Translations under genes and position numbers: made by a program | Assembly: GCF_022869165.1 (NCBI RefSeq) | Contig: NZ_CP094929.1 | Coordinates: forward strand, 1,550,001 to 1,614,000 | Direction: 5' to 3' | Length of the DNA: 64,000 nt | DNA from: Sphaerochaeta associata | Lineage (GTDB): Bacteria; Spirochaetota; Spirochaetia; Sphaerochaetales; Sphaerochaetaceae | In this document: piece by piece, positions 1 to 64,000 of the stretch | Numbering within the stretch: position 1 is the first letter of the stretch | Layout of the letters: every line of letters starts with the position of its first letter | The notes under the pieces: generated by a model | Seen by the model: the letters and a program-made list of their open reading frames with translations, nothing else | What the model was told of the DNA's origin: nothing | The model's database searches: none

Positions 1-1
1 G

Positions 2-301
2 TTGGGGTATGAGTGGCCGGGGAACATCCGTGAGCTTCGCAACTGTATCGAAAGTGCGGTAGTGCTTGCCAGAACCTCCATCATCGAGGTCGAGGATCTT
101 CCGGTTCATATCGGCAAGGCACAAAACGCCAGCAGCGTATCACTTGAAGTTGGGATCACCCTCGCCGAAGCAGAAAAACAACTGATCATCTCCACCCTTG
201 CCTCATGTGCAGGGAACAAGACGAAGGCGGCCGAAGTATTGGGTATCGGGCGCAAGACCTTGCACCGTAAGCTACAGGAATATCACATTGACGAAGCATG
301 A
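2..301 (+). CDS. Sigma54-dependent (NtrC-type) response regulator, C-terminal fragment
   Basis: Only the last 99 or so residues are in the window; the gene begins upstream. The fragment opens with the WPGNIREL motif that closes the AAA+ domain of sigma54 activators. It ends in a Fis-type helix-turn-helix (about residues 70-95, NKTKAAEVLGIGRKTLHRKL). Such proteins hydrolyse ATP to open promoters held by RpoN-RNA polymerase. The input domain is not visible, so whether it is a phospho-receiver protein is unknown. The 3' end overlaps the likely TTG start of the helicase gene by 14 bases. A consensus sigma54 promoter lies 3.3 kb downstream (3604-3620), which makes this protein a candidate activator for it; that link is inference. 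Confidence 0.9.
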   Translation: MGYEWPGNIRELRNCIESAVVLARTSIIEVEDLPVHIGKAQNASSVSLEVGITLAEAEKQLIISTLASCAGNKTKAAEVLGIGRKTLHRKLQEYHIDEA

Positions 302-2384
302 CATTTACGAGATCTTCGACAAGGGGGGTCTGCTTGAGAAACACTTTCCCGGGTATGAATACCGGGAAGGCCAACTCATGATGGCCGAGCTGGTCAGGGA
401 AAGCTATGAGAGTGGTGCCCTCGCAGCCATCGAGGCCGGGACGGGTATCGGTAAATCCTTTGCCTATCTTGCGGTTGCCTTGTATCATGCAATGAGCAGT
501 CCGGATGAGCGCACCGTCATCGCAACCAGCACGATCAACTTGCAGAAACAGCTCTATGAAAAGGACTTGCCGATGCTTTTCCGGTATCTCGGCGTTTCAT
601 GTAAAACAGCTCTGGCCGTCGGCCGGGGCAACTATGTATGCATTCTCAGGTTTGTACAGACGAGAAGCGAATCCAGCCTGCTCAGCCAAGACCCGCAAAG
701 CGAGCTTTATCAGATAGGGCAGTGGATGAAAAGCACTCAGACCGGTTTGTTTGCCGATTATCCCTCACGTTTGAGTTTCGAGCTGAGAGGAGAAATATGC
801 TGTGATGGCGATTTGTGTCCTAATCACAGCTGTGAATACTTCAAGGAGTGCTTCTTCTTTAAGGCCAAGGCGAAGGCCAAGGAAGCGAAAGTCATTGTCA
901 GCAACCACCATCTGCTCTTCACCGACGCCCAGAGCAGGCACATCAGTGATGTAGACTACAGCGAGGAGATGATTCTCCCCCCGTTCAATCGACTGATCAT
1001 CGACGAGGCCCACAATATTGAAGCGAATGCAACCGAATATTTCACCGATGAATACAGCTCCAAGGAGATGCTGCGTCAGATTCACCGCATCCAGCGTACC
1101 GGCAGGTACAACAACAAATCATTGCTCGAGCAACTGGGTGAGTACAGTACGGAAGTTGATATCATCGACCGTATCCAGGATGACATCCTTCTGCTCCTGC
1201 AGGAGGTCGGCACCTTGGACCAATACTTGCTGGCGGTTTTTCAGAAAAACGATTTCCAGCCTGTCCTGATCAAGGCCGAACAGCAGCATCGCCTGGCCGA
1301 TTTCGTAAAAGCAGCTGCTTCGGTGGCGGAAGCAAGCGGTCGGCTGGCCGCAAAAATCAATGTATTTCTTGAACACAACAAGGTTCCTGAAGAGTTGGAT
1401 GCAAAAATTACCGAGCTGAAGGTGCGCGGGAGTAGAATATCACTCATGAGCGAAGTGCTTACACGTTTCTGCAACTTTGAGCTGTGGCAGGATGAGGTGC
1501 ACTGGTTCAATGCAGAGGCGAACAACCGCGACCGCTCCGTCCAGGTTCGCATCACACCTCTGTCGATAGCTCCGTTGCTCGTCGATGCTCTCTTCACCAA
1601 GCTCGATACGGTGGTGTGCACTTCGGCCACCCTGGACTTGAGCGACCAATTTGCATTCTGGGGGAGCAGGGTGGGGCTTCCGTATGATGAAGGCCGTCCG
1701 TTTCTGAAAGGGATTTTCCTCTCTCCCTTCGACTATAAGAGCCGTTTGATGCTGCTCACCCCATCCGATGCCCCGCTTCCAGCGAAAGAGATGGAGGAGC
1801 CGTACATCAACTATCTGGCCCGAACCATCTGGGATGCGGTGAACAGTGCCGGGGGAGGCTCCTTGGTCCTCTTCACGTCCTATGTCATGCTCAAGAAGGT
1901 CAAGGGCATGTTGGAAGCACAGTTTGAACAAGCCGGCCTCACGTTGCTGGGCCAAGGCGAGCTTGACCGTTACACCCTGCTCAATCGGTTCATCGCCGAG
2001 CAGGACAGTACGCTGTTCGCCACTTCCTCCTTCTGGGAAGGCGTGGATGCTCCGGGTGACACGCTGCGGATGGTGATAATCGTCAAGCTTCCGTTCACCG
2101 TTCCTTCCGACCCGGTGTTCAAGGCCCGATGCGAAGCCATAGATAAAATGGGTGGAAGTGGATTCTATCAGCTTGCCTTGCAGTCGGCGACCATGAAACT
2201 CAAGCAGGGTTTCGGCAGACTTTTACGGAGTACGGCCGACCGGGGGGTGGTGCTGATTCTCGACAGCAGGGTCATCACGAAGAATTACGGGGTGTACATG
2301 CTTCGTGCCTTGCCTGAAAGCTTTCATCCGGAAACTCTGACGGCAGGGATGTGTGACAAGATCGAGAACTTTCTCTATGGATGA
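288..2384 (+). CDS. dinG: DinG/Rad3-type ATP-dependent DNA helicase
   Basis: A superfamily 2 helicase of 698 residues in the DinG/XPD group, which unwinds DNA 5' to 3' and acts in repair and R-loop removal. Visible motifs: Walker A AGTGIGKS near residue 50, cysteines near 120 and 170-187 that fit the iron-sulfur cluster of this group, DEAH near 239, SFWEGVD and QGFGRLLR in the second RecA domain. The frame is open from 198, but the TTG at 288 is the likely start: AGGAA lies 7 bases before it and the conserved domain begins soon after. This start overlaps the preceding regulator by 14 bases, so the two are probably translated from one message. It lacks the exonuclease domain found in some Gram-positive DinG proteins. 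Confidence 0.88.
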   Translation: MTKHDIYEIFDKGGLLEKHFPGYEYREGQLMMAELVRESYESGALAAIEAGTGIGKSFAYLAVALYHAMSSPDERTVIATSTINLQKQLYEKDLPMLFRYLGVSCKTALAVGRGNYVCILRFVQTRSESSLLSQDPQSELYQIGQWMKSTQTGLFADYPSRLSFELRGEICCDGDLCPNHSCEYFKECFFFKAKAKAKEAKVIVSNHHLLFTDAQSRHISDVDYSEEMILPPFNRLIIDEAHNIEANATEYFTDEYSSKEMLRQIHRIQRTGRYNNKSLLEQLGEYSTEVDIIDRIQDDILLLLQEVGTLDQYLLAVFQKNDFQPVLIKAEQQHRLADFVKAAASVAEASGRLAAKINVFLEHNKVPEELDAKITELKVRGSRISLMSEVLTRFCNFELWQDEVHWFNAEANNRDRSVQVRITPLSIAPLLVDALFTKLDTVVCTSATLDLSDQFAFWGSRVGLPYDEGRPFLKGIFLSPFDYKSRLMLLTPSDAPLPAKEMEEPYINYLARTIWDAVNSAGGGSLVLFTSYVMLKKVKGMLEAQFEQAGLTLLGQGELDRYTLLNRFIAEQDSTLFATSSFWEGVDAPGDTLRMVIIVKLPFTVPSDPVFKARCEAIDKMGGSGFYQLALQSATMKLKQGFGRLLRSTADRGVVLILDSRVITKNYGVYMLRALPESFHPETLTAGMCDKIENFLYG

Positions 2385-2421
2385 GAGAAGCTGAAGCTGG
2401 AAAGAGAGCGTAGAGAAATTG

Positions 2422-2452
2422 CAAAAAAAGAGGTGGGAACTGCTTCCCACCT
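2422..2452 (-). terminator. Rho-independent terminator of groES
   Basis: A 9-bp perfect stem (2431-2439 with 2444-2452) with a 4-base loop. On the minus strand it is followed by a run of seven T, just after the groES stop codon. Confidence 0.85.
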
Positions 2453-2472
2453 GCTTCTGGCATCTGTTGATG

Positions 2473-2745
2473 CTACTCGATGATTGCAAGGATATCGGAC
2501 ATGCCAAGGATCAAGTACTCCTTGCCGTCGGCTTTCACAGAGGTTCCGCTGTACTTGTCGTGCATCACGCGGTCTCCTGCCTTGACGGTCATCTTGACCT
2601 TCTCAGTCCCTTCACCGACTGCAACAACAGTGCCGATCTGGGTCTTCTCCTGCGCTGTCTGAGGGATGTACAGACCGCTTGCAGTCTTCTCCTGCACCTC
2701 TTCAATTTTCACCAATACTCTGTCTGCCAAAGGCTTAATGGTCAT
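2473..2745 (-). CDS. groES: 10-kDa co-chaperonin GroES
   Basis: GroES caps the GroEL chaperonin during ATP-dependent protein folding in the cytoplasm. The 90-residue length is normal. Family features include the N-terminal [11 protein letters not shown], the mobile loop (about residues 17-32), and the C-terminal [11 protein letters not shown] strand. The start is the ATG at 2745, preceded by GGAGG at good spacing; the upstream TTG at 2760 would place the ribosome-binding site inside the gene. groEL is not adjacent: the neighbours are a helicase and an unknown gene on the other strand, and the gene has its own promoter and terminator. No CIRCE element is seen upstream. Confidence 0.97.
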
Positions 2746-2812
2746 TGTATGTTCCTCCAACCATAATTAAATGTGGTAGTGTAATAACGAGGGCTTCGCC
2801 TTCGCTTCAGAT

Positions 2813-2841
2813 AATATAGTCAAAAGTAGCAAGACAGGCAA
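2813..2841 (-). promoter_or_regulatory. Sigma70-type promoter of groES
   Basis: On the minus strand TTGCCT (2836-2841) and TATATT (2813-2818) are separated by 17 bases, about 68 bases before the groES start. Confidence 0.7.
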
Positions 2842-2910
2842 GCTGATTTATGCAAACTACGCGCAGCCTGTGCAGAACCTGCGCAGTGCGAAAAAACGTC
2901 GCTCCAAAGC

Positions 2911-2939
2911 TTGCCGTTATTAGGAGCCTTTACTATATT
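2911..2939 (+). promoter_or_regulatory. Sigma70-type promoter for the gene at 2967
   Basis: TTGCCG and TATATT with a 17-base spacer, 27 bases before the ATG. It is divergent to, and nearly the same as, the groES promoter 70 bases away. Confidence 0.65.
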
Positions 2940-2966
2940 CAGTGTACGATGAAAAGGGAATGTGAA

Positions 2967-3422
2967 ATGGAAGCACAGCGAGAACAGAATACCCAGCTTA
3001 TGAAACAGATGGATTGTGTGTTTCTCAGTGCCGAATCCAGCTTGGAGCAGATTTGGAGACACTTTTATACGCTTGCTCACCTGTTCGCCAAGTCCCAGGA
3101 CCTTGCGAGCAGCCTCAACTGCTTCATCGATGTATTTTTGATCAGGGGGAACGAGATGCACAATCCGGATAAGGATTGGCTCGACTTCTTCCGCCGTCAA
3201 TTTGCCATGTACCTGATGGGCAAGCGACGTATTACCTGTTCACTCAGCGAAGGCGACATGATTCATGATTTTTTGAAGATGGAATACGAGATGCTCAAAG
3301 AAGAGCTTGAACAGAGTGAACTTCCTTTTGCCCGGGAGAATCTGAGTCAGTGGTTTGCCTCCATCGAGCTCGATTTCCCGTGGCTTGTGGGCGATTTTGA
3401 ACCAAAATGGTCGGTTGGCTGA
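2967..3422 (+). CDS. Hypothetical protein, 151 residues
   Basis: I do not recognise a family. The protein is mostly helical and mixed-charge, with no signal peptide, membrane segment or nucleotide motif. The ATG at 2967 is chosen because AAGGGA lies 7 bases upstream and a good sigma70 promoter sits at 2911-2939. An ATG six codons earlier is possible. The gene stands alone between the divergent groES and the sigma-factor gene. The sequence after its stop has no clear terminator before the sigma54 promoter at 3604. Confidence 0.65.
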   Translation: MEAQREQNTQLMKQMDCVFLSAESSLEQIWRHFYTLAHLFAKSQDLASSLNCFIDVFLIRGNEMHNPDKDWLDFFRRQFAMYLMGKRRITCSLSEGDMIHDFLKMEYEMLKEELEQSELPFARENLSQWFASIELDFPWLVGDFEPKWSVG

Positions 3423-3603
3423 ACAAGTACAAGGTTTTTGGGTCAGAATGAGCCGGAAAACCATGTGTTTTCATCAGGCGTGTCAAAATGAACCACATTG
3501 CAGCCTTTTTTCCTACCTTCAGCAGGTGAAATGTACCAGCTAATACTTTTAGAAAATATATAAAAGCCTATCTAAAAAAGAAATAATAAAACTATTTATA
3601 AAC

Positions 3604-3620
3604 TTGGCACGCTAGTTGCA
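3604..3620 (+). promoter_or_regulatory. Sigma54 (-24/-12) promoter of the sigma-factor gene
   Basis: TTGGCACG, four bases, then TTGCA: a complete match to the RpoN consensus (YTGGCACG-N4-TTGCW). The GG is at 3606-3607 and the GC at 3618-3619. Transcription would start near 3630, leaving a leader of about 27 bases before the ATG at 3657. The 60 bases upstream are very A+T-rich, as is common where DNA must bend towards an enhancer-bound activator. I could not identify the activator site itself. Confidence 0.85.
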
Positions 3621-3656
3621 TCTACTTTTACAACGACCCAAAAGGGAGAATGCAAG

Positions 3657-4538
3657 ATGAAAACGAAACGCGCCATGCTTACCAATAACGATGCTTCTTA
3701 CGCTTATGACGATGCAAATATTCTGAGTATGTATCTGAAGGAAATCAACCGCATCCCGCTGTTGACACCCGAAGAGGAACTTTCGCTTGCCAAACGCGCC
3801 CAGAAGGGTGACGAGTTCGCCCGCAAACGTATGATCGAAGCCAATCTTCGGTTTGTGGTGAATGTAGCCAAGAAATATCAGAACCAGGGTATGCCTTTGA
3901 TCGATCTGATCAATGAAGGAAACATCGGTCTGATGACGGCTTTGGGCAAGTTCGATCCCGACAAGGGTTATCACTTCATCAGCTATGCCGTGTGGTGGAT
4001 CCGTCAGTCGGTCATGAAGGCGATCAATGAGAAAAGCAGGGCGGTGCGACTGCCCCTGAACCGAACCAATGAATTGCTGCAGATCCAGAAAGCGCAACGC
4101 TCCCTTATGAAAGATTTGAGCACCGATGACCCAACCATGGAGGATATCGGGACTTTGACGGGGTTTGAACCCGAGCACGTTTCCAACCTGCTTTCCATAA
4201 GCCGTGATTTGATCAGCCTCGATGCACCTGTCTTCAATGACGGAAGCACCAGCAACATCGGTGATTTCATCGAGGATGAGTCGCAGAATCCCGAGCAGTC
4301 CTTGATGGATGCTTCCTTGAAAGAAGATGTGCGATCATTGCTCGCCACACTCAGCGACAAGGAACGCGAGATCATAGAGCTTCGCTTCGGCCTTGAGGGA
4401 AAGACCCCGATGTCACTGAAGGAAATCGGAGAGTTGTACAACCTTACCAAGGAGCGTATCCGCCAGATCGAGAAAAAAGCCCTTGAAAGGCTGAGGAATC
4501 CTTCGAAGAGCAAGATGGTGGAAAGCTATATTGCATAA
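3657..4538 (+). CDS. Group 2 sigma-70-family RNA polymerase sigma factor (RpoS-like size)
   Basis: A 293-residue sigma factor with regions 1.2 to 4.2 but no region 1.1. Region 1.2/2.1 begins near residue 22, the -10-recognition segment ISYAVWWIRQS is near 115, and the region 4.2 helix-turn-helix (LKEIGELYNLTKERIRQIEKKAL) is near 260. Housekeeping RpoD proteins are much longer, so this is an alternative factor that redirects RNA polymerase to a subset of promoters. The ATG follows AGGGAGA by 7 bases. The gene is behind a consensus sigma54 promoter, so its synthesis should depend on RpoN plus an activator. The size, lack of region 1.1 and sigma54 control resemble Borrelia RpoS; orthology cannot be shown here. 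Confidence 0.93.
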   Translation: MKTKRAMLTNNDASYAYDDANILSMYLKEINRIPLLTPEEELSLAKRAQKGDEFARKRMIEANLRFVVNVAKKYQNQGMPLIDLINEGNIGLMTALGKFDPDKGYHFISYAVWWIRQSVMKAINEKSRAVRLPLNRTNELLQIQKAQRSLMKDLSTDDPTMEDIGTLTGFEPEHVSNLLSISRDLISLDAPVFNDGSTSNIGDFIEDESQNPEQSLMDASLKEDVRSLLATLSDKEREIIELRFGLEGKTPMSLKEIGELYNLTKERIRQIEKKALERLRNPSKSKMVESYIA

Positions 4539-4568
4539 CAGCACCGCAGGGTGTATCCATATAGATTG

Positions 4569-4601
4569 AAAAAACCGGGCGACACGTGTGTCCGGTTTTT
4601 T
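4569..4601 (+). terminator. Terminator after the sigma-factor gene
   Basis: A 10-bp stem made of an A-run plus CCGG paired with CCGG plus a T-run, loop 13 bases. The A-run on one side and T-run on the other would let it work in both directions. Confidence 0.85.
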
Positions 4602-4605
4602 CGTA

Positions 4606-4634
4606 TTGACAGGTCAATTGCTTCATGTTAGGAT
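4606..4634 (+). promoter_or_regulatory. Sigma70-type promoter of the GntR-kduI-kduD operon
   Basis: TTGACA (4606-4611), 17 bases, TAGGAT (4629-4634). The last bases of the -10 box overlap the operator-like palindrome that starts at 4633. Confidence 0.75.
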
Positions 4635-4670
4635 GCAAATGGATAATTTGCATGCGAAAAATATATTTCG
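4633..4670 (+). promoter_or_regulatory. Operator-like palindromes, likely GntR autoregulatory site
   Basis: ATGCAAAT, 5 bases, ATTTGCAT at 4633-4653 is a perfect 8-bp inverted repeat. A second one, CGAAA-6-TTTCG, follows at 4655-4670. Both lie between the -10 box and the start codon, where a bound dimer would block transcription. The assignment to the adjacent regulator is inference from position. Confidence 0.55.
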
Positions 4671-4696
4671 AATGCAAAATGGGAAGAAGGAGTACC

Positions 4697-5434
4697 ATGC
4701 GGGCAAAAGATACTGCGAATCATGTATACGCCTCTTTGCGCAAGGAAATACTGGGATTGGACATTGTCCCCGGACAATTGATGCGGGAGCAGGACATCTG
4801 TGAGCGGTTTGAGGCAAGCAGGACTCCTGTGCATGTCGCACTTGAACGGCTGTGCGATACAGGCCTGCTGGAGTTTGTTCCTTACAAGGGTGTGCGTGCC
4901 ACCTTGCTGAAATTTTCCCACATCTATCAGATCATATTGATGCGCACCGTCCTTGAGACCAAGGTCCTCATCGACTTTGCCCGGAAAGCCGACCCGTTCG
5001 CCTTGGAACGCTGCCATCATTCGCTGCGCAACCAAGGAATACTGCTTGCAAGCGACCAATTCGAGCCTGCGGCATTCTACGCGTTGGATTCTCAACTGCA
5101 TCAGACGTGGTTTGATGAAGTGGGGTTCCCCTTGTTCTGGGATGCCATTCAGGATTCAGAAGTCTATTACACACGCTTTCGTATGCTGGACATTGTGGAA
5201 ATGCATAATTTCAAAGAAATTGTGCAGGAGCATGCTGTACTGCTTTCGTTGTTGGAATCACAGCAGTATGATCACATCGAAGGTGTGTTGACCTATCATT
5301 TGTTTGGAGGGATTCGCCGTATGCAGTATGTCTTGCAGTCGGATCTCGGTTCATATTTCAGTGATGCACAAAATATCGGGTCGTACCTTGACAGGGTGCT
5401 GTCATTCGAGCGGCCGGATTGTCTTTCAGAGTAG
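4697..5434 (+). CDS. GntR-family transcriptional regulator, FadR/FCD type
   Basis: A 245-residue cytoplasmic DNA-binding protein. The N-terminal winged helix (about residues 5-70) contains the GntR signature LREQDICERF-like segment followed by SRTPVHVALERL. The C-terminal part (about 75-220) is all-helical and fits the FCD ligand-binding domain. The ATG at 4697 is preceded by AAGGAG; earlier in-frame ATGs lie in the operator region. It is the first gene of an operon with kduI and kduD, so it probably senses a uronate-derived intermediate such as KDG. Palindromes between promoter and start suggest autoregulation. Confidence 0.9.
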   Translation: MRAKDTANHVYASLRKEILGLDIVPGQLMREQDICERFEASRTPVHVALERLCDTGLLEFVPYKGVRATLLKFSHIYQIILMRTVLETKVLIDFARKADPFALERCHHSLRNQGILLASDQFEPAAFYALDSQLHQTWFDEVGFPLFWDAIQDSEVYYTRFRMLDIVEMHNFKEIVQEHAVLLSLLESQQYDHIEGVLTYHLFGGIRRMQYVLQSDLGSYFSDAQNIGSYLDRVLSFERPDCLSE

Positions 5435-5444
5435 GAGGAATTAC

Positions 5445-6287
5445 ATGGACATTCGTTATTCAACAGGAAAAGAGGCCTTCAGGCACATGACCACCGAGGA
5501 GCTTCGCAAGGAATTCTTGGTACAGAACATCTTCAAGGCCGATGATGTAAGTGCTGTGTACTCGCACATCGATCGGATTGTCACCCTGGGTGCCATGCCG
5601 GTCTCCGGCAAGCTCGACCTTGCCAAGAACATCGATCCGATGAAGGACTTCGGCGTGAACTACTTCTTGGAGCGACGGGAACTGGGGATTATCAACATCG
5701 GCGGTGATGGGGTGGTGGAGGCTGACGGGGTGACCTACAATATTGTACACTTCGATGGTTTGTATCTACCCAAGGGTACCAAGCAGGTGAGCCTTGCAAG
5801 CAAGGCTGCCAAGAATCCGGCCAAATTCTACATGAGCAGCACCCCCGCCCATCAGGTGTTTCCGGCCAAGCATATTGTTTTTGCCGAATCCAAGCATGTA
5901 CCTGCCGGCAGTGCGGCCGAAAGCAACAAGCGCACGATCAACCAATACATCCACCCCGACGTACTGGATACCTGCCAGCTTTCAATGGGCCTGACCCAGC
6001 TGGATGAGGGTAGTGTGTGGAACACGATGCCCGCCCACACCCACGAACGCCGCATGGAAGTGTACTTCTACTTCGACATCAAGGAGAAGCAGACGTTGTT
6101 CCACCTTTTCGGCGAACCAACCGAGACCAGGCATATCGTTGTAGGCAACGAGGAAGCGGTGATCAATCCGTCGTGGTCCATCCACAGCGGGGTAGGTACG
6201 AGCAACTATACGTTCATTTGGGCTATGTGCGGCGAGAACCGCACCTATACGGATATGGACTGGGTGGCAACCCAGGATTTGAGGTAA
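5445..6287 (+). CDS. kduI: 5-keto-4-deoxyuronate isomerase
   Basis: KduI converts 5-keto-4-deoxyuronate, released from unsaturated uronates of pectin or glycosaminoglycans, to 2,5-diketo-3-deoxygluconate. The 280-residue length matches the family. Typical cupin metal-ligand segments are visible, including NTMPAHTHERRMEVYFYF near residue 190-207 with its two histidines and glutamate. The ATG follows AGGAGGA with good spacing and lies 10 bases after the regulator gene. kduD follows after 4 bases. Later steps of this pathway (KDG kinase and aldolase) are not in the window. Confidence 0.96.
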   Translation: MDIRYSTGKEAFRHMTTEELRKEFLVQNIFKADDVSAVYSHIDRIVTLGAMPVSGKLDLAKNIDPMKDFGVNYFLERRELGIINIGGDGVVEADGVTYNIVHFDGLYLPKGTKQVSLASKAAKNPAKFYMSSTPAHQVFPAKHIVFAESKHVPAGSAAESNKRTINQYIHPDVLDTCQLSMGLTQLDEGSVWNTMPAHTHERRMEVYFYFDIKEKQTLFHLFGEPTETRHIVVGNEEAVINPSWSIHSGVGTSNYTFIWAMCGENRTYTDMDWVATQDLR

Positions 6288-6291
6288 AACC

Positions 6292-7095
6292 ATGGCAAAT
6301 ATGCAGGAAATGTTCTCCCTAAAGGGAAAGGTGGCCTGGGTGACCGGAGCCAGTTACGGGATCGGGTTTGCAATCGCCGGTGTGTACGCACAGGCAGGGG
6401 CGAAGATTGCGTTCAACGACATTACTCAAGAGTTGGTGGACAAGGGACTTGAAGCCTACAAGCAGGCCGGGATCACAGCAAAAGGCTATGTATGTGACGT
6501 AACCGACGAGGAAGCCGTAATGAAGACCAATGCACAGATTGCAAGGGATCTGGGACCGGTCGACATCCTGGTGAACAACGCCGGCATCATCAAGCGCATC
6601 CCGATGCACGAGATGCCCGCAAGCGACTGGCGCAAGGTCATCGACATCGACCTCACCGCTCCGTTCATCGTCGCCAAGGCGGTACTGCCTTCGATGATGG
6701 AGCGCAAGAGCGGGAAAATCATCAATATTTGTTCCATGATGAGTGAGCTCGGACGTGAGACGGTCAGTGCCTATGCCGCTGCTAAAGGTGGCTTGAAAAT
6801 GCTTACCCGCAACATCGCCAGCGAATACGGCAAGTACAACATCCAGTGCAACGGCATCGGGCCCGGGTACATCGCCACCCCGCAAACAGCTCCTCTGCGC
6901 GAGCGGCAGGCCGACGGCAGCCGACACCCGTTCGACTCGTTCATCGTCGCAAAGACACCGGCCGAGCGTTGGGGAAACACCGAGGACCTTGAGGGTCCGG
7001 CTCTCTTCCTCGCTTCGAAGGCCAGTGACTTCGTCAACGGCCATGTCCTGTATGTGGATGGGGGTATTCTTGCCTACATCGGCAAGCAGCCCTGA
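6292..7095 (+). CDS. kduD: 2-deoxy-D-gluconate 3-dehydrogenase-type SDR (KduD)
   Basis: A 267-residue short-chain dehydrogenase. The Rossmann motif TGASYGIG is near residue 20, NNAG near 95, and the catalytic Ser/YxxxK set (CSMMSE then YAAAK) near 147-165. In this operon it most likely reduces 2,5-diketo-3-deoxygluconate to KDG with NADH, the step after KduI. The sequence alone would also fit gluconate 5-dehydrogenase, a close relative; context decides for KduD. It starts 4 bases after kduI with GAGG upstream. A weak hairpin with ACCCGT/ACGGGT arms follows (about 7115-7150). Confidence 0.85.
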   Translation: MANMQEMFSLKGKVAWVTGASYGIGFAIAGVYAQAGAKIAFNDITQELVDKGLEAYKQAGITAKGYVCDVTDEEAVMKTNAQIARDLGPVDILVNNAGIIKRIPMHEMPASDWRKVIDIDLTAPFIVAKAVLPSMMERKSGKIINICSMMSELGRETVSAYAAAKGGLKMLTRNIASEYGKYNIQCNGIGPGYIATPQTAPLRERQADGSRHPFDSFIVAKTPAERWGNTEDLEGPALFLASKASDFVNGHVLYVDGGILAYIGKQP

Positions 7096-7392
7096 CTTTA
7101 AGTAAACACTGATACACCCGTTCAATTCCTATGTGGATGAGGACGGGTTATTTTTGTTGCTGTTTGTTGCAGTTTTTTGCGGAATCTATTGGTTCCTCAA
7201 AGGGAAACTTAGTAATCCATGAATTGTAGAGAAAAACTTGCAAAAAGCCGTAAATTTTAATGATGTCTTCTTGTTGGAATCGGTATCTTGTATCCAGGAA
7301 AATTGGAATATTGTTCCAAAAACCAATTGAACAAATATTTATCTAATAAGAACTTGATATACCTATAATTGTTGTTTTACCCGCGGATTTGA
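7096..7392. other. Intergenic region upstream of ppdK with overlapping dyads
   Basis: About 300 bases of A+T-rich DNA without a gene. A weak hairpin near 7115-7150 may end the kdu operon. Two nested inverted repeats lie at 7301-7328 (TTGGAA-5-TTCCAA inside AATTGG...CCAATT), which could be a regulator site for ppdK. A TATAAT at 7364-7369 has no good -35 partner. Confidence 0.4.
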
Positions 7393-7421
7393 TTGACAGT
7401 ACAGCGCCGAACAGATAGGAT
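7393..7421 (+). promoter_or_regulatory. Sigma70-type promoter of ppdK
   Basis: TTGACA (7393-7398), 17 bases, TAGGAT (7416-7421), 38 bases before the ATG. Its two boxes are the same as those of the GntR operon promoter at 4606. Confidence 0.75.
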
Positions 7422-7458
7422 TTGTTCGTCAAGTATAGAGAAAGAACAGGAGTCAAGT

Positions 7459-10170
7459 ATGGCAGAGAAAAAAACAAAGTATGTCTATTTTTTCGGCTCC
7501 GGTAAGGCGGAAGGAACGGCTCAAATGAAAGAGCTGCTCGGCGGAAAAGGTGCAAACCTCGCCGATATGACCAGCATCGGTCTTCCTGTGCCTCCGGGCT
7601 TTACGATCAGCACCGAAGCGTGTGCGTATTATAGTTCCCATGAGGGAGCCTATCCTCAGGGCCTGAGAGAACAGGTGCTTGAGAACCTTGCCAAGCTTGA
7701 AACCTTGATGGGAGCGAAGCTCGGGGACAACGAAAATCCCTTGCTCGTTTCCGTTCGCAGTGGAGCTGCACAGTCCATGCCCGGTATGATGGATACCATC
7801 CTCAACCTCGGACTCAATCCCACCAGCGTAAAGGCTTTGATTGCGAAGACCAACAATGAACGCTTTGCCTGGGACAGCTATCGCCGTTTCATGCAGATGT
7901 TTGGTGATGTGGTCATGGGTGTTCCCCACCACGAATTTGAGAGTGCCCTGCAGGATGTGAAGGATTCCAAGGGAAAGAGCCTGGACACCGAACTCGACAG
8001 CAAGGACCTGCAGGAAGTAATCGCCCGTTATCAGCGCCTCTATAAGCGCTATACCGGTGAAGAGTTCCCGGTCGACCCGATCGACCAGCTTTTCAAGAGC
8101 ATCAACGCAGTGTTCAAATCCTGGAACAACGAGCGTGCAAACAAGTACCGCCAGATGAATGACATCCGCGGACTGCTGGGAACCGCTGTCAATATCCAGA
8201 GCATGGTGTTCGGCAATATGGGTGACACCAGCGGGACCGGTGTTGCTTTTACTCGTGATCCGTCAACCGGTGAAAACCAGTTCTACGGTGAATACCTGAT
8301 GAATGCCCAGGGCGAGGACGTCGTAGCAGGTATTCGTACTCCCGAGCCCATTGAGACTCTGCGTGCGGTCAACGCTGATGTGTATGACCAACTGGTAGGC
8401 ATCCGTTCCATTTTGGAGAAACACTACAAGGACATGCAGGACATCGAGTTCACCATCCAGGAAGGGAAGCTGTATATGCTGCAGACCAGAAACGGCAAGC
8501 GCACGATTTTCAGCTGGCTCCGTTCTCAGGTCGAGATGGTTGAAGAGGGTTTGATCGATAAGGAAACTGCAATTGCAAGAGTTCCGGCGGGTGAGTTCGG
8601 CAAGCTTTTCGCACCGATTCTCGATGCCAAGTATATTAGAGATAATGGTTTGAATGAAGTGACCCGTGGATTGAATGCTTCCCCCGGAGGTGCTTGCGGC
8701 CAGATATATTTCACCGCCGATAAGGCCGAGGAGATGGCAGCCCTGGGTAAGGACGTTATTCTAGTCCGTGCAGAGACCAGCCCCGAGGATATCGGTGGCA
8801 TGGCCGTTGCAAAGGGCGTAGTGACCTGTCGTGGAGGTATGACCAGTCACGCAGCGGTAGTCGCACGTGGCATGGGTTGTCCGTGTGTCAGCGGTGCAGG
8901 GGACATCCACATCAATGAAGCGAAAAAGACTCTTGAAGTGAATGGCACGAATCTGAGCGAAGGAGACTATATGTCCATCGACGGATTCACCGGTGCTGTC
9001 TACGGTACCAAGATTCCTGTGCGTTCCTCGGAAATCGTCCAGGTGCTCAACGGCCATATGAAGGAGAGTGAATCCAACCTCTTCTACAACTACAAGACCT
9101 TCATGGCATATGTGCAGGAAGTCAAGAGACTTGGCGTGTACACCAATGCCGACACCCCCCACGATACCGAGATGGCTGTGGCCTTTGGTGCTGAAGGAAT
9201 CGGCCTGTGTAGAACCGAACACATGTTCTTCGGTGGAAACCGAATCATGTCGATACGTAAAATGATTCTTGCAAACAATCTGATTGCACGCGAGAAAGCC
9301 CTGTCCGAGTTGCTTCCGATGCAGAGAGGCGATTTCGAGGCGATTTTCCTTGCACTCGAGGGAAGACCCGCTACGATCCGCCTGCTTGATCCCCCGCTTC
9401 ATGAGTTCCTTCCCAACGACCACACCAGCCGCCATGAATTGGCGCTGCAGATGGGTCTGACGGTCGAGGAAGTGGCGCAGAAGTCAAGTGCTCTGCACGA
9501 ATTCAACCCGATGCTCGGCTTCCGTGGCTGTCGTCTGGCCATCATCTATCCTGAGATTCTTCGCATGCAGGTGAGGGCTATTATTGAGGCGGCCATCAAC
9601 GTCAAGCGCAAGGGTGTCGACGTACTTCCCGAGATCATGATTCCCTTGGTAGGCAACTACAAGGAGTTTGTCTTCTGCAAGAAGCATGCACTGGAAGTCA
9701 TTGAGAAGATATTCAATGAGCAGGGCATGAAGGTGCATTACAAGATCGGAACCATGATCGAGGTACCCAGAGCTGCAATTACCGCTGATGAAATCGCCCG
9801 TGAGGCGGAGTTCTTCAGTTTCGGTACGAACGACTTGACCCAGATGACCTGTGGCTTCAGCCGTGACGATGCAGCTTCCTTCCTTGGTCCCTATGTGAAC
9901 GATACTGACAAGCAGTTCTATGACTACGATCCGTTCGCCACCATCGATATCGATGGCGTCGGCAAGCTCGTAGACATGGCTGCCAAGCTTGGTCGTTCCA
10001 CCAATCCGGAGATCAAGTTGGGTATCTGCGGCGAGCATGGCGGTGACCCCAAGACCATTGCATTCTGCGACAAGGTCGGTTTGGATTATGTCTCCTGCTC
10101 TCCGTTCCGCGTTCCCATCGCACGTCTTGCTGCAGCCCAGGCATCAATTGCCGCCAAGAAGGCGAAGTAA
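7459..10170 (+). CDS. ppdK: Pyruvate, phosphate dikinase
   Basis: This 903-residue cytoplasmic enzyme interconverts pyruvate, ATP and phosphate with PEP, AMP and pyrophosphate. In anaerobes it often runs as a PPi-linked replacement for pyruvate kinase. Domain order: nucleotide-binding domain (GGKGANLADM near residue 28), swivelling phosphohistidine domain (GGMTSHAAVVARGMG near 455, with the catalytic His), and a C-terminal TIM barrel (FGTNDLTQMT near 790, and a late CGEHGGD). Length is normal. The ATG at 7459 is chosen because AGGAGT precedes it and the conserved region begins at once; an upstream in-frame start lies inside the promoter. It is a single-gene unit with its own terminator. Confidence 0.98.
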   Translation: MAEKKTKYVYFFGSGKAEGTAQMKELLGGKGANLADMTSIGLPVPPGFTISTEACAYYSSHEGAYPQGLREQVLENLAKLETLMGAKLGDNENPLLVSVRSGAAQSMPGMMDTILNLGLNPTSVKALIAKTNNERFAWDSYRRFMQMFGDVVMGVPHHEFESALQDVKDSKGKSLDTELDSKDLQEVIARYQRLYKRYTGEEFPVDPIDQLFKSINAVFKSWNNERANKYRQMNDIRGLLGTAVNIQSMVFGNMGDTSGTGVAFTRDPSTGENQFYGEYLMNAQGEDVVAGIRTPEPIETLRAVNADVYDQLVGIRSILEKHYKDMQDIEFTIQEGKLYMLQTRNGKRTIFSWLRSQVEMVEEGLIDKETAIARVPAGEFGKLFAPILDAKYIRDNGLNEVTRGLNASPGGACGQIYFTADKAEEMAALGKDVILVRAETSPEDIGGMAVAKGVVTCRGGMTSHAAVVARGMGCPCVSGAGDIHINEAKKTLEVNGTNLSEGDYMSIDGFTGAVYGTKIPVRSSEIVQVLNGHMKESESNLFYNYKTFMAYVQEVKRLGVYTNADTPHDTEMAVAFGAEGIGLCRTEHMFFGGNRIMSIRKMILANNLIAREKALSELLPMQRGDFEAIFLALEGRPATIRLLDPPLHEFLPNDHTSRHELALQMGLTVEEVAQKSSALHEFNPMLGFRGCRLAIIYPEILRMQVRAIIEAAINVKRKGVDVLPEIMIPLVGNYKEFVFCKKHALEVIEKIFNEQGMKVHYKIGTMIEVPRAAITADEIAREAEFFSFGTNDLTQMTCGFSRDDAASFLGPYVNDTDKQFYDYDPFATIDIDGVGKLVDMAAKLGRSTNPEIKLGICGEHGGDPKTIAFCDKVGLDYVSCSPFRVPIARLAAAQASIAAKKAK

Positions 10171-10190
10171 ACGAGCTGAAACAGTATGGT

Positions 10191-10214
10191 ACCCGGGCTT
10201 CGGCCCGGGTTTCC
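10191..10214 (+). terminator. Terminator of ppdK
   Basis: ACCCGGGC-TTCG-GCCCGGGT, a perfect 8-bp stem with a UUCG tetraloop, followed by a short T-rich stretch. Confidence 0.85.
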
Positions 10215-10227
10215 TGTCTTAGGATAT

Positions 10228-10254
10228 AAAAAAAAGCGGTTCCCGAAGGAACCG
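10228..10254 (-). terminator. Terminator of the tRNA-Thr gene
   Basis: On the minus strand a 7-bp stem (10237/8-10243 with 10248-10254) with a 4-base loop is followed by eight T. Confidence 0.85.
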
Positions 10255-10258
10255 TGAG

Positions 10259-10330
10259 AGCCAAAAAAGGGAATTGAACCCTTGACCTGCTCATTACGAG
10301 TGAGCTGCTCTACCCCTGAGCTATTTTGGC
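10259..10330 (-). tRNA. tRNA-Thr (anticodon CGT)
   Basis: A 72-nt cloverleaf. Acceptor GCCAAAA pairs with TTTTGGC, the anticodon loop is CTCGTAA in a GCTCA/TGAGC stem, and the T-loop GTTCAATTC is present. CCA is not encoded. Anticodon CGT reads ACG. Confidence 0.93.
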
Positions 10331-10350
10331 ATGCTAGGTAAAACAGGTGC

Positions 10351-10379
10351 ATTTTACCCGAAAGAGGGAAGAAGGTAAA
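10351..10379 (-). promoter_or_regulatory. Possible promoter of tRNA-Thr
   Basis: On the minus strand TTTACC (10374-10379), 17 bases, TAAAAT (10351-10356), 20 bases before the tRNA. Confidence 0.5.
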
Positions 10380-10467
10380 GATGGTATTTCTGTAAATGTA
10401 GAGACCCAATCTTGCCTTGACCTTTAAGGCTCTTGTCTAGTACGCTTACGACTGAAGAGGGAGTGCA

Positions 10468-10755
10468 TTGAAAACGGATCCATTGTTCAGCCATGCTGTC
10501 GCCCAGGAGGTGGTTGTTTTGCTGAATACTGAAAAACATGGCGTTGGAACCAAAGTGGGATTGAGCTGGCAACCTGATGTTGCCCAGTTCCTGCTGGACA
10601 TGTTTCCAGACGCCTTGGAGTATGGCCTGCAACTCAGTGACATCGCCCCGCTGGTCAGCGAGGATGAGTTTTCGTTCGATGACGAGGACTTTGATTTTCT
10701 TGACGACGATGATTTTCTTGACGAGTTCGACGACGATGAGGATGACTCCCTATGA
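10468..10755 (+). CDS. Small protein with extreme acidic C-terminal tail, coupled to tsaD
   Basis: A 95-residue protein of no family I recognise. Residues 1-62 look like a small folded domain. The last 30 residues are nearly all Asp and Glu with spaced Phe and Leu, made of EDFDFLDDDDF-like repeats. The start is a TTG at 10468 with GAGGGAG upstream. Its stop overlaps the tsaD ATG (ATGA at 10752-10755), so the two are translationally coupled. Acidic tails of this sort often mimic nucleic acid or bind a basic partner; a role near tRNA t6A modification is only a guess. It could be a spirochaete-specific regulator or partner of TsaD. Confidence 0.7.
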   Translation: MKTDPLFSHAVAQEVVVLLNTEKHGVGTKVGLSWQPDVAQFLLDMFPDALEYGLQLSDIAPLVSEDEFSFDDEDFDFLDDDDFLDEFDDDEDDSL

Positions 10756-11771
10756 GAGTTCTAGGGATTGAAACCTCCTGCGATGAATGCTCTGCAGCAG
10801 TCGTGGAGGACGGACGCACCATCCTAAGCAATATCATCGCCACCCAGATTGAACTTCACAAACCGTACGAAGGAGTGGTTCCCGAGCTTGCTTCGCGTTT
10901 GCATACCCAGTGGATCGGTACGGTCGTACAGACCGCACTGCAGAAAGCCGGCCTAGAGCCTCATGACATCGATGCGGTCGCTGTTACCAACCGACCCGGC
11001 CTCCTGGGCTCCTTGTTGGTTGGCTTGAGCTTTGCAAAAGGTTTTTCGGCTTCCCTGGACATTCCTTTCATCACCATCGATCACATCCGTGCACACCTGT
11101 ATGCATCCCAGATTGAGCATCCGCTTGAATATCCGTACTTGGGCCTGTTGGTAAGCGGGGGTCATACGGTCATCTGCAGGGTTGACGGATATGATGCGAT
11201 TGAAGTTCTCGGTACAACCATCGACGACGCCATCGGTGAGGCCTTCGACAAGGTTGCCAAGCATTACGGTTTCGGCTACCCCGGCGGCATAGCCATCGAT
11301 CGGCTTGCGAAGAAAGGCAATCCTCTTGCCTTTCTCTTTCCTGGTCCGACATTGCATTCCAAGGACCACCCCTACGATATTTCCTACAGTGGATTGAAGA
11401 CTGCTGCGATCAACCAACTGGATGCATTTTGGGATGGCAGCAGTGAGAAGAGTCCTGAAAATATTGCCGCTTCGTTCCAGCGCGCCGCTGTGAACATGCT
11501 TATCAAGCGCGTCAGAGCTGCCTTGGAGGAGACCGGACTGAAACGGCTGAGTGCCGGAGGCGGAGTTGCTGCAAACAGCTACCTGAGGCTTGAATTGGAA
11601 GCACTGAAAAAAGGCGGCTATGAAGTTTCCTTTCCATCCCTTAAACTGTGTACGGACAACGGTGCCATGATAGCAGCGTTGGCGTACCGCTATCTGGCCG
11701 ATGGCATACAAGGTGATTACTCCGAGTCGGCAAGTGCTCGGGTGACTGCATTTAAAAAACAATATTCATGA
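10752..11771 (+). CDS. tsaD: tRNA N6-threonylcarbamoyladenosine synthase subunit TsaD
   Basis: TsaD transfers the threonylcarbamoyl group to A37 of tRNAs that read ANN codons, working with TsaB and TsaE. The 339-residue length is normal. Family motifs are present: the N-terminal ASKHA phosphate loop IETSCDECSAAVV, metal-binding histidines in DHIRAH near residue 110, the VSGGHT motif near 135, and the C-terminal LSAGGGVAAN near 265. The partners TsaB and TsaE are not in the window. It overlaps the acidic-tail gene upstream by 4 bases and is followed closely by apt. Confidence 0.96.
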   Translation: MRVLGIETSCDECSAAVVEDGRTILSNIIATQIELHKPYEGVVPELASRLHTQWIGTVVQTALQKAGLEPHDIDAVAVTNRPGLLGSLLVGLSFAKGFSASLDIPFITIDHIRAHLYASQIEHPLEYPYLGLLVSGGHTVICRVDGYDAIEVLGTTIDDAIGEAFDKVAKHYGFGYPGGIAIDRLAKKGNPLAFLFPGPTLHSKDHPYDISYSGLKTAAINQLDAFWDGSSEKSPENIAASFQRAAVNMLIKRVRAALEETGLKRLSAGGGVAANSYLRLELEALKKGGYEVSFPSLKLCTDNGAMIAALAYRYLADGIQGDYSESASARVTAFKKQYS

Positions 11772-11782
11772 CGAGAGGCCCT

Positions 11783-12316
11783 ATGGACGCACATTACGAT
11801 TTGGACAGTGTAATTCGAAAGGTACCTAATTTCCCCAAGGAGGGAGTCCTCTACTACGATATCACCGGTATTCTTGCAGTGCCTGAAGCATTTCAGTATT
11901 GCATCGATCGGATGCATCAGCTTTGTGAGCATCGTAGAATCGATGCCATTGCTGCAGTAGAAGCGCGTGGCTTCATCTTTGCCGCCCCGCTTGCCCAGCG
12001 CCTTGGCCTGCCGTTGATTCTTGTGCGCAAGATGGGCAAGCTTCCCAACAAGGTGTTTACCAAGAGTTTCGAGCTGGAATACGGCTGTGATGTAGTCTGT
12101 GTCCAGGAAGTGGATATCCAAAAGGATAGCCGCGTACTGTTTGTCGATGACCTCATCGCCACCGGCGGTACTCTGAAAGCCGCTGCATCCATGTTCGAGG
12201 AGCACGGTGCGAAGGTTGAGGGCTTTATGGGTGTCATCGGACTGCCGTTTCTCAATTACGACAAGGCCCTTGCGCCCTATCCGGTGGAAGTGCTGCAGCT
12301 CTATCACGGTGAGTAG
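11783..12316 (+). CDS. apt: Adenine phosphoribosyltransferase
   Basis: Apt salvages adenine to AMP using PRPP. The 177-residue protein has the type I phosphoribosyltransferase PRPP loop VLFVDDLIATGGT near residue 115-128 and the N-terminal VPNFPKEGVLYYDIT block typical of Apt. The ATG at 11783 matches the usual N-terminus and has AGAGG just upstream at short spacing. An alternative ATG at 11768 overlaps the tsaD stop (ATGA) and would add five residues. The gene is the last of the acidic protein-tsaD-apt unit. Confidence 0.93.
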   Translation: MDAHYDLDSVIRKVPNFPKEGVLYYDITGILAVPEAFQYCIDRMHQLCEHRRIDAIAAVEARGFIFAAPLAQRLGLPLILVRKMGKLPNKVFTKSFELEYGCDVVCVQEVDIQKDSRVLFVDDLIATGGTLKAAASMFEEHGAKVEGFMGVIGLPFLNYDKALAPYPVEVLQLYHGE

Positions 12317-12336
12317 GAATAATTTTCCCCATCCCC

Positions 12337-12365
12337 TTGACAAAGCATACGCATTTCCGTATTCT
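12337..12365 (+). promoter_or_regulatory. Promoter of the tRNA-Gln/tRNA-Glu unit
   Basis: TTGACA (12337-12342), 17 bases, TATTCT (12360-12365), 18 bases before the first tRNA. Confidence 0.75.
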
Positions 12366-12383
12366 ACCACAGGATTTTGAAAT

Positions 12384-12454
12384 TGGGATGTAGTGTAATG
12401 GTAACACTGCAGATTCTGGTTCTGCCTTTGGGGGTTCGAATCCCTCCATCCCAG
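12384..12454 (+). tRNA. tRNA-Gln (anticodon CTG)
   Basis: A 71-nt cloverleaf: acceptor TGGGATG/CATCCCA, anticodon stem GCAGA/TCTGC with loop TTCTGGT, T-loop GTTCGAATC. CCA is not encoded. Confidence 0.94.
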
Positions 12455-12459
12455 GCATC

Positions 12460-12531
12460 GGTTCCTTCGTCTAATGGTTAGGACAGGAGATTCTCAGTCT
12501 CTAAATAGGGGTTCGATTCCCCTAGGAACTA
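12460..12531 (+). tRNA. tRNA-Glu (anticodon CTC)
   Basis: A 72-nt cloverleaf five bases after tRNA-Gln: acceptor GGTTCCT/AGGAACT (first pair G-U), anticodon stem GGAGA/TCTCT with loop TTCTCAG, T-loop GTTCGATTC. CCA is not encoded. Confidence 0.93.
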
Positions 12532-12546
12532 AAACGAATGAGGAAG

Positions 12547-12573
12547 GGGCAACCTTGTAGGTTGCCCTTTTTT
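12547..12573 (+). terminator. Terminator of the tRNA unit
   Basis: GGGCAACC-TTGTA-GGTTGCCC, an 8-bp perfect stem followed by six T. Confidence 0.92.
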
Positions 12574-12605
12574 ATCGCTATACTAGGCATAAGGAACCGC
12601 ACACT

Positions 12606-14243
<1,638 letters not shown>

Positions 14244-14252
14244 GGAGGCTCC

Positions 14253-15014
14253 ATGCTGGTTGCAGTAGATATCGGGAACTCTAACATTGTCATTGCTGTC
14301 CACGACGGAATGAAGTGGGTGCAGTCGTTTCGGATTTACAGCGACCAGAAGAAGACCAGCGACGAATACTTCGTCGTTCTGGACAGCCTGATGAGCCATG
14401 CCGGCCTCTACAAGCACGATATCAATCGGGCGGTCATCAGTTCGGTCGTACCGAACTTGACCCGTTCCATGCAGAAGAACATCATCAGGCTTTTCGACGT
14501 CCAGCCGCTCATGGTTGACCACAAAGTGGAAACAGGACTGAGAAAAGAGACGATACCTGCAGAATTAGGCAGCGACCTGCTTGCCAATGCCGCCCAAGCG
14601 CATTATATGTATCCCGAGCACCCGGTAGTGGTTGTGGACTTCGGTACGGCTCTTACGTTGACCACTGTCGACAGCGATGGGTCTGTCCTTGGCGCTTCCA
14701 TCGCCCCGGGACTTGTCACCGCGGTCAACGCCCTGTTCGGCAATACCGCCCAACTTCCACAGGTTGAACTGAAAGTGCCTCCTACAGCCATCGGCCGGAA
14801 CAGTCAGGAATCAATCAGAAGCGGAATTATGTTCGGGTATGCAGGCATGGTGAAGGCCATCATAGAGCGTACCGAGCAGGAGCTGGGTCGGGAGGTCTTC
14901 GTCATTGCGACCGGAGGTCTCAGCCAGACCATAGCTCCCTTGATCGACCGAATCAACCAACTCTCAGCGATGCACACACTCGATGGCCTTCGCTTGATCA
15001 GCGATCTGAATTAA
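14253..15014 (+). CDS. coaX: Type III pantothenate kinase
   Basis: CoaX phosphorylates pantothenate, the first step of coenzyme A synthesis. The 253-residue protein has the ASKHA-fold N-terminal VAVDIGNSNI, the VVVDFGTALTL motif near residue 125 and ATGGLSQ near 220. The ATG follows GGGAGG. It is probably co-transcribed with the ABC-F gene and converges on the M29 gene, with stop codons overlapping. A later CoA step, coaD, is at 26168. Confidence 0.95.
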   Translation: MLVAVDIGNSNIVIAVHDGMKWVQSFRIYSDQKKTSDEYFVVLDSLMSHAGLYKHDINRAVISSVVPNLTRSMQKNIIRLFDVQPLMVDHKVETGLRKETIPAELGSDLLANAAQAHYMYPEHPVVVVDFGTALTLTTVDSDGSVLGASIAPGLVTAVNALFGNTAQLPQVELKVPPTAIGRNSQESIRSGIMFGYAGMVKAIIERTEQELGREVFVIATGGLSQTIAPLIDRINQLSAMHTLDGLRLISDLN

Positions 15015-16234
15015 AAGACAAATACACCCTTTCTCATCACAGCAAAGGTATTCCCGTCACGAGTCGTGGCGTCGATATCCATGTCCTTTGAACCGATCAT
15101 GAAATCGATGTGCATGAGACTGGTATTGCATCCGGCCTCGTGCAGCTGTTCATCAGTGGACAGCATCGCTCCGTTCGCCAAAGCAGTAGGATAGCCGTCT
15201 CCGAGGGCGAGGTGGCAGGAGGCATTCTCGTCGAGAAGAATTGAGTTGAAGATAAGATTGCTCTGGGCGATGGGGCTGGTCTCGTCGACCAAAGCCACTT
15301 CACCCAGGCGCCGTGTCCCTTCATCGATTGAGAAGAAGGTATCCAACGCCTCTTTTCCTTCGCGGGCGCTGTATTCAACCATTTTTCCTTCCTTGAAGAC
15401 AAAGCGGACATCCTCGGTTTTTACGTCGAGTACATTCACCGGTTTGGTGGTGGTCACATATCCGTCTGCCCTCATACGGTCGGGAGTGGTGAAAATCTCC
15501 TCGGTGGGAAGGTTTGCAAAGAATTGAAGGCCGTCCGGCATTGAATCGGCTCCACCGGTGAATCTGGCCTGGTCGGTAAAGCCGATGGTAAGGTCGGTCT
15601 TGCTGCTCTTGAAATGAAGCGTATCGATTCCCTGCTCATTGAGATGATTCCTGCGACGGTCAAGCATCTCCTTCTTCTGTTCCCAGGCAAGGCCGGGATT
15701 ACTCTGGTCGAGCAGGAGAATCGGCTTAAGTACATCCATCAGATCCTCGGTGGCAGCCTGTTGTCCCAGCACCTGCTTTGCCCACAGGGGGCCCGGTGCA
15801 CAACAGACACACCAGGCAAGTTGGCTGCGCATCAATTTCTTGCTGCGTGCTTCATGGAACCTGCGCTTTGCCTTTCCCAGGATTTGATTCTTCGCTTGGT
15901 CGAGCTCGGCGTGATCGAGCCGCTCTTCTGTTGCGTCTATGCGGATGTAGGACCAGCCTTCGGTGCACATTTCATAGTCGAGAGCCTTCATGTATGCGGG
16001 ATTGAACGTAAGCTGATCTTCATTCTGGGATGCCAGGCGCGATGCCAGTACATCAAGATCGTCAAGCAGAACCTGTACAAAAGTGGCACCATGACGATAG
16101 GCCGATTTGCTGAGCTCACGGGCAAAGTAATAGGTCCCGGGGCCTGTTAGAATGAGTACATTCTTTCCGCTTTGGAGATTGATGCCTTTCTTAATAATAA
16201 GCTCGGCGTATGATTCTATAAGTTTCTGGTCCAT
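15011..16234 (-). CDS. M29-family aminopeptidase (AmpS/aminopeptidase T type)
   Basis: A 407-residue cytoplasmic metallopeptidase that removes N-terminal residues from peptides. The C-terminal half carries the likely metal ligands of the family: Glu in NLPTEEIFTTPD, Glu in EGTRRLGEVALVD, His in ASCHLALGDG, and His and Asp in MHIDFMIGS. The ATG follows TAGGAG with an 8-base spacer. It lies 10 bases after a paralogue on the same strand (16245-17432) that has lost most of these residues, so the two form a tandem pair in one operon. Confidence 0.93.
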   Translation of the reverse strand: MDQKLIESYAELIIKKGINLQSGKNVLILTGPGTYYFARELSKSAYRHGATFVQVLLDDLDVLASRLASQNEDQLTFNPAYMKALDYEMCTEGWSYIRIDATEERLDHAELDQAKNQILGKAKRRFHEARSKKLMRSQLAWCVCCAPGPLWAKQVLGQQAATEDLMDVLKPILLLDQSNPGLAWEQKKEMLDRRRNHLNEQGIDTLHFKSSKTDLTIGFTDQARFTGGADSMPDGLQFFANLPTEEIFTTPDRMRADGYVTTTKPVNVLDVKTEDVRFVFKEGKMVEYSAREGKEALDTFFSIDEGTRRLGEVALVDETSPIAQSNLIFNSILLDENASCHLALGDGYPTALANGAMLSTDEQLHEAGCNTSLMHIDFMIGSKDMDIDATTRDGNTFAVMRKGVFVF

Positions 16235-16244
16235 AGGTTTGCTC

Positions 16245-17432
16245 CTAAAGGTTGTATATCCCTTCGATCATGATTTCATGGATTTGCTCATCATCGGTTC
16301 GTAAGCTTGTTGAGAGATGCGTGTCTCCCACCGGGATTTCCAGTCTCACCAAGGATTCATTGAGCTTGCTCTGCTTGATGTCGTCGTCGTTGCTGTGGGT
16401 GGTAAGGGTGTCCAAGGAGAATCCACCGAGAATAATCGTTGCGGTGATTTCCTTGGCAAAATGCGGATGAATCGATTTCTCGAGGTATCGGCTCTCGATG
16501 GTGTCATTGTCCGCAAGGGCGATTTCACTGACGTGTCTTGCGCCCTCATCGATGCTGAAAAAAGCAGCCAGTGCCTCTTTTCCTGCATCGGCCTGCCAAT
16601 CAATCACTTCACCATTCTTGACGGTAAACCAAGCTCCTGTCACCTCGGTTCCCAACACATAGAAAGACCGGGATGATGCAAAAGTCCCGTTGGCTGATGT
16701 GCAATCCAATGCAGCATGGAGGCTTTGGACCGGCAGTGTAGGGATGAAATATCGTTTACTGGCCAATGTCGTTCTCCCACCGGCCCACAGCGTATCACGG
16801 GCAAGCTCGGCTTCAAGCTGCCAGCCGTCTGATACGAATGTGAATCTGCCATGTCCAAGCTTGTTCAACGCCTTCTTGCGATACTCCAACACATTACCCT
16901 GCTCCTCCCAGAATGAGACGTTCCAACCGCTGTCCAGGCGGTAGAGCATGCTGAATAGATTCCACATTTCTTCTTCAGTGGCGGTCCTGCCAAGCAGCCC
17001 TGCCGCCCAAGTAAGGCCGGGGTAGGGCACATTGGCCCAGGGGACGGCAATACGGCGATCAAGGAATACCGGGTCGCTGAGGTGCCCGAACTTTGCGATG
17101 GCGGTCACTTCGACGACAACTGAAGCAAAATCTGTATCAGTTCGATAGGGGATGGTATCCAAATCAAAGAGATGGCACATGACGGAGGTGTGTACAGGCG
17201 GCCGGAAAATCTCTTTTTCTTCGGGTTCTATCGGATAAGCTTGGACTACCTTCCCATGATTGGTCTCCACAATGGTTACGCTTTGGCGGGTTGTCAGGCA
17301 TGCCTGCCTGGCCAAAAGGCGTGCAAAGTGCATTGTTATTGCTTCGGTATTGATCGAAAGGCTGTCACCTTCGGTCAGCTTGAGTTGCACGTCGATGATA
17401 AGCTGTGCATACCGTTTAAGTAAGAGTTCCAT
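16245..17432 (-). CDS. M29 aminopeptidase paralogue lacking metal ligands
   Basis: A 395-residue paralogue of the next gene, aligning over its whole length (for example GKEALAAFFSIDEGA against GKEALDTFFSIDEGT). The residues that should bind the two metals are mostly gone: TEEIF is replaced by VQSLH, ASCHLALG by ITATIILG, and LMHIDF by LVRLEI. Only the central Glu in the SEIALAD segment remains. It is therefore likely inactive as a peptidase and may serve as a partner or regulator of the active copy; that is inference. The ATG at 17432 follows GGAGG; an upstream TTG would put this site inside the gene. Confidence 0.85.
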   Translation of the reverse strand: MELLLKRYAQLIIDVQLKLTEGDSLSINTEAITMHFARLLARQACLTTRQSVTIVETNHGKVVQAYPIEPEEKEIFRPPVHTSVMCHLFDLDTIPYRTDTDFASVVVEVTAIAKFGHLSDPVFLDRRIAVPWANVPYPGLTWAAGLLGRTATEEEMWNLFSMLYRLDSGWNVSFWEEQGNVLEYRKKALNKLGHGRFTFVSDGWQLEAELARDTLWAGGRTTLASKRYFIPTLPVQSLHAALDCTSANGTFASSRSFYVLGTEVTGAWFTVKNGEVIDWQADAGKEALAAFFSIDEGARHVSEIALADNDTIESRYLEKSIHPHFAKEITATIILGGFSLDTLTTHSNDDDIKQSKLNESLVRLEIPVGDTHLSTSLRTDDEQIHEIMIEGIYNL

Positions 17433-17502
17433 GAATCCTCCAGTACAATTCAATACTATAGCAAATTATTGATATGCGATATACCAGCGAAATGCACAAG
17501 AC

Positions 17503-17533
17503 AAAAAAACCCACACGCACTTGTGTGGGTTTT
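17503..17533 (-). terminator. Terminator of tRNA-Gly
   Basis: AAACCCACAC paired with GTGTGGGTTT (17507-17516 with 17523-17532), loop 6 bases, followed on the minus strand by T residues. Confidence 0.88.
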
Positions 17534-17538
17534 GCTTG

Positions 17539-17609
17539 AGCGCCCAACGGGAGTCGAACCCGCTTCTTCAGCTTGGAAGGCTGAGGTAATACCATTATAC
17601 GATAGGCGC
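17539..17609 (-). tRNA. tRNA-Gly (anticodon TCC)
   Basis: A 71-nt cloverleaf: acceptor GCGCCTA/TGGGCGC, anticodon stem TCAGC/GCTGA with loop CTTCCAA, T-loop GTTCGACTC. CCA is not encoded. Anticodon TCC reads GGA. Confidence 0.94.
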
Positions 17610-17628
17610 AGTTGCTCGGTACGGTGTT

Positions 17629-17657
17629 TTTATAAAGTATTCTGAATTCTTCGTCAA
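17629..17657 (-). promoter_or_regulatory. Promoter of tRNA-Gly
   Basis: On the minus strand TTGACG (17652-17657), 17 bases, TATAAA (17629-17634), 19 bases before the tRNA. It is back to back with the promoter of the PUR-domain gene. Confidence 0.75.
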
Positions 17658-17667
17658 GTACCTGTAG

Positions 17668-17696
17668 TTGACAGAGGAGCATAAACCCTGTTACAA
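17668..17696 (+). promoter_or_regulatory. Promoter of the PUR-domain gene
   Basis: TTGACA (17668-17673), 17 bases, TTACAA (17691-17696). Confidence 0.55.
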
Positions 17697-17723
17697 GTAC
17701 TGCATAGCGATACAAGCGAGGTT

Positions 17724-17972
17724 ATGAGCGTGGGACAGCGTGGAGAAGTGTATTCAACGAGACTTGTCAAGAATGACAGGACCTATTTCTTTAATGTGAA
17801 AGAGAACATTTACGGGGACATGTTCCTCAATTTGGTAGAGAGCAAGGGTACTCCTGACAGTGATAAGTTCATCAGGCAGTCACTGATTGTCTATCAGGAA
17901 GATTTGGGAGAGTTCTTGAAGGAACTGCAGAAATCCTTGGATTTTATCAAGCAGAACACCAAGCAGAAATAA
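17724..17972 (+). CDS. PUR-domain nucleic-acid-binding protein (BpuR-like, DUF3276)
   Basis: An 82-residue protein that fits the single-repeat bacterial PUR-alpha family: GEVYSTRLVKNDRTYFFNVKE-type beta strands followed by the C-terminal helix DLGEFLKELQKSLDFI. Borrelia BpuR, of this family, binds DNA and RNA and controls gene expression. Here it stands alone with its own promoter and a strong terminator. The ATG has only a weak GCGAGG upstream. The match is by pattern recognition of the beta-beta-beta-alpha repeat; a structure-based search would settle it. Confidence 0.8.
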   Translation: MSVGQRGEVYSTRLVKNDRTYFFNVKENIYGDMFLNLVESKGTPDSDKFIRQSLIVYQEDLGEFLKELQKSLDFIKQNTKQK

Positions 17973-17980
17973 ACCAAGTG

Positions 17981-18005
17981 GGCAGCCGAAAGGCTGCCTT
18001 CCTTT
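17981..18005 (+). terminator. Terminator after the PUR-domain gene
   Basis: GGCAGCC-GAAA-GGCTGCC, a perfect 7-bp stem with a GNRA loop, then TTCCTTT. Confidence 0.85.
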
Positions 18006-18021
18006 AGCAGGAGAGGCATCG

Positions 18022-18480
18022 ATGGAAATAAGGATGATGCAGGCAGCTGATATTCCTGCAGTCTGTTCACTGGTCAGGCAGGTCTTCGACCAAGCCCTTG
18101 CCCCTGACTATACGCAAGAGGGAATACAGACTTTCTATGCATTCATTGAAGAAGAGGCGATGAGAAGCCGGCTCTCAGACGGCGGGTTTGGATTGGTTGC
18201 CTTCGTGGATGGAGACCTCGCTTCTCAGATAGAACTACGCAATAACTCCCATATCTGCCTGTTGTTCACCAAGGTGGAACATCAGGGTAAGGGTTTGGCA
18301 ATGGCTTTGGTTGAGCAGGCGCTGCAAATCTGCAAAGAACGAGACAAAAAGGTGGCGGCGGTCAGTGTAAATGCAGCGCTTTCTGCAGTCACTGCCTATA
18401 CACACCTGGGCTTCAAGCAGAGCTCTGCCGAGCAGGAAAGGAACGGTATACGATATGTACCGATGATCAGGCTTCTCTAG
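18022..18480 (+). CDS. GNAT-family N-acetyltransferase
   Basis: A 152-residue acetyl-CoA-dependent acyltransferase of unknown substrate. The acetyl-CoA loop is HQGKGLAMALVEQAL near residue 90, and the C-terminal YTHLGFKQ segment near 128 is typical of the fold. The ATG follows AGGAGAGG. Its stop overlaps the rnhB stop on the other strand, so the two genes converge without spacing. Confidence 0.9.
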   Translation: MEIRMMQAADIPAVCSLVRQVFDQALAPDYTQEGIQTFYAFIEEEAMRSRLSDGGFGLVAFVDGDLASQIELRNNSHICLLFTKVEHQGKGLAMALVEQALQICKERDKKVAAVSVNAALSAVTAYTHLGFKQSSAEQERNGIRYVPMIRLL

Positions 18481-19106
18481 AAGAGGGTTGCCTGCTTCTG
18501 TACTTTGTTTTGTTTCTGTTCAATATGAAAAGAACGGCGATGAATGGGGGACAACCCATAGAGCAGGCAAGCCTCTCGGTGCTCTGAGGTTGGATAGCCC
18601 TTGTGCTTTGCAAAGTTGTAGTGAGGCCATTTTCGGTGACAGAGCACCATGTAGCGGTCCCGTTGATTCTTGGCTAAAATGCTTGCAGCCATAATCTGCG
18701 GGACCAGAGCATCTCCGCCCACTATTGCCCGGGTGGCACAGTCAAGGTTCGGCCGTTGGTTGCCGTCGACAAGTGCTACATCAACATGAACTTTTGAACT
18801 GATTTTCTCGTAGGCTCGCTGCATGGCCAGAAGGGAGGCCTGAAGGATGTTGATCCGATCGATTTCCTTGGCAGTGGCAATTCCGATTGCCCAGTAGAGG
18901 GCTTTCTCCTTGATCACAATTTCTGCTTCAAGCCGGTGTTTCTCACTCAACTTTTTTGAGTCGTCGAGCAAGTGGGTGGGAAAATCCGGACCAAGAATGA
19001 CTGCAGCGGCTACAACAGGGCCTGCAAGCGGTCCCCTGCCGGCCTCATCCAAGCCGCATACTACCTGCGCTTCCTCTTCGAATGAAAACAACAGGGCCTC
19101 TTGCAC
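18477..19106 (-). CDS. rnhB: Ribonuclease HII
   Basis: RNase HII cuts the RNA strand of RNA-DNA hybrids and removes single ribonucleotides from DNA. The 209-residue protein has the catalytic set: Asp and Glu in GLDEAGRGPLAG near residue 19, Asp in VDGN near 110, and Asp in ILAKNQRDR near 145. The start is a GTG at 19106 with AGGAGG 5 bases upstream. It diverges from smc. Confidence 0.96.
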   Translation of the reverse strand: MQEALLFSFEEEAQVVCGLDEAGRGPLAGPVVAAAVILGPDFPTHLLDDSKKLSEKHRLEAEIVIKEKALYWAIGIATAKEIDRINILQASLLAMQRAYEKISSKVHVDVALVDGNQRPNLDCATRAIVGGDALVPQIMAASILAKNQRDRYMVLCHRKWPHYNFAKHKGYPTSEHREACLLYGLSPIHRRSFHIEQKQNKVQKQATLF

Positions 19107-19120
19107 ATTTTCCTCCTACT

Positions 19121-19148
19121 TTTACCGACGAACAACCTATGCTATAAT
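19121..19148 (+). promoter_or_regulatory. Promoter of smc
   Basis: TTTACC (19121-19126), 16 bases, TATAAT (19143-19148), 37 bases before the TTG start. Confidence 0.6.
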
Positions 19149-19185
19149 CCCCCCATTACTGCGTCAAGCATAGAGAGGGTGAATT

Positions 19186-22035
19186 TTGTTTCTAAAAAGC
19201 CTGGAGATATATGGTTTCAAATCCTTTGCGGACAAAGTGAATTTGGAATTTTCAGATGGAATTACCAGCCTGCTTGGCCCCAATGGATGTGGAAAAAGCA
19301 ACATTGTCGATGCCATCAAGTGGGTGCTCGGCGAACAATCAACAAAAACACTCCGGGCCGGTCGCATGGAAGATGTCATCTTCAACGGCACCGATACTCG
19401 CAAGCCCCTGCAGGTTGCAGAAGTATCCCTGGTCATCTCCAACGAGGAGCGTCACCTTGGTATTGAAGAGGCTGAGGTTGAGATTAAGCGCCGTATTTTC
19501 CGTAATGGAGAGAGTGAGTACTATCTGAACCGTAATCGGGTTCTTCTTAAGAACATTCGCGAGCTCTTCTACGACACGGGAGTAGGCAAGAGCGCCTACT
19601 CCATCCTGGAACAGGGGAAAATCGACCAGATTCTCTCCTCCAAGCCAGAAGACCGGCGCTATATTTTTGAGGAAGCGGCAGGTATTTCGCGGTTCAAGGT
19701 TCAAAGCATCGAAGCCGAGCGAAAATTAGCCAAGACCGATGAGAATATTTTGCAGGTTGAAACAATCCTCAAGGAAGTGAAGCGCAATTACGAGACCAAG
19801 AAGAATCAGGCGGCCAAGGCAATCTCCTATCGGAATCTCAAGAAAGAGCAATTCTCCCTCGAAGTCGATGTCCAGCTTTCAACCCTTAAATCGTACTTGT
19901 TGCTCAGGGAGAGCAAGATTGAGCAAAAGGAACGCCATGAGCGTGACTATGAAGCTCAGAAAGGCTCGCTCAGCAACTGTGATCAGGAAATCGAGCAGAT
20001 GCAGGACCAGCTTCGCACTTTGGGGTCCGAACGCATAACAATGCAGACCGAGCTTCAGCGACTGGATGAAGCCATCAAGGGCAAGGCGGATAAGCTGGAC
20101 TTGTTGACCCAGCGTTTCCGGGATTTTCTGCAGCAAAAGGATCAAGCAGCCTCCAGAAGCCAGGTTATATTGGAGCACATAGAACGCGACACCTCCGAAA
20201 TCGACCAAAAGTTGGACGAGATGGCCGACATTGATGCATCAGTTGTTCAACTTGAGGAGGAGATGGCACGCAACCAAAAAGCATTGGATGCATCCCGTGC
20301 CATGCTCTTGGGCCACAATGAGGAGATTGCCGGTTTGGAGGCGAAGAATCTTCGTCTGGATGAGACTCTTGAGGAACTCTCGCTGAGAATCAAGGAGTTG
20401 ACCGATATCATCGTCATCCAGCTGGAGGAGAAGCTGAAACAGAGCGGGTACAATTTGCAGAAAAAGCAGGCAGCAAGAGCCGACCTGGTTGAAGGCATCG
20501 AGCACGTGAAGAAAACTCTTGAGGAACAGATGCAATTCCTCAAGCAGCTTACTCATACCGCTCTTTCATCGCAGGATCTGGTTGAGCGTCAGATTCAGTT
20601 CCACCAAAGCCTGGGGATTGCTCTTGGACGTATACAAACCCTGTTTCAGACGTATGAGGCCATGCAACCGTCCTTCCTTGACGAGCTCATCAGCCCCGAA
20701 GGTACGATTTCGGAGAAACATCGTCTGGATGATCGAATGCTTTCCATACGCAAACAGGTGCAGTCGAATCGTGAACGCATCGCCTATCTGCGAGAAGAAA
20801 ACGTACGGCTTTCCCAGGAGATCGAACGGTACCAAGACTCCATCGGCGACCAGAAGGTTGCCATGAATCAGCTGCTCTCCCAAAAGAGTGCAGCCAAGGA
20901 GTGGGTGTCCAAATTGCAGCGCTCGGTCACCGAGCAGGAGTACCAATACAAGGATGCCCTCAAACTGGCTGAAACCGCTCAAGAGAGGATTTATGAGACA
21001 CAGGAGGATATCCGTAGTGTCGAAGGCGAGGTGAAGGAGAGTAAAAGCCGCATTGCTTCACTGAATGCGGATCTGAAAGAGTTGATTCTGGTCATTGAAG
21101 AGCAGAGCAACCAGATCCGTGCAAAGCAAAACCAGAAGAATGAGCGCTATGAAGAGCTTCAGAACCTCAGGTCGGAGAAAGAGAAGCTTGAGCTGCAGAT
21201 CGACCAGCTTGCAAGCAATGTCGCATCCTTGTACACCAATTTCTTTGACAACTATGGAAAGAGTCTGAAAGAGTTCGAAGGCCGGATGAGCGAGGAAACA
21301 GCTGACATTCCCGTTCTCAAGGCCCGTTTGGACGAAGTGAGAAAAAGCATAGATGGGATGGGATACATAAACCAAATGGCGGAGGAGGAGTTCGGCGAGG
21401 TCAAGGAGCAGTATGACTTTCTGACCAAACAGCTGGATGACCTGAACAAGGCAAAGGCTGATCTGGATTCTGTGGTGCTTCAGATCAAGAGCCGCAGTGA
21501 AGAGCTTTTTCTGGCATCCTACAAGCAGATCAGTCAGAATTTCCAGGAGATGTTCCGTCGATTATTCGGAGGAGGGCGCGCCGAACTGACCCTGGTCGAC
21601 CCCCAGAATGTCTTGGAGAGCGGAATCGACATTCTTGCACAGCCTCCGGGAAAGAAACTGACACACCTGGCCCTGCTCAGCGGTGGAGAACGATCGATGA
21701 CCGCCGTCGCACTATTGTTTGCAACCTATTTGGTAAAGCCATCGCCATTCTGTATTCTCGATGAGATCGATGCAGCCCTCGATGACCGGAATATCGGATA
21801 TTTTCTCTCGGTACTGGAGGAATTCGCCCGAAAGAGCCAATTCATCATCATCACTCACAACAAGCATACCGTCATGGGAAGCCAGACTCTGCTGGGGGTA
21901 ACCCAGATGGAAGCCGGGGTATCTACGATGGTCAGCTACCGTATCGGAAACTTTAAAGGCGAGCAGGTTATTCTCAACGAGCAGCAACAGGCTGTTTCGT
22001 TCGATGAGGAAGGCCAGTCTCTTGGCGGTTCTTGA
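19186..22035 (+). CDS. smc: Chromosome segregation ATPase SMC, short form
   Basis: SMC proteins dimerise and compact and separate chromosomes. The N-terminal head has Walker A LLGPNGCGKSN near residue 33, and the C-terminal head has the signature LSGGERSMTAVALL and Walker B FCILDEIDAALDD near 840-870. Long heptad-rich coiled coils lie between (about 165-390 and 480-780). At 949 residues it is some 200 shorter than the usual 1150-1200, and I see no canonical hinge between the coils, only a short stretch near 430-480. The start is TTG at 19186 with GAGAGGGTGA upstream. ffh follows after 62 bases. Confidence 0.93.
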   Translation: MFLKSLEIYGFKSFADKVNLEFSDGITSLLGPNGCGKSNIVDAIKWVLGEQSTKTLRAGRMEDVIFNGTDTRKPLQVAEVSLVISNEERHLGIEEAEVEIKRRIFRNGESEYYLNRNRVLLKNIRELFYDTGVGKSAYSILEQGKIDQILSSKPEDRRYIFEEAAGISRFKVQSIEAERKLAKTDENILQVETILKEVKRNYETKKNQAAKAISYRNLKKEQFSLEVDVQLSTLKSYLLLRESKIEQKERHERDYEAQKGSLSNCDQEIEQMQDQLRTLGSERITMQTELQRLDEAIKGKADKLDLLTQRFRDFLQQKDQAASRSQVILEHIERDTSEIDQKLDEMADIDASVVQLEEEMARNQKALDASRAMLLGHNEEIAGLEAKNLRLDETLEELSLRIKELTDIIVIQLEEKLKQSGYNLQKKQAARADLVEGIEHVKKTLEEQMQFLKQLTHTALSSQDLVERQIQFHQSLGIALGRIQTLFQTYEAMQPSFLDELISPEGTISEKHRLDDRMLSIRKQVQSNRERIAYLREENVRLSQEIERYQDSIGDQKVAMNQLLSQKSAAKEWVSKLQRSVTEQEYQYKDALKLAETAQERIYETQEDIRSVEGEVKESKSRIASLNADLKELILVIEEQSNQIRAKQNQKNERYEELQNLRSEKEKLELQIDQLASNVASLYTNFFDNYGKSLKEFEGRMSEETADIPVLKARLDEVRKSIDGMGYINQMAEEEFGEVKEQYDFLTKQLDDLNKAKADLDSVVLQIKSRSEELFLASYKQISQNFQEMFRRLFGGGRAELTLVDPQNVLESGIDILAQPPGKKLTHLALLSGGERSMTAVALLFATYLVKPSPFCILDEIDAALDDRNIGYFLSVLEEFARKSQFIIITHNKHTVMGSQTLLGVTQMEAGVSTMVSYRIGNFKGEQVILNEQQQAVSFDEEGQSLGGS

Positions 22036-22097
22036 CAGAAAAGACTGCTGTACGGTATAAGATGTAACTTGAGTGAAATTCATAATAGAGTAAGGTA

Positions 22098-23432
22098 ATG
22101 TTTGATTCAATAAGCGATAAGTTCTCCGGCATCATGCGAACGTTTGCCGGCAAGTCCAAAATAACCGAGAAGAACATCCAGGATGCCGTTGAAGAAATCA
22201 AGGTGGCGCTCCTGGATGCTGACGTGAACCTGCGGGTTGTCAGACGCTTCATCAATGGGACCATGGAAGAAGCTCTCGGGGAGAAAGTCCTCAAGGCCGT
22301 CGACCCGGGTCAACAGTTCGTGAAGATCGTCTATGATCGCATGGTTGCCCTGCTCGGGGATGAGGAGAACCAGAAACTCTTACTCAAAGGTCCCGATACC
22401 ACCACCGTCATATTGATGATGGGTTTGCAGGGCTCTGGCAAGACCACCACCAGTGCAAAGCTGGCAGCCAGGCTCAAGCGAGAGGGCAGGCGTCCCCTGT
22501 TGGTTGCAGCCGACTTGGTAAGACCTGCAGCCATCCTGCAATTACAGGTTCTCGGTGAATCTGTCGGTGTACCGGTCTTTACCCTTGAAGGGGAGAAAGA
22601 CCCGTCCAAGGTTGCAAAGGCAGCCCTTTCCCAGGCAAGGAAAGATCAACGCGACATCCTTATTGTAGATACCAGCGGACGCATGCACCTCGATCAGACT
22701 CTCATGGATGAGATCCAGAAGGTCCGTGATGCAATCAAGCCGGATGAAACGCTTTTTGTCGCAGACTCCATGACCGGCCAGAATGCCGTTGCCATCGCCC
22801 AGGAATTTGAGCAGAAGGTTGGTATTTCGGGTGTCATCCTCTCCAAGTTCGATAGTGATACCCGCGGTGGTGCCGCACTCTCACTGCGTTCGGTTGTCGG
22901 AAAGCCCATCAAATTCATCGGTGTCGGTGAGAAGATGGATGACATCGAGCCGTTCTATCCCGAGCGCATCGCAAGCCGAATCCTTGGCATGGGCGATATC
23001 GTCAGCTTGGTGGAAAAGGCACAGAGTGCCATCGACGAAAAAGATGCACTCAGAATGCAGGAGAAGATGGCGAAGAACACCTTCGACCTGCAGGACTACC
23101 TTGATCAATTGAACAATATGGACAAGATGGGTTCGATGGAGCAGCTGCTGGAGATGATACCCGGAGCCAAGGGACAGATCAGCGAGGATGACATCGACAA
23201 GGCGGAAATTCGCAGGGAGAAAGCAATTATTCTTTCCATGACCTATGCGGAACGTGCGAATTACCATATAATGGGGCCGACCAGACGTAAACGGGTGGCT
23301 GCCGGCAGCGGAACCACTGTATCGGATGTAAACCGTTTGCTGAAAAAGTTTGAGAAAATGCGACTTACGATGAAGAAGTTTGCAAAAAATAAAAAATACC
23401 AGGCTGCAATGCTGAAACAGATGGGTATGTAG
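22098..23432 (+). CDS. ffh: Signal recognition particle GTPase Ffh
   Basis: Ffh binds signal sequences on nascent chains and, with 4.5S RNA and FtsY, targets them to the membrane. The 444-residue protein has the N domain, the GTPase domain (GLQGSGKTTT near residue 107, DTSGR near 193, SKFD near 252) and a methionine-rich M domain (about 300-444) with MEQLLEMIPG. It leads a conserved cluster with rpsP, a KH protein, rimM, trmD and rplS. Confidence 0.98.
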   Translation: MFDSISDKFSGIMRTFAGKSKITEKNIQDAVEEIKVALLDADVNLRVVRRFINGTMEEALGEKVLKAVDPGQQFVKIVYDRMVALLGDEENQKLLLKGPDTTTVILMMGLQGSGKTTTSAKLAARLKREGRRPLLVAADLVRPAAILQLQVLGESVGVPVFTLEGEKDPSKVAKAALSQARKDQRDILIVDTSGRMHLDQTLMDEIQKVRDAIKPDETLFVADSMTGQNAVAIAQEFEQKVGISGVILSKFDSDTRGGAALSLRSVVGKPIKFIGVGEKMDDIEPFYPERIASRILGMGDIVSLVEKAQSAIDEKDALRMQEKMAKNTFDLQDYLDQLNNMDKMGSMEQLLEMIPGAKGQISEDDIDKAEIRREKAIILSMTYAERANYHIMGPTRRKRVAAGSGTTVSDVNRLLKKFEKMRLTMKKFAKNKKYQAAMLKQMGM

Positions 23433-23457
23433 AGTTGAATTCGTAGGAGGAATTGAC

Positions 23458-23724
23458 GTGAGCACAAGCATGAGACTGAAGAGATTTGGCAGCAAGAAGA
23501 GACCTGACTACCGTATCGTGGTGATGGACTCCAGGGCTAACACCCAGAGCAGAACCCTCGATGAGGTTGGTCAGTACCACCCCTTGGCCGAGAAGGACAA
23601 GCAGGTTGTACTGCAGGTCGAAAAGATTAAGGAATGGCTCGTCAAGGGTGCACAGCCCAGCGATACCGTAAAAAGCCTGCTCAACAGAAATGGTGTAACT
23701 GTAACCAGAACTGTCCAGGAATAA
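23458..23724 (+). CDS. rpsP: 30S ribosomal protein S16
   Basis: S16 binds 16S rRNA in the 30S body. The 88-residue protein has the family block MRLKRFGSKKRPDYRIVVMDSR. The start is most likely the GTG at 23458, 7 bases after a perfect AGGAGG; the first Met of the usual sequence is four codons later. It is in the ffh-rplS cluster. Confidence 0.97.
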   Translation: MSTSMRLKRFGSKKRPDYRIVVMDSRANTQSRTLDEVGQYHPLAEKDKQVVLQVEKIKEWLVKGAQPSDTVKSLLNRNGVTVTRTVQE

Positions 23725-23733
23725 TTCCAGGAG

Positions 23734-23973
23734 ATGGTTGTGGAAAAAGATCTTGTTGAATACATTGTAAAGTCACTGGTTGATGTCCCTGACGAAGTCA
23801 GCATCAATGTGGTCGAGGGCGAAAAGTCCACGATCCTTGAGCTGAAGGTCGCCAGCGAGGATGTCGGCAAGGTGATCGGCAAGCAAGGCCGCATTGCAAA
23901 GGCTATCAGGACAATCCTGAGTGCCTCAGCCACCAAGGGTGGCAAGCGTGCCGTGCTCGAAATTCTGGACTGA
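23734..23973 (+). CDS. khpA: KH-domain RNA-binding protein (KhpA type)
   Basis: A 79-residue protein made of a single KH domain, with the GxxG loop VIGKQGR near residue 50. Its place between rpsP and rimM is the standard one for KhpA, which binds RNA as a partner of KhpB in other bacteria. The ATG follows AGGAG. Length is normal. Confidence 0.93.
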
Positions 23974-23976
23974 CGT

Positions 23977-24483
23977 ATGGAAGAGTTGCTCTGGACTGCT
24001 ACCGTTAAGAGCCCGTTTGGGATTAGTGGTGAGGTGAAAATTCATCCGCACAATGATGATTGTTCCTACCTTGGAAAACTCAAGGAGGTCATCCTGCGTG
24101 CAAAGGATGGTGCAGAGCAGCGCCTCACGATACAAGGTTTCAGGATGATGGGTTCTCAGGCCCTGATGAAGTTCGAGGGATTTGATGATCCTGAAACTGC
24201 AAGGGCCCTGAACGGTCAGCACCTGATGGTGGAACGCAGCAAGGCAGCCCCTCTGAAGAAGGGACAGTACTATGTTGCCGACCTTATTGGTTGTACGTTG
24301 GTGCATGAAGGCAAGGCTCTTGCAGAAGTGGTCAGCAGTATGGATGGTGCTCAGGCCGTATTGTTGGAAGTTCGTACGGCTGAAGACCAACTCTATATGG
24401 TACCCTACCTGAAGGAGTATATTGGAGAGGTTGATCTGCAGAACCGAACGATTGAGTTGAAGACTCCCTGGATTCTCTCGTGA
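23977..24483 (+). CDS. rimM: Ribosome maturation factor RimM
   Basis: RimM assists assembly of the 30S head with S19. The 168-residue protein has the N-terminal RimM barrel (VKSPFGISGEVKIHP near residue 8) and a C-terminal PRC barrel ending in the VPYLKEYIGEVDL segment. It starts 3 bases after the KH gene and its stop overlaps the GTG start of trmD. Confidence 0.96.
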   Translation: MEELLWTATVKSPFGISGEVKIHPHNDDCSYLGKLKEVILRAKDGAEQRLTIQGFRMMGSQALMKFEGFDDPETARALNGQHLMVERSKAAPLKKGQYYVADLIGCTLVHEGKALAEVVSSMDGAQAVLLEVRTAEDQLYMVPYLKEYIGEVDLQNRTIELKTPWILS

Positions 24484-25232
24484 AGATTCAGATAGTCACC
24501 CTTTTTCCCGAGATGGTGGAGGGGTTCTTCGAAAATTCAATCATGAGGCGGGCTGTGCAAAGCGGCTTTGTGGAGTATGAAATCATTGACTTCCGCCGCT
24601 TTGCCACCGATAAGCATCAGAGTTGTGACGATGTACCCTATGGAGGAGGAGCAGGCATGGTGATCAAAGCTGATCCACTGTGCAAGGCACTCTCTTCCAT
24701 CGAGGCGCAGTCCAAACGGGTCGTGTATGCTTCCCCCTCTGGAAAACGCTTCACCCAGCAGTATGCCGAGATCCTGAGCAAGGAAGACGAATTGGTCTTC
24801 ATCTGCGGTCATTATGAAGGTATTGACCAACGTGTGATTGACCTATATGTTGATGACGAGATTAGTATCGGGGATTATGTTATCAGCAGCGGGGAAGTCT
24901 CCACCTTGGTGATTGTCGACGCAGTCTATCGTCTTCTGGACGGTGTGATATCAAGCGACTCACTTTCGGAGGAGAGTTTTCATGATAATTTGCTCGAATA
25001 TCCCCAATATACAAGGCCTGAGACCTATTGCTCAAAAGGTGTCCCTGATGTATTATTGAGCGGACATCATGCCAAAATTGGCCAATGGCGACTGCAGAAA
25101 CGGTTGGAGAAGACTTTGTCACATCGGCCGGATTTGTTGGAGACGGCATCCTTGGATGCGAACTCCAGAAAGATTTTGAATGCATTGAAAGAACATAGTG
25201 CGAAGGGGACCGTAGACGATGGATGTTATTAA
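24480..25232 (+). CDS. trmD: tRNA (guanine-37-N1)-methyltransferase
   Basis: TrmD methylates G37 next to the anticodon of some tRNAs, which prevents frameshifting. It is a SPOUT enzyme whose knot is marked by [11 protein letters not shown] near residue 110 and [11 protein letters not shown] near 130. The start is a GTG that overlaps the rimM stop (GTGA). Its 3' end overlaps the rplS start by 14 bases. Confidence 0.97.
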
Positions 25233-25575
25233 GGCTATTGAGTCAGAACAGATGAAGGAAAATGCAGAAAATTTCTGCGTTGGCGATACCGTAAAAGTGT
25301 TCTTCAAAATTATTGAAGGTACCAATGAGCGTGTTCAGGTTTTCGAAGGCCTGGTTATTGCCAAGAATAATGGTGGAATTCGGAGAACGTTTGTTGTCCG
25401 CAAGATTTCCTACGGCGTAGGTGTGGAAAGGATTTTCCCCTTGCACTCCCCCCGTATCGAAAAGATTGAAGTCATCCGCAAGGGCCGTGTCAGAAGAGCG
25501 AAGCTCTACTATATCCGTGGCAAGGTCGGCAAGAAGGCCAAGGTCAAGGAACTTATCCGCAAGAAGAACGCCTAA
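25219..25575 (+). CDS. rplS: 50S ribosomal protein L19
   Basis: L19 lies at the 30S-50S interface. The 118-residue protein has the expected block [26 protein letters not shown]. The ATG is inside the last codons of trmD, so translation is probably coupled. It is the last gene of the ffh cluster, followed by a terminator. Confidence 0.98.
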
Positions 25576-25601
25576 AGGTTGTTCGACACGCGTATTCAAG
25601 G

Positions 25602-25624
25602 GGACGGCAGGTTGCCGTCCTTTT
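25602..25624 (+). terminator. Terminator of the ffh-rplS cluster
   Basis: GGACGGCA paired with TGCCGTCC (25602-25609 with 25613-25620), loop 3 bases, followed by TTTTCTGTT. Confidence 0.88.
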
Positions 25625-25679
25625 CTGTTGTATTGCCCTCCTTTGCAAAACAAGGTAGGCTAGTCTATGCGAGGTAGAG

Positions 25680-26171
25680 ATGGAAGCAGAGAAACCAGTC
25701 AATGAGCAAGGGCAGATGAAACGGGAGAAAGGCCGCAAGGACAAACGCAATCGATCCAAGAAGCAGTCCAAGGCGAAACAGACACAGAAAGAGAGTGTCA
25801 ATAAACCCAAGAACACCCTTCTGCCTGAACAGGGTAAAAAAGTATTTCACAGCAATCTTCCCCAGGTTCCCGTCAAGAGAGTGGCCGAACCGCTTGAGGG
25901 TTGTAAAATCTGCGGTGAAGTCATTGATGTCATCGCCAGCGCCTTGACACATCCTGAAGGCGGCTTCTGTCATTTTGATTGTGTATTGAACCAGATTGCC
26001 GCAGAGCAACCGTTGGCCGACAACCAGAAGGTCAGTTACATCGGAAGGGGAACCTTTGCGGTGGTTGAGACTAAAGAAGACGGTACGTATACATTTCTCA
26101 GACGGGTGGTTTGGGAGAATGCTGAATCCTTCGAACAGATGAAGAAATTCGTGGAGGCGACCAAACAATGA
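25680..26171 (+). CDS. Hypothetical basic protein with a Cys/His cluster, coupled to coaD
   Basis: A 163-residue protein of no family I can name. Residues 1-55 are Lys/Arg/Gln-rich and look disordered. Residues 75-105 contain CKIC, then CHFDC about 22 residues later, a pattern that could bind zinc. The rest is a small mixed alpha/beta domain. Its stop overlaps the coaD start (ATGA), so it is translated with coaD. The basic tail and possible zinc site suggest nucleic-acid binding; this is inference. Confidence 0.75.
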   Translation: MEAEKPVNEQGQMKREKGRKDKRNRSKKQSKAKQTQKESVNKPKNTLLPEQGKKVFHSNLPQVPVKRVAEPLEGCKICGEVIDVIASALTHPEGGFCHFDCVLNQIAAEQPLADNQKVSYIGRGTFAVVETKEDGTYTFLRRVVWENAESFEQMKKFVEATKQ

Positions 26172-26668
26172 GTATTCCCAGCAGGACAGCCATGCTTCCA
26201 GGCTCTTTCGATCCCCCGACTAACGGACACATCGACATCATTGAACGCAGTGCCCGTCTGTACGAGAAACTCTATGTCGTAGTAGCGGACAATGTGCAAA
26301 AGCAATGTCTGTTCACCCCCGCCGAACGCATGGAGATGCTGCGTCAAATACTTATAGATCATAAGAACATCGAAGTGGTAAGCTATCGCGGCTTGGTTGT
26401 AGACTTTGCTCGCGACCATCAGGTAGGGGTTATGATCAGGGGTGTCAGGGCTCTGGTCGACTTCGGCTACGAGTTTGAATTGGCTATGACCAACAAGCAG
26501 CTCAACGCAGCCCTGGAAGTCCTGTTCATGCCTACCAGCCCTAAATATTTTCAGCTTAGATCGAGTGCCATCAAGGAGATGGCTGCCTACGGAGCCGATA
26601 TCAGCCCGATGGTCCCCCCCCTTGTCGTACAAATGATGAGAAATCGAATCAAGTTGTTGACGCTTTAG
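26168..26668 (+). CDS. coaD: Phosphopantetheine adenylyltransferase
   Basis: CoaD joins 4'-phosphopantetheine and ATP to make dephospho-CoA. The 166-residue protein has the nucleotidyltransferase motif GSFDPPTNGH near residue 12, the VMIRGVRALVDFGYE segment near 87, and an LRSSAIKE segment in place of the common ISSTxVRE. It is coupled to the unknown gene upstream. coaX for an earlier step is at 14253. Confidence 0.97.
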   Translation: MSIPSRTAMLPGSFDPPTNGHIDIIERSARLYEKLYVVVADNVQKQCLFTPAERMEMLRQILIDHKNIEVVSYRGLVVDFARDHQVGVMIRGVRALVDFGYEFELAMTNKQLNAALEVLFMPTSPKYFQLRSSAIKEMAAYGADISPMVPPLVVQMMRNRIKLLTL

Positions 26669-26728
26669 GGGTTTTCCGTTATTCTTCCATACGTGTCAAA
26701 ATTTTGCATAGTGTAAGAGGATATCAAC

Positions 26729-26914
26729 ATGGCAACACCCAAATATAAGACTTCGAAGGCAAGTGCCGCTTCCAGAAAGGCTGCCAACATGCGTCTTGCT
26801 GCCCCCACGCTCTCCCAGTGTGGTACCTGTGGAAATATGGTTCTGCCTCACCGCGTGTGCCCCAAGTGCGGATTCTATCGTGGCGTGCAGGTCATCGAGC
26901 TGCAGGACAAATAA
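26729..26914 (+). CDS. rpmF: 50S ribosomal protein L32, zinc form
   Basis: A 61-residue protein with the N-terminal PKYKTSKA block and four cysteines (CGTCG and CPKCG) that form a zinc ribbon. acpP follows after 21 bases and rnc after that, a common order in bacteria. Confidence 0.97.
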   Translation: MATPKYKTSKASAASRKAANMRLAAPTLSQCGTCGNMVLPHRVCPKCGFYRGVQVIELQDK

Positions 26915-26935
26915 GTAATACTCAGGAGAAGCGAG

Positions 26936-27175
26936 ATGGATAGCAAAGAAGTTTTTGAAAAAGTAAAGTCTTTGATTGCAGAGAAGCTGGAGATCGATGA
27001 TGCCAAGATCACCATGGAGGCCTCATTCCGAAAGGATCTTGGAGCAGATAGCCTGGATACCTACGAATTGGTGTACGCCATTGAAGAGGAACTTGGAATC
27101 TCCATCCCTGATGAGAAGGCCAATGAGTTCGAAACGGTTAAGGATGCTGTAGACTTCCTTGCAACCCAGCTCTAA
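26936..27175 (+). CDS. acpP: Acyl carrier protein
   Basis: The 79-residue carrier of fatty-acid synthesis. The serine in LGADSLDTYELV near residue 38 takes the phosphopantetheine arm. The protein is acidic and helical, as expected. The ATG follows AGGAG. No other fatty-acid genes are adjacent. Confidence 0.98.
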   Translation: MDSKEVFEKVKSLIAEKLEIDDAKITMEASFRKDLGADSLDTYELVYAIEEELGISIPDEKANEFETVKDAVDFLATQL

Positions 27176-27189
27176 GGCAATCTAGTTCA

Positions 27190-27936
27190 ATGGAGAGTAC
27201 ACTCTTCATGAGAGCTCCCGCCATCTCATCAGATAGAGAGCGGGAGCTTCTTGTATTTATCAGGGAAAGCCACATTATCATCTCGAATCTTGAATTGCTG
27301 AATCTGGCCTTTACGCATCGCTCCTATGCCAATGAGACTTCAGAGATGGTAGACAATAATGAACGACTCGAGTTCCTGGGTGACAGCGTGCTTGGCATGT
27401 GTGTCGCCGATTGGCTTTTTAGGAATCTTCCTGCAAAAGCCGAGGGGGATTTCTCAAAAATCAAAAGCGTTGTAGTCAGTGAGGACAGTCTTGCGATGAT
27501 TGCAAGGAAGCTTCATGTCGACAAGTACCTTCTCATCGGAAAGGGTGAGGAGAATACCGGAGGAAGGGACAAGAAGGCCCTGCTCGCCGACTGCATGGAA
27601 GCCCTGTTCGCCGCGTGCTATCTGGACAGCGGTTTTGAAGCTGCCAAATCGTTTGTCATGCGGTATCTCGAACAGCAGATCAGGGCGGTGCTCGACGATG
27701 ATTATCATCGTGACTATAAAACCAGCCTGCAGGAGTACATGCAAAAACGCTGGCGTAAAGTTCCTTCCTACACACTGGTGAAGAAAACCGGGCCGGAACA
27801 TGACTACACCTTCTTTGTTGAAGTCGATGTAAACGGCAAGGTATTCGGGCCTGCCAGCGGAGTGAACAAGAAACAAGCAGAGCAGATGGCAGCAAAACTC
27901 GCCTATGATCAGCTGGTGAAACCCAGCAATGATTGA
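27190..27936 (+). CDS. rnc: Ribonuclease III
   Basis: RNase III cuts double-stranded RNA, including rRNA precursors. The 248-residue protein has the signature NERLEFLGDSVLG near residue 57-69, the second acidic site DCMEALFAA near 135, and a C-terminal double-stranded RNA-binding domain (about 175-245) with GVNKKQAEQMAAKLA. The ATG at 27190 has only a weak AAGG upstream; a start six codons later is possible. The 3' end overlaps the cca gene on the other strand by 28 bases. Confidence 0.97.
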   Translation: MESTLFMRAPAISSDRERELLVFIRESHIIISNLELLNLAFTHRSYANETSEMVDNNERLEFLGDSVLGMCVADWLFRNLPAKAEGDFSKIKSVVVSEDSLAMIARKLHVDKYLLIGKGEENTGGRDKKALLADCMEALFAACYLDSGFEAAKSFVMRYLEQQIRAVLDDDYHRDYKTSLQEYMQKRWRKVPSYTLVKKTGPEHDYTFFVEVDVNGKVFGPASGVNKKQAEQMAAKLAYDQLVKPSND

Positions 27937-29267
27937 TACTTCTGCGCAAGATCGAGCAGCTGTTCACGGTTGTTTTGTCCGGGGTCGTCGAGAACCGTAT
28001 CCAAAAGATAGGTGAGGGTGGCCCCGATCCTTTGGCCCTTGGGAATTCCCAGGCTCATCAGGTCGTTTCCATTCACTGCCAGGTCCTTGATCGACAGGGC
28101 GTCGCGTGCCTCGATGATTGCATCGATGCGATTACCCAATTCATCAATCAGGGAAGTATCGGCTTTGCCGTGGATGGCGATTTGGTCGGCAATCCTGAGC
28201 TGAAAGAGCTGGGGAATGAACTCCAAGCCGACACGGGTGATGAAACGACGGACGGCGCTGTCGCTCCAGTCGCTCTGATAGTCAAACATATGATGGCGGA
28301 CCAGATGGGAAACCAACTTGACCTGCTCGTTGCTTGCTTTCAAACGTCTGAGCAAGGATTGGGTGATTCTCTCACCTGCAACGTCATGCTTATTGAATGT
28401 ATTGCGGTCATCGGTTGGGACAACCACTTCGCTCTTGCCGATGTCATGCAGCAGTGAAGCGAGTCTCACTTCCAAGGATGTCGCGTACATCACCGAGGCC
28501 TGACAGGTGGAAATGGAGTGGGAAAGTACATCCTCGTGGTGCATCCCGCCTTGGTATAATCCATCGGATCCCTTGAACTCCGGAAGAATGACAGTAAGAA
28601 CGCCTTGTTCCCTGAGGTAGGCAAGGGCCCTGCCCGGATGGTCGGCGAGCACCAGCTTGAATAGTTCATCGCGTATACGCTCTGCACTCACCTTATTCAG
28701 GTTTTCCCGCATTTCTCCCATGGCCGCCAAGGTCCGCTCCTCGATGGAGAAGTTGAGTTTTGCTGCGATACGGGCGGCCCTCAGTATTCTCAGGGCATCC
28801 TCTGCAAAACGCTGCCGGGGGTCTCCGATCGCCCTGATCGTCCTGTTCTTCAGATCCTTTCTTCCTTCATGCAGATCGATGATGCGTCCGCTTTGACAGT
28901 CGGCTGCAAATGCATTGATCGTAAAGTCACGCCGCTTGAGGTCTTCCTCAAGACTTGGGATGAAGCTGACCGAGCTGGGATGCCTTCCATCAAGGTATTC
29001 GGCCTCGCTTCGGAAGGTTGTGACCTCGAAGCTTTGCTTCTCGAAATGCACGGTAACCGTGCCGTGTTCGATACCGGTCGGTATCACATGCTTGAACAGC
29101 TTCATCACTTCTTTCGGCAGGGCGTCGGTGGTAAAATCGTGGTCCTCGCTTTTCAGGCCCAAGAGATGGTCGCGTACAGCTCCTCCCACAATATAGAGGG
29201 AGAATCCTGCATTGGCAAAGTGCTGGGCAAACCTGCGGATGACAGGTGGAATCGGAAGGACGTTCAT
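27909..29267 (-). CDS. cca: CCA tRNA nucleotidyltransferase with HD domain
   Basis: This 452-residue enzyme adds or repairs the 3' CCA of tRNAs; none of the four tRNA genes in the window encodes CCA. The N-terminal domain has GGAVRDHLLG and the two catalytic aspartates in DHDFTTDA, then RRDFTINAFA. An HD domain with LLHDIGKSE lies near residue 245-270. Whether it adds all three bases cannot be read from sequence alone, since a second nucleotidyltransferase (54164) is present. The ATG at 29267 is chosen because a promoter ends 7 bases before it (29274-29302); a TTG 18 codons upstream has no support. Confidence 0.92.
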   Translation of the reverse strand: MNVLPIPPVIRRFAQHFANAGFSLYIVGGAVRDHLLGLKSEDHDFTTDALPKEVMKLFKHVIPTGIEHGTVTVHFEKQSFEVTTFRSEAEYLDGRHPSSVSFIPSLEEDLKRRDFTINAFAADCQSGRIIDLHEGRKDLKNRTIRAIGDPRQRFAEDALRILRAARIAAKLNFSIEERTLAAMGEMRENLNKVSAERIRDELFKLVLADHPGRALAYLREQGVLTVILPEFKGSDGLYQGGMHHEDVLSHSISTCQASVMYATSLEVRLASLLHDIGKSEVVVPTDDRNTFNKHDVAGERITQSLLRRLKASNEQVKLVSHLVRHHMFDYQSDWSDSAVRRFITRVGLEFIPQLFQLRIADQIAIHGKADTSLIDELGNRIDAIIEARDALSIKDLAVNGNDLMSLGIPKGQRIGATLTYLLDTVLDDPGQNNREQLLDLAQKYQSLLGFTS

Positions 29268-29273
29268 ACTCGA

Positions 29274-29302
29274 ACAGTAGCGTGCATGCCAAAGAACGTC
29301 AA
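29274..29302 (-). promoter_or_regulatory. Promoter of cca, start point at the ATG
   Basis: On the minus strand TTGACG (29297-29302), 17 bases, TACTGT (29274-29279), then six bases and the ATG. Transcription would begin at or next to the start codon. Confidence 0.6.
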
Positions 29303-29324
29303 CGGGAAAAACCGCATACAAAGG

Positions 29325-29353
29325 TTGTCATTTCTAGCGGATATGAATAGAAT
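29325..29353 (+). promoter_or_regulatory. Promoter of ileS
   Basis: TTGTCA (29325-29330), 17 bases, TAGAAT (29348-29353), 36 bases before the ATG. No T-box leader is present. Confidence 0.7.
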
Positions 29354-29389
29354 GGCATTCATGCGACTGCATAGATGCGAGGAGTAAGT

Positions 29390-32300
29390 ATGTTTCGTCC
29401 AGTAAACACCAAAGTGGATTTCCCTCAGATGGAAGAGAACGTTTTGACGTTCTGGCAGGCAGAGGATATTTTCAAGAAATCGATTGAATCGAGGTCACAG
29501 GAGAACGAGTATGTGTTCTACGACGGACCTCCGTTTGCCACGGGTCTTCCCCATTTCGGCCACTTGGTTCCTGGAACCATCAAGGATGCAATCCCAAGGT
29601 ATCACACCATGAAAGGCAAGCGCGTACGTCGCGGTTTCGGGTGGGATTGCCATGGCCTTCCTGTTGAGTATGAGATGGAAAAGTCACTGGGCATCAGCGG
29701 TCATTCAGCCATCGTCAAGTATGGTGTGGCCAAATTCAACGAGCAGTGCCGCTCGATTGTCCTGCGCTATACCAAGGAGTGGCAGAACACCATCAATCGC
29801 ATGGGCCGCTGGGTCGACTGGGACCATGGGTATCGCACCATGGATACCAACTATATGGAATCGATCTGGTGGGTTTTCAAGACCCTTTATGAAAAGGGAT
29901 ACATCTATGAAGGATATAACATCCTTCCCTACAGTCCAGCCCTTGCAAGTCCTCTGTCAAACTTTGAGGTGAACCTTGGCGGGTATCAGGATGTGGTCGA
30001 CCAGGCTGTAACCGTGCGCTTTGCCGTCGACGGCCAGAAAGACACCTACTTTCTGGCGTGGACGACCACGCCCTGGACGCTTCCCTCCAACCTCGCCTTG
30101 GCCTTCGGGCCGGATGTCGACTATGTGAAGGTGCATGACAAGACCGATGGGAATTACTACATCCTCGGAAAGGCCCGCCTTGAGCATTACTACAAGGATC
30201 CGGCTTCCTATGAGATCGTGGACGAACAGAAGGGTTCCTACTACAAGGGGATGCGCTATCAGCCGCTGTTCCCGTACTTCGCCGGCCTGAAGGATCAGGG
30301 AGCCTTTGTCTGCGTCAACGGCGACTATGTAACAACCGAAGATGGTTGCGGTATTGTCCATACCGCTCCAGGATTCGGTGAGGATGACTACCAAGTGCTC
30401 AAAGGCAGTGGAATTCCTGTAGTATGCCCTGTGGACATGGAGTGCCGATTCACCAGTGAAGTCCCCGACTTCGAGGGGCGGTTCGTCAAGGATGCCGACA
30501 AGGACATCATTGCCTATCTCAAGGATCACAATCTTCTGGTCAAGCGTGAGAACTACCTGCACTCCTATCCGTTCTGCTACCGCACCAAGAAGCCTTTGAT
30601 CTACCGCGCCATGAGCTGTTGGTTCGTAGACATCAACAAGATCAAACAGTATATGCTCAGTTCCAACGACCAGATCACCTGGATGCCTGAGCATCTCAAG
30701 TACGGCCGATTCGGCAAATGGCTCGAAGGCGCCCGTGACTGGGCAATCAGCCGCAACCGTTTCTGGGGAAATCCGATTCCTGTCTGGAAGTGCGACGGCA
30801 GCGACCATATCGAAGTCATCGGCAGTGTCGCAGAGCTCGAGGCCAAGTGCGGCAAGAAAGTGGACGACCTGCACAAGCACTTCGTCGATGATCTTACCTG
30901 GCCAAGTCCCGACGGGAAGGGCACCATGCGACGCATCGGCGATGTACTTGACTGCTGGTTTGAATCGGGTTCGATGCCCTATGCCCAACAGCACTATCCG
31001 TTTGAGAACAAGGAGTACTTTGAAGGGCATTTCCCCGCAGATTTCATCTGTGAAGGACTTGATCAGACCCGTGGATGGTTCTATACCCTCACCGTCATTG
31101 CCGCCGGTTTGTGGGAGAAGCCTGCGTTCACGCACTGCATCACCAACGGCATCGTCTTGACGGCCGAAGGCAAGAAGATGAGCAAGAGCGAACGCAACTA
31201 TACCGACCCGATGGAGATAGTCAAACTCTATGGGGCTGATTCGCTTCGCTTCGCCTTGATGAACAGCGCCGTAGTACGTGCAGAAGACCTGAAATTCAGC
31301 GAGGATTCGGTCAAGGAAGTGCTCAAGACCCTTATCATTCCCCTGTGGAATGCGTATTCGTTCTTTGTGACCTATGCCAACATCGATGGGTATGAACCAT
31401 CTGAGACGGCTTTTGAGGATTTGACCAATCCTATGGACCGATGGATTACCAGTGCCATGCAACGGTTTGTTCAGGAAGTTACAGCAGCCTTTGAGGCGTA
31501 CGACATCCAAAAAGCTTGCTCGCTCTTCGTCCCGTTCATGGATGACCTGAACAACTGGTACATCCGTCGCAGCCGCAGACGGTTCTGGAAAGGGGAGAAT
31601 GATACGGACAAGAAGCAGGCCTACGATACCCTGTACAAGGTCTTGATGACCTTCATCAAGGCTGTTGCCCCGATCATTCCGTTCACCACCGAGGATATCT
31701 ATCAGAATCTGCGCACCAGCGATATGGAGCAGAGTGTCCACCTGTGCATGTACCCCGACTATGATGAACAAGAACGTGATCTTGCATTGGAGAGCCAGAT
31801 GTCCTTGGCCCAGAAGGCAATAGCCATGGGACGGTCGCTGCGCGCTTCCAACAATCTGAAGATTCGTCAGCCGTTGAAGACGGTGTTTCTCGTTGACCGT
31901 GAGGAAGATGAGCGGGCGATTCTGCTTTCGATGCAGGATATTATCGCAGAAGAGCTCAATGTCAAGGAAGTGCACATAAGTTCGGATGAATCGGAACTGG
32001 TCGACTACAGTGCCAAGGCGAACTTTAAAGTGCTGGGAAGCAAGCTCGGCAAGGATATGAAGGAAGTCGCCGCTCTTATTGCTGCGCTTGACGGCAGGGT
32101 GATTGCATCCATGCTCGATGGAAAGAGCCATACAGTTGTCTACAGCAAGGGTGAGATTGCCATTTCCAAGGACGAGATCATCGTGCAGCGTACCGAACTT
32201 GAAGGCGTGAAGGTCCTCAATGACGGCTCATTGACTGTTGGTTTCGATACCAAGGTCACTCAAGAGTTGCTCGAGGAAGGTATTGCCCGCGATATCGTAC

Positions 32301-32518
32301 GTTCCATCCAGAATCTCCGCAAGGAGAGTGGGTTCGAGGTCTCAGACCGAATCCGTCTGACCTGGGATGGTGATGATGTGGTCAAACGTGTTTTCGAGCA
32401 CTTCGGGCAGACTATTGCAAAAGAAACATTGTCCAATTCGATGAGCTTTGCTACACTTGATGGAGAGGCAATTGATTGCGGTGATCACATGGTGAGGTTG
32501 GCGGTAGAAAAGGAATAG
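29390..32518 (+). CDS. ileS: Isoleucyl-tRNA synthetase
   Basis: The 1042-residue class I synthetase charges tRNA-Ile. The HIGH motif reads PHFGHL near residue 57 and the KMSKS motif KKMSKSERN near 595; the editing domain lies between (about 190-390). The length and the PHFGH form fit the eukaryote-like IleRS type seen in many spirochaetes and often less sensitive to mupirocin; that is family knowledge, not a test. The ATG at 29390 follows GAGGAG; the ATG five codons earlier would place this site inside the gene. A lipoprotein gene starts 4 bases downstream. Confidence 0.98.
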   Translation: MFRPVNTKVDFPQMEENVLTFWQAEDIFKKSIESRSQENEYVFYDGPPFATGLPHFGHLVPGTIKDAIPRYHTMKGKRVRRGFGWDCHGLPVEYEMEKSLGISGHSAIVKYGVAKFNEQCRSIVLRYTKEWQNTINRMGRWVDWDHGYRTMDTNYMESIWWVFKTLYEKGYIYEGYNILPYSPALASPLSNFEVNLGGYQDVVDQAVTVRFAVDGQKDTYFLAWTTTPWTLPSNLALAFGPDVDYVKVHDKTDGNYYILGKARLEHYYKDPASYEIVDEQKGSYYKGMRYQPLFPYFAGLKDQGAFVCVNGDYVTTEDGCGIVHTAPGFGEDDYQVLKGSGIPVVCPVDMECRFTSEVPDFEGRFVKDADKDIIAYLKDHNLLVKRENYLHSYPFCYRTKKPLIYRAMSCWFVDINKIKQYMLSSNDQITWMPEHLKYGRFGKWLEGARDWAISRNRFWGNPIPVWKCDGSDHIEVIGSVAELEAKCGKKVDDLHKHFVDDLTWPSPDGKGTMRRIGDVLDCWFESGSMPYAQQHYPFENKEYFEGHFPADFICEGLDQTRGWFYTLTVIAAGLWEKPAFTHCITNGIVLTAEGKKMSKSERNYTDPMEIVKLYGADSLRFALMNSAVVRAEDLKFSEDSVKEVLKTLIIPLWNAYSFFVTYANIDGYEPSETAFEDLTNPMDRWITSAMQRFVQEVTAAFEAYDIQKACSLFVPFMDDLNNWYIRRSRRRFWKGENDTDKKQAYDTLYKVLMTFIKAVAPIIPFTTEDIYQNLRTSDMEQSVHLCMYPDYDEQERDLALESQMSLAQKAIAMGRSLRASNNLKIRQPLKTVFLVDREEDERAILLSMQDIIAEELNVKEVHISSDESELVDYSAKANFKVLGSKLGKDMKEVAALIAALDGRVIASMLDGKSHTVVYSKGEIAISKDEIIVQRTELEGVKVLNDGSLTVGFDTKVTQELLEEGIARDIVRSIQNLRKESGFEVSDRIRLTWDGDDVVKRVFEHFGQTIAKETLSNSMSFATLDGEAIDCGDHMVRLAVEKE

Positions 32519-32522
32519 GTGC

Positions 32523-33407
32523 ATGATTAGATTCTGCAAAATTGCATCGGCTTTCGTTTTGGTGGTCTTGATCCTCTCCTCCTGCGCTACGGTGGCAGAT
32601 AAGGGGAGGCCCTATTATGACTTCCAATCGATGGGAGAAGAGAATGTGATTGTAGTGACCGTCGATGCCCGCAAGGAGCCTGAACTCATTCTAACTGCCT
32701 TCTCTGACCTCGAGGAGTTTGCCCGCCGTTCCAGACGGGTATCGCTCTCCTTGAGACCTACATCCGATGCCTATCCCTTGGAACCTGATTCCCTCTCGGC
32801 TTATGGGGTGGTGGAAGGGGACTATCCGAAGTTTCTCATAAATACCGGCATGATGTATGCCAAGGAGTTGGAACGCAAGGGCAACAGCGACGGCCTTATC
32901 TGGTTCAGCCAGAAGAACGGGCCTGTCTCGCTGTATACTCCAAAGAATGACAAGCTGCTCTTCACCAATGACTCGTATGAACAGAGTTATGCGAGCTTTG
33001 CAGTGAAGAACCGGCTGATTGATGACCAGACGGCGATGCAGATGGCCCAATCATCGATTGCAGTGTACTCTCTGCATCCCGAAACCTTCTTTGATTTAGG
33101 ACTCGGATTGCCTGATACCGTGATCAGACAGGCAAAGCTGATGCTGCTTTTGATTAATTCGGATGAGACGGGTTCGTATTTTTTGGATGCATATATCACC
33201 ATGGATACGACAAGGCTTGCCTCGACGTTGTCTCAGATGGTACGTACTGCATACCTTGCCAGATTGAAGCGGGAGAAGATTCCCTATACGATCGCAGACT
33301 TGATGAAGATGTTTCTAATAGAGGATGATCGGGTGACGATCAAACAAATGGAATTGGGCGAAGAGCAGATGCAAGCTCTCAGACAAAGTCTGGGCGGCAT
33401 GCTTTAA
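32523..33407 (+). CDS. Predicted lipoprotein of unknown function
   Basis: A 294-residue protein with a lipoprotein signal: positively charged start, hydrophobic stretch, and the lipobox LILSSC with the modified cysteine near residue 22. The mature part has no motif I recognise and no further membrane segment. It should be anchored in a membrane facing the periplasm. It begins 4 bases after ileS and is probably expressed with it and with the FmdB-like gene and trpS downstream. Confidence 0.8.
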   Translation: MIRFCKIASAFVLVVLILSSCATVADKGRPYYDFQSMGEENVIVVTVDARKEPELILTAFSDLEEFARRSRRVSLSLRPTSDAYPLEPDSLSAYGVVEGDYPKFLINTGMMYAKELERKGNSDGLIWFSQKNGPVSLYTPKNDKLLFTNDSYEQSYASFAVKNRLIDDQTAMQMAQSSIAVYSLHPETFFDLGLGLPDTVIRQAKLMLLLINSDETGSYFLDAYITMDTTRLASTLSQMVRTAYLARLKREKIPYTIADLMKMFLIEDDRVTIKQMELGEEQMQALRQSLGGML

Positions 33408-33428
33408 GCCATAGAGGAGATACATACA

Positions 33429-33605
33429 ATGCCTTCTTATGAGTACGAGTGCCAGCTTTGCAAAGCACGAGTTGAACTGGTCCAGTCTTTGGACAAACAT
33501 GAGGCTCCAGCCGTCTGCCCTTCCTGTAACATGGAGCATACCATGACGCGGGTCAACATTCCCTCTTCGTCGATTCCTGTCCAGGAACCACAAGAGAAGG
33601 AGTGA
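33429..33605 (+). CDS. FmdB-family small zinc-ribbon protein
   Basis: A 58-residue protein that begins MPSYEYECQLC, the signature start of the FmdB zinc ribbon family, with a second CPSC pair near residue 30-33. The four cysteines should bind one zinc ion. FmdB itself was described as a possible regulator; the function of most members is not known. The ATG has AGAGGAG upstream. trpS begins 5 bases after its stop. Confidence 0.88.
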   Translation: MPSYEYECQLCKARVELVQSLDKHEAPAVCPSCNMEHTMTRVNIPSSSIPVQEPQEKE

Positions 33606-33610
33606 GCCTC

Positions 33611-34603
33611 GTGGAACAAACCAAGAAACGAATTCTAACCGGAGACCGAACAACCGGCCGCTTGCACTTGGGACACTATGTCGGTTCGTTGAAAAGCAGG
33701 GTGGAATTGCAGGACAGTTACGATACCTTCATCCTTCTGGCAGATGTGCAGGCGCTCACGACTCATTTTGAGCATCCCGAGCTTATCAACAGCAGCATCT
33801 ATGATGTTGCAATGGATAACCTTGCAGTAGGACTCGATCCTGCAAAGGTTACCTTGGTACAGCAAAGTCAGGTCACCTCGATTGCGGAGTTGACGGTTTT
33901 TTACTCCATGATTGTGACGGTCAACCAGCTCAGGCACAATCCAACGATCAAGACGGAGGCGAAGAACTACGGCTATGCCGACCTTACCTATGGTTTTCTC
34001 GGGTATCCGGTAAGCCAGACTGCCGATATCACATTCTGCAATGCGCACCTTGTTCCGGTTGGTGAGGACCAGGTCCCGCATATAGAGCTCGCAAGAAAGA
34101 TAGTTCGCAAGTTCAATGATATGTACGGCACGTCGATTGTTGAACCCGAGGCGAAGCTCAGCGCTGTGGGAAGGTTGTCAGGCCTCGACGGCAATGCAAA
34201 AATGGGTAAGAGCCTTGGCAATGCAATCTATCTTTCCGATACCCCCGAAACAGTGTGGGAGCGGGTGCGTAATGCTGTTACCGATCCTGCAAGAATCACC
34301 GCGAAGACTCCAGGGCATCCGGAAATATGCAACGTCTACAAGTATCACTGTGTGTTCAATCCAGAGGAGTCAGATGATATCGCATATCGATGCCGAAATG
34401 GCCTGATTGGATGTGTCGCCTGCAAGAAGCGCCTCAATGAAGTGCTCAATGCCATGCTCGATCCCATTCGCGAGAGGAGAGCCTACTATGAGGCCCACCG
34501 CTCTGAAGTCAGGGATTTGATCATCGAGGGTACGCGCAAAGCAAATCAGATTGGAAACGACAACCTGCATGCGATCAAGGAAAAAATGCACGTGCTGATC
34601 TAA
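33611..34603 (+). CDS. trpS: Tryptophanyl-tRNA synthetase
   Basis: The 330-residue class I synthetase for tRNA-Trp. The HIGH-type motif is LHLGHYVGSL near residue 18 and the KMSKS-type motif is KMGKSLGNAI near 195. The GTG at 33611 is the best start, since AAGGAG ends 8 bases before it; a GTG three codons earlier would overlap that site. It closes the ileS-lipoprotein-FmdB-trpS run. Confidence 0.96.
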   Translation: MEQTKKRILTGDRTTGRLHLGHYVGSLKSRVELQDSYDTFILLADVQALTTHFEHPELINSSIYDVAMDNLAVGLDPAKVTLVQQSQVTSIAELTVFYSMIVTVNQLRHNPTIKTEAKNYGYADLTYGFLGYPVSQTADITFCNAHLVPVGEDQVPHIELARKIVRKFNDMYGTSIVEPEAKLSAVGRLSGLDGNAKMGKSLGNAIYLSDTPETVWERVRNAVTDPARITAKTPGHPEICNVYKYHCVFNPEESDDIAYRCRNGLIGCVACKKRLNEVLNAMLDPIRERRAYYEAHRSEVRDLIIEGTRKANQIGNDNLHAIKEKMHVLI

Positions 34604-34622
34604 TCGGTTCCATAGAGTGAAA

Positions 34623-34668
34623 ATATAGCCATCAGAAAAGAGTTGTCTCTTTTTTGGTGGCTATATTG
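34623..34668. repeat. Long inverted repeat after trpS, possible terminator
   Basis: AATATAGCCA pairs with TGGCTATATT (34623-34632 with 34659-34668), and inside it AAAAGAG pairs with CTCTTTT (34637-34643 with 34648-34654). The inner hairpin is followed by T residues, so it may end trpS transcription. Confidence 0.6.
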
Positions 34669-34712
34669 TATTCCAGCTAAAACTGATGGTAAAAACCACA
34701 AGAACCTTTCAT

Positions 34713-34740
34713 TTGCCGCCGTCGAGTCTGATGCTATAGT
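34713..34740 (+). promoter_or_regulatory. Promoter of the ABC importer operon
   Basis: TTGCCG (34713-34718), 16 bases, TATAGT (34735-34740), 46 bases before the binding-protein ATG. Confidence 0.65.
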
Positions 34741-34786
34741 GGTTGTAGGTGGGGAGACAGGTGTGCTCCCGCCCAAAGGAGTCTTT

Positions 34787-35938
34787 ATGAAAAAACTGCT
34801 CGCATTGGTTCTCATTGCAGCCCTCCTGCCGATTGCTTTGTTCGCCACCGGCTCGAAGGAAGCACCTGTTGCCGCTCCTGCTCCTGTTATTGAGGAACTC
34901 ACTCACGATGAGTTGGTCTCGCGGGCCAAGGCTGAAGGAAAGGTCGTTGTCTATGCAACCACCAGCCGTATCGCCAAGGCAGCCGAAGGGTTTACCAAAC
35001 TCTACGGCATCCAGGTTGAGAGTTCAAACCTGAAGGATTTTGAGTTGATCGAGAAGGTTGCCAAGGAGGCACAGGCAGGCGTCAGCGGAGCTGACTTCGT
35101 ACTTGCCCAGGATGCTGGAAGACTCGTCGGGGAGCTTATCGAGCCCGGTTACCTGTACAACTATGTACCGCCGACGCTCAAGAATGTAATTCCTGCTTCC
35201 ATGCAGAATCCTTTACAGGCTTTCGCCATCAACAAGGTGTTCATCTACAACGATGAAGGACTGGACAAGAGCCCGTACTACAACATCTGGCAATTCGCTG
35301 ATCCCAAGTACAAGAGTCTCCTTCAGTTCAAGAATCCGTTCCAAGAGGGTGTTAACGCCAACTTCCTGACCATGATCACCAATGACTACTGGTCGAAGAA
35401 AATTGCCGACGCCTACAAGTCCTACTTCGGTAAGGATATTGTTCTTACCACCCCCAATGCCGGGTTTGAATGGATCAAGGCCATCTACGAGAACGACCTG
35501 ATCGTAGGTACGAGCGATACCACGATTGCCGAGAATGTCGGTATCAAGGGACAGAATGAAAAGCGTGAGAATCCCCCGGTGGGCCTGTTCGTATTCTCCA
35601 AGGCACGCTATGCAACCAGCAAGAATCTCGCACTCAAGCCGGCCATGGAAATGGAGCCGTTTGCAGGTTTCTACTACAGCCTCTATGCCTTGATGGCCAA
35701 GAGTGCCAAGAACCCCCATGCAGCAAAGCTGTTCATCGAGTATCTGTTCACCGAGGAAGGATTTGCTCCTTGGGGATCCGACTGTGGAACCTACAGTGCC
35801 AATCCCAACAACCCGATTCAGGAAGACATCGACTTCCCCTTCGAGGTATGGATGCCGCTTCTGGTTGAAGAAGAGGGCGCCTACTGCTTCGACAACCGTG
35901 CAGAGGTGGAAGAGTTCCTCAATCAGTATATTTATTAG
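34787..35938 (+). CDS. ABC transporter periplasmic binding protein (AfuA/FbpA-like)
   Basis: A 383-residue extracytoplasmic solute-binding protein. It starts with a signal peptide (MKKLLALVLIAALLPIALFA) and a Pro/Ala-rich linker. There is no lipobox cysteine, so it is probably released by signal peptidase I at the ALFA-TGS site. The mature part resembles the Fe(III)/phosphorylated-compound cluster of binding proteins, with VVVYATTS at the N-terminus of the fold. Its ligand is not shown by sequence. Its coupling to a phosphohexomutase gene makes sugar phosphates a candidate, as for AfuA; iron is the alternative. The ATG follows AAAGGAG. Confidence 0.85.
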   Translation: MKKLLALVLIAALLPIALFATGSKEAPVAAPAPVIEELTHDELVSRAKAEGKVVVYATTSRIAKAAEGFTKLYGIQVESSNLKDFELIEKVAKEAQAGVSGADFVLAQDAGRLVGELIEPGYLYNYVPPTLKNVIPASMQNPLQAFAINKVFIYNDEGLDKSPYYNIWQFADPKYKSLLQFKNPFQEGVNANFLTMITNDYWSKKIADAYKSYFGKDIVLTTPNAGFEWIKAIYENDLIVGTSDTTIAENVGIKGQNEKRENPPVGLFVFSKARYATSKNLALKPAMEMEPFAGFYYSLYALMAKSAKNPHAAKLFIEYLFTEEGFAPWGSDCGTYSANPNNPIQEDIDFPFEVWMPLLVEEEGAYCFDNRAEVEEFLNQYIY

Positions 35939-35961
35939 TCGTACCACTGTATTTGCTAGGA

Positions 35962-35983
35962 GCCTGCAGGTTTTCCTGCAGGC
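35962..35983 (+). promoter_or_regulatory. Intercistronic hairpin between binding protein and permease
   Basis: GCCTGCAGG-TTTT-CCTGCAGGC, a perfect 9-bp stem with no T-run. Such hairpins after binding-protein genes often protect the upstream mRNA, giving more binding protein than permease. Confidence 0.75.
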
Positions 35984-36004
35984 TTGTTGAAAAGGAACAT
36001 ACAC

Positions 36005-37807
36005 ATGAGTGCCAAAAGCAAACTCAATCAAATAAAGGCTTTTTTCAAGAAGCCTCATAACATCATTCTGGTGGTGCTGCTCGTGGTGCTGGGGTATCTG
36101 ACCCTCGTACCGCTTTTGACCATCATACTTGATACCGTTACGGTCCATTCCAGTGAAGCCCGTTTCGTGAAAAAGCCTGTTGGCTCGCTGACGCTCTATC
36201 ACTGGACCAAAATGTTCGCCAGCGGGATTACCAGTCAGAAGACGTTCTATGAGCCGTTTGTAAACACCATGGTGGTTGCTTTTCTCTCTTGTGTCCTTGC
36301 CATCATCATCGGTGGTTTCTTTGCTTGGACCGTAACCAGGACAAACATCAGGGCCAAGGCCTTCATCTCCACCGTGTTTGTGTTTCCCTACATCATGCCG
36401 GCATGGACTCTGGCCATGGCTTGGCTCAATTTCTTTCGCAACTCACGAATCGGGGGCGCCCCCGGTCTATTCACCGTATTCACCGGGTTGGAGACTCCCA
36501 ACTGGTTTGCATACGGCCTTTTCCCCATCGTTGTAGTTCAGGGGTTGCACTATGCACCATTCGCATACATCCTCATCGGCGGAATTCTGAGAAACATGGA
36601 TGCCAACCTTGAGGAAGCAGCCATGCTGCTGCATGCCAATCGGATGCAGATCATGATGAAAGTAACATTACCCATAGTGAGACCGGCCCTGCTGTCCACC
36701 TTCCTTTTAGTCTTCTCCTCCACGATGAGTGCCTTCGCCGTTCCGGCTTTTCTGGGCAGTCCGGTGCGTTACCAGGTGTTGACGACGCAGATGTACCGAA
36801 CCCTCAACGGAATGAATCCCGGTTACGGGTATATCATGGCTTTGGTGATGATTGTCATCGGAGTCGGCATTTTGATGCTCAACCAATGGATCACCGGTCG
36901 ACGCAAGAGCTATACCACCATCACCGGCAAGAGCTCCAACATCAGCCTCTTCAATTTAAGAAAAGCGCGCACTCCGCTTACCGTGATCTTGATTACCATC
37001 CTGATGATGATCGCCATCCTTCCGCTTGTTTCCTTTGCGATTGAATCCTTCATTATGGCACCCGGTGATTACTCCTTCTCCAACTTCACCTCCGAGTTCT
37101 GGATTGGAAAGGGAAGGGCGGACATTGCAAACAGCGAACCGGGAATCCTTCGCAATCCATCCATCTGGCTCGGCTTGACCAACAGCCTCAAGCTATCAAT
37201 CATCATCAGCCTGATTGCAGGAACGGTGGGCATGCTCAGCGGCTACGCCATCGCAAAGCGCAGAGGCTCCAAACTCTCCACTTGGGTGAACAACCTTACC
37301 TTCTTCCCGTACCTCATGCCCTCAATGGCATTCGGTGCCATTTTCCTTTCGATGTTCGCCGTACGCAGAGGCTTGATTCCCGCCATGTATGGTTCATTCT
37401 GGCTTCTTGTCATCGTAGGAGCGGTCAAGTACCTTCCTTTCGCATCGCGCAGCGGCATCAATGCAATGCTGCAGCTCTCCGGTGAAATCGAGGAAGCGGG
37501 AACGATCATGGGTGTCGGCTGGTTCAAGCGGATGACCAGGATTATTTTCCCCATCCAGAAAACCACGTTCATCAGCGGCTACCTGCTGCCGTTCATCAGC
37601 TGCATGCGTGAGCTTTCGCTGTTCATCCTGCTCGTTTCACCGTCCACCAGGATTCTTACCACCTTGTTGTTCCAGTACAACGAAAAGGGGTGGAACCAGT
37701 ATGCCAACGCCATCAACCTGATGATCGTCGTCATCGTCGTAGGATTCAACCTGTTGATCAACAAACTTACCGGTGCCTCGATCGACAAGGGAATCGGCAA
37801 CAACTAA
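36005..37807 (+). CDS. ABC transporter permease, fused double-domain type
   Basis: A 600-residue inner-membrane protein with about 12 hydrophobic segments. It has two copies of the permease domain, each with the EAA loop that contacts the ATPase (EEAAMLLHANRMQIM near residue 205 and EEAGTIMGVGWFKRM near 498). This fused form is typical of the FbpB/AfuB/ThiP group. The ATG at 36005 follows AAGGA. It needs the binding protein upstream and the ATPase 12 bases downstream. Confidence 0.92.
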   Translation: MSAKSKLNQIKAFFKKPHNIILVVLLVVLGYLTLVPLLTIILDTVTVHSSEARFVKKPVGSLTLYHWTKMFASGITSQKTFYEPFVNTMVVAFLSCVLAIIIGGFFAWTVTRTNIRAKAFISTVFVFPYIMPAWTLAMAWLNFFRNSRIGGAPGLFTVFTGLETPNWFAYGLFPIVVVQGLHYAPFAYILIGGILRNMDANLEEAAMLLHANRMQIMMKVTLPIVRPALLSTFLLVFSSTMSAFAVPAFLGSPVRYQVLTTQMYRTLNGMNPGYGYIMALVMIVIGVGILMLNQWITGRRKSYTTITGKSSNISLFNLRKARTPLTVILITILMMIAILPLVSFAIESFIMAPGDYSFSNFTSEFWIGKGRADIANSEPGILRNPSIWLGLTNSLKLSIIISLIAGTVGMLSGYAIAKRRGSKLSTWVNNLTFFPYLMPSMAFGAIFLSMFAVRRGLIPAMYGSFWLLVIVGAVKYLPFASRSGINAMLQLSGEIEEAGTIMGVGWFKRMTRIIFPIQKTTFISGYLLPFISCMRELSLFILLVSPSTRILTTLLFQYNEKGWNQYANAINLMIVVIVVGFNLLINKLTGASIDKGIGNN

Positions 37808-37819
37808 GAGGAGTCACCC

Positions 37820-38935
37820 ATGCCAAGAATTGAATTGAAACATATCACCAAGAAGTTCGGGAAGTTCGTTGCCGTTGATGATTTGAATATGGTTATCGAA
37901 GACCGCTCCTTTGTCACGCTGCTCGGACCTTCAGGGTGCGGCAAGACCACCACCCTCAGGATGATCGCCGGTCTTGAGACGCCCACCGAAGGGATCATCA
38001 CCATCAACGACAAGGTGGTGTTTTCCAGTGAGGACGGCATCGATGTCCCACCGGACAAACGCGACGTGGGATTTCTGTTCCAGAACTATGCACTGTGGCC
38101 GCACATGACCGTTTACAAGAACATCGCATTCGGACTGGAGAATCTGAAATGGTCCAAGGAAGCAATCAAGACAAGGGTGGAAGAGCTGCTTGCCATGCTC
38201 AAGATCAGCGAATTTGCCGGCCGCTATCCCTCCGAGCTCAGCGGAGGCCAGCAGCAGCGCGTTGCCATCGCCAGGACGCTGGCAACCGGGCCGAAGGTAT
38301 TGTTCATGGATGAACCGCTGTCCAATCTCGATGCAAAGCTGCGCATGGAGATGCGCTCCGAGCTCAAGCGCCTGCACCGGGAAACCGACTCGACCTTCGT
38401 CTACGTCACCCACGACCAGCTTGAGGCCATGACGCTCTCGAGCATGGTCTGCCTCATGAAGAACGGGTATATGCAGCAGTATGCACCGCCTTTGGAAGTG
38501 TATCGGAAACCTGCGAACACCTTCACCGCCGACTTCGTCGGTTCTCCGAACATCAACCTCGTCGATGGGTTGGTGGACCAGGAAAAGCCCATTGTACTCA
38601 AGCTCACCAATACGGTCCGCCTGGTTTTCCAACCGAAAACGAACATCGCCGTTCGTCAGGGGCAGGCCATCGTTCTGGGATTGAGACCGGAGCATATTGC
38701 AGTCACGCAGATGAAGGCCGACGCCGAGGCGGAGGTTCTGAGCTCGCTTCCCTCTGGCATGGAAACCATCATCGCCCTTTCGATGGACGACATCCGTCTC
38801 CATTCCGTAGTGTTCGGGGACATCGATTTCGAGGTGGGCAAGAGCGTAGGACTCTCCTTCGGTCATGGGGTGTTCAACCTCTTCGACAAGGAAAGCGGCA
38901 AGAATGTAGGGCAGGGAACCCTTTTTCGGGCATGA
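37820..38935 (+). CDS. ABC transporter ATP-binding protein (FbpC/AfuC-like)
   Basis: A 371-residue ATPase with Walker A GPSGCGKTTT near residue 36, signature LSGGQQQRVAIARTLA near 136, Walker B VLFMDEPLSNLDA near 157 and the switch His in VTHDQ. Residues 240-371 form a TOBE-type regulatory domain. It powers the double permease. Its stop codon overlaps the phosphohexomutase start (ATGA), linking import to sugar-phosphate metabolism. Confidence 0.94.
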   Translation: MPRIELKHITKKFGKFVAVDDLNMVIEDRSFVTLLGPSGCGKTTTLRMIAGLETPTEGIITINDKVVFSSEDGIDVPPDKRDVGFLFQNYALWPHMTVYKNIAFGLENLKWSKEAIKTRVEELLAMLKISEFAGRYPSELSGGQQQRVAIARTLATGPKVLFMDEPLSNLDAKLRMEMRSELKRLHRETDSTFVYVTHDQLEAMTLSSMVCLMKNGYMQQYAPPLEVYRKPANTFTADFVGSPNINLVDGLVDQEKPIVLKLTNTVRLVFQPKTNIAVRQGQAIVLGLRPEHIAVTQMKADAEAEVLSSLPSGMETIIALSMDDIRLHSVVFGDIDFEVGKSVGLSFGHGVFNLFDKESGKNVGQGTLFRA

Positions 38936-40422
38936 ACGGGCGATATACATTGTTCAGAGCACATGATATCCGGGGAAAGCGAGAGGCCTTTGCAGGCACT
39001 GAAGGTGAGCGCCTCGGTGCTGCTCTGGCCCTCTATTTCATTCATACCCTCAAGGTAATGAGGGTCGTTCTTGCCCGTGATGCAAGACTTGGAGGAGCTG
39101 AATTACAGCAACAGCTTCTTTCAGTGTTCTGCAAAGCCGGGCTTGAAGTGCTTCTGGAACCGAACCCCATAGGAACATGCCAGTTCTATTATGCCTGTCT
39201 TTCCCACATCGATGCAGCCGCTGTCATGGTGACGGCAAGTCATAATCCCGCATCATATCTGGGTATGAAACTTGTAGGACCGAATCTGCAGGTGATAAGC
39301 ATGGGTCATGGTCCTGCAGGAGGTCTTGAGCTGATACAGCAGCTCTACGAAGCGAATGAGCCTATCAACGAAATCGGCAGGCAGGGCAGCGTCCATATGT
39401 TGGACACGCTCGGTGCGTTCATCACGTATTCGGCGGAGCTTGCAAATGTCGGCTCTCGTGATGTCAGCGGCCTGTCGGTCGGTTGTGACTTCCAGCATGG
39501 GAGCGCAGGATGTGCGATAGGGCGGGCTCTTGGAGAACTTGGTGTTCACTACTCGGCACTCCACCTGATTCCCAACGGCAATTTTCCCCAAGGTGATCCC
39601 AACCCGGGCATTGAAGCAAGCATGCAGGATGCAAAGGCCTTCCTTGCTGTCAAACCGCTGCCCTTGTTTTTCGCCTATGACGGGGATGGGGACCGCATGG
39701 ACGTATTGTACAAAGGACGGCAACTCTCTCCTTCCTTGGTATTGCTCAGCATTGCCGATGAACTTGTCAATCTAAACAAGGACGGGTGCGAACCCACCTT
39801 CCTGTTCGATGTGAAAGCCTCCCCACCGTTGCTTTTTGAAATGCGGAGAAGGGGGTATAAGGTCGCTATTGTACAACCTGGGCATTCTGCGGTCAAGCAA
39901 CGCATGAACAGCAGTCGGACGGACTTCCTCCTGTGCGCAGCCGAGGAGTCGGCGCACTACTATTATCAACTCAAGGGGATGGACGGCACCCGGTACGCCT
40001 CGGAGAACACACTCTTCTATACGCTGTTGATTCTCAAGGCATACAAGAAGAATCCCTCTCTGTTTGAGACGGCCCGAGCCTTGCAGGATGCCTTTTACCG
40101 CGAACGTGAATGGTCGGTCTCTATTACGGATGAGCAAGACCGTTCGGCCTTCCTTGAGAAGGTTCAGCTTTATTTGCTGTCAAAGGGTGCAAAGGCGGTG
40201 TCGCATGACAGCCGGGGCAACAGTCTCGGAGCGACCCTCTACCGCTATGGTCTTGATGAAGGGGCGACGCTGAGCGCATCCTGGTTCCAAGTATTCCAGC
40301 GACTGAGCCAAAGCGAGGACAACCTGCTGCGTTTCGAAGTCCTCGCCTCCGATCAGGGACTGGGGCGATCGATAGCTGAAGCTGTCAAGGCTTTGCAATC
40401 TGGGTTTCATCAAACCAGGTGA
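38932..40422 (+). CDS. Phosphohexomutase (phosphomannomutase/phosphoglucomutase family)
   Basis: A 496-residue alpha-D-phosphohexomutase that moves phosphate between C1 and C6 of a hexose. It has the four-domain layout: N-terminal FRAHDIRG, catalytic phosphoserine loop VTASHNPASYLGMKL near residue 102, metal loop DGDGDR near 248, sugar-binding AAEESAHYYY near 343 (usual form GEESGH). Substrate choice between mannose and glucose phosphates is not clear; the altered sugar loop makes prediction unsafe. The ATG overlaps the importer ATPase stop, so it belongs to that operon. It converges on zwf with a 38-base overlap. Confidence 0.88.
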   Translation: MNGRYTLFRAHDIRGKREAFAGTEGERLGAALALYFIHTLKVMRVVLARDARLGGAELQQQLLSVFCKAGLEVLLEPNPIGTCQFYYACLSHIDAAAVMVTASHNPASYLGMKLVGPNLQVISMGHGPAGGLELIQQLYEANEPINEIGRQGSVHMLDTLGAFITYSAELANVGSRDVSGLSVGCDFQHGSAGCAIGRALGELGVHYSALHLIPNGNFPQGDPNPGIEASMQDAKAFLAVKPLPLFFAYDGDGDRMDVLYKGRQLSPSLVLLSIADELVNLNKDGCEPTFLFDVKASPPLLFEMRRRGYKVAIVQPGHSAVKQRMNSSRTDFLLCAAEESAHYYYQLKGMDGTRYASENTLFYTLLILKAYKKNPSLFETARALQDAFYREREWSVSITDEQDRSAFLEKVQLYLLSKGAKAVSHDSRGNSLGATLYRYGLDEGATLSASWFQVFQRLSQSEDNLLRFEVLASDQGLGRSIAEAVKALQSGFHQTR

Positions 40423-41758
40423 AATGGTTGTCCTTGGCAAGCTGGCTGGCAAAACGAGGCAGGGTCCTGATCGGATAGACTTCACCCACCAAGTCGCTTT
40501 CAAGCATCGGTTCCACAATTCTCCAGGACTCGGTGATTTCCTTCATGGTGGGAAAGAGGCTCTTGTCGGCGATCAGGATCTTTTGGACTATCTGCTCATA
40601 GGCTTCGGGTGTGTTTGCTCCAAAGGTCTCGCTCTGATTGAATCGGAACCGAACCGGTTTTGACTTCCAACTGGTGTTCGGCATCTTCAAATTCATGCTG
40701 ATATCGATGGTAAGTTCAGGATGGATGGTGATGATCACTCCGTTCTCTGCGATGCTTTGGTCGTGCATCACCTCCTTGGTGGTGTTCTTGAACTTAATGT
40801 AGATCAGTGACTTGGCTTCCTTCTGCATCTTGCCTGTGCGTACATAGATGGGGATGTCGGCAAAGTAATAGGTGTTGACAAACAGCTTCAGTGCTGCATA
40901 AGTGGGGGTCTGCACCACATGTCCGCTGTTAACCCCAAGCGACTCATACCTTCCCATATGAAACTCCCTGACGGGGGAGATGGAGCGCAGCACTTTTTCC
41001 TTCTCCACTGAAATGTCCTCCGGGGAGAGGCTGGCCGGCTCACTCATGGTAAGGTAGGTGACAATCTGCATGATGTGGTTCTGGATGGTATCACGTACTA
41101 CGCCGATTTTTTCATAAAAGCCCAGGCGCTGGTCAACCCCGTGTGTTTCATCAAAAATAATCTGAATCGATTCAATGGTGCGATTATCCCAGATTCTGCG
41201 GATGATGTCGTTGTGAAAACGCATGAGCAGTAAATTCTGCATGAACTCCTTGCCAAGGTAGTGGTCTACACGGAATATTTCCTTGTCCGTGAATGCTTTT
41301 TCAAGAATTTCATTGTAACGGAGTGCGCTTTCCAAGTCGAAACCGAAGGGTTTCTCCACTACGATTTTCTTGGTGAGCGTACAGTAGCAGTCAAGACTTG
41401 CATCAATCGCCTTGATCTGGTGAATCGCATCCTCATACAGAGAAGGCTGCAGAGCCAGATAGTAGATGAACTCCACTTCATCACTTCCCTCGATCATGCT
41501 CCTCAGCTTCTTCGTGAGAATTGATACTGCATCAGTATCAGCCATGTCGTAGTACAGGTAGTCGAGGTTGTCTGTAAAGGACGCTGGTGCAGAAGGAGAT
41601 ACGGAATTCAGGAGAAATTCCTCACGGGTGGTATAACGTCGTCCAAGTGCCAGGACGGAGAATGAGTACTGCTTTTCCATGAGGTTCTGATAGGCGGGGT
41701 ACAGTTTTTTCAGAGCAAGGTCTCCGGTACCGCCGTATTGGATGATGATTCGTTTCAT
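40385..41758 (-). CDS. zwf: Glucose-6-phosphate dehydrogenase
   Basis: Zwf oxidises glucose 6-phosphate to 6-phosphogluconolactone with NADP or NAD, the entry to the pentose phosphate pathway. The 457-residue protein has the coenzyme loop YGGTGDLALKKL near residue 8 and the active-site RVDHYLGKE near 165, and KKIVVEKPFG near 130. It starts 7 bases after pgl, with which it forms an operon. Its last codons overlap the phosphohexomutase gene on the other strand. Confidence 0.95.
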   Translation of the reverse strand: MKRIIIQYGGTGDLALKKLYPAYQNLMEKQYSFSVLALGRRYTTREEFLLNSVSPSAPASFTDNLDYLYYDMADTDAVSILTKKLRSMIEGSDEVEFIYYLALQPSLYEDAIHQIKAIDASLDCYCTLTKKIVVEKPFGFDLESALRYNEILEKAFTDKEIFRVDHYLGKEFMQNLLLMRFHNDIIRRIWDNRTIESIQIIFDETHGVDQRLGFYEKIGVVRDTIQNHIMQIVTYLTMSEPASLSPEDISVEKEKVLRSISPVREFHMGRYESLGVNSGHVVQTPTYAALKLFVNTYYFADIPIYVRTGKMQKEAKSLIYIKFKNTTKEVMHDQSIAENGVIITIHPELTIDISMNLKMPNTSWKSKPVRFRFNQSETFGANTPEAYEQIVQKILIADKSLFPTMKEITESWRIVEPMLESDLVGEVYPIRTLPRFASQLAKDNHFTWFDETQIAKP

Positions 41759-41765
41759 GGCCTTC

Positions 41766-42398
41766 TTACTCCTTCAAGTCTGTAATGATCAGGGTCGAAA
41801 ACCGCTTGTCCCTGAAGAATGCGCAGGGAAGCGTGTCAGCTTGCTCTTTCCCACCGAGAAGCCTTGCAAGAGCATCCCGCTTTCCCTCTCCGAAAAACAA
41901 CATGACTATCCTTGACTGCGCCGCAAGTGTCGAAAATCCGTAAAAGGTGAACGTGGCCCGCCTGTTCGGCGGTTTTGGACTCCGGTCTATGACTTTGACC
42001 TGAACCTTCTCCTGTTCGGGCCAGGAGCCGGGGAACAGTGATGCAATATGGCCGTCTTCACCTACACCCAAGTATACCCTATCAAAGAGGGAAGGCGGTA
42101 GCTCTTCTCCCGGAACGGGAATGGAAAGCTGGGACAGGGCAAAGGCATCCGTCAGGCCGGCTTGCACAAGCGTGTCCAGATTATGCTCGCCTTCAAGCCG
42201 CTCGTCGACCAGATACAGACGAATTCGTTTCTGGATGTCCTTGTCAACAGAGAGCAACCCTTTGACGATGTACTGTGCACTTCTTCCCCCAGGAAGAGCG
42301 ATGCAAAGAGTACCTGCTTTTTGCACCGAGAGTTGGACAATGTCCTGCTCTACAAGCTGTGATAGGTCTTGTGGATGTTCAATGCGTTCTATTCTCAT
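41766..42398 (-). CDS. pgl: 6-phosphogluconolactonase
   Basis: Pgl hydrolyses the lactone made by Zwf. The 210-residue protein belongs to the NagB-like DevB type: ALPGGRSAQYIVKGL near residue 33, YLVDERLEGEHN near 60 and LGVGEDGHIASLFPG near 108. Length is slightly below the usual 230-260. It lies between the dehydratase-like gene upstream (48 bases) and zwf. Confidence 0.93.
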   Translation of the reverse strand: MRIERIEHPQDLSQLVEQDIVQLSVQKAGTLCIALPGGRSAQYIVKGLLSVDKDIQKRIRLYLVDERLEGEHNLDTLVQAGLTDAFALSQLSIPVPGEELPPSLFDRVYLGVGEDGHIASLFPGSWPEQEKVQVKVIDRSPKPPNRRATFTFYGFSTLAAQSRIVMLFFGEGKRDALARLLGGKEQADTLPCAFFRDKRFSTLIITDLKE

Positions 42399-42446
42399 AG
42401 CATTAATGTAACCAAAGAAATGGAAGTAGAATAGTAGGAGATAGCC

Positions 42447-43703
42447 CTATTCTCCACTTTTTCTGCCATCAAGGTTCTCTTTTGCGATGGAAAGCATGAG
42501 TTTGATGCGATTCTCCTGATTGACATGGGTTGCGGATGGGTCGTAATCGATGGGTACTATGTTCGCTTCAGGGGCACGTTCAGTGACCGCCCTGATCATG
42601 CCTTTTGCACAAATATGGTTGGGAAGGCAGCCAAAGGGTTGGGTGCAGACGATATTGGTGTAGCCTGCATGCACCAAATCGAGCATCTCGGCGGTCAAAA
42701 GCCAGCCTTCTCCCATCTTCACCCCGTAGTCGATCAGGCCGTCATTGAGTTGCTTCATTTCGGTATAGGGAATGGGCACGGTAAACCTGCCGGATTTCTG
42801 CATTGCCTCGCGTGCCATGTTCTCGACCTTGAAGAGTTGCTTGAGCACAAGCTGGGTGATGATGCTGCTGATCCTGCGTCCTCCATAGTAGCTCCTGTCG
42901 ATGATGGCATTGTCCGCCCCATAATAGAGAAATCCCATCATGGATGGTACCATGACCTCGCATCCCTGTCCTTCGAGATACGCCTGGAGGTTGTTATTGC
43001 CCAATGGCGAGTATTTCATATAGATTTCGCCGACAATACCGACTTTGATCTTGGTCTCTTTCCTGACCTCAATTGCGGCAAACTGCTTGCAAATCTCATT
43101 GAGATTGCGTTTCATTGCATACCCGATATAGCCCCTGTTATGGGCGAATCGCTCGCTGAGGTAACTTGTCCAGGTTTTGACCAGGGCATCGGCTTCGCCC
43201 TTGTTCACTTCGTACGGTCGTACCTGATTGGAAAGGGCCATCAGCAGGTCTCCGTAGACAAATGCGCTGTACGCCTGCAACAGCATGAAAAAGGTGAGCT
43301 TGAAGCCGGGATTCTTCTCCATCCCCTTGAGGTTCAAGCTGATTACCGGGATGTGGGAGAGTTGACACTTTTGCAGCGCCTTGCGCAGCAAAAACAGGTA
43401 GTTGCTCGCCCTGCAGCCCCCTCCGGTCTGGGTGATGACCAAAGCAATCTTGTTTGTGTCGAAATTGCCGTGCTTGACCGCGTCGATGAGTTGGCCGATG
43501 ACGAGCTGGGCTGGATAGCAGATGTCATTGTGTACATATCTGAGGCCTTCGCGGATGACGTTCGGCCCCTGGTTCTCAAGCAGGACGACCTTGTAACCGT
43601 GATTGGCAAAGACCTCCTTGGCGATGTTGAAATGAACCGGCGACATGTTGGGTATGAGGATGGTATAATCCTTTTTCATTGCTTTGGTGAATACGGTACT
43701 CAT
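42447..43703 (-). CDS. 2-hydroxyacyl-CoA dehydratase-like protein, second half of a split giant protein
   Basis: A 418-residue protein that resembles the dehydratase-component part of large activase/dehydratase-like proteins. Conserved cysteines that could bind an iron-sulfur cluster are seen in NDICYPAQ near residue 62, GGGCRASN near 97, and TQPFGCLPNHICAKG near 365. Its ATG overlaps the stop of the activase gene (ATGA), so the two are made together. In other anaerobes, as I recall, both parts are fused in one chain of about 1400 residues. The substrate is unknown; it need not be a hydroxyacyl-CoA. Confidence 0.8.
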   Translation of the reverse strand: MSTVFTKAMKKDYTILIPNMSPVHFNIAKEVFANHGYKVVLLENQGPNVIREGLRYVHNDICYPAQLVIGQLIDAVKHGNFDTNKIALVITQTGGGCRASNYLFLLRKALQKCQLSHIPVISLNLKGMEKNPGFKLTFFMLLQAYSAFVYGDLLMALSNQVRPYEVNKGEADALVKTWTSYLSERFAHNRGYIGYAMKRNLNEICKQFAAIEVRKETKIKVGIVGEIYMKYSPLGNNNLQAYLEGQGCEVMVPSMMGFLYYGADNAIIDRSYYGGRRISSIITQLVLKQLFKVENMAREAMQKSGRFTVPIPYTEMKQLNDGLIDYGVKMGEGWLLTAEMLDLVHAGYTNIVCTQPFGCLPNHICAKGMIRAVTERAPEANIVPIDYDPSATHVNQENRIKLMLSIAKENLDGRKSGE

Positions 43704-46627
43704 TGGCAGCCCGTCTCCCCGATTGCTGCAAGCAGGCTGCGGATCCTGATTTTCACCGCTCCAAGGTTTGCAATCTCATCGATTTTTATCTGGGTGTAGA
43801 TTTTTTTCGTCTGCCTGAGGATGTCCCTGATCTCATCACTGGTGACTGCATCGAGTCCGCAGCCGAAGGAAACCAGTTGGATGATCTGCATATCGGCCTG
43901 GGTCGTCACATACCGGGCGGCATCATACATCCTTGCATGATAGGTCCATTGGTTGAGCACCGTACGCTTTTGTTTGGGTACCAAATGACTGATTCCATCC
44001 TCGCTGAGCACTGCACAGTTGCACTGCAGCAGCAGGCTGTCGATGCCGTGGTTGACTTCACCATCGACATGGTAGGGCCGTCCTGCAAGCACCATGATCG
44101 GCCATCCACGCTTTCTCGCCTCATTGATGATGATAAGGCTTTGCGCCCTCACAGCCTTCTGATACTTCTTCAGCGCCTCGTAACCGAGTTTGCATGCCAG
44201 CCTCACTTCCTTCTTGTCAAGAATGAAATGCTTGGAGAGAATTTCATGCAGGCGCAATGGCAAAAAACGCTCATCGGCAAGACTCAGGTAGTCGCTGATG
44301 AAAAGCACCTTCTGCTCAAGAAGGGCCGGCATATTGTGTCTGAGCACCTCGGGGTAGTAGGCGACAACAGGACAGTTGAAGTGGTTGTCGCCCTTTTCCT
44401 CCTTGAGATTATAGCTCGAGCAAGGGTAGAATACGGTCTCAACACCTGCATCTATCAACTGTTGGATATGTCCGTGCATCAACTTCGCCGGATAACAGAT
44501 GGTGTCGCTGCTGATCGTCGATTGCCCCCTGAGGTAGGTCTGTCTGGTGGATGGCTCGGATACTACAACCTCGAAGCCCAGACTGGAGAGGCATGCATGC
44601 CAGAAGGGCAGCTGTTCGTAGTAGGAGAGCTGCAAAGGAAGGCCGATCCTTCCACGTTTATTTCTTTCGCTTGCAAGGCCGGCCAGGTATTGCTGTTTGA
44701 AGGCATAAAGGTTGAGCAATTCCGGATTGCTGACAAAGCTGTCGGGTCGTACGATGCGGTCGCACTTGTTCCCGCTGATCAGCTTTCGATCCGAGTCGAA
44801 GCTGTTGATGGTAAGCAGACAGGCGTTGGTGCATCCCTTACAGTGGACGGTACGCGTTCGGTGGGAGAATGAGGAGAGCTTGGCAAGTGAGAGGGTGGTC
44901 GTAGCCTTATGGTCTTTATCGTGCTGCTGTTTTGCATGCAGTGCGCAACCATAGGCTCCCATCAGTCCCGCCTCATCGACTCGGATGACTTCGCTTCCGA
45001 GTTCCATTTCAAAGGAACGAAGCACTGCGTCGTTGAGAAAGGTGCCCCCCTGCACAACGATGTGTCTTCCCAACAGGGATGGGTCCGTCGTCCGGATAAC
45101 CTTGTACAGCGCATTCTTCACCACACTGATGGCGAGCCCTGCAAAAATGTCTGCAACGCTGGCCCCATCCTTCTGAGCCTGCTTGACCGAGCTGTTCATG
45201 AAAACCGTACACCGACTGCCGAGGTCGACGGGATTCCTCGCTTTCAGGGCAAGCTGTGCCGCCTGCTGGGATGAGTATCCAAGAGCATTGGAGAAGGTCT
45301 GCAGGAACGAACCGCATCCGGACGAGCACGCCTCGTTCAGGAAGATGTCGTCGATTACTCCGTCCACGATCTTGAAGCATTTGATGTCCTGACCGCCTAT
45401 GTCGATGATGAAGTCCACCTCAGGCAGAAAGGTATGTGCACTTTTGTAGTGTGCCATCGTCTCAACCAGTGAATATTCGAAATCAAAGGCGTTTTTAATC
45501 AAGAGTTCTCCGTAGCCTGTACTGCAGGATTTCACCAGCTGAATATCGGGATAGGTTGTGAGGAAGCTGGTCAGAAACTCTTTCACCGCTTGTACCGGGT
45601 TACCGTTGTTCTGTTGATAGCGGCTGTACAGAAGCCGGCCTTCGGTATCGATGATGCATGCTTTCACCGTGGTTGAACCGGCATCCACTCCAAGGAAGGC
45701 TTGGCCTTTGTAGCTGTGCGGGTCCGCTTTTTGAAGCTTTGCCTTCTGGTGGCGGGCACTGAATGCCTGCCACTGTTCTTGGTCGTCGAAGAGCGCCGGA
45801 ATGGAGGTGAACGCCTTGTCTGCACGATAATGCTCAAGCTGATAGACCAGGTCCGAAAGCGAAAAAGAAGTTTCTTCCTTGGCCAAGGCTGTTCCCAAGG
45901 CCACAAAGTACAGGGAGTTTTCCGGACAGATTCCCTGGAGGTTCAACGTTTCGTCGAACGCCTTGCGCAGTGAGGAAAGGAAGGTCAGAGGTCCGCCAAG
46001 GTACACCACCTGTCCGGTAATTGGACGGCCTTGGGCAAGCCCTGCTATGGTCTGGTTTACCACCGATTGGAGAACCGAGAGAGCTATGTCGGCCTTGTCT
46101 GCTCCTTGGTTTATAAGTGGTTGGACATCACTTTTTGCAAAGACACCACAACGCGAAGCAATGGTATAGCTCTGTTTTGCCTGATGAGCCAGCACATCCA
46201 TTTGGTCTTGGTCGACATGTAGCAGGCTGGCCATCTGGTCGATGAATGAACCGGTACCGCCAGCGCACGTACCATTCATCCTCACCTCCATGTTCTTTCC
46301 TAAAAACAGGATTTTTGCATCCTCCCCACCGAGTTCGATTACTACGTCGGTGGAAGGAAGGTAGTGCTGGATGGCGATACGGGTGGCATAGACTTCCTGG
46401 ACGAACGGGAGGTTCAGCTGTTGGGAAAGCCCCATCCCTGCTGAACCTGAAAGCGAAAGACAGACCTTTGTCTGTCCAAGGCTCTCAAGCAGTGGAGTAA
46501 GCATTTGGACAGCGGTTTGGGGGATTTGTGAATAGTGTCTGCGGTACTCGTGATGAACAAGGTTCAGCTGTTCATCGAGCACGACACATTTCATGGTAGT
46601 GGAGCCAACATCCAAGCCGATTTTCAC
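43700..46627 (-). CDS. Tandem BcrAD/BadFG-type ATPase (dehydratase activase-like) with DUF2229
   Basis: A 975-residue protein with two ASKHA ATPase domains in tandem. The first starts KIGLDVGSTTMKC, with cluster cysteines in GTCAGGTGSFID near residue 120 and SRCGVFAKSD. The second starts FLGVDAGSTTVKA near 305, with EACSSGCGSFLQ and GSRCTVFMNSS. A DUF2229-like domain follows, with the HCKGCTNAC cysteines near 610. Activases of this family use ATP to drive low-potential electrons from a [4Fe-4S] cluster into a partner. The GTG at 46627 follows GGAGG by 7 bases; an upstream TTG or GTG is less likely. thiI lies 82 bases upstream. Confidence 0.88.
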   Translation of the reverse strand: MKIGLDVGSTTMKCVVLDEQLNLVHHEYRRHYSQIPQTAVQMLTPLLESLGQTKVCLSLSGSAGMGLSQQLNLPFVQEVYATRIAIQHYLPSTDVVIELGGEDAKILFLGKNMEVRMNGTCAGGTGSFIDQMASLLHVDQDQMDVLAHQAKQSYTIASRCGVFAKSDVQPLINQGADKADIALSVLQSVVNQTIAGLAQGRPITGQVVYLGGPLTFLSSLRKAFDETLNLQGICPENSLYFVALGTALAKEETSFSLSDLVYQLEHYRADKAFTSIPALFDDQEQWQAFSARHQKAKLQKADPHSYKGQAFLGVDAGSTTVKACIIDTEGRLLYSRYQQNNGNPVQAVKEFLTSFLTTYPDIQLVKSCSTGYGELLIKNAFDFEYSLVETMAHYKSAHTFLPEVDFIIDIGGQDIKCFKIVDGVIDDIFLNEACSSGCGSFLQTFSNALGYSSQQAAQLALKARNPVDLGSRCTVFMNSSVKQAQKDGASVADIFAGLAISVVKNALYKVIRTTDPSLLGRHIVVQGGTFLNDAVLRSFEMELGSEVIRVDEAGLMGAYGCALHAKQQHDKDHKATTTLSLAKLSSFSHRTRTVHCKGCTNACLLTINSFDSDRKLISGNKCDRIVRPDSFVSNPELLNLYAFKQQYLAGLASERNKRGRIGLPLQLSYYEQLPFWHACLSSLGFEVVVSEPSTRQTYLRGQSTISSDTICYPAKLMHGHIQQLIDAGVETVFYPCSSYNLKEEKGDNHFNCPVVAYYPEVLRHNMPALLEQKVLFISDYLSLADERFLPLRLHEILSKHFILDKKEVRLACKLGYEALKKYQKAVRAQSLIIINEARKRGWPIMVLAGRPYHVDGEVNHGIDSLLLQCNCAVLSEDGISHLVPKQKRTVLNQWTYHARMYDAARYVTTQADMQIIQLVSFGCGLDAVTSDEIRDILRQTKKIYTQIKIDEIANLGAVKIRIRSLLAAIGETGCQ

Positions 46628-46709
46628 CGAGAAGCCTCCGAATACACAAACCATACGTAATTTTAAGGAGTTGGTACAGTGAGCCTTCTCCCGTTTTAGA
46701 CACTATATG

Positions 46710-47912
46710 TCAATTTGTCTGAATACGCAGTTTCCCATCGGGTCCAAAGTCAAACACCTGGGCAGTTTTAATTGCCTGCTCCAATAACGGCTCGATTTCC
46801 ATCTGTACATAATGTTGTGTCTCTATCTCCTTGTCAGGACGCACCAACGGGTGTCTGGGACTGAAAATAACACAACAATCCTCGTAAGGAAGGATGGAAG
46901 TCTCGTAGGTTCCGATTTTCTTCGCCAGATTCATGATCTCCTGCTTGTCCATGCCGACCAAAGGTCTGAGCACCAGCTGCTCGCTCATGCTGTCGGTGAA
47001 GGACATGCTTTCCAGCGTTTGGCTGGCTACCTGGCTGAGAGCTTCCCCTGTGACGATGCACATTGCCTCCTGTTGTACGGAAATGGCGTTGGCAACCTTC
47101 ATCATGGCAGCTCGGAACATCAAGGTGGTCTCATCTTCTTGGCTGTGTTGCTTGATCCAAAGCTGAGCCTCGGTGAAGTGTACGACATGCAGTCGTGTTC
47201 CCTGTAGATAGGGGGCGATCAGGGAAGCCAGCGTCTTTACCTTCTCCAAGGCCAATTCACTGGTATACGGGTAGGCATGAAAATAGATGCACTCCATTTT
47301 CAATCCGCGTTGGGCCATTCGGTAGGCGGCCACCGGGCTGTCTATTCCCCCTGAGAGCAGGAGCATGCCCTTGCCCGCTGTAGTGACGGGTAGTCCTCCA
47401 GGGCCGCTCTTTGCAGAAGTGAAGAGGTATGCCTTGTCCCGTATCTCGCAATTGATCGTCATATCGGGATTCTTCACATCGACGGTAAGATCGGGGTATT
47501 CACTGTGTACCACCTCCCCGAGGATGCAGTCTATCTGGTAGCTGTTAAGTTCAAAATTCTTGTCCGCCCGCTTGGTGATCGACTTGAAGGTTCCCACCCC
47601 TTTGGAAAAGGGTTCGTCCTGCAACAAAACTCGTGCCGTCTCCTTGATTACCTCGATGTCCTTTGCGCAACGGAGGCATCGAGAGTACCCGACAACACCG
47701 AAGGTGGTGCTGAAGGCCATTTCGACGGTTTCCCTGGGGCAACTGTTCTCGATTTCGAAGAAAATCCGGCCTTTCTGTTTAGAAACCTGGGTACGGTATC
47801 CCTTGAGTTTGCTCTTGATGTTGTTCTTGAGTCGCTTCTCGAAAAAATCGCGGTTCAATCCTTTGAGGGAGATTTCTCCCAATCTGACTAAATACAGGGT
47901 AGAGTCGTTCAT
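46710..47912 (-). CDS. thiI: tRNA 4-thiouridine synthase ThiI
   Basis: ThiI adenylates U8 of tRNA and transfers sulfur to give 4-thiouridine; in many bacteria it also serves thiamine synthesis. The 400-residue protein has the N-terminal ferredoxin-like and THUMP domains (about residues 1-165) and a PP-loop ATPase with LLLSGGIDSPVA near 180, plus the conserved cysteines YEDCCVIFSP near 345. The C-terminal rhodanese domain of E. coli ThiI is absent, as in many bacteria where a dedicated NifS-like protein supplies sulfur. The nifS gene upstream overlaps its start by 4 bases. Confidence 0.96.
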   Translation of the reverse strand: MNDSTLYLVRLGEISLKGLNRDFFEKRLKNNIKSKLKGYRTQVSKQKGRIFFEIENSCPRETVEMAFSTTFGVVGYSRCLRCAKDIEVIKETARVLLQDEPFSKGVGTFKSITKRADKNFELNSYQIDCILGEVVHSEYPDLTVDVKNPDMTINCEIRDKAYLFTSAKSGPGGLPVTTAGKGMLLLSGGIDSPVAAYRMAQRGLKMECIYFHAYPYTSELALEKVKTLASLIAPYLQGTRLHVVHFTEAQLWIKQHSQEDETTLMFRAAMMKVANAISVQQEAMCIVTGEALSQVASQTLESMSFTDSMSEQLVLRPLVGMDKQEIMNLAKKIGTYETSILPYEDCCVIFSPRHPLVRPDKEIETQHYVQMEIEPLLEQAIKTAQVFDFGPDGKLRIQTN

Positions 47913-49048
47913 GCGTGCTCCAAATTAAGGTGTGTGATGGTTAGTGCCAAGGCCTCGGCGTCATGTTCCGTCGTATCCTTCGACAATGAGATGCGGATGC
48001 TGTTCTTTGCAAGCTGTGGCGAAAAAGCCATGGCAGACAGCACCCCTTGTGATTTCTGCTTGGCGTTGTTCGAGCAGGCGGATCCGCTGGAAACGCAGAA
48101 TCCCTGGTCGAAGAGAAGGCGGGTGAACACTTCGCTGGGAAGGGTTGGATGGGATAGGGTGAGAATGTAGGGAGAGCAGTTCTCCGGCGGGGAGAGGACG
48201 GGCAGGAATGTGAGCCGATCCCTCAGATACCTATTCAGTGAACTCACTTGCTCAAAATTTTCCTCCAGGTTGCTGAAGGCCTCCTTGATGGCTTGATGCA
48301 TAGCTGCTATTCCGCCCAGGTTCTCCGTCCCCGGTCGCAGTCCCTGTTCCTGGGCGCCTCCGCGGGAGAGGCTCTCTATACCGGCGTTGGTGTTGTACAG
48401 CATTCCGACGCCTCGGGGTCCGTGAAGCTTGTGTGCACTGAAGGCGGCACTATCCACACCCATGCTTTTCAAGTCGAACCTGATTTTGCCCAAGGCCTGG
48501 GTCGCATCGGTGTGGAAATGGATCTTGCGGTTGTTATGCCCTGCTTCAAAGGTACGGACAACCTCGACTAAACCACCGACATCCTGAATCGAGCCGGTGA
48601 CATTGTTGACCAGCATGATGCTCACCATCCGTGTTTCACTGCTCAAGGCCCGTTGCAAATCCTCTTTCTGTACAAAACCCCTGGGGGCCGGAAGAACAGT
48701 CACCTTCCATCCCAATTGCTTGAGCAGCCTGGAATACTCGGAGACCGAAGGGTGCTCAATGCCGCTGAGGATGACCTGGCCCTTGCGTTCCTTCCAGATC
48801 AGACTGCTGAGGATGATGGCATTTGCCTCGGTGGCCCCGCTGGTGAAGGTAAGGGCGGCTGCATCCACGCCAAGCAGGCCTGCGATATCTTCCCTGGTCT
48901 GCTGAAGGAAGGCTTTGGCTTCTCTTCCTTCCTGATGAAGGGATGATGGATTGCCTCTATAATGCTCAACCGCCTTCGTATAAGCATCCAGTGCGGCTGC
49001 GCTTATGCTGGTGGTGGCTGCATTGTCAAAATATCGTATCTCGTGCAT
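47909..49048 (-). CDS. Cysteine desulfurase (NifS/IscS-like), ThiI partner
   Basis: A 379-residue PLP enzyme that takes sulfur from cysteine as a persulfide. Motifs: RYFDNAATT at the start, the PLP lysine in SAHKLHGPRG near residue 200, and the active cysteine in SSGSACSNNAKQK near 325. It is coupled to thiI by an ATGA overlap, so it most likely feeds sulfur to ThiI. It may also help make the iron-sulfur clusters of the activase downstream. The ATG at 49048 has no ribosome-binding site but sits 8 bases after a promoter -10; other in-frame starts at 49057 and 49096 are possible. Confidence 0.92.
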   Translation of the reverse strand: MHEIRYFDNAATTSISAAALDAYTKAVEHYRGNPSSLHQEGREAKAFLQQTREDIAGLLGVDAAALTFTSGATEANAIILSSLIWKERKGQVILSGIEHPSVSEYSRLLKQLGWKVTVLPAPRGFVQKEDLQRALSSETRMVSIMLVNNVTGSIQDVGGLVEVVRTFEAGHNNRKIHFHTDATQALGKIRFDLKSMGVDSAAFSAHKLHGPRGVGMLYNTNAGIESLSRGGAQEQGLRPGTENLGGIAAMHQAIKEAFSNLEENFEQVSSLNRYLRDRLTFLPVLSPPENCSPYILTLSHPTLPSEVFTRLLFDQGFCVSSGSACSNNAKQKSQGVLSAMAFSPQLAKNSIRISLSKDTTEHDAEALALTITHLNLEHA

Positions 49049-49055
49049 GGCCCAC

Positions 49056-49084
49056 ATTGTGCGACAATGCAAGGATTTTTGCAA
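49056..49084 (-). promoter_or_regulatory. Possible promoter of nifS, start point at the ATG
   Basis: On the minus strand TTGCAA (49079-49084), 17 bases, CACAAT (49056-49061), then seven bases and the ATG. Each box matches consensus at four of six positions. Confidence 0.4.
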
Positions 49085-49105
49085 GCACGGCTTCATAAAT
49101 GGTCC

Positions 49106-49135
49106 TTGTCTTAACCCCTTGCTCTAGGGTATAAC
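49106..49135 (+). promoter_or_regulatory. Promoter of aroB, start point at the ATG
   Basis: TTGTCT (49106-49111), 18 bases, TATAAC (49130-49135), then six bases and the ATG at 49142. Confidence 0.5.
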
Positions 49136-49141
49136 AAGGCT

Positions 49142-50206
49142 ATGAAGAAACTGACGACAGCCGTACTCGACCAAGGGAAAACTACTGATATTTTGCTTGC
49201 AGATGACTTGAAGGATCTAGCCAACCATCTCGGAGGGTATGGCCGCGCAGTCATGTGGGTGTTCGATACCAATACGGCCAAGCTGTTCAAGCAACTTCCT
49301 CCCGCCCATGTAGTACTGGAAAGCGGCGAGAGTTCGAAGCATCTATCCTCGCTGGAGCGTATTCTTTCAACCTGTCTCGACGAAGGGTTGGCTCGTGATG
49401 GTCGGATCATCGGTTTCGGTGGTGGAGTGGTCTGCGACCTCTCCGCCTTTGCCGCATCGGTATACATGCGCGGCTGCAGGCTTACCCTCGTACCGACCAC
49501 GCTGCTTGCCATGGTCGATGCTGCAGTAGGGGGCAAGACCGCAGTCGATTTTCGCGGCATGAAGAACATGGTCGGCTCCTTCTATCCCGCAGGCGAGGTC
49601 CTCATTTGCATCGATACGCTGAGAACGCTCAGCGACAAGGAGTTCCTCAACGGTCTGGCTGAAGTGATCAAGCATGCCTTGCTCAGCCAGGATGAGGAGT
49701 TGTACAAGTTTCTGTTGGTCAAGAAAAATGAGATTCTCAGCCGGGAACCTAAAACCTTGGCGACGTTGGTGGAGCTTTCGTTGGAAGTAAAGAAATGGTA
49801 CATCGAGCAGGATCCAACCGAAACGAAAGGTATCAGGCAGATGCTCAATCTCGGGCACACCTTTGCTCATGCCTTGGAATCCTCCTCGCACTTTGGTTCC
49901 TGGAGTCACGGGGCGGCCGTTGCGTGGGGAACCTGCCGGGCATTGGAAGCCGGCATCGCCATGCAGGTCACCGACAAGGCTTATGCTATCGGTGCGACCA
50001 AGCTGTTCAAGAGCTATGGCTACGATATCGAACATCGAATCGGACGCGGCGATTGGATTGAGTTCCGAGACCATCTGCTCAAGGACAAGAAAAAAGCGGA
50101 CGGCAAAGTCCTGTTTGTCCTTTTGGAAGGACAGGGAAAGGGTGTGCTCCGTCCGCTTGAGATGCCTTTGATCCAGCACCTCGTCATTGCAAAACCGATA
50201 TTCTAG
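49142..50206 (+). CDS. aroB: 3-dehydroquinate synthase
   Basis: AroB converts DAHP to 3-dehydroquinate in the shikimate pathway, using NAD and a divalent metal. The 354-residue protein has the NAD site GFGGGVVCDLSAF near residue 93, VPTTLLAMVDAAVGGKTAVD near 120, the metal ligands in EVIKHAL near 180, NLGHTFAHALE near 238 and SHGAAVAWG near 257. It is not next to other aro genes. It converges on the helicase gene with one base between the stops. Confidence 0.96.
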   Translation: MKKLTTAVLDQGKTTDILLADDLKDLANHLGGYGRAVMWVFDTNTAKLFKQLPPAHVVLESGESSKHLSSLERILSTCLDEGLARDGRIIGFGGGVVCDLSAFAASVYMRGCRLTLVPTTLLAMVDAAVGGKTAVDFRGMKNMVGSFYPAGEVLICIDTLRTLSDKEFLNGLAEVIKHALLSQDEELYKFLLVKKNEILSREPKTLATLVELSLEVKKWYIEQDPTETKGIRQMLNLGHTFAHALESSSHFGSWSHGAAVAWGTCRALEAGIAMQVTDKAYAIGATKLFKSYGYDIEHRIGRGDWIEFRDHLLKDKKKADGKVLFVLLEGQGKGVLRPLEMPLIQHLVIAKPIF

Positions 50207-50207
50207 G

Positions 50208-52709
50208 TCATTCGACCAACTTCAATAGTGTTCCATAGACCTTGTCCACCCGCTTGGCAAGGTTTTTTTGACCTGCCGCCTCCAAAGAGTCGGCGAGCTG
50301 AAGCAGGGTGAACAGCGAAGTGTCCAAGGCATCGAAACAGTCTTCAACGGCAGTGAATCGATAGTTGCCGTTGCCGCTCTCTTCCAAGGCCGTGAAATGC
50401 AGCTGCTTGCGCTCTTTCTTGCTCTTGGTGAATGCGAGCAACCATATCAGGTTGTCTACCAAGGTCGACGCATCCTCTATGGTGTAGACTCCCGACGGAG
50501 GATTGTCCAATATACCCTGATCGATCTTCAGTTTACCCTGCAATTCCAAAATAGAGAAGAACTTATCACCATAATGAATATAGAATCCCTGGTGCATGAG
50601 GGTTGCGGGGAAGTTCTTGGGACGCTTGGGGGCCTTCTCGTTGGCCTGTACCAGGTAGGTGAGGTCTTCGAGCGGGATGACGGCCACCAGTTTCTGCTTC
50701 TTCTTTCCGATGACCAAGGTCGGGTAGGTGCGCTTGTAGACTGTGATGGTAGCCTTTCCCTTTTCCTCGGCTTTTCCCTTCTTCTCTTCGCGCTCCTCTT
50801 TGCGGGAAGGTTTTTCACCCTTGGCCAGGGCGGTGAGCCGAGGATAGAGCTCGCTGGAGATGTCATCCAGCCATGCCTTCTCCAGCGGACTTACGCTGCG
50901 GGCGTACAGTCGGCTGGTCTGAACGATCTCGCCGGCGATGATGAATTGGGGAAGCGTTTTGAAGTATGCGCTTCCGGGGTGAATGAACACCTGGTCTGCA
51001 GTCAGGCTTTTGTACATATTGCCTTTCGCCTTGATGCATACATATTGCATCAAGCCGCTGGCGATGCAACTCAGGTATTCGCGCACAGTCCCTCCGCTGG
51101 AAATGGGAAAACCGATGTCCGAGCATATCTCTCCGAGCTGTTCATTGACATGGACGATTTCCTGCATTCCTTGGAAATCGAGATAGCTGCGCTTGCAGAA
51201 CTTCTGTTTTGCTTCCTTGCCGGTGTTCGCTGTGTATTGGCGATATATGTTCAAATATGAGACGAAGTCGCCGTATTCTGAGTTGTTGAAACGCTTGTGG
51301 GCAGCACGACTCTGCTCCTCCTCGCCGGGAATCAACAGGAATGGAGTCTTGGTGGAGAGGAAGGAGACAGCGATCAGCACTTCCTCGAGAACCTCGGGGT
51401 GGTTCATCATCGCCTCGACAATCACCCGTGAATGGCGGGGCAGCAGGGGGAAGCGGCACATCAATGATCCGACCGAGGTAAGTCGGCGGTACTCGTCGAT
51501 GGCGCCGATGAAACGAAGCGTGTCCTCGGCGCTGGCAATGGCACTGTGCTTGGGACGGGTGATGAAGGGAAAGTGCTCGTAGTCGTAGATGGAAAGGTCG
51601 CTCATCCTCAAAACGACTTCGCTGAGGTCGGTTCTCAGGATTTCTTCGGTTCCATAGGGGAGCCTGCTCTGGTAATCCTCCTCGCTATAGAGGCGGTAAC
51701 AGACGCCCGCTTTCGTACGTCCTGCACGTCCCTTGCGTTGCTCGCAGCTCGAACGGCTGGTTGGCAGCGGAACCAGGGAAGAGGTGAAGTCCTTCTGATT
51801 GTAGAAGTTGATTTTTGCAATGCCGCAGTCGATGACCGTTGATATTCCGTCGATGGTAACCGAGGTTTCAGCAATATTGGTTGCAACAACCACCTTCGTC
51901 TTGCCCGCTCCGGTCTCATTGAAGACCGACTCCTGCTCCTCCTTGCTCAATCGTCCGAACAAGGGATAGATTTCAAGCAGATGATCGGGATCGGCCATAT
52001 ACAGTGCATTGACACAAGTCGTGATGTCAAACTCTCCGCTCATGAACACCAGGATGTCGCCTGAATGTTTTCTTGCCTCTGCCATGACGATGCCGGTGAT
52101 GGCCTGGATCTGATAATCCAGCGTCTCCCGTTCCAACGGCTTGTAGATTACCTGGACGGGATAGATGCGGGCGTCGATGCTGACGATCGGGGCATTGTCA
52201 AAGAATTCGCTGAATACTTTTGTATTGATCGTTGCGCTGGAGATGATGACCTTGAACTCCTTGCGTTGTGCCATGACTTCCTTCAAGAGGCCGAGAATGA
52301 AATCGATGTTCAACGAACGCTCATGGGCTTCATCTACCAGAATCACTGAATAAGAACGAAGCAACGGGTCGGCCTTCAACTCCATGAGCAAAATGCCGTC
52401 GGTCATGACCTTGATGCGGGTGTTGGATGTAGTAGTGTCTTCAAAACGCATCTTGTAGCCGACAAAACCGTCGTCCTTGCCGACCTGGCGCTTGATGAAA
52501 TCGCTGACGCTGAGCGTTGCAATGCGTCTGGGTTGTGTTATTCCGACCTGCAACTGGTCTGCATAGCCTGCTTCGTGAAGAATCAGGGGGATTTGCGTAG
52601 TCTTGCCGCTTCCGGTTGGACTTTCGACTATGATGACTTGGTTCTTCGCAAGTCCATCAAGGATTTCCTGCCGATGGAGATACACCGGCAAATGTTTCAT
52701 GTCTTTCAA
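50208..52709 (-). CDS. DEAH-box ATP-dependent RNA helicase (HrpA/HrpB type)
   Basis: An 833-residue superfamily 2 RNA helicase. Motifs: Walker A ESPTGSGKTTQ near residue 29, DEAHERSL near 127, SATI near 157 and QRKGRAGRT near 322, followed by the helicase-associated (HA2) domain. A Lys/Glu-rich segment near 640-670 links to a C-terminal part I do not recognise. The start is probably the TTG at 52709, which has AAGGAAA upstream; the ATG three codons later is too far from it. It begins one base after hisS ends, so they share a message. Whether it is HrpA or HrpB in function cannot be told. Confidence 0.9.
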   Translation of the reverse strand: MKDMKHLPVYLHRQEILDGLAKNQVIIVESPTGSGKTTQIPLILHEAGYADQLQVGITQPRRIATLSVSDFIKRQVGKDDGFVGYKMRFEDTTTSNTRIKVMTDGILLMELKADPLLRSYSVILVDEAHERSLNIDFILGLLKEVMAQRKEFKVIISSATINTKVFSEFFDNAPIVSIDARIYPVQVIYKPLERETLDYQIQAITGIVMAEARKHSGDILVFMSGEFDITTCVNALYMADPDHLLEIYPLFGRLSKEEQESVFNETGAGKTKVVVATNIAETSVTIDGISTVIDCGIAKINFYNQKDFTSSLVPLPTSRSSCEQRKGRAGRTKAGVCYRLYSEEDYQSRLPYGTEEILRTDLSEVVLRMSDLSIYDYEHFPFITRPKHSAIASAEDTLRFIGAIDEYRRLTSVGSLMCRFPLLPRHSRVIVEAMMNHPEVLEEVLIAVSFLSTKTPFLLIPGEEEQSRAAHKRFNNSEYGDFVSYLNIYRQYTANTGKEAKQKFCKRSYLDFQGMQEIVHVNEQLGEICSDIGFPISSGGTVREYLSCIASGLMQYVCIKAKGNMYKSLTADQVFIHPGSAYFKTLPQFIIAGEIVQTSRLYARSVSPLEKAWLDDISSELYPRLTALAKGEKPSRKEEREEKKGKAEEKGKATITVYKRTYPTLVIGKKKQKLVAVIPLEDLTYLVQANEKAPKRPKNFPATLMHQGFYIHYGDKFFSILELQGKLKIDQGILDNPPSGVYTIEDASTLVDNLIWLLAFTKSKKERKQLHFTALEESGNGNYRFTAVEDCFDALDTSLFTLLQLADSLEAAGQKNLAKRVDKVYGTLLKLVE

Positions 52710-52710
52710 A

Positions 52711-54045
52711 TTATTTCCTTTGTAGTATCGTTAACGCCTCTTGCAGCGTCAGATTGGGATGGTTTTCTCGGTTTGCCAGATGTCTCAGGGTGAACCGATT
52801 CTGCTCTTCCTCTTCCTTGCTTACAAGAATGGCATAGGATATGGCATTGTTCTCGGCCCACTTGTACTGGGCTGCCAACTTCTTGTCCGTGAGATGGACG
52901 CAGACTCTCAAGCCTGCCTTCCTCAGGGACCTGGCAAGTTGGTCGTAATAGGCGAAGCCAGCCATATCGGTGTTGAAAATGGCTACATCGGCCGAACTGG
53001 TGGACTGCACGATGGGACTTTCCAGTTCCTCCAGTGCAGCCAAAAGACGGTCGAGTCCGATGGAAGAACCAACACCGGGAAGGTTCTCCTTCGTATACAG
53101 GCTTGCCAGGTCGTTGTACCTTCCTCCGCTGCATACCGAACCGAAGTTCGGCAGTTGCGTGAGGAAGGTTTCATAGACAATGCCTGTGTAGTAGTCAAGT
53201 CCTCGGGTGATGGACGGGTCGAATACGAAGTGATCGGCTATACCCGCCTTCATCAGATAGGCATGGATGGCCCTCATCCGTTTCGTGTGAACTTCTTCAT
53301 TGCCGGCGAGGGAGCTCAAGCGGTCAAGCGTCTCCAAAAAACTCTCGTTCTCGTTCTCCTTGTGGATATAAGCAAGAATTTGGTTCGCTTTTTCGCTGCT
53401 GCCGGTAATCTCTGCAAGCTGGGAAGCTACCTCTTCCTTGCCGATTTTCCTGAGTTTGTCCACGGTCCTGAGAATTTCGGTGCTCTTGTCCAGTATGTCC
53501 AAATGGGCGAGGAAGGCATTGAACAGACCCCTGTGGGCGATGCAGAACTGATAATTCTCGACTCCCATGACAGAGAAGGAGCTGTCCATCATTGAGAGAA
53601 TCTCAAAGTCGGCCTCCGCATTATCGACACCTACAATGTCAAAGTCGCACTGGGTGAACTCCCTGTATCTTCCTTTCTGGGGATTCTCGCCACGCCATAC
53701 CTTGTCTATATGAAACCGCTTGAAGGGTAGGGCGAGTTCGCTTTGATGTTGGGCGAGAAAGCGGGCGAACGGTACGGTGAGGTCGAAACGCAGAGCCACA
53801 TCACGCTCTCCATTGTCCTTGAAGTGAAATATCTGTTTATCTGTCTCACCACCACCCTTGCCGAGCAGCACTTCGGTATATTCCAACACCGGTGTATCAA
53901 TGGGGACAAAGCCATAGGAAGAGAAATGGGTTTCCAGTTTGCTGATAATCGCCTTTTTGGGGATTTCCATAGCGGGCAGGAAGTCACGGAACCCTTTCAG
54001 AACCCTCGGTTCGATGATGCTTCCGGCCTTTGTTTTGTCGCTCAT
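52711..54045 (-). CDS. hisS: Histidyl-tRNA synthetase
   Basis: The 444-residue class II synthetase charges tRNA-His. Motif 2 is around FRHIDKVWRGENPQKGRYREF-like residues near 115, the histidine-A motif RGLDYYTGIVYE is near 280, and motif 3 SSIGLDRLLAAL near 330. Length is normal. The ATG has AGGAG 9 bases upstream. It shares its operon with the DEAH helicase. Confidence 0.97.
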   Translation of the reverse strand: MSDKTKAGSIIEPRVLKGFRDFLPAMEIPKKAIISKLETHFSSYGFVPIDTPVLEYTEVLLGKGGGETDKQIFHFKDNGERDVALRFDLTVPFARFLAQHQSELALPFKRFHIDKVWRGENPQKGRYREFTQCDFDIVGVDNAEADFEILSMMDSSFSVMGVENYQFCIAHRGLFNAFLAHLDILDKSTEILRTVDKLRKIGKEEVASQLAEITGSSEKANQILAYIHKENENESFLETLDRLSSLAGNEEVHTKRMRAIHAYLMKAGIADHFVFDPSITRGLDYYTGIVYETFLTQLPNFGSVCSGGRYNDLASLYTKENLPGVGSSIGLDRLLAALEELESPIVQSTSSADVAIFNTDMAGFAYYDQLARSLRKAGLRVCVHLTDKKLAAQYKWAENNAISYAILVSKEEEEQNRFTLRHLANRENHPNLTLQEALTILQRK

Positions 54046-54092
54046 TGATTCATACTCCTGTTGTGTTTTTAGAGTGGATGGTGTACAAAGAG

Positions 54093-54120
54093 TGTATAAC
54101 GAATCGCTTGTTCACTGCAA
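54093..54120 (-). promoter_or_regulatory. Promoter of hisS
   Basis: On the minus strand TTGCAG (54115-54120), 16 bases, TATACA (54093-54098), 48 bases before the ATG. Confidence 0.6.
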
Positions 54121-54163
54121 TACGCGGTTCTTTCCACACTATACAACTTCATTTGAGAGCAAT

Positions 54164-55429
54164 ATGCTGATACGATACAAACAAGACGAATTAGGAAAGA
54201 CCCTGCCTGTTGCCAATATCTATACGCAACCCGAGCATAAGATCCAAGCCAGCCTGCTTGACAAGGATGCCCTATGGGCGATCAAGAAACTCCAAGCCAG
54301 CGGTGCGGAGGCCTATTTGGTCGGTGGTGCCGTTCGGGACATGATGCTCGGCACCACTCCCAAGGATTTTGATATTGCCACCAGTGCATCACCAAGACAG
54401 ATCCAACGAATGTTCTGGAATGCCAGAATCATAGGAAAGCGTTTCAAGCTGGTGCATCTGGTTTTCAAGGACAAGGTTTTGGAAGTCTCCACCTTCAGAA
54501 GCGGTGAGGAGGCTTTGGACGGGAACAATAATGTGTTCGGTTCCATCGATCAGGATGCAAAACGCCGCGATTTCTCCATCAACAGCTTCTATTACGACCC
54601 CACCAGCGGCCAGTTGCTGGATTTCAACCATGCCATGGAGGATTTCAAGAAAAAACGCATCAGTTCAATTATTGACTTGGATGAATCCTTCAAAGAGGAC
54701 CCGGTCAGGATGATCCGGGCGATCAAGTACTCTGTATCAACCGGTTTCACCTTGCGTTGGAGCATTAAAATGGCCATCCGCAAGTACTCGAATGAACTTT
54801 CGCGGGTTTCTACAAGCCGGCTGACCGAAGAGGTGAACAAGATACTGGCCAGCGGTCACAGTTGTGATATTTTCAATGAGCTGAAGCGATACAAGCTTCT
54901 GGTTTTCATGCTGCCGGCCTTTTCCATTTACAGCAGTTATCCACAGGTGCAGTCGAGCCTGAAGGAGATGGACAAGCAGGTAATGCTTGCAAAGCAGGGG
55001 AAAGGCGCTGAAGTTCAGCTGGCAGACATGATCAAGGCTCTCGTTGATCCTTTGATCGTCTTTACCGATGAACAGCTGACAATCGACCAGCGCTTCAAGG
55101 AGACGTTCAGGCAGATCAAGGTGCTGATCAGCCCCATGACTCCGTCCAACTATGATATTGAGCTTGCCAGCGAACGACTGTTGTGCGAGCGAGGATTCAA
55201 GACTCCCCGCAACTGTGTCCGTGTGCAGCGCCCTGCCAATCGTATTCCCGGTCGCAGGCCTGCAGCAGCCGCTCAGCGCAAGCCCAGGGGCGAGGTGTCA
55301 GCCGAAGGGGCGAAGAAGCGAAGAACCAGAAAACGGGGACCGAAGAAGAGCCCGATGGCTATTGCAGGTGCACAGGCGCATTCCGAGCTGCCTGCAGCTC
55401 AGACCAGTGCTGAGGTGCATGACCTTTAG
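54164..55429 (+). CDS. pcnB: Poly(A) polymerase (class II nucleotidyltransferase, PcnB-like)
   Basis: A 421-residue member of the CCA-adding/poly(A) polymerase family. The head has GGAVRDMMLG and DFDIAT near residue 55-75, and IIGKRFKLVHLVF near 95 matches the signature that separates PcnB from CCA enzymes. RRDFSINSFYY follows near 135. The C-terminal 60 residues are Lys/Arg/Pro-rich, typical of PcnB. Poly(A) addition marks RNAs for decay. A separate cca gene exists (27909). The ATG at 54164 follows GAGAG; the frame is open further back but only inside hisS. Its stop overlaps that of the next gene on the other strand. Confidence 0.9.
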   Translation: MLIRYKQDELGKTLPVANIYTQPEHKIQASLLDKDALWAIKKLQASGAEAYLVGGAVRDMMLGTTPKDFDIATSASPRQIQRMFWNARIIGKRFKLVHLVFKDKVLEVSTFRSGEEALDGNNNVFGSIDQDAKRRDFSINSFYYDPTSGQLLDFNHAMEDFKKKRISSIIDLDESFKEDPVRMIRAIKYSVSTGFTLRWSIKMAIRKYSNELSRVSTSRLTEEVNKILASGHSCDIFNELKRYKLLVFMLPAFSIYSSYPQVQSSLKEMDKQVMLAKQGKGAEVQLADMIKALVDPLIVFTDEQLTIDQRFKETFRQIKVLISPMTPSNYDIELASERLLCERGFKTPRNCVRVQRPANRIPGRRPAAAAQRKPRGEVSAEGAKKRRTRKRGPKKSPMAIAGAQAHSELPAAQTSAEVHDL

Positions 55430-56292
55430 CCCCATTCCTCGATTTCTATGTTGACGCTGGAGACAAAGATGCTCCCGTACTTTTCCAAGCTGTCGGCGAT
55501 GTACTCCTGCAGTTCTCCCAGCGTGGTGGAGATTTGGTGTTGCATCGGCACCCTGAGCTTGACCGTCAGGGCATAGCCTTCCGGTTTTATCTGGACCTGT
55601 ACGCGCTTTACCTTGATCTGCGAATCGAATTCGTCCAGGCAATGGGCAACCATTTGCGTAAGGGCCGCTTCACTGACGGTCACTTTGCTGTACTTTGAGA
55701 ATTCAGGTCGTACGATGGTTTTTTCAAAACTTACATTTCTCCGTTTGAAGGGAACCTTGCGGCCTTTCTTGTTCTGAAAGACTCGCATGGAATCGTAGAC
55801 GATCTGCGGATAGTTGCGGGTGATTTCTATGGAGGGAACCGGGATTACGTGCTTGCCTTCCGAGTAACGGATGCGCATTGCGGTCTCAATCTGCTCCTTG
55901 GTGGCAATATCCTCGATGCGAAACAGTTTCTCCGGCTGGGGTAGATTGAGTCTTGAAGCAATCTTATATACCATTTTTTCACTGGTTCCGATGATCAGCA
56001 CCCTATGGTACTTTTCCTTCGCCAGTGCATCGCTGACCTGCTTCTGATGTTCCAAATCATCGAATACGGCGGTACGAACAGCCGATAGGACATTCTCCTC
56101 CCGCTTCGCGGACTTCCCTGCAAGAATACGATCGCCACGGATGAGCAGACCATCATCAATGATTAAATCTATACGATATTTCTGGGCGACCAACTTGGAA
56201 CGGAAGCTTTTACCGGTACCGCTTTTACCGACAAGTGCATATACCTTCGTTCCCTTCAGTTTCCAGAAGGCATACTTAAATACTCGATTCAT
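55426..56292 (-). CDS. P-loop NTPase fused to an Asp23-like domain
   Basis: A 288-residue protein. Residues 1-180 contain Walker A VGKSGTGKSFRSK near 22 and an aspartate-rich IIDDGLLI near 48, suggesting a kinase or ATPase. The last 110 residues (VSEAALTQMVAHCLDEF through SSVNIEIEEWG) have the spacing and strand pattern of the Asp23/Gls24 (DUF322) domain. I do not recognise this combination as a named protein. The start is the ATG at 56292 or one three codons earlier (56301); neither has a ribosome-binding site, and TATAAT lies at 56300-56305. A much longer upstream frame overlaps rnfC and is not real. Confidence 0.72.
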   Translation of the reverse strand: MNRVFKYAFWKLKGTKVYALVGKSGTGKSFRSKLVAQKYRIDLIIDDGLLIRGDRILAGKSAKREENVLSAVRTAVFDDLEHQKQVSDALAKEKYHRVLIIGTSEKMVYKIASRLNLPQPEKLFRIEDIATKEQIETAMRIRYSEGKHVIPVPSIEITRNYPQIVYDSMRVFQNKKGRKVPFKRRNVSFEKTIVRPEFSKYSKVTVSEAALTQMVAHCLDEFDSQIKVKRVQVQIKPEGYALTVKLRVPMQHQISTTLGELQEYIADSLEKYGSIFVSSVNIEIEEWG

Positions 56293-56314
56293 GGTTCTCA
56301 TTATACTGAAATTC

Positions 56315-56343
56315 TTGTACAATAGAACTGTATTTGCTAAAAT
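56315..56343 (+). promoter_or_regulatory. Promoter of the rnf operon
   Basis: TTGTAC (56315-56320), 17 bases, TAAAAT (56338-56343), 43 bases before rnfC. It overlaps the divergent promoter region of the P-loop/Asp23 gene. Confidence 0.65.
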
Positions 56344-56386
56344 TCTCATTCTGTTCTGATAATCATCTACATAAGGAGCGTTATGC

Positions 56387-57697
56387 ATGCAGAAAGTACC
56401 TACGTTCAGCAAGGGTGGTGTGCATCCTGATGACAAGAAGGTATTCAGCCGTTCCCAGTCGATCGAAAGACTACCCATGCCGTCGGAGTTGATCGTCGCA
56501 CTGTCACAGCACCTAGGTGCACCGGCGAAAGCCCTCAAAGCCAAGGGCGATACCGTGCTCAAGGGAGAAAAAATAGGGGAGAGTGCAGGGTTCATCAGCT
56601 CTGATGTCCACTCACCTGTCAACGGCGTTATCAAGGAAGTCAGGCGGGTCAACCTTGCAAACAGCGTTCAATGCGATGCGTTTGTGATAGTTCCCGATGC
56701 CGAGCAACCCGATCAGGAAAGCGTTGAGCTCGATTGGAAAGAGCAAAGCAGTGCAGATTTGCTTGCTAAAATCAAGGATTTGGGCATTGTGGGCATGGGC
56801 GGAGCCACCTTCCCAGCCCATGTAAAGTTCACTGTTCCCCGTGACAAGAAGGTGGAAGCCTTTGTTGTCAATGGTGTGGAGTGTGAGCCCTACCTGACCG
56901 CCGACTATCGCATCATGCTCGAAAAAGGCGAACAAGCGCTCGAGGGAGCCATGATATGCGCCAAGATCACCGGAGCTCGGCGAGTTATCGTAGGTATCGA
57001 GATGAACAAGCCCGACTGCATCTCCCATCTGCAAGAAATCGTCAAGCAGAAGGGTTACCCGATTGAAATCGTAGGTTTAAAAGTCAAATATCCCCAGGGA
57101 GATGAGAAACAGTTGCTCAAGGCTACCATCCAACGGGAAATCCCTTCGGGGAAACTTCCTCTTGATGTCGGTGCCGTTGTGGCGAACATCGGCACTTGCA
57201 ATGCAATCTATGAAGCAATCGTATTGGGCAAGAGTCTCTACGAACGGGTGATCAGCGTCACCGGAGAGTGTATTGCCAACCCCAAGAACATCCTGGCTCC
57301 GGTGGGAACCAAGGTAAGCGACTTGCTCGCCTTCTGCGGTGGTTTTTCGAGTGAACCGGAAAAACTGGTCAGCGGCGGACCTATGATGGGTTTCTCTTTT
57401 TTCGATTTGGAAACCCCCATCACCAAGGGAAGCAGCGGACTGCTTGCTCTGCCTCCTCAGAAAAAGGTCCGTACTACACCGTGTCTGAACTGCGGGCGCT
57501 GTGTTGCAGCCTGCCCGATCGGATTGATGCCGGCAAGGCTGTATCGCCTGATCGACAATGGTCGCTATGAAGAGGCGATGCAGACCAGTCTTATGGACTG
57601 CAAGGAGTGCGGTTGCTGCTCTTATGTATGTCCGGCGCACCTGCCGCTCGTGCATACCATGAAGACTGGAAAGAAACTGGGGAGAAAGAAGAAATGA
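56387..57697 (+). CDS. rnfC: Rnf electron transport complex subunit C
   Basis: RnfC is the NADH-binding peripheral subunit of the Rnf complex, which couples electron flow between ferredoxin and NAD to Na+ or H+ transport. The 436-residue protein has the NADH/FMN-type domain with GMGGATFPAHVK near residue 140 and NGVECEPYLTADYR near 162, then two [4Fe-4S] motifs, CLNCGRCVAACPIG near 365 and CKECGCCSYVCPAH near 405. The ATG at 56387 follows AAGGAG. rnfD starts within its stop codon. Confidence 0.97.
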   Translation: MQKVPTFSKGGVHPDDKKVFSRSQSIERLPMPSELIVALSQHLGAPAKALKAKGDTVLKGEKIGESAGFISSDVHSPVNGVIKEVRRVNLANSVQCDAFVIVPDAEQPDQESVELDWKEQSSADLLAKIKDLGIVGMGGATFPAHVKFTVPRDKKVEAFVVNGVECEPYLTADYRIMLEKGEQALEGAMICAKITGARRVIVGIEMNKPDCISHLQEIVKQKGYPIEIVGLKVKYPQGDEKQLLKATIQREIPSGKLPLDVGAVVANIGTCNAIYEAIVLGKSLYERVISVTGECIANPKNILAPVGTKVSDLLAFCGGFSSEPEKLVSGGPMMGFSFFDLETPITKGSSGLLALPPQKKVRTTPCLNCGRCVAACPIGLMPARLYRLIDNGRYEEAMQTSLMDCKECGCCSYVCPAHLPLVHTMKTGKKLGRKKK

Positions 57698-58788
57698 ATA
57701 AACCTACCTTGACGGTTTCCTCTTCACCACATCTTCATGCGAAGACGGATACTGCATCAATTATGTGGATTGTATCGCTGGCCTTGGCACCGGCCACCTT
57801 GTGGGGTGTCTATGTGTTCGGCTTGCGTTCAGCTCTTGTTTTGGCGGTTGCCATTGCAAGTTCTCTGCTCTGTGAATTTTTGCTGGGGAAAGTCAGCAAG
57901 GAATCGACCTTGTGGGACGGCTCAGCCTTCCTTACCGGCTTGTTGGTCGGCTTGAATATGAGTCCTTCGGTTCCGTTGTTCATTCCCTTCCTTGCAAGTG
58001 CCTTTGCAATTTTTGTTGCAAAGTGGGTGTTCGGAGGTTTGGGAGCCAACTGGGCGAACCCGGCTCTTGCCGGCCGTGTGTTCGTGTTTTTCTCTTTCAC
58101 GACACCTATGTCCAGCTATGTAACCCCCAAAACACTTGCATCTGCGATGCCTGACGCCTTGGCTTCTGCAACTCCTCTCGGATTTGCCAAGACTGCCATT
58201 GCTTCGGGAACGCTTGGCATGGATGCAAACGCCCTCTTGGAAGGAGCCTCGTATCCGGCCACTTCATTTGCACAGTCCATCTCCTCGGTGACGGGGTTCA
58301 GTGCCTACAGCATAGACTCCTTCTTGGGAAATGTAGCCGGTTGTATCGGAGAAGTGAGTGCTTTGGCTCTGCTGATCGGTGGTATTTTCCTGTTGGTCTC
58401 CAAAATCATTACCTGGCATATCCCGGTAACATACCTGTTGAGTGTAGGTGTCTTCTCTTGGATCTTCGGAGGTATTCCTTCGGCGAATGGAGCTTTCAGC
58501 GGGTCTTTCTTCCCCTCGATGTTCTCCGGTGGTCTGATGCTGGGAGCCTTGTTCATGGCTACCGACTACGTCACCAGCCCCATCAGTCACAAGGGTCAGA
58601 TAGTCTACGGTCTTGGTTGCGGCTTCTTCACCTTTCTCTTCCGATATTTCGGCAGCATGCCCGAGGCCGTCTCGGTCTCCATTCTTCTGATGAATATCCT
58701 GACCCCCACCATCGACAGGTATATCATTCCCCGCAAATTCGGCGATACGCGAGAACTGCGCAAGAAACAGAAGGAGGCTAAAGTATGA
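57694..58788 (+). CDS. rnfD: Rnf electron transport complex subunit D
   Basis: A 364-residue inner-membrane subunit with many hydrophobic helices. The ASATPLG motif near residue 160 marks the threonine that carries covalent FMN. The ATG overlaps the rnfC stop (ATGA) and has GGAG upstream; an earlier in-frame start lies inside rnfC. Its own stop overlaps the start of rnfG. Confidence 0.96.
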   Translation: MNKPTLTVSSSPHLHAKTDTASIMWIVSLALAPATLWGVYVFGLRSALVLAVAIASSLLCEFLLGKVSKESTLWDGSAFLTGLLVGLNMSPSVPLFIPFLASAFAIFVAKWVFGGLGANWANPALAGRVFVFFSFTTPMSSYVTPKTLASAMPDALASATPLGFAKTAIASGTLGMDANALLEGASYPATSFAQSISSVTGFSAYSIDSFLGNVAGCIGEVSALALLIGGIFLLVSKIITWHIPVTYLLSVGVFSWIFGGIPSANGAFSGSFFPSMFSGGLMLGALFMATDYVTSPISHKGQIVYGLGCGFFTFLFRYFGSMPEAVSVSILLMNILTPTIDRYIIPRKFGDTRELRKKQKEAKV

Positions 58789-59342
58789 CCAAGAATATTA
58801 AATATGCCCTGATCCTTCTCTCTATCTGTGCCGTCTGTGCTTTCGCCCTGGCCTTGACGAATTCCATCACAGAGCCGGTCATCATCAAAATGGACGCTGA
58901 AAAACGTCTCAATGCCCTGAAGGCGGTAAGCGGCGGTTATACGATTGGTGAGCAGAAAGAAGTCAGTGGCCATGCATATGTAACGTATGCTATAGAGCTT
59001 TCCGACAATTCCAAGACTGCCGGCTACATCGTGGGACTGAAGAGTGCAGGCTATGGCGGTGAGATGACCTTGGTTGCATCCTATACCACACAAGGTGAAA
59101 TGCTGTTTGCTCAGCTTTTAACCCATACCGAGACTCCTGGACTTGGTAAGAAAGCCGAGGAAGCAGGGTACATGGACAAGTTCAAGGGAACCGGTGCTGC
59201 TAAGCCGGTACCGACGAATAAAACCATGCTCGGCGATAGTGAGGCCCAAGCTGTAAGCGGCTCGTCGGTGACCTTCACAGCAGTTGCAAAGGCCATAAAC
59301 GGTGGCAGCGAGTATGTGAAAAGCCTTGGAGGTGCAAAGTGA
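58785..59342 (+). CDS. rnfG: Rnf electron transport complex subunit G
   Basis: A 185-residue subunit with one N-terminal membrane helix (about residues 7-28) and a periplasmic FMN-binding domain. The FMN threonine is in VSGSSVTFTAV near 160. GGAGG within its last codons serves the native rnfE start, a GTG at 59339 that overlaps the rnfG stop. Confidence 0.96.
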   Translation: MTKNIKYALILLSICAVCAFALALTNSITEPVIIKMDAEKRLNALKAVSGGYTIGEQKEVSGHAYVTYAIELSDNSKTAGYIVGLKSAGYGGEMTLVASYTTQGEMLFAQLLTHTETPGLGKKAEEAGYMDKFKGTGAAKPVPTNKTMLGDSEAQAVSGSSVTFTAVAKAINGGSEYVKSLGGAK

Positions 59343-59363
59343 AAGCCAATATGAAAGAACTTA
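59339..59363 (+). pseudogene. rnfE: rnfE, severed first codons
   Basis: The native rnfE start: GTG at 59339, six bases after GGAGG and overlapping the rnfG stop. Eight codons (M-K-A-N-M-K-E-L) and the first base of the ninth remain before the insertion sequence begins at 59364. Read on into the IS, the frame stops after 17 codons. Joining base 59363 to 60848 restores a continuous rnfE. Confidence 0.88.
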
Positions 59364-59379
59364 GAGGCTCTTGCAAAAT
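59364..59379 (+). repeat. Left terminal inverted repeat of the IS
   Basis: GAGGCTCTTGCAAAAT, identical in inverted form to 60828-60843. The bases before it, CTTA, are the target duplication. Confidence 0.95.
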
Positions 59380-59407
59380 AGCAAAAGCCTGACATTTCCA
59401 TGCTTCC

Positions 59408-59426
59408 GGGCTGCCTGAGGCAGCTT
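59408..59426 (+). repeat. Hairpin in the IS left leader
   Basis: GCTGCC-TGA-GGCAGC (59410-59415 with 59419-59424), extendable by two G-U pairs. There is no T-run, so it is not a plain terminator. It may slow transcripts that enter from rnfG. Confidence 0.6.
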
Positions 59427-59479
59427 CAGAAGCCCAGCCTAGATGAAAACAAGCATGTAATTTGAAGATTTGTATAGAA

Positions 59480-59542
59480 ATGGACCTGACAATCCTTTAT
59501 AATATGATTAACTACAAACAATTAGAAGGAGAGCAGGTCCAT
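59480..59542 (+). promoter_or_regulatory. Transposase promoter inside an inverted pair that covers the start codon
   Basis: TATAAT at 59498-59503 is the likely -10 box (its -35 is poor). ATGGACCTG (59480-59488) is perfectly complementary to CAGGTCCAT (59534-59542), which includes the first two bases of the transposase ATG. The left arm lies upstream of the -10, so only transcripts entering from outside would contain both arms and fold over the start. Confidence 0.6.
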
Positions 59543-60653
59543 GAAAAGCATAGCAGAAATCCTCGGCGGTTGCCAGATGGTATTCGGTATTTCTTTCGAC
59601 ATCCAAGAGGTTTTCGAAGGGTATGTGACCGCCGAACACCGTACGTTCATCCAGATGCTGCAGGTGATAGAGGAATTTATGCCTGCATGCGAACGCAAGG
59701 AAAGCCTGCTCGGACGCAAGGGCTATGATGAGACGGCGATGATCCGTTCAGCCTTGGCCAAACAGTTTTTCAAGATTCCCACCGTCACCTCGCTTCGCAA
59801 CCGCCTGCTCAGCGATCCGTCGCTGCGGCAGGTCTGCGGGTTCACCTCCGTACCCAGCGAGGCCACCTTCAGCAGGAAATTTGCATCCCATGCACGCCAA
59901 AGACTCATGGAGAAGGCGCTGGGCCCCTTGGTAAGCTCCTATCTGGACGGCCGCATCGTGGGTCATGTCAGCCGGGACTCCACGGCCATCGAGGCGCGCG
60001 AGAAGGCCGTGAACAAGAAGAAGGAAGTGATCCCGAGGGGGAAACCCGGCAGGCCCAGGAAAGGCTCTGAGTCGAAAACCAAGAAGCAAAACGTTCTGCA
60101 GAAGCAACTTGGCCAGACTGCCGAACAGGCAGTCGAGGAATTGAACTCCCAGTGCAGCTGGGGATGCAAGCGCAACAGCCAGGGCAACCGCAACTATTGG
60201 AAGGGCTACAAGCTTCACCTGGATGTCACCGACAGCGGCATTCCCGTCAGCACCATCGTCACGGGTGCCAACGTACATGACAGCCAAGCGGCGATTCCCT
60301 TGGAGCGGATGACCGGGCAGCGGATCAAACACCTGTACTCGCTGATGGACAGCGCCTACGATGCAAAGCCCATCAAGGACTTCATCATCGGAAACGGCAG
60401 GATGCCCATCATCGACCCGAACAAGCGGCGCAAGCAGCAACGGGTCCTCTCCCCCTCTGAAAAGCAGCGGTTCAGGATCCGTTCGACCGTCGAACGATCC
60501 AACTCCCACCTCAAGGATTGGCTTATTCCGCCGAAGATCATGGTCAGGGGGACGGAGAAGGTCTCCCACTGCCTGATGACCGGCGTGCTGTGCCTTGCTG
60601 CAATCAAGATACTGCAGTATTGCATCCTGCCGGGCATCCAGAAAACTGCGTAA
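59541..60653 (+). CDS. IS4/IS5-superfamily DDE transposase
   Basis: A 370-residue transposase. The N-terminal half resembles the DUF772 domain of IS5/IS1182-type enzymes. The acidic triad can be placed at Asp in SRDSTAIEAREK near residue 148, Asp in SLMDSAYDAKP near 270, and Glu in STVERSNSHLKDW near 320. A Lys/Arg-rich segment (RGKPGRPRKGS) near 168 is inserted between the first two. The ATG follows GGAGAG by 7 bases. The gene is intact, so the element may be able to move. Confidence 0.92.
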   Translation: MKSIAEILGGCQMVFGISFDIQEVFEGYVTAEHRTFIQMLQVIEEFMPACERKESLLGRKGYDETAMIRSALAKQFFKIPTVTSLRNRLLSDPSLRQVCGFTSVPSEATFSRKFASHARQRLMEKALGPLVSSYLDGRIVGHVSRDSTAIEAREKAVNKKKEVIPRGKPGRPRKGSESKTKKQNVLQKQLGQTAEQAVEELNSQCSWGCKRNSQGNRNYWKGYKLHLDVTDSGIPVSTIVTGANVHDSQAAIPLERMTGQRIKHLYSLMDSAYDAKPIKDFIIGNGRMPIIDPNKRRKQQRVLSPSEKQRFRIRSTVERSNSHLKDWLIPPKIMVRGTEKVSHCLMTGVLCLAAIKILQYCILPGIQKTA

Positions 60654-60756
60654 CACCACAAAGAGCAATGATGCATTCGCCTATCGTGGGGTAGGTGTGT
60701 CTTCTTGCACTCGATTATCGATGGACCGGGCGTATTTACTCGTTTGAAGCCCTTGA

Positions 60757-61452
60757 TTGGACGGTTCGCTCCTCTTAATCAATGGTATTAGTGTCGTCGG
60801 ATGGATTCAAATTCTCAATGAATCCTCATTTTGCAAGAGCCTCCTTACAAAAGGAATATTCAAAGAGAACCCGGTGTTCGTCATCGTCCTTGGTCTATGC
60901 CCTGTCCTTGGTGTTTCCAGTCAGGTCTCCAATGCCATAGGTATGTCGGCAGGTGTCTTGTTTGTCTTGCTGTTCAGCAATATTTTCATCTCGGCCTTGC
61001 GGAAAGTCATTCCTGCAAGCATTCATATTCCTGCCTATATTGTCATCATTGCGAGTTTGGTTACCATCATAGAAATGGTGATGCATGCTTTTGTTCCAGC
61101 TGTCTATAGTGCATTGGGAGTCTACCTTCCTTTAATTGTGGTAAACTGCATAATTCTCGGCAGGGCCGAGGCTTTTGCAAGTAAAAATACTGTGCTTGAC
61201 TCAATTCTTGATGCAATCGGCATGTCGATCGGATTTGCTCTCGGCATCACCCTGATTGCTCTTATCCGAGAATTGTTCGGTTCAGGCACGATCACCTTGT
61301 TCCCGGTAGGTAATTTCGCTGGTGTCATCAACATCCCCTGGTTCTATGACAATCCAATCAGAGTTCTTGCTCTTGCACCCGGTGCTTTGTTGCTGATGGG
61401 ATTCTTGAAGGCTTTCTTCGACTGGAACACCTTGCGAAAGAAGGATAGGTAA
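60757..61452 (+). CDS. rnfE: Rnf subunit E, start replaced by IS sequence
   Basis: From 60848 on this is RnfE: TKGIFKENPVFVIVLGLCPVLGVS, then five to six membrane helices and the REL-FGSGTI loop. RnfE is an integral membrane subunit of the Rnf complex, related to RnfA. Its native start and first eight codons lie 1.5 kb upstream, beyond the IS (59339-59363). The frame stays open leftwards through the right IS end to a TTG at 60757, adding about 31 foreign residues, but no ribosome-binding site is seen there. A GTG at 60874 inside the gene is another possible start, with loss of the first helix edge. Whether functional RnfE is made is uncertain. Confidence 0.85.
   Translation: MDGSLLLINGISVVGWIQILNESSFCKSLLTKGIFKENPVFVIVLGLCPVLGVSSQVSNAIGMSAGVLFVLLFSNIFISALRKVIPASIHIPAYIVIIASLVTIIEMVMHAFVPAVYSALGVYLPLIVVNCIILGRAEAFASKNTVLDSILDAIGMSIGFALGITLIALIRELFGSGTITLFPVGNFAGVINIPWFYDNPIRVLALAPGALLLMGFLKAFFDWNTLRKKDR
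60828..60847 (+). repeat. Right terminal inverted repeat of the IS plus target duplication
   Basis: The inverted copy of the left end at 60828-60843, followed by CTTA at 60844-60847. The TTGCAA within this end faces outward into rnfE and could act as a weak -35 box. Confidence 0.92.
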
Positions 61453-61453
61453 C

Positions 61454-62047
61454 ATGAGCTATATTGCAATATTAATAACATTTATATTTATCAACAACTT
61501 CATTCTCGTGCAGTTCTTGGGACTCTGTCCGTTCATCGGTGTCTCCAAGAACAGTGAGAATGCCATCGGTATGGGTGCTTCGGTTACCTTTGTTACCACG
61601 GTAGCTTCGGTTGTAACCTGGGCTATCTACTACTTTCTGTTGGTTCCTTTCAATCTGCAGTACCTGCAGACGCTGACCTTCATCCTGGTCATTGCAAGTC
61701 TGGTGCAGCTGCTTGAGATGGTGGTTCAGAAAATAAGCCCTGCCTTGTACAAGGCACTAGGTATTTATCTTCCGCTCATCACGACCAACTGTGCAGTTCT
61801 TGGTATTGCGATCATCAATATCTCCAGCAACTATAATGTGATGGAAGCCTTTACGGCAGGTCTTGCCGCGGGTCTCGGTTTTACGCTCGCCATTGTTTTG
61901 ATGAGCAATATCCGTGAGCGCCTCGATCTGCAACCGGTACGCAGGGCGTATCGGGGAATGCCGATTGCTTTCATCAGTGCGGGTTTGATGGCCTTGGCAT
62001 TCATGGCCTTCGACAAGTCCTTGATCACCAACCTGCATTTGGTATAA
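61454..62047 (+). CDS. rnfA: Rnf electron transport complex subunit A
   Basis: A 197-residue integral membrane protein with about six helices, related to RnfE. The conserved LGLCPFIGVSK near residue 22 and ITTNCAVLG near 108 hold the cysteines thought to bind an iron-sulfur centre between RnfA and RnfE in the membrane. It starts one base after rnfE ends, so its expression depends on transcription passing, or starting near, the IS. Confidence 0.97.
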   Translation: MSYIAILITFIFINNFILVQFLGLCPFIGVSKNSENAIGMGASVTFVTTVASVVTWAIYYFLLVPFNLQYLQTLTFILVIASLVQLLEMVVQKISPALYKALGIYLPLITTNCAVLGIAIINISSNYNVMEAFTAGLAAGLGFTLAIVLMSNIRERLDLQPVRRAYRGMPIAFISAGLMALAFMAFDKSLITNLHLV

Positions 62048-62057
62048 GGGGGGAGAT

Positions 62058-62858
62058 GTGAATATTCTCTTTGCGATTTTAGTGGTGGCCGTCCTCGGCG
62101 GCTTGTTTGGATTCGGTCTTTCCTATGCTGAGAAAAAACTCGCCATCAAGAAAGATCCAAAAGTTCTCGCCCTTGAACCTATTATGCCCGGTGCAAACTG
62201 CGGTGTCTGCGGATATGCCGGATGTAATGCATATGCCGCCGCTGTCGCCTTGGGTGAAGCGGAAATCGGTCTGTGCAGCCCCGGCGGTCCTTCCCTGGTC
62301 GCTAAAATGGCTGAAATCATGGGAGCCAAGGTTGAAGCCAGCGGCGACAACCGTAGAAAAGTTGCACATGTAATGTGCAAGGGTAATACGGAGTTTACGG
62401 TAAAAGACTACACCTACGAAGGATTGCTTGACTGCAATGCAGCCTCCCTGTTGTTTGCCGGCGATAATAATTGCAAAAGCGGATGCATGCATTTGGGAAG
62501 TTGCATCAAGGTTTGTCCGGTTGGGGCTATCTCCAAGGACAAGGATGGGTATATCATTGTCGATGAAAAACTTTGCATCAGCTGTGAGAAGTGCGTCACC
62601 ATCTGTCCGAATGGGGTCATGCAGATGATCTATGAGGATAGTGAGTATGTGATCGACTGCAATAGTCATGAGCCGGGTGGAAAGGTTCGCAAGCAATGTA
62701 CGGTTGGGTGCATAGGATGTAAGATTTGTGAAACCAAATATCCTGAATCCGGATGCAAGGTTGATCGATTTCTTTCTACCTTTGATCAGACGCTCCCGCA
62801 CAGCCAGATAGCAGAGGCTGCCCAGGCGTGTCCGACCAAGATAATTATCAAGCGGTAA
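62058..62858 (+). CDS. rnfB: Rnf electron transport complex subunit B (ferredoxin-like)
   Basis: A 266-residue iron-sulfur subunit that receives electrons from ferredoxin. It has one N-terminal membrane helix (about residues 3-22), a four-cysteine cluster motif (CGVCGYAGC near 48 and a later Cys), and several ferredoxin-type motifs (CIKVCPVG near 148, CISCEKCVTICPNG near 170, CTVGCIGCKICE near 210). The start is a GTG at 62058 after GGGGGAG. It ends the rnfCDGEAB set. Confidence 0.96.
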   Translation: MNILFAILVVAVLGGLFGFGLSYAEKKLAIKKDPKVLALEPIMPGANCGVCGYAGCNAYAAAVALGEAEIGLCSPGGPSLVAKMAEIMGAKVEASGDNRRKVAHVMCKGNTEFTVKDYTYEGLLDCNAASLLFAGDNNCKSGCMHLGSCIKVCPVGAISKDKDGYIIVDEKLCISCEKCVTICPNGVMQMIYEDSEYVIDCNSHEPGGKVRKQCTVGCIGCKICETKYPESGCKVDRFLSTFDQTLPHSQIAEAAQACPTKIIIKR

Positions 62859-62861
62859 GGG

Positions 62862-64000
62862 ATGAAAGTACTGATAGGTGCCTACAGTCAACTTAGCCAA
62901 GGTGTACCAGTGCCCGCATTCGAGCGGGCACTTACTGCTGTATTCAAGCCTCTTTTGACACTTTTACACCATAGCGAGGGGGCGGTACTTCAATTATCAC
63001 TGGGAGTACCTGTGCTTGAGTGGCTGGAATTGACCCAACAGCCGGTGAACCTTTTGCTTGCCGATCTTGCAAGAAGAGGCAAGGTGGAGCTGCTTACCGG
63101 TTCCTATCACCAAAGCATTCTCAGCCTGCTTTCCCCGAAGGATCGATCCAATCAAATCGAGCTTACCACTACATACTTGCGCAAACGGTATGGACAACGC
63201 TCAAAAACATTGTTCAGCTATGCCCAGGTTTTCAATCCACACTACATCAATACGATGAATTTGTGTTGCATTGATTCACTGGTAATCTCTTCATACGATT
63301 GCGACAAACCCAAACAACAGTTTACGGAGCCTTTCTCCATGCAGGAGATGGGAAAGTCCATTTCGGTAATTCCGACAAGCTCCACCATCAATTCACTCAT
63401 TCGCAAGTTTGCCGAGAAAGAGATTGGTTTTGGCAACCTGCTTGATCAAGTACGTTCGATGTTCGAAGCAAAACCCCCATTTGTAATGGCGATGATAAAT
63501 ATCGACCAGCTTTTACAGGGCGGCATTACGGAGGAACAAACAAACCTTTTGTTCACCATGCTCTTGCAGTACGGTTCACAGAGCATCGAGGAAGCCCATT
63601 CTTTGGAAGAGCTCCCTCAAAAAGGGTATCTGCAGGCAGGGTGGTACGGCTTCGATTCCACCAAAGCCGATTTATGTTGCATCAACGACCTGTTTGTCAA
63701 AGACGAGAGTTTATCGTATCTGTATGGACGATACACCTCCATGGTCGAAATAGCCCGAACGTATAAGAAGGATAAGGATGTCCGTAAGCGTCTGGAGCAC
63801 TTGATACAGAAGCTTTCAACGGGAACGGTGTATCTTTGTGATGCAAATGCAACCATGCTTCGAAGCTCGGTGAGAAAGCTGTTTTGGAGATACATCAGTG
63901 AAGCGGACAGCGTTCTTTCAGCATTGAAGGATTTTTCCTATCCTGTTGTCACCGACTTCGACCACGATGAATTGGATGAGTACCTGGTAATCGGCAAATA
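62862..64000 (+). CDS. GH57-like protein, partial, probably without catalytic residues
   Basis: An open frame of 379 codons that runs off the window end. The N-terminal 120 residues resemble the GH57 alpha-glucan enzyme barrel: LQLSLGVPVLEWLE near residue 45, then ARRGKVELLTGSYHQSILSLL near 70-90. The family's first motif (HxHQP) is replaced by GAYSQLSQG. The segment that should carry the nucleophile Glu reads FSYAQVFNPHY, and no DDGEKFG-like acid/base motif is seen near MAMINIDQLLQGG. So it looks like a non-catalytic relative. It starts 3 bases after rnfB with AAGG close to the ATG; a functional link to Rnf is not suggested. Confidence 0.6.
   Translation, partial: MKVLIGAYSQLSQGVPVPAFERALTAVFKPLLTLLHHSEGAVLQLSLGVPVLEWLELTQQPVNLLLADLARRGKVELLTGSYHQSILSLLSPKDRSNQIELTTTYLRKRYGQRSKTLFSYAQVFNPHYINTMNLCCIDSLVISSYDCDKPKQQFTEPFSMQEMGKSISVIPTSSTINSLIRKFAEKEIGFGNLLDQVRSMFEAKPPFVMAMINIDQLLQGGITEEQTNLLFTMLLQYGSQSIEEAHSLEELPQKGYLQAGWYGFDSTKADLCCINDLFVKDESLSYLYGRYTSMVEIARTYKKDKDVRKRLEHLIQKLSTGTVYLCDANATMLRSSVRKLFWRYISEADSVLSALKDFSYPVVTDFDHDELDEYLVIGK

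Follow-up and report, generated by a model that had tools for sequence, protein, structure and literature searches.

A probable split plasmalogen synthase encoded by an overlapping gene pair in the spirochaete Sphaerochaeta associata

Plasmalogen synthases are encoded by plsA in Enterococcus faecalis, Lactococcus and Bifidobacterium, and by the gene pair plsA-plsR in C. perfringens. E. faecalis is a plasmalogen producer, and plsA of its strain K-4 gave plasmalogens in E. coli (PMC12838417, from which we take the names of the Act and Red domains). According to a review, the TetR regulator EF1326 stands beside EF1327 in E. faecalis. The glycerol ester reductase (Ger) of Thermotoga maritima (Tmari_0479) and Desulfatibacillum alkenivorans is described in PMC13274423 as a PlsA homologue with two PF01869 domains. 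Other described systems are the dehydratases HadBC and HgdAB with the activator HgdC, the double-cubane cluster protein (DCCP) and YjiM, and class I benzoyl-CoA reductase. The [8Fe-9S] cluster of BzdN has six cysteine ligands, and the [4Fe-4S] cluster of BzdO has three (PMC11971306).

In this study we analysed a window of 64,000 nucleotides of Sphaerochaeta associata (contig NZ_CP094929.1), and positions are counted from its first letter. The preliminary description had reported a 975-residue protein with two activase domains and DUF2229, whose gene overlaps by ATGA with that of a 418-residue partner, and the open reading frames and the Pfam scan confirmed this. The plsA-like gene lies at 43,700 to 46,627 on the minus strand, as judged from the ORF list, Pfam, alignment and structure comparison. 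Its protein consists of activase 1 (about residues 3-247), activase 2 (312-565), a four-cysteine linker (596-622) and reductase half 1, which contains DUF2229 (660-878) and runs to the C terminus. The plsR-like gene (42,447 to 43,703, minus strand, 418 residues) encodes reductase half 2, which corresponds collinearly to the C-terminal region of fused PlsA proteins. The stop and start codons of the two genes share the ATGA at 43,700 to 43,703 (minus strand), which suggests that their translation is coupled. In the Pfam scan the large protein matched BcrAD_BadFG twice and DUF2229 once, and the small protein gave a partial DUF2229 match (35.3 bits against a cut-off of 29.4).

The large reading frame ends at 43,700 and could start at ATG 46,654 (984 residues) or at GTG 46,627 (975 residues). 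The GTG is the better start, because a Shine-Dalgarno-like GGAGG (46,635 to 46,639, minus strand, read from the sequence) stands 7 bases 5' of it, and because this frame opens with a start codon at the same position or one codon earlier in the majority of congeners. The fetched congeners keep the pair, with identities of 71-88% for the large protein and 77-92% for the small one; the exception is L059, the single congener with a broken plsA. This conservation indicates that the reading frames are real and not due to chance. Promoter-like sites numbered 9 (shuffled mean 6.4, sd 2.8) and terminator-like sites also 9 (shuffled 8.7), both near the level of shuffled sequence. The genome holds four PF01869 matches over the cut-off, two of them within the large protein. 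The other two adjoin N-acetylmuramic acid 6-phosphate etherase genes, and their best match was the N-acetylglucosamine kinase family, under its cut-off. Two additional PF01869 matches fell under the cut-off.

The pair was collinear with fused PlsA of E. faecalis, with 48% identity for the large protein and 40% for the small one. The E. faecalis sequence came from an unverified "phage" contig and not from strain K-4, and its reading frame (1415 residues, 4248 bp, with the start set one codon inside the listed ORF) is equal in length to the K-4 plsA. We also constructed a tree of 38 rows, which did not include the C. perfringens pair or the Ger proteins of T. maritima and D. alkenivorans. The 14 split pairs formed one clade (SH-aLRT 100), which was sister to seven fused rows including E. 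faecalis and Listeria, with a joint support of 100. The Sphaerochaeta pair groups with the plasmalogen synthase of a tested species; this assignment rests on E. faecalis and its kin. Scans of viral contigs for relatives of the pair found none. A protein search of genome contigs with one protein gave two loci.

The pair shares with PlsA/PlsR the order Act1, Act2, Red1 and Red2 over about 1400 residues, and the conserved cluster cysteines are common to it and the E. faecalis-type proteins. The C. perfringens genes are likewise two, but they are separated by a short non-coding gap, whereas those of Sphaerochaeta overlap. On the contig used, a divergent TetR gene adjoins E. faecalis plsA, whereas none was noticed by eye in the ORF list among the neighbours of the Sphaerochaeta pair. 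Unlike the characterised PlsA/PlsR, the present pair sits in a spirochaete lineage.

We therefore consider, with a probability of roughly 0.8, that the pair is a split plasmalogen synthase (PlsA plus PlsR), whose clusters, use of ATP, lipid substrate and vinyl-ether product would correspond to those of the characterised homologues. Such an enzyme is oxygen-sensitive and probably turns an ester bond of a membrane lipid into an ether bond. The substrate had been called open in the preliminary description, but a published answer exists in close relatives, since the nearest proteins of characterised function are plasmalogen synthases. By analogy, the two activase domains would pair within the chain as a pseudo-dimer, binding ATP and sharing one [4Fe-4S] cluster. 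Driven by ATP hydrolysis, low-potential electrons would then pass to [4Fe-4S] clusters of both reductase halves, one being the C-terminal region of PlsA and the other PlsR. The two halves would reduce the ester carbonyl at the sn-1 position of a diacyl lipid that is already complete, and loss of water would yield the vinyl ether, namely a plasmalogen.

The conserved cysteines of the alignment are suitable for such clusters. The activase cysteines C121/C160 and C434/C473 were present in 40 of 40 rows, and two cysteines of activase 2 aligned with those of 1hux and 4eht. The ten best structure matches of the half-1 model (of middling quality, pLDDT 61.7) were all BCR/HAD proteins, with Z values of 10.9 to 13.4. 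The ATP-driven machinery of this type that had been proposed from the sequence was thus borne out by the Pfam domains, the activase alignment and the fold of half 1. For PlsR, an AlphaFold2 model built from three close sequences reached a pLDDT of only 46 and was too poor for use; hence its comparison with the PDB, in which no BCR/HAD protein was among the best 50 listed, is uninformative. A search of solved structures with the PlsR sequence and profile found no family member, and nothing useful emerged when profiles of both reductase halves were compared with those of five BCR/HAD proteins.

Within this superfamily, HadBC/HgdAB with HgdC, DCCP/YjiM and class I benzoyl-CoA reductase share the fold of reductase half 1 with the Sphaerochaeta pair, and the first also shares the activase family. 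HadBC and HgdAB, however, have HGD-D subunits, whereas the Sphaerochaeta pair lacks HGD-D (PF06050) among its Pfam matches and carries two activases and one reductase half in one chain. HGD-D gave no match in the whole genome either, in a search that matched 2 of 14 controls. We rejected a plain hydroxyacyl-CoA pathway on this ground, which agrees with the earlier view that such a pathway is not at work. It is very improbable that the pair reduces small molecules by means of a double-cubane cluster. The fit of the half-1 model to DCCP (7yyl, 7yzm and 6eno; Z 11.5 to 12.8) is close to its fit to hydroxyisocaproyl-CoA dehydratase (Z 13.4), but each reductase half has only three near-universal cysteines across all rows, against the six of BzdN, and E. 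coli YjiM, which is annotated as a double-cubane protein, contains 11 cysteines among its 383 residues. C736 of half 1 (all 14 split rows) and C353 of half 2 (23 of the 24 rows in the nearer clades) are also conserved, so that the count within the PlsA group is not exactly three. Nevertheless, the three-cysteine set resembles that of a [4Fe-4S] subunit such as BzdO rather than the six-cysteine double-cubane set. The suggested comparison with the double-cubane protein thus came out negative, and the double-cubane reading was rejected on the cysteine count.

A closer alternative is that the same machinery acts as Ger and makes a saturated alkyl ether instead of the vinyl ether expected of PlsA/PlsR. 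We consider this improbable. The large protein does have two PF01869 domains, the trait that PMC13274423 ties to the alkyl-ether-making Ger. This trait does not discriminate Ger, however, because two such domains were found in 7 of 7 relatives scanned, including PlsA of the plasmalogen maker E. faecalis. The tree also places the Sphaerochaeta pair with E. faecalis and away from a more distant clade of fused proteins, among them that of Haliovirga. According to PMC13274423, sequence cannot yet tell vinyl-ether from alkyl-ether producers.

The pair lies in the run nifS-thiI-plsA-plsR-pgl-zwf, all on the minus strand. ThiI, a tRNA uracil 4-sulfurtransferase (46,710 to 47,912), was over its NCBIfam cut-off, and the cysteine desulfurase of the NifS/IscS family (47,909 to 49,096), pgl (41,766 to 42,398) and zwf (40,385 to 41,758) were family matches under the cut-off. 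The ORF list and these matches agree with the sulfur-transfer genes upstream and pgl-zwf downstream described before, and no CoA transferase or fatty-acid gene was seen by eye in the ORF list from 34 to 56 kb, again as stated earlier. These neighbours raise the thought of a sulfur-chemistry enzyme (for example, for 4-thiouridine or persulfide reduction) acting with ThiI and the desulfurase, and 4-thiouridine-5'-monophosphate desulfidase is termed, in part, a member of the same enzyme family. We regard this as highly unlikely. Conservation of the gene neighbours held in part: both sulfur genes immediately precede the pair in all 14 congeners with contigs that extend far enough, but neither occurs in the fetched flanks of 7 of 7 named non-spirochaete carriers. 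Moreover, nifS-thiI is kept in 6 of 6 fetched loci of relatives that lack the pair, and one congener has pgl-zwf immediately after thiI. The sulfur genes are therefore neighbours by lineage synteny and, in our judgement, not functional partners, and the partnership was rejected.

As to lipids, dimethyl acetals are the usual trace of plasmalogens, and a C16:0 dimethyl acetal has reportedly been found in Sphaerochaeta associata. Our search of the literature on Sphaerochaeta and spirochaete lipids found no lipid data for the genus, and PMC3739177 and PMC9201399 contributed nothing to the question. For Spirochaeta africana, PMC4511686 lists dimethyl acetals. The genome gave no match to phosphatidylserine decarboxylase, and phosphatidylethanolamine, the best-studied substrate, may therefore be absent. 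An almost universal four-cysteine site, CxxCxxxC-x18-C, lies in the linker that joins activase 2 to reductase half 1. We offer as a tentative and rather unlikely proposal that, in this lineage without a recognisable phosphatidylserine decarboxylase, phosphatidylglycerol or glycolipids would be the main substrate, with electrons entering through this linker site, which would be an additional Fe-S centre of the PlsA/Ger superfamily. A search for the aerobic plasmalogen desaturase (PF10520) matched no control, so that its absence from the genome cannot be inferred.

The sampled split pairs come from Spirochaetota, Fusobacteriota and Bacillota but fall into a single clade, so that one splitting event with later transfer from phylum to phylum can explain them. 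An apparent mystery enzyme thereby becomes a prediction, namely that the Sphaerochaeta group should make ether lipids anaerobically. Spirochaetes hold several related enzyme clades, and these could help to find what separates producers of vinyl ethers from those of alkyl ethers.

The two genes under study lie on the minus strand and overlap by ATGA. The 975-aa protein (plsA-like, 46627-43700) shows two BcrAD_BadFG matches and one DUF2229 match in Pfam, and the 418-aa protein (plsR-like, 43703-42447) shows a partial DUF2229 match. The large reading frame has its first start at ATG 46654; the alternative, GTG 46627, has GGAGG 7 bases upstream and corresponds to the start in most congeners, that is, members of the same genus. 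A cysteine desulfurase gene (49096-47909) and thiI (47912-46710) are located upstream, and pgl (42398-41766) and zwf (41758-40385) downstream, all on the minus strand. The pair with its activase domains, and also the flanking sulfur and pgl-zwf genes, are thus confirmed as set out in the preliminary description.

The pair belongs to an already known kind of enzyme. A 1415-aa protein from a contig labelled Enterococcus phage Efs 1-1-1 is collinear with the pair, at 48% and 40% identity. Its gene, which adjoins a TetR gene, is 4248 bp long, equal to the size given for plsA of E. faecalis K-4 in the available extract. According to the accessible part of one paper (PMC12838417), plasmalogens were formed in E. 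coli from plsA of E. faecalis, L. cremoris and B. longum subsp. suis, in which it is one gene, and also from the plsA-plsR region of C. perfringens, where there are two. Goldfine's review, in the extract available, states that plsA and plsR encode reductases converting the acyl ester to the alk-1'-enyl ether (PMC9702350). Dimethyl acetals are on record for Spirochaeta africana (PMC4511686, extract).

The named relatives were drawn from plasmid and phage collections, in which several records resemble host DNA. Matches were found in 36 plasmid and 13 phage records, with at least 80% of the query covered in 10 and 11, respectively; eight records (L040 to L047) entered the analysis. Records named Enterococcus or Listeria phages (L040; H40, H41, H44, H45) carry plsA and resemble the host chromosome, as do several megabase "plasmids" with plsA. 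Among named records, a Spirochaetales MAG comes closest (88% identity) and places the organism among the spirochaetes. The split form also occurs in Subdoligranulum variabile (56%) and Fusobacterium animalis (50%; identities of the large protein).

We modeled the C-terminal reductase part of the 975-aa protein (half 1; 401 residues, three close sequences, mean pLDDT 61.7, pTM 0.67). The ten best VIA-align entries all belonged to the benzoyl-CoA reductase/hydroxyacyl-CoA dehydratase (BCR/HAD) family, with Z 10.9 to 13.4 over 276-295 residues at rmsd 3.9-4.4; the eleventh reached Z 9.6 over 117 residues. All seven Foldseek matches with E up to 0.001 were of the same family. The profile of half 2, the 418-aa protein, matched that of half 1 over 69 columns (E 1.3e-5, probability 81%).

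Among 40 aligned proteins or joined pairs, C711, C752 and C923 of half 1 were present in all, and C62, C97 and C359 of half 2 in 39. Conservation was more local for C736 of half 1 (14/14 split rows, 2/7 near fused rows) and C353 of half 2 (23 of 24 rows of nearer clades). In class I benzoyl-CoA reductase, the extract of PMC11971306 lists three cysteines (95, 128, 380) as belonging to the [4Fe-4S] cluster of BzdO, and the [8Fe-9S] cluster of BzdN has six. In the comparison of cysteine positions proposed in the preliminary description, both halves, with three widely conserved cysteines each, fit the BzdO type better than the six-cysteine type. Between activase 2 and half 1, a motif C596-x2-C-x3-C-x18-C622, with all four columns filled in 39/40 rows, lies mostly ahead of the region aligned with the BCR/HAD fold; it may hold an additional Fe-S centre or a different type of metal site.

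The match for activase 1 is to the delta subunit of 3-methylbenzoyl-CoA reductase, and that for activase 2 is to the activator proteins of the hydroxyisocaproyl-CoA and hydroxyglutaryl-CoA dehydratases. Since each domain keeps two cysteines in 40/40 rows, the two probably form an internal dimer around one cluster.

The tree was built from these 40 rows, namely 14 split pairs, whose two proteins were joined, and 26 fused proteins; only eight pairs represent the window's genus, and the set omits the remaining fetched congeners as well as additional DUF2229 proteins. The split pairs formed one clade (SH-aLRT 100), the sister of which comprised seven fused rows from E. faecalis, Listeria, Collinsella, Acetoanaerobium and three other spirochaetes. 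A second tree with a better model and 38 rows, without the long-branch rows L077 and L047, recovered both sister clades and left several inner forks open. Within the split clade, Subdoligranulum (Bacillota) grouped with two spirochaetes of the window's family (support 99 and 100), a placement that suggests the genes moved between phyla. In one congener, L059 (genome G019, about 8331-12523), plsR is whole and plsA is in separate reading-frame pieces, through either gene decay or faulty assembly.

Part of the literature, PMC13274423 in extract, describes Ger, a PlsA-like enzyme that makes saturated ethers; it associates validated Ger with two PF01869 domains and states that in general PlsA and Ger are not assigned by sequence alone. 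We found two PF01869 stretches in 7/7 scanned relatives, E. faecalis included, so that in this Pfam copy the domain count does not separate the two. Because the window pair and E. faecalis share a joint clade, we favour PlsA over Ger. Further clades contain more distant fused proteins (35-41% and 25-27% identity). Spirochaetes hold additional clades of DUF2229 giants about 1400-1500 aa long (L072-L075, L079-L085; L069, L076-L078, L086, L087), at times with two or three in a single genome, and some of these could be alkyl-ether makers. Paralogues included, DUF2229 was found in 44/60 relatives and in 203/294 genomes drawn from the phylum.

We surveyed the neighbourhood in 17 congeners. Where contigs reached, thiI was directly upstream of the pair in 16/16 and the cysteine desulfurase beyond it in 14/14; pgl was directly downstream in 16/17. 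L063 and L065, from two further genera of the same family, have nifS-thiI next to the pair and no pgl or zwf match. A third genus (L064) gave no neighbour-gene match in about 7.6 kb of upstream sequence, and the fourth contig (L062) stops too soon for this check. A search for thiI in 12 genomes, 11 of which lacked a DUF2229 match, gave a match in ten (none in G008 and G010); eight of these loci were inspected, G023 and G034 being left out. In G004 and G013, plsA pieces at contig ends adjoin thiI, and the absence of DUF2229 there is thus an assembly effect. The remaining six loci kept nifS-thiI with no plsA or plsR match, and in the congener G022 (L137) thiI is followed directly by pgl-zwf, without the pair. 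In the seven named carriers that are not spirochaetes (L040-L046), the fetched flanks of about 5-6 kb held no sulfur genes. Neighbour conservation, also raised in the preliminary description, therefore held for nifS-thiI among congeners but did not extend to non-spirochaete carriers, and the sulfur genes persist without the pair. For these reasons we take the linkage to be gene order passed down in the lineage, the pair having been lost or gained at a single site.

Four matches in the window's own genome exceeded the PF01869 cut-off, two of them in the 975-aa protein; the other two are kinase-like proteins of the BadF/BadG family, each adjoining a MurQ-type etherase gene in one of two separate gene pairs (L033 and L034). 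HGD-D had no match in the whole genome (2/14 controls positive in the same search).

Taken comprehensively, the enzyme class, the cofactor type and the broad reaction of the pair, which we read as a split PlsA with PlsR, are well supported. The genome gave no match to phosphatidylserine decarboxylase (6/14 controls positive in the same search) and two to CDP-alcohol phosphatidyltransferase. From this gene content, we think that phosphatidylglycerol or glycolipids may be the substrate in this organism.
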